From: a bacterium
Lineage (GTDB): Bacteria > NPL-UPA2 > JAUVJM01
Length of the DNA stretch: 10,841 nucleotides
Reading direction: 5' to 3'
NCBI GenBank assembly: GCA_030606215.1
Contig: JAUWGW010000031.1
Coordinates: forward strand, 1-10,841
Below the pieces are notes generated by a model. It was not told the origin of the DNA, ran no database searches, and worked only from the letters and a program-made list of their open reading frames with translations. A program made the translations under genes and the position numbers. Below, piece after piece: positions 1 through 10,841 of this stretch (the stretch's first letter is position 1; each line of letters opens with the position of its first letter).

Positions 1-53
1 CTTGCCCTTCTTAATTCTTCCTGTCTCATTATGATAATGTCCTTTCTGTCCAT
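1..53 (-). CDS. Transposase N-terminus (partial), ISNCY-like
   Basis: An ATG at 51-53 opens a frame that stays open to the window edge, giving MDRKDIIIMRQEELRRA. An AAAGGAG ribosome site sits about nine bases upstream. The pattern of an acidic/basic start, an Ile-rich strand, Met and then a Gln-Glu-Glu-Leu-Arg-Arg stretch resembles the beginning of ISNCY-family transposases. In those, it precedes a helix-turn-helix and a DDE integrase core. Only 17 residues are visible, so the catalytic core is not seen and the family call is tentative. The gene reads away from vapC towards the left edge. Whether the element is intact or decayed cannot be judged here. Confidence 0.5.
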   Translation of the reverse strand, partial: MDRKDIIIMRQEELRRA

Positions 54-88
54 AATGCTCTCCTTTCTGAAGAGCATTATAAACTTCC

Positions 89-133
89 CAATAGGACATT
101 TCTATTTTGCTACAATAGGACATTATCATTTTG
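89..133. repeat. Two 21-bp subrepeats at the insertion-sequence end
   Basis: Copies at 89-109 and 113-133 start every 24 bp. They share the 12-mer CAATAGGACATT and end in ATTTTG, agreeing at 18 of 21 positions. Position between the transposase start and the outer end suggests transposase-binding subrepeats of the terminal region. Confidence 0.6.
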
Positions 134-146
134 GTATGACACAAAA

Positions 147-509
147 TCATAGAGGCGAAGCTATACTTAATATATACGATTCATGTTTCAATTTAACATC
201 TAATGTCCATAGAGCGGCTTCACTTAATATTGCAGATGCAAGAAGATGAACATCAACCAAACCAAGCCCTTTACCCATTAAATTATTTCTTTCAATAAAT
301 AATAGAACTTCTGCATTATCCAATAAATCAACTTCAGGCAGTGCACTTAGTAAAGATAATATTCCAGTTCTATTCTTAATATTGCCGCATGCAAGCTCTC
401 CAATAATAAATGGGTGACAGAATACATCTCCATCATTCAATAATTCTTCAAGCTTGGAATTGCCATCGCGCAGATGTGAAACCCATACAGATGTATCAAC
501 AAGAATCAT
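147..509 (-). CDS. vapC: VapC-type PIN-domain ribonuclease toxin
   Basis: This 120-residue protein is a complete PIN domain, the usual VapC length. PIN toxins are Mg-dependent endoribonucleases that cleave tRNA or rRNA and are held inactive by VapB. The four acidic metal ligands are visible: D5 in MILVDTSVW, E38 in IIGELACG, D86 in GLGLVDVHLLASA and D104 in LWTLDVKL. The ATG shares one base with the stop codon of the upstream antitoxin gene (TAATG), so translation is coupled. The end of the insertion sequence begins within about ten bases of the stop codon. The C-terminus still looks full length, so the toxin is probably intact. In my reading the pair is the third unit of a gene-cassette array. 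Confidence 0.9.
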   Translation of the reverse strand: MILVDTSVWVSHLRDGNSKLEELLNDGDVFCHPFIIGELACGNIKNRTGILSLLSALPEVDLLDNAEVLLFIERNNLMGKGLGLVDVHLLASAILSEAALWTLDVKLKHESYILSIASPL

Positions 510-700
510 TAGTTGACTCTCCTGCGCGGTATAGTATGCAATTTTTTTTCAGTTCCTCCCAATTTGGCTAATCTTCTACCGCTTTCCCGGGCGATGAGTG
601 CTTCCAAACCTAATCTAACCAATGTAGTTTTCTCTTTTATACCTGTAAGCTTAGATACTTTTTTGATCAAGTCATCTTTTATATTTAATGTTGTTCTCAT
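509..700 (-). CDS. vapB: VapB-type ribbon-helix-helix antitoxin
   Basis: The 63-residue product starts MRTTLNIKDDLIKKV, the beta strand and helix of Arc/MetJ-type ribbon-helix-helix antitoxins, and continues TGIKEKTTLVRLGLEALI. The basic tail IPRRR is usual in this VapB subfamily and contributes to toxin binding. An in-frame ATG at 743-745 would add 15 residues. I chose the ATG at 698-700 because an AAGGAG site lies about nine bases upstream and family members start at MRTTLNI. The longer form would also begin inside the promoter. The stop overlaps the vapC start by one base. The protein is expected to neutralise VapC and to bind the repeats in its own promoter. Confidence 0.9.
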   Translation of the reverse strand: MRTTLNIKDDLIKKVSKLTGIKEKTTLVRLGLEALIARESGRRLAKLGGTEKKLHTIPRRRVN

Positions 701-725
701 TTGTAATCTCCTTTCATACAATACA

Positions 726-762
726 TATGCACTATTATGCACCAAATATGCACATATGTCAA
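726..762 (-). promoter_or_regulatory. vapBC promoter with three phased operator repeats
   Basis: On the minus strand, TTGACA (757-762) is followed by a 17-base spacer and CATAAT (734-739), a near-perfect sigma70 promoter. Three copies of GTGCATA (747-753, 736-742, 726-732) start 11 and 10 bp apart, one helical turn each, and lie across the spacer, the -10 box and the region just downstream. This is the layout expected for cooperative ribbon-helix-helix autorepression by the VapB-VapC complex. Repressor binding itself is inference. Confidence 0.75.
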
Positions 763-767
763 GTTTT

Positions 768-802
768 CCTGCCTAAAATCGTGCCAGCTATTTTAGGTCA
801 GG
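768..802. repeat. 12-bp hairpin with one bulged base
   Basis: CCTG+CCTAAAAT (768-779) pairs with ATTTTAGG+CAGG (790-797 and 799-802). T798 is the only unpaired base and the loop is 10 bases. No T-run follows on either strand, so it is not a normal terminator. Its single extrahelical base resembles the two attC-like elements nearby, but good R-box sequences are lacking. It lies just upstream of the vapBC promoter. Confidence 0.6.
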
Positions 803-867
803 TTCATTGATTTGTTATGGCTTGATTTTATGCGTACATAAGACGATGACACCTTGGCTCTGGAATA

Positions 868-936
868 GGCTCACTGTGCTCACTTGCTGCTATGAAACGC
901 AGCGGAATAGCGGTCAGGTGCAACGCTTTGTTAGGC
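868..936 (-). other. attC-like recombination site 2 (right half decayed)
   Basis: On the minus strand this 69-base element opens with GCCTAAC (936-930), a perfect RYYYAAC R'' box. It ends with GTGAGCC (874-868), which pairs with the first box at five of seven positions but lacks the GTT expected at the crossover. Inside, bases 881-893 pair with 907-920 as a 13-bp stem with two G-T wobbles and one bulged base, T914, closing a 13-base loop. Length, boxes, spacers and extrahelical base match integron attC sites. The element lies 53 bases behind the stop of the exported-protein gene on the same strand, as a cassette's own attC should. The imperfect right box suggests decay. Confidence 0.5.
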
Positions 937-989
937 AAATATTCCTCTTATCAAGTGTCAAAGGTTTACTTCCCCTCCCCCTGTTTCAT

Positions 990-1595
990 TTAGGAGAGAG
1001 CAGCTAATTTTTTGTAGTTGATACTCATGGCGTAGCTTGTCAACTCTTCCTTAGTAACATCATTCCCCTCTACAGTAATAAGGAAACGATTTACAACTAC
1101 GATACTGATCTCCCCGCTTCTGCCTGTTGGGCTATACTTGACAATAGCTTTCTGACCGCCTATCTTTTCCAATTTTCCTCCGCCTGATGCTGCAAACATG
1201 GGGTTGGTGAACATCATCATCATGCTTTGCAGTACCGGAGAATCAGTAACTATTTTGACAGTGACAGAACTGGAACTTTTATGATACTGCCGCTCTGCAG
1301 AAACCCCACCACCGAACATTGCAGCACCAACAGCCTGAGAAGTAGAGTCTTTTGCCGTCCACCCCGTCAAAGGCTTCGGCAAAAACGATTGTAACTGCTC
1401 ACCTCTTTTCTGGCGGATCAATTGGGAAACATAATCGAGACTTCCCACAGCGGCTGCGTATTCGCCATTTTTATATTGCTGCAGCGCCTCATTTATTGAA
1501 TCAGTAACTTCGTCAGCACTGGCTAAACCGAATGGAGCCACCAGTACCATTGCCAACAACACTGCTTTTGCTGCATTCATATGTGCTTTGCGCAT
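990..1595 (-). CDS. Exported protein of unknown function
   Basis: The 201-residue product begins with a clear Sec signal peptide: basic MRKAH start, hydrophobic core AVLLAMVLVAPFGL and likely cleavage after ASA at residue 27, so it should be periplasmic. The mature part has a short helical segment (about 30-65, TPR-like in flavour but too short to call). A beta-rich region follows, with a GAAMFGGG stretch, a run of four Met at 125-128 and a conserved-looking VTVKIVTDSP strand. I do not recognise a named domain. The ATG at 1593-1595 has a strong AAGGAG site, preferred over the internal Met6. The start lies 34 bases inside the preceding attC-like boundary and no promoter is visible. It fits a promoterless gene cassette read from upstream. 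Confidence 0.75.
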   Translation of the reverse strand: MRKAHMNAAKAVLLAMVLVAPFGLASADEVTDSINEALQQYKNGEYAAAVGSLDYVSQLIRQKRGEQLQSFLPKPLTGWTAKDSTSQAVGAAMFGGGVSAERQYHKSSSSVTVKIVTDSPVLQSMMMMFTNPMFAASGGGKLEKIGGQKAIVKYSPTGRSGEISIVVVNRFLITVEGNDVTKEELTSYAMSINYKKLAALS

Positions 1596-1623
1596 TCTTT
1601 TCTCCTTTTTTAATTTTTTCTTA

Positions 1624-1684
1624 TCCTAACGCTGGAATTCACCCGCGCAGTGGTAACGGCATCGGGTAGAATGATTTGTTGGAC
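1624..1684 (-). other. attC-like recombination site 1
   Basis: On the minus strand the element opens with GTCCAAC (1684-1678), a perfect RYYYAAC box. It closes with GTTAGGA (1630-1624), six of seven matches to GTTRRRY with the crossover GTT intact. Between them ATTC+ACCCG (1637-1645) pairs with CGGGT+GAAT (1663-1667 and 1669-1672), leaving A1668 as a single extrahelical base and a 17-base loop. The unpaired spacers next to the boxes are 6 and 5 bases. The 61-base size lies in the attC range. It starts 15 bases behind the stop of the HAD gene on the same strand. No T-run follows, so it is not simply a terminator. Confidence 0.58.
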
Positions 1685-1699
1685 ATTTTATTCTTCGAA

Positions 1700-2431
1700 T
1701 TAAGGCAGCAGTAATTCTTCAAGTTCGTTAAGATGTTCGATTCGTGCATCAGGGGAATGATCCTTTTCTGCTGGCTCGAAACTCTCATAGGGCACATACT
1801 GAGTTGTGAAAATCGAACACATTCCCATCCGCTTAGCCCCTTGCACGTCAGCTAACCAATTGTCTCCGATGTATACGCATTCTGATGGATGAAGACCAAG
1901 CTGCAATAACATAGATTCAAAAGGTTTGGCATGAGGCTTAACATAACCAACATCACCGGAGACGACCACAACTTCAAAAATCTCCGACAACCCGATCTTC
2001 ACGAGACTGTCTCTAACAGACCGGCTACAAGGGTAGTTAGATAAAAGCCCGAGACGGTATCGCCGTCGAAGTTTGTTCAATAGCGCCATCACACCATCGG
2101 GGAGTTCCACAGCACGAACAAATAATTCGTAGCGTGTTTGAATCAACCTCTCCACTTGACACTGTTGCGGAACGATATCGTAAACTCCACGAATTAGCTC
2201 CTCACAAAGAACTCTTGGGTTATTCTCCTTGTAGCCGCTGCTGAACGGAGCGACAATTTGGCTATCACGTGCGGCTTTCAGGCGCGACGCATCGCAGAAA
2301 CCAAACAACTCTGTAAGGACCTTCACGAGTGCCGCATACTGATACGCGATTTGTCTTGGTCCAAATTCAATCAGCGTATTGCCTAAGTCAAAACAGAGAG
2401 CTTTGATCTTATCGGGAGTAATCGGCATCAT
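1700..2431 (-). CDS. HAD-superfamily hydrolase, class I cap type
   Basis: The 243-residue protein shows the ordered HAD motifs: I at residues 13-20 (CFDLGNTL, nucleophile D15), II at 129-133 (LLSNY, S131), III at K165 (YVKPHAKP) and IV at 188-199 (IGDNWLADVQGA, D190 and D195). An alpha-helical cap insert lies between motifs I and II. HADs of this type mostly dephosphorylate small metabolites or nucleotides; the substrate cannot be read. The second acidic residue of motif I, usual in phosphatases, is Gly17, which is less common but known in DLGNTL members. Two adjacent ATGs open the frame and no strong ribosome site is seen. Base composition looks richer in G+C than its neighbours. It lies between a GTTGGGC core site and an attC-like element, as a gene cassette would. 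Confidence 0.88.
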   Translation of the reverse strand: MMPITPDKIKALCFDLGNTLIEFGPRQIAYQYAALVKVLTELFGFCDASRLKAARDSQIVAPFSSGYKENNPRVLCEELIRGVYDIVPQQCQVERLIQTRYELFVRAVELPDGVMALLNKLRRRYRLGLLSNYPCSRSVRDSLVKIGLSEIFEVVVVSGDVGYVKPHAKPFESMLLQLGLHPSECVYIGDNWLADVQGAKRMGMCSIFTTQYVPYESFEPAEKDHSPDARIEHLNELEELLLP

Positions 2432-2453
2432 TGATCTTTTTTCTTACGCTTAT

Positions 2454-2460
2454 GCCCAAC
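2454..2460 (-). other. GTTGGGC core site at the cassette-array boundary
   Basis: On the minus strand GTTGGGC matches the integron crossover consensus GTTRRRY fully. It starts five bases after the stop codon of the inositol-monophosphatase gene and 22 bases before the HAD start. No partner R'' box or stem is visible inside the upstream gene. If real, it is a simple or secondary insertion site rather than a full attC. A seven-base match alone is weak; its position is what makes it notable. Confidence 0.35.
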
Positions 2461-2465
2461 AGGCA

Positions 2466-3245
2466 TTAGCTCAAGTTGCTTAGGAGTTTCCGGATTTCAT
2501 CGTGTATTAACCCATTTGATGAGATATATGGTCCGCTGGATAAATACCACGGTTTACCGGAGAAATCTGTCACCTTTCCACCAGCTTCCTCAACTATCAA
2601 AGCCCCTCCGTAGATATCCCAGGGCTTGACATTGTATTGTATATCAGCATCTACCTTCCCCTCAGCTACGCTGGAAAGGCCCCTGACGCAAGCTCCGAAC
2701 ATCCTGATATTGAAAACTGAATCTACAAGCCTCCTGAATCCTTCAAGCATTCGCTTGCTGTCGCGGCGAAAACTACTGTTATGGGTAATACACGCATCTT
2801 CTAACTTTCTCCTGGAAACCTGTATTCTTTTTCCATTCAGATATGCTCCCCTACCTTTCTCACAGCAATATAGTTGCCTGGTAGCAGGAAGATATATAAT
2901 CCCAATTACCGGGTCATCCAGATGTGTAATACCGATAGATACTCCGAAAATATCTATCTCGTGAAAATAGTTGTGTGTCCCATCAAGCGGGTCAATTATC
3001 CAGCGGTATTCTGATTTTCCATTTATCTCAGGAGTTTCTTCAGTCAATATACTGTGCTCCGGAAATTTATCTCTTATAAGACAGACAATTCTCTTCTCCA
3101 CCTCAATATCAACATTTGTAACAAGACTTCCGTCTGCTTTCTTTGAAACTTCATTGACGCTTCCGAAGTTATCCATAAGGATTCGCCCTGCAGCAAGAGC
3201 GGCTTTCTTACCGAGTTCAAAAATCTCCACACTCTCTTTTTTCAT
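2466..3245 (-). CDS. Inositol-monophosphatase-family phosphatase
   Basis: The 259-residue length and motifs are those of the Mg-dependent IMPase/SuhB/CysQ family. E69-E70-T is the first metal site, WIIDPLDGTHNY (82-93) supplies D85 and D88, and VKPWDIYGGALIVEEAGG (207-223) supplies D210. Family members hydrolyse inositol-1-phosphate, fructose-1,6-bisphosphate, 3'-phosphoadenosine-5'-phosphate or histidinol phosphate, and the substrate cannot be settled here. The ATG directly abuts the PolX stop codon (TAAATG) and an AGAGGA ribosome site lies inside the end of polX, so the two are translationally coupled. It is the last gene of the DUF72-polX operon. A GTTGGGC core site and the cassette region follow its stop almost at once, so any native operon terminator has been displaced or lies elsewhere. 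Confidence 0.9.
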   Translation of the reverse strand: MKKESVEIFELGKKAALAAGRILMDNFGSVNEVSKKADGSLVTNVDIEVEKRIVCLIRDKFPEHSILTEETPEINGKSEYRWIIDPLDGTHNYFHEIDIFGVSIGITHLDDPVIGIIYLPATRQLYCCEKGRGAYLNGKRIQVSRRKLEDACITHNSSFRRDSKRMLEGFRRLVDSVFNIRMFGACVRGLSSVAEGKVDADIQYNVKPWDIYGGALIVEEAGGKVTDFSGKPWYLSSGPYISSNGLIHDEIRKLLSNLS

Positions 3246-4964
3246 TTATTTCCTCTTCTTAGCAAGAAGTTTCAGCAAATCATCCAATTCCAGGCAATTA
3301 ATAACATCCTTCTTCTCAAGCCATCCTCTCCGAGCTGTCCCAACACCATACCTCATCACTTCCATCTGCATTCGGTTGTGACAATCCGTGCCAAGGGCTA
3401 TCTTAATACCATGAGCTTTTGCCTCACGGCAATTTATATCGTTCAGGTCAAGTCTATCCGGAAAAGAATTCAGTTCAAGAAAAGTATTTGTGCGTTTTGC
3501 TTCGGTAAACACTTTCTGCATATCAACCTGGTAAGGGTCTCTTGTCTGAATGAGACGGCCTGTCGGATGAGCTATCACATTGACAAACTTATTCCGCATT
3601 GCCTTTATGATGCGGGAGGTCATCGTCTCAATATCCTGTTTGAATCCTGTATGTATTGCCGCAACAACTATATCAAGCTTTTTCAGAACCTCTTCCTCAC
3701 AATCAAGAGTCCCATCTGTCCTGATGTCAATTTCACCTCCTGCAAGAATACGAAAATCAGCCATTTTTTTATTTAGTTTTTTTATCTCGGCAATCTGTTT
3801 GAGCCTCCTCTCTCTTGAAAGTCCTCCAGCCACCTTTAACGAAGCCGAATGGTCGCAGATTGCAATATACCCGTAACCAAGTTTCTTTGCAGATTCTGCA
3901 AGCTCAGGGATTGTATCCACTCCATCACTCCAGGATGAATGGACATGCATGTCCCCTTTAATATCACTCAATTCAACAAGTTCCGGAAGTTTACCTTTAA
4001 GCGCAGATTCAACCTCACCACGGTCTTCACGCAACTCAGGCGGGATATGAGACAAACCGATACTAAGATATACTTCCTCCTCTTCCTTCCCTGCTATTTT
4101 CTTCTTGCCCCTGAATACACCATACTCATTGACTTTCAAACCGTTCTTTCCGGCAATTTCTCTTATTTTTATATTATGCTGTTTGGACCCTGTAAAGTAC
4201 TGAAGCGCCGCTCCAAAACTTCCGCTTTCCACCACTCTCACATCAACCTGCACACGATTCTCCATAATCACACTGGATTTTGTATCTCCATGTGCAAGAA
4301 CCTGTGTAACTTCGGGTAAATTCACAAAAATGTCCATTACAGGTTTCGGTTTCTTAGATGTGATGAGAATATCAATATCACCAACAGTCTCTTTCATCCT
4401 CCGAAGACTGCCTGCTGGACTTATAAGTTCAACTTCATCCATAGTGGTGAGCCTTTCAATAATTGACTGACTCATTTGATATGCTGTCCCGAGAAGCATT
4501 CTGCCGGTCCTTCGCCGCAAAAGTTCTACCCCGCGCAAAATATTTTCCTCAGTTTTCTCCCCCATCCCTTCAAGACCTTTTATCTTTCCTCCCTTAGCTG
4601 CTTTCTCCATTTCATCAATACTCTCTATACCAAGCTTCTTATAGAGAAGTTGGGCAGTCTTTGGACCAACATCCGGGACTGAAAGCATCTCCACCAACCC
4701 TTCAGGTAAGCTTTCCTTCAACTCCTCATAATAGGCAAGTTTGCCGGTCTTGAGCAACTCTTCTATCTTTTTAGCACTCCCCTCACCAACTCCAGGAATA
4801 TTTTTTAACCTCCCTCTCTCATATATCCTCTCAATATCTTCGGGAAGACTTTCCAGAGTCAATACCACTTTTCTGTACGCGCGCACTTTGAACGGGTTCT
4901 CGCCTTTTATCTCAAGCATATCTGCAATGCGGTCAAAAATTTCAGCTAATTCAAGGTTTCTCAT
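3246..4964 (-). CDS. polX: DNA polymerase X family with PHP exonuclease domain
   Basis: The 572-residue length is standard for bacterial PolX, a gap-filling repair polymerase with 3'-5' exonuclease and AP-endonuclease activity in the PHP domain. The N-terminal 8-kDa-like region has helix-hairpin-helix turns at about 56-71 (IPGVGEGSAKKI), 96-112 and 131-145. The polymerase palm shows GSLRR (185-189), catalytic D196 and D198 (VGDIDILI) and the third Asp D241 (VQVDVRVV). The PHP domain, from about 336, has H340 and H342 (DMHVH), D347, D371-H372, E411, H438, H466 and D527-H529, so both active sites look intact. It starts two bases after the DUF72 stop, with only a weak ribosome site, and abuts the phosphatase gene. 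Confidence 0.96.
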   Translation of the reverse strand: MRNLELAEIFDRIADMLEIKGENPFKVRAYRKVVLTLESLPEDIERIYERGRLKNIPGVGEGSAKKIEELLKTGKLAYYEELKESLPEGLVEMLSVPDVGPKTAQLLYKKLGIESIDEMEKAAKGGKIKGLEGMGEKTEENILRGVELLRRRTGRMLLGTAYQMSQSIIERLTTMDEVELISPAGSLRRMKETVGDIDILITSKKPKPVMDIFVNLPEVTQVLAHGDTKSSVIMENRVQVDVRVVESGSFGAALQYFTGSKQHNIKIREIAGKNGLKVNEYGVFRGKKKIAGKEEEEVYLSIGLSHIPPELREDRGEVESALKGKLPELVELSDIKGDMHVHSSWSDGVDTIPELAESAKKLGYGYIAICDHSASLKVAGGLSRERRLKQIAEIKKLNKKMADFRILAGGEIDIRTDGTLDCEEEVLKKLDIVVAAIHTGFKQDIETMTSRIIKAMRNKFVNVIAHPTGRLIQTRDPYQVDMQKVFTEAKRTNTFLELNSFPDRLDLNDINCREAKAHGIKIALGTDCHNRMQMEVMRYGVGTARRGWLEKKDVINCLELDDLLKLLAKKRK

Positions 4965-4966
4965 AC

Positions 4967-5686
4967 CTACAATAATTCTTTCATCTTCAAGGCGTTTTTG
5001 ACAGCGTATGCATTGTAGTCATTATTAAAGTATATATATACGCGCTTTATTTTCTTTCTGATAAACCCTCTTATTCTCTTCCTCCACTGTTTCAACTCAT
5101 CATCCGAATAAAAGGAACTGTAAAGAGTTTCCCTGCCATGAAACCTGATATATGAGAAATCAGCCGTCAACTCAAGAAGCTCGGGAAATTTTGGCATACT
5201 TACAATGCAGTATGCTACATTATATTTCTTCAAAAGGGAGAAGGTTTTGCTTTCAAGCCAGGATTTGTTTCTGAACTCAATCACCTGATCCACGCCATCT
5301 GGCAACATTTTCAGGAATCCTTCAAGAAGTGATAAATCAAGTTTTAAAGAAGGAGGTAGCTGGTAAAGAATTGCACCATAATTTTTCTTGAGAGGCTTAA
5401 TCCGCTCAAAAAAGATTGCAAGATCTTCCTCAACCCCCTTCAATTTTTTGAAATGCGTTACTCTTCTCCACATCTTCAATGTAAACTTGAAATTTTCCGG
5501 AGCTTTCCGAGCCCAGCCTTTGACTACACCTTCAAACGGCAATCGATAAAATGAACTGTTTACCTCCACTGTATCAAATACCTTTGCATAATATGAGAAC
5601 CAATCTTTCTTCTCAAGCTCCGGCGGATAAAATTTCCCATACCAGTGGTCATACCACCAGCCTGACGTCCCAATCAAAAATTCCAT
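4967..5686 (-). CDS. DUF72 family TIM-barrel protein (YecE-like)
   Basis: The 239-residue protein has the family signatures in order: GTSGWWYDHWYGKFYP (6-21), WFSYYAKVFDTVEVNSSFYR (29-48), the KMWRRVTH segment (71-78), IEFRNKSWL (136-144) and YIRFHGR (179-185). DUF72 proteins (COG1801) are predicted TIM barrels of unsettled biochemical role. It is the first gene of a tight operon with polX and the phosphatase gene, which hints at a link to DNA repair or nucleotide metabolism but does not prove one. The ATG at 5684-5686 is supported by a GAGG site about eight bases upstream and by the family start. A divergent promoter lies 39 bp and more upstream. Confidence 0.92.
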   Translation of the reverse strand: MEFLIGTSGWWYDHWYGKFYPPELEKKDWFSYYAKVFDTVEVNSSFYRLPFEGVVKGWARKAPENFKFTLKMWRRVTHFKKLKGVEEDLAIFFERIKPLKKNYGAILYQLPPSLKLDLSLLEGFLKMLPDGVDQVIEFRNKSWLESKTFSLLKKYNVAYCIVSMPKFPELLELTADFSYIRFHGRETLYSSFYSDDELKQWRKRIRGFIRKKIKRVYIYFNNDYNAYAVKNALKMKELL

Positions 5687-5724
5687 GCTGCAATCCTCAT
5701 AGCCAGCGCCACCTCACTTGAATT

Positions 5725-5753
5725 AAAATATCACAAAATCCTCCCACGGTCAA
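5725..5753 (-). promoter_or_regulatory. Promoter of the DUF72-polX-phosphatase operon
   Basis: On the minus strand TTGACC (5748-5753), a 17-base spacer and TATTTT (5725-5730) give a good sigma70-type match, about 40 bp ahead of the DUF72 start. It lies back to back with the promoter proposed for the CsgG-like gene. Confidence 0.5.
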
Positions 5754-5762
5754 AAGTTTTTC

Positions 5763-5791
5763 TTGCCCAGAAACAAAATCAGTGATAATAT
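5763..5791 (+). promoter_or_regulatory. Candidate promoter of the CsgG-like gene
   Basis: TTGCCC (5763-5768), a 17-base spacer and TAATAT (5786-5791) precede the ATG at 5826. The -10 box is imperfect. GATAAT at 5784-5789 is a closer -10 match but leaves only 15 bases of spacer. An AGGAGG ribosome site at 5810-5815 follows. Confidence 0.4.
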
Positions 5792-5825
5792 TGCGGTGGA
5801 AAATAAAAGAGGAGGTGTAAAAGAT

Positions 5826-6743
5826 ATGAGAATTGTTAAGATGGTAGTATTGGCACTTTGCGCTTTTGTTCTTGCAACATCTGTCTATGCAAAAACAAAA
5901 GCAGAAGGGAATCTGCGGCATTCCATCTCAGTAGCCAAGTTTGAGAATAGGTCTAACTGGACTGGACAATGGGTAATAGGTGACACTTTTGGCGCTGTCC
6001 TCACAGATTCGCTCAATGAGACAGGTCGGTTTATTGTGCTCGGTGAAAGTGATATGCGTGCTGAGGCAATGGGCGAGCAGGACCTCGGCGCAAGTGGAAG
6101 ACTTGCCGGCGGGAAAAAGAAACCAAAGATTGGATATATGACCCCGGCACAACTCCTCGTGAAGGGAGAAATAACCCATTTCCAGCACAGCACAACCGGA
6201 GGAGGCGGAGGCATCAGGATAAAAGGGTTCAGAGTCAGCGGAGGTAAAGACGCAGCCGAAATCAATGCAGTGATATATGTAGTTGACTCAACTACAGGGC
6301 AGATTTGTGCTTCAAAGAAAGTCGCTGGAAAAGCAAGCAGAACTGCCTTAGGGGTTGGTTTCACAGATAAAGATTGGGGGACAAATGTCAGAGGTTTCAA
6401 GAAAACAAATGTTGGTAAAGCAGTAGAAGCCGCCGTTGATGAAGCTGTAGAATTTATTGTTGAACAAGTTGAGGACATTCCCTGGACCGGGTCAGTAGTG
6501 CTTGTGAAAGGCGACAGAGTCTACATCAACCGCGGAGGAAGGGAAGGTGTCGTGAAAGGTCAAACCTTTGCAGTAGGGAATGTTGAAGAAGTCAGAGACC
6601 CTGACACCGGAGAACTTCTGGATGAATCTATGAATGTGCTTGGAAAGATTGAAGTTGCTACTGTAAAGAAGAAACTATCCATCTGCTCAATCGTGGAGGG
6701 CGCAGATAAAATTGAGAAAGGTATGACAATACATCTACCGTAG
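5826..6743 (+). CDS. Exported CsgG-like protein
   Basis: The 305-residue product carries a signal peptide (MRIVKMVVLALCAFVLATSVYA, cleavage near residue 22) and then a CsgG-type fold. It shows SISVAKFENRSNW (33-45), IGDTFGAVLTDSL (51-63), FIVLGESDM (69-77) and the PAQLLVKGEITHF segment (107-119). CsgG builds the outer-membrane curli secretion channel. Relatives of this kind form many exported assemblies, and no curli genes are nearby. Unlike E. coli CsgG there is no lipobox Cys at the cleavage site, so lipid anchoring is not expected. The C-terminal 80 residues (VVLVKGDRVYINRGGREGVVKG) resemble a FlgT-like beta domain. The ATG at 5826 is chosen over one at 5763 because an AGGAGG site precedes it and the signal peptide then begins correctly. 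Confidence 0.85.
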   Translation: MRIVKMVVLALCAFVLATSVYAKTKAEGNLRHSISVAKFENRSNWTGQWVIGDTFGAVLTDSLNETGRFIVLGESDMRAEAMGEQDLGASGRLAGGKKKPKIGYMTPAQLLVKGEITHFQHSTTGGGGGIRIKGFRVSGGKDAAEINAVIYVVDSTTGQICASKKVAGKASRTALGVGFTDKDWGTNVRGFKKTNVGKAVEAAVDEAVEFIVEQVEDIPWTGSVVLVKGDRVYINRGGREGVVKGQTFAVGNVEEVRDPDTGELLDESMNVLGKIEVATVKKKLSICSIVEGADKIEKGMTIHLP

Positions 6744-6753
6744 AATTTCTTCG

Positions 6754-7347
6754 TTAGAGTAATTCCAGTTGCTCCGGTTCCGGTTCAGGCTCAACTCCTG
6801 AATCAAGAAACTCTTTTAACTTGATGAAATCCTCACGAAGAGGTTCAATCATATCACCACGATGAAGTGCGGCGGCGGGATGATACATCGGGAAAACAAA
6901 GAAGTTGCCGACCTGAGAAGGTTTAGCGCGAACTGAAGTAATGGGCACACGCTTACCAAGTATAGTTTGGGTGGCGAAATTTCCAAGGGTAGATACAATC
7001 TTAGGTTTTATTATTTCAAGTTGTCTGAATAGATATGGTTTACAGAGTTCTATTTCTTCCGGAAGAGGGTTGCGATTCTGAGGAGGGCGACATTTGAGAA
7101 CATTTGCGATGTAGATATCCTCTCTCTTAAGACCAACGCTACTCAGGAGCTCACTCAACAGCTTCCCGGCTGCGCCAACAAATGGTTCTCCCTGCTGGTC
7201 TTCATAATATCCAGGTGCCTCTCCGACAAACACGATTTCCGCAGATTCACTCCCTGAACCAAAAACAAGATTTGTCCTTGAATATGCAAGTTGACATTTT
7301 TTACAATCTTTTACTTCTTCAAAAAACTTTTTGAGCTCTCCTACCAC
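6754..7347 (-). CDS. Family 4 uracil-DNA glycosylase (4Fe-4S)
   Basis: The 197-residue enzyme removes uracil from DNA at the first step of base-excision repair. Motif A is [17 protein letters not shown] (42-58) and motif B is HPAAALHRG (156-164). Four cysteines at C15, C18, C86 and C102 sit in the spacing of the family 4 Fe-S cluster. The tail EPEPEPEQ is acidic and probably disordered. The start is GTG at 7345-7347, with a GAGG site six bases upstream that lies inside the preceding gene, so the genes overlap by seven bases. It converges on the CsgG-like gene with only ten bases between the stop codons and no visible terminator. Confidence 0.93.
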
Positions 7348-7553
7348 CAGCGTCCTCTTTCCTGGTATGTTTTAATAAACCTTTCAATTGAACGGTCATA
7401 AGTTTTTTCCACATCATCGGGGAAAAAACATGCAGGAAGCTCACCTAACTGCCAATGATAGCTGATGCACTCACAGCATATTCCCTTCTTTGAACACGGT
7501 TCATATGTGCAGTTGCATCTTGCCTTATTTTTCTCAATATTACACTCCCTCAT
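7341..7553 (-). CDS. Small Cys-rich DUF6485-type protein
   Basis: The 70-residue protein has eight Cys: C4, C13, C15, C20, C26, C27, C29 and C42. The blocks [25 protein letters not shown] and [13 protein letters not shown] identify the DUF6485 family as I know it. The function is unknown; the Cys clusters suggest binding of zinc or an Fe-S centre. A GGGAGG site precedes the ATG. The stop codon lies inside the start of the uracil-DNA glycosylase gene, so the two are expressed together. The role beside an Fe-S glycosylase is an open question. Confidence 0.82.
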
Positions 7554-7619
7554 ACCCCTCCCCCTATTTCAAACGTGGAATACTGATTTGGAAATGCAGA
7601 ACAAACTAATCCTCAATCT

Positions 7620-7931
7620 TTAATTAACAAATTCCAGCCCTGATTCATATCTCTTATCATCAACCAGCTCTTTTACCCAAACGACTCGTGCACTAACGAG
7701 AACGGGGGCTCCTCGTCTCAATCTGACTGCAACTGGTTCGTCAGCCTCAATCCGTAAAATATCCCCACGAGAAACAGGCATCTCAGTTTCAAAGCAAAGC
7801 CCCCCACGACTTATGTTTTTGGTGAAAGAAGTTCTACTTCCCAAACTTCGAGGAGTTTGATAGGTAAAAGGCATCTTCGCTTCCGAACGGGGACATTTTC
7901 TCATTTCTTGCCCTGCGTATCTTTCTGACAT
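7620..7931 (-). CDS. Single-domain PilZ protein (cyclic-di-GMP receptor candidate)
   Basis: This 103-residue protein is essentially one PilZ domain. The cyclic-di-GMP binding motifs are present: RxxxR as R11-K-C-P-R15 and (D/N)xSxxG as N39-I-S-R-G-G44. Beta strands such as VLVSARVVWVKEL and the closing YESGLEFVN follow. With both motifs intact, ligand binding is likely. The output partner is unknown, as no effector domain is fused. An upstream TTG at 7935-7937 is only two bases from the AAGGAG site, whereas the ATG at 7929-7931 has the normal eight-base spacing, so I start there. It appears monocistronic. Confidence 0.85.
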   Translation of the reverse strand: MSERYAGQEMRKCPRSEAKMPFTYQTPRSLGSRTSFTKNISRGGLCFETEMPVSRGDILRIEADEPVAVRLRRGAPVLVSARVVWVKELVDDKRYESGLEFVN

Positions 7932-8071
7932 TGGCAACTCTCCTTATTTAGACAAAATCTTGAAACTTTTCTTTATCGCCGATATTTTTATTTGCAATAC
8001 CTTTATTGACGGCATTTTGGCTTAAAAGTTTGTACAATAAGGTGACATAAGGTAACAGGAGTTCCAAAAGA

Positions 8072-8093
8072 TAGTCCCCGTTTTAGTCCCCGT
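8072..8093. repeat. Short tandem repeat TAGTCCCCGT
   Basis: TAGTCCCCGT occurs at 8072-8081 and 8084-8093, a 12-bp period. It sits in the 201-bp gap between the candidate toxin gene and the PilZ gene, where no gene or clear terminator is seen. Its role is unknown. Confidence 0.5.
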
Positions 8094-8132
8094 GTTTTTG
8101 TACTTATCGAAGAAATCGGAAACTCTGCAGAC

Positions 8133-8555
8133 TTAAATGATTCTTTCCTTTGTCTCATCTTCAATCAATATAGATCTCTCAATGATTCCTCTAATTCGGT
8201 CCAGGTATTTTTCAGGAAGGATCCCCAACCTTTTCAATTCTTTCCGTTGAAGTTTCCTTTCCAGAATATCACGTTGACTGCTCTCAATATTAGTGCAGTT
8301 AATTAGAGTTTCTGAACGGAAAACTCCGATTTCCCCTTTGGGTATTTTTACAAATTGTGACCTGAATTGAGAACGCCTATTATAAAATCTTGTTTGTGAG
8401 GTCGTGAAGACAAAATGTATTACTTGGTCCTTGGGCTGTTTATTGAGAATTATGAAAAACTTAGTATGATGAGAACCATCTGGTAAGAGCATCTTTCCAT
8501 AGAGTATTGAGCCATACTGAAAATTAACAGAAGAACCGGAAGGACTATTACTCAT
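8133..8555 (-). CDS. Candidate PemK/MazF-like toxin of a Panacea module
   Basis: This 140-residue protein has no name I can assign with certainty. The N-terminal 90 residues look like a small beta barrel: YGSILYGKMLLPDGSHHTKFF, IILN, VIHFVFTTSQ, FVKIPKGEIG and LINCTNIE. The order recalls PemK/MazF toxins, in which a GDI start, an RPALVL strand and an L.T strand line the RNA site. The C-terminal part is helical and basic (DILERKLQRKELKRL). The ATG overlaps the end of the DUF4065 gene by eight bases (ATGAGTAA), with a GAGAGGG ribosome site, so the two are translationally coupled as antitoxin and toxin. Toxicity and the MazF fold are inference. Confidence 0.55.
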   Translation of the reverse strand: MSNSPSGSSVNFQYGSILYGKMLLPDGSHHTKFFIILNKQPKDQVIHFVFTTSQTRFYNRRSQFRSQFVKIPKGEIGVFRSETLINCTNIESSQRDILERKLQRKELKRLGILPEKYLDRIRGIIERSILIEDETKERII

Positions 8556-9165
8556 GAAGCCCTCTCAAGAAATCCCGGTCTTCTTGAGAAAGCTCCATGA
8601 GTTCCAAGGCTTCTCTTCTCGCAGGAGAACGCTCACCTTTGAAAAAAAGGCGATAATCTATTTCCCCATTCCGTTCAGTTTCTCGCCAAGTTGCATCCTT
8701 GTGCGTTAAAGAAACAAGATCCTGACCATGCATTGTTCCGTATTTCCCTAAAGTTTTCTTTAATGAGTCAACCTCTGAAGCAGAAAATACCGATAAATTG
8801 GGAGGTGCCTTTCGTCGAAAACGGGGATATTTGTGATCTGTAATCTCCATTTTACGCAAAAAAGCATCCCTATCCGGTGTGGGGAAAGAACCTGGAAACG
8901 GCTTAATGACTTCATTCATAATATCCAAGCTTCTTGAGGGAATCGGTCCTGCATCAAGTGCACAATAACAATCACCTAAGATAGGACGCCCGTACCGTAC
9001 CAAATGATGCTTATCTGCGAGATAAAGAAGTTTCGTGGCTTTCAGTTTATCTAAATCTGTGACTTCTCCTGCAAAAAAAGCTAATGCATTGATTAGCTTT
9101 TCTACATTAAATTTAAATCCAATACGTCTCTTAATATCAATCTTCATATCAATCTGATGATACAA
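8548..9165 (-). CDS. Panacea/DUF4065 (SocA-like) antitoxin candidate
   Basis: The 205-residue product carries the Panacea/DUF4065 signatures: LDKLKATKLLYLADKHHL (38-55), YGRPILGDCYCALDAGPIPS (58-77) and DLVSLTHKDATWRETE (149-164). This domain occurs in phage and host proteins that neutralise many unrelated toxins (PanA) and in the proteolysis adaptor SocA. Gene order with an overlapping small partner gene is that of a PanAT toxin-antitoxin pair. The start is ambiguous. TTG at 9163-9165 has an AAGAAGG site four bases away and fits a short leader from the promoter. ATG at 9145-9147 has no ribosome site and would give 199 residues. Confidence 0.85.
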   Translation of the reverse strand: MYHQIDMKIDIKRRIGFKFNVEKLINALAFFAGEVTDLDKLKATKLLYLADKHHLVRYGRPILGDCYCALDAGPIPSRSLDIMNEVIKPFPGSFPTPDRDAFLRKMEITDHKYPRFRRKAPPNLSVFSASEVDSLKKTLGKYGTMHGQDLVSLTHKDATWRETERNGEIDYRLFFKGERSPARREALELMELSQEDRDFLRGLHE

Positions 9166-9185
9166 TTAACCTTCTTACCATTAAC

Positions 9186-9214
9186 ATTAAATCACACCGG
9201 CCGAAGCTTGTCAA
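9186..9214 (-). promoter_or_regulatory. Promoter of the Panacea toxin-antitoxin pair
   Basis: On the minus strand TTGACA (9209-9214), a 17-base spacer and TTTAAT (9186-9191) match sigma70 at 11 of 12 positions. Transcription should begin near 9179, leaving about 14 bases before the TTG start, just enough for the AAGAAGG site at 9170-9176. Confidence 0.7.
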
Positions 9215-9280
9215 CCCAAATGCGCTTCTGTACACCTCTATGCACTATTTACACAAACCATGGCTTTTCAATTTTTGAAA

Positions 9281-9583
9281 TTACGGGTCGATTTCTGCAA
9301 GCCTAGCGAGAATAGCATTTACTTCATCCTTACGCTCTGTGCTATCAGTGCCCGACATTTGGTAGTTCTTATTGATATCCTTGAGTTCATGATAGATATC
9401 TATTATCATCTTATAAAGGTCAGCATCTACAGCCTGGGAAACATTGCCAAATAAATACATCTTCTCAATTCTTCCCATATAGAACTTTTTCTGTTTTTCT
9501 CTATCCCTATCCCCTGTTACTGCCGGTTCATCAAGAGCTTTCATTCTGAGTAGATCAACAAACCACAACACCCCGATAACCAC
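9281..9583 (-). CDS. Small hypothetical protein with short N-terminal hydrophobic segment
   Basis: The 100-residue product begins with a short hydrophobic stretch (VIGVLWFVDLL, residues 2-12). A charged, largely helical remainder follows, including KQKKFYMGRIEKMYLFG and DLYKMIIDIYHELKDINKNYQ. I do not recognise a family. It may be an inner-membrane-anchored helical protein. The GTG at 9581-9583 is the first possible start after an in-frame stop, and its AAAAGG site is too close for an ideal match. The true N-terminus is therefore doubtful. The gene lies downstream of tRNA-Glu on the same strand. Confidence 0.55.
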   Translation of the reverse strand: MVIGVLWFVDLLRMKALDEPAVTGDRDREKQKKFYMGRIEKMYLFGNVSQAVDADLYKMIIDIYHELKDINKNYQMSGTDSTERKDEVNAILARLAEIDP

Positions 9584-9597
9584 ACCTTTTATCTTAA

Positions 9598-9639
9598 TAT
9601 CATCCTTGCTCTTATATATTTACTCTTTGAGCGATGATA
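9598..9639 (-). repeat. Imperfect inverted repeat between tRNA-Glu and the next gene
   Basis: Bases 9598-9604 and 9608-9611 pair with 9633-9639 and 9629-9632, an 11-bp stem with a three-base bulge and a 17-base AT-rich loop. On the minus strand a run of five T precedes rather than follows it, so it is not a standard terminator for the tRNA transcript. Confidence 0.4.
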
Positions 9640-9645
9640 AAAACA

Positions 9646-9720
9646 TGGTGTCCCCAGGGGGACTCGAACCCCCGCTATCACCTTGAAAGAGTGATGACCT
9701 AACCACTAGTCGATGGGGAC
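9646..9720 (-). tRNA. tRNA-Glu (anticodon UUC)
   Basis: A complete cloverleaf: acceptor GTCCCCA/TGGGGAC, anticodon stem TCACT/GGTGA with loop CTTTCAA (anticodon TTC), T arm GGGGG-TTCGAGT-CCCCC, discriminator A and encoded CCA. It lies three bases behind tRNA-Lys, so both are probably cut from one transcript. Confidence 0.97.
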
Positions 9721-9723
9721 AGT

Positions 9724-10841
<1,118 letters not shown>

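Follow-up and report, generated by a model that had tools for sequence, protein, structure and literature searches.

A degraded integron-type cassette array, probably left by a lost integrase, behind a housekeeping gene in a rarely sampled uncultured bacterial phylum

The window analysed here is a stretch of 10,841 bases that makes up the entire contig C19 of a draft genome (G000; 1.52 Mb, 34 contigs, 93% complete). In the direction of transcription, the minus-strand genes are ordered as DUF72, PolX, an inositol-monophosphatase family member, a HAD hydrolase, an exported protein and a VapBC pair. The region behind the phosphatase gene had been interpreted in an initial annotation as an integron-type gene-cassette array, and its features are given below in window coordinates, with the scores of two covariance models, R1 and R2.

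2466-3245, minus strand: host gene at the insertion point, complete, inositol-monophosphatase family, 259 aa (Pfam Inositol_P 6.4e-57); its 3' end at the insertion point reads ...TAATGCCTGTT
2454-2460, minus strand: entry core GTTGGGC, consisting of the host G and then TTGGGC of the cassette, 5 bp past the phosphatase stop; it pairs with the R'' box GTCCAAC of the HAD cassette
1630-2459, minus strand: cassette 1, which carries the HAD hydrolase; it runs from TTGGGC up to the G in the R' box of attC1 and is delimited by box pairing and by the attC match to the covariance models
1700-2431, minus strand: HAD-family hydrolase gene, 243 aa (Pfam HAD_2 5.4e-20)
1624-1684, minus strand: attC1, GTCCAAC...GTTAGGA, essentially complete (R1 49.4 bits, E 3.8e-11; R2 47.9 bits)
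990-1595, minus strand: gene of cassette 2, an exported protein of 201 aa with no Pfam family (open reading frame with a GGAG ribosome site, starting 34 bases inside the boundary GTTAGGA)
889-936, minus strand: 5' arm of attC2 (GCCTAACAAAGCGTTGCACCTGACCGC...), whose 3' arm is lost (R2 22.6 bits; 91% identical over 33 bp to another attC 5' arm, L009 11689-11721 on contig C13)
821-887, minus strand: what is left of the 3' end of a HicB-like antitoxin gene, joined to attC2 by deletion (97.5% identity to L009 8749-8868; the intact copy matches Pfam HicB_lk_antitox)
768-820, minus strand: attC3, the attC of the HicB cassette, truncated and without its 3' arm (R2 7.4 bits, unfiltered)
509-745, minus strand: VapB-like antitoxin gene with its own promoter-like sequence (Pfam VapB_antitoxin 3e-14)
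147-509, minus strand: VapC-like PIN toxin gene (Pfam PIN 8e-8)

No attC was found after the VapB-like gene, and it is possible that this gene is either cassette cargo or a later insertion. At positions 1-130 on the minus strand the contig may begin within the start of a transposase gene that has repeated motifs upstream of it, and the assembly may have been broken there at an insertion sequence.

Model R1 was derived solely from six outside attC sites, five plasmid-borne ones of class 1 type and a sixth from a deltaproteobacterial MAG (L079). When used to scan 79 loci around integron integrases, it detected 32 sites at E<=0.005, all 32 of which lay on the expected cassette strand, and model R2 was built from these 32 attC sites upstream of integron integrases. 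The proposal that positions 1624-1684 represent an attC, for which a minus-strand covariance-model check had been suggested, is borne out by the independent model R1; with R2 the same element reaches E 1.1e-8 genome-wide, and neither model matches it on the opposite (plus) strand. As a background, no R2 match at E<=0.01 was present in 37 of 51 unrelated genomes under the stricter filters of that run, and in several of the remaining 14 the strong sites lie in clusters, like those of real integrons. The attC1 boxes read GTCCAAC...GTTAGGA; R' ends in A and thus departs by one letter from GTTRRRY, and instead of the single extrahelical base described earlier the stem has two unpaired positions on the L'' side. 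attC1 resembles the short aadA-type attC of class 1 integrons in its length of 60-61 nt, its boxes, its stem and the positions of its bulges; it differs from that type in the final A of its in-situ R' and in having lost two R''/R' pairs. Its fold by itself is unexceptional (DNA z-score -1.1 to -1.5). Thermodynamic fold z-scores and a home-made box-and-stem scanner were both too unspecific as attC tests and gave way to the covariance models, and an alignment with long loops (A1) was set aside as poorly aligned.

Because a cassette is circular once excised, complementarity is expected between its left TTRRRY box and the R'' box of the attC that it carries. In the HAD cassette, the entry core GTTGGGC forms three Watson-Crick pairs and one wobble with the R'' box at the four variable positions, while the in-situ R' box (GTTAGGA) forms only 1+1 of four with the same R''. 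The entry core behind the phosphatase, noted previously, is present and thus gains support from this pairing, but as a core alone it is at chance frequency, with 23 GTTRRRY occurrences in the window against 19.9 expected. In the exported-protein cassette GTTAGGA and GCCTAAC pair at six of seven positions, and elsewhere in the genome there are exact pairs with non-consensus letters, namely GTTAGCT/AGCTAAC and GTTATGT/ACATAAC on contig C9 and GTTCGCG/CGCGAAC on contig C32. Over six cassettes of the genome the pairing of left box and R'' was matched by 2 of 720 permutations of R'' and by none of 5000 shuffles, figures that are to be read as a check and not as a blind trial because the C9 and C32 boundaries had been spotted by eye beforehand; the HicB cassette is a poor fit. 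The HAD and exported-protein cassettes so delimited have the form of an integron gene cassette, a single open reading frame bounded by a left box that complements its own R'', and the reported starts of the two frames, 28 and 34 bases inside the boundaries, agree to within one base. As to cargo, 21 unrelated genomes that encode homologues of the exported protein show no attC within about 1.5 kb of these genes, hence this protein family is not generally cassette-borne, and a plasmid search with the HAD protein returned only distant HAD enzymes.

The second element of the array is a chimera. R2 matches it at exactly 868-936 on the minus strand, with 22.6 bits and E values of 0.0014 in 49 kb and 0.046 genome-wide; however, only its 5' arm (about 936-889) is a true attC, whereas the remainder is HicB coding sequence. 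Positions 768-887 are 97.5% identical over 120 bp to L009 8749-8868 on contig C13 of the same genome, which comprises the tail of a HicB-like antitoxin frame and most of its attC; the intact copy of that attC (L009 8816-8884) scores 40.8 bits with R2. What had been taken for a partial GTTRRRY box, GTGAGCC, corresponds to HicB codons and resembles a box by coincidence. As positions 887-768 copy the HicB tail and its attC, and the apparent 3' box is coding sequence, a deletion has joined two cassettes, taking away the 3' arm of attC2 together with the front of a third (HicB) cassette. The attC3 is cut at position 768, just ahead of the VapBC promoter region.

Further attC sites, which the initial annotation had proposed to look for on the contig, occur at three other loci of the same genome, on contigs C9 (two sites), C32 and C13, so that with the window the cassettes are dispersed over four loci. 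The C9 locus (L167 8167-10613) carries two well-preserved cassettes upstream of a small gene, cleaner than the array in the window, that encode an Mrr-like restriction endonuclease (402 aa) and a 333-aa protein with no Pfam family. On C32 (L166 7084-8135) there is a single cassette for a 341-aa protein, also with no Pfam family, whose exact non-consensus box pair is GTTCGCGC/GCGCGAAC. Toxin-antitoxin-type genes cluster at three of the four attC loci (L009 9062-9696, 8596-8808 and 11218-11677; window 147-745; L167 11536-12257) and include a HepT-like ribonuclease with a nucleotidyltransferase, HicB-like, DUF2442 and VapBC genes, and a PIN-like gene with a short upstream partner; the calls for the L167 pair and for L009 11218-11466 were made by eye only.

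The array does lack a visible integrase, as had been stated, since no intI lies on the window contig. A whole-genome search found no full-length integron integrase (IntI) in this genome, only two Xer-like recombinases and one IntI fragment on C13, whose match to the final 64 positions of the integron-integrase model reaches 103 bits. This C-terminal remnant shares 89% identity over 65 aa with the intact IntI (410 aa, 405.6 bits) of a relative from the same family, the cold-seep MAG CSMAG_454 (G001). As the assembly is 93% complete and split into 34 contigs, an intact intI could be absent from it. Near the remnant, a second weak IntI-like piece (33 aa, 48%) is fused to the tail of hisF. The 3' end of hisF and its flank form three partial direct repeats around the C13 integron remnants (L009 8287-8322, 9821-9861 and 11976-12028), with one hisF copy fused in frame to the short IntI-like piece (L009 8293-8445, minus strand), which suggests that an integron platform was formerly located at the hisF 3' end and was rearranged there.

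Comparison of the insertion site across the phylum was limited by gene content. PolX homologues are present in seven other genomes, the closest (79%), with its DUF72 neighbour, being that of CSMAG_454; however, that contig stops one base after the polX match, and in the other relatives unrelated genes occupy the position behind polX. No homologue of the phosphatase was detected in the other eight genomes of the phylum, and hence no empty insertion site was found among them.

The covariance-model match and the further attC sites in the genome support in substance the interpretation as an integron-type gene-cassette array. In the most probable explanation, which we hold with considerable confidence, the locus is a degraded cluster of attC sites lacking integron-integrase (CALIN) that was placed behind a housekeeping gene by an integrase since lost. 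The host IntI would have recombined circular cassettes through folded bottom-strand attC hairpins and inserted them 5 bp past the stop codon of the phosphatase gene, at a site other than attI that could allow their genes to be transcribed together with the polX-phosphatase operon. The original array would have held at least three cassettes (HAD hydrolase, exported protein and HicB-like). The integrase gene would later have been broken, leaving its C-terminal remnant on C13, while the array decayed through the deletion from attC2 into HicB and the loss of the attC3 3' arm; it would now be immobile unless IntI were supplied in trans. Past IntI-driven insertion in this host, by an off-target route, is what we infer from these data, and off-target insertion followed by loss of IntI appears to be the best-fitting origin. 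Counting against this reading are the missing empty site, the incomplete assembly and the exported-protein homologues with no attC nearby, and a single relocation of an array through rearrangement retains a small probability.

An unlikely but more serious alternative is that the array once belonged to an attI-anchored chromosomal integron and was parted from intI and attI by a rearrangement or an assembly break. The contig is only 10.8 kb long and ends 146 bp beyond VapC, and a copy of the HicB cassette lies together with the IntI remnant on C13, as might be expected in that case; however, the operon is continuous with polX, a crossover-type core lies 5 bp past the complete phosphatase gene, these 5 bp leave no room for an attI between the stop and the first core, and the breakpoint of a rearrangement would have had to fall precisely at G|TT. 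Acquisition of the ready-made array on a DNA segment, by ordinary horizontal transfer and with no integrase activity in this host, would accord with the VapBC and other toxin-antitoxin genes nearby and with the lack of an intact IntI in the assembly. Such a transfer is improbable, since the genome has four separate attC loci and a shared HicB cassette, its IntI remnant closely resembles the integrase of the family relative, and the core is placed precisely after a host gene. It can be considered extremely improbable that the attC-like sequences match by chance or are terminator hairpins of an ordinary operon: folding alone is indeed unexceptional and the box-and-stem scanner unspecific, but the independent model gives E 3.8e-11, box pairs match across cassettes, and elsewhere the genome contains a homologous attC that is intact, along with the IntI remnant.

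CALINs are defined as clusters of attC sites lacking an integron-integrase (IntegronFinder 2.0, PMC9024848; PMC8618304), and off-target insertion, intI loss and rearrangement are given in reviews as their sources (PMC8618304). Like the CALINs, which are regarded as decayed or displaced integrons, the array in the window consists of attC-flanked promoterless cassettes with no integron-integrase gene nearby; its attC sites at 1624-1684 (47.9-49.4 bits) and 868-936 (22.6 bits) are recognised by covariance models, and it does not have the intI and attI beside the array that mark a complete integron. Unlike a typical CALIN, it has one complete attC, one chimera and one truncated site, and thus only marginally reaches a strict threshold of two attC sites. 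In Xanthomonas genomes, dispersed CALINs lie next to housekeeping genes and intI is inactivated (PMC12444791). The genome studied here is similar in its inactivated integrase and in having cassette clusters by unrelated housekeeping genes at several loci; however, the platform site (ilvD) and conserved positions in Xanthomonas were established from hundreds of genomes, whereas here a single genome represents the genus.

Off-target genomic insertion of cassettes by IntI has been termed attG, as summarised in papers that cite the original study (Loot et al. 2024, cited in PMC11023631, PMC12901181 and PMC12444791). As far as these accounts describe it, an attG insertion and the window boundary are alike in that a cassette is joined to a genomic GTT core that is neither attI nor attC; attG was obtained experimentally with IntI in laboratory bacteria, whereas here the event would be deduced from a natural boundary without an empty site. 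The broader proposition, that in a natural attG-type event IntI distributed cassettes among several sites other than attI, each behind housekeeping genes of a small genome, before being lost, and that integrase-less dispersed cassettes are common in this rare phylum, appears to us about evenly balanced.

The kind of element is already known and involves no new mechanism, but the present data extend integron cassettes to a rarely sampled, uncultured phylum and bring together, in one genome, the boundaries of cassettes, a disrupted integrase and scattered arrays that lack an integrase. With more genomes of this clade, the origin of CALINs by off-target insertion or by intI loss may be addressed. 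Across the phylum, attC matches (E<=0.01) occur in eight of nine genomes, while an integrase above the curated cut-off is present in only one (CSMAG_454); attC matches in unrelated genomes amount to 14 of 51, a count obtained with stricter filters than the phylum scan. Clusters of three attC sites were observed in two other genomes of the phylum, G003 (C1 72334-74200 and C12 123193-124189) and G008 (C117 296-2144), with no integrase above the family cut-off. In CSMAG_454, R1 gives 13.9 bits to a weak attC-like element (L058 10570-10638 on contig C41) that is located past the 3' end of the intact intI and close to rpsO, on the opposite side of intI from the usual attI position.
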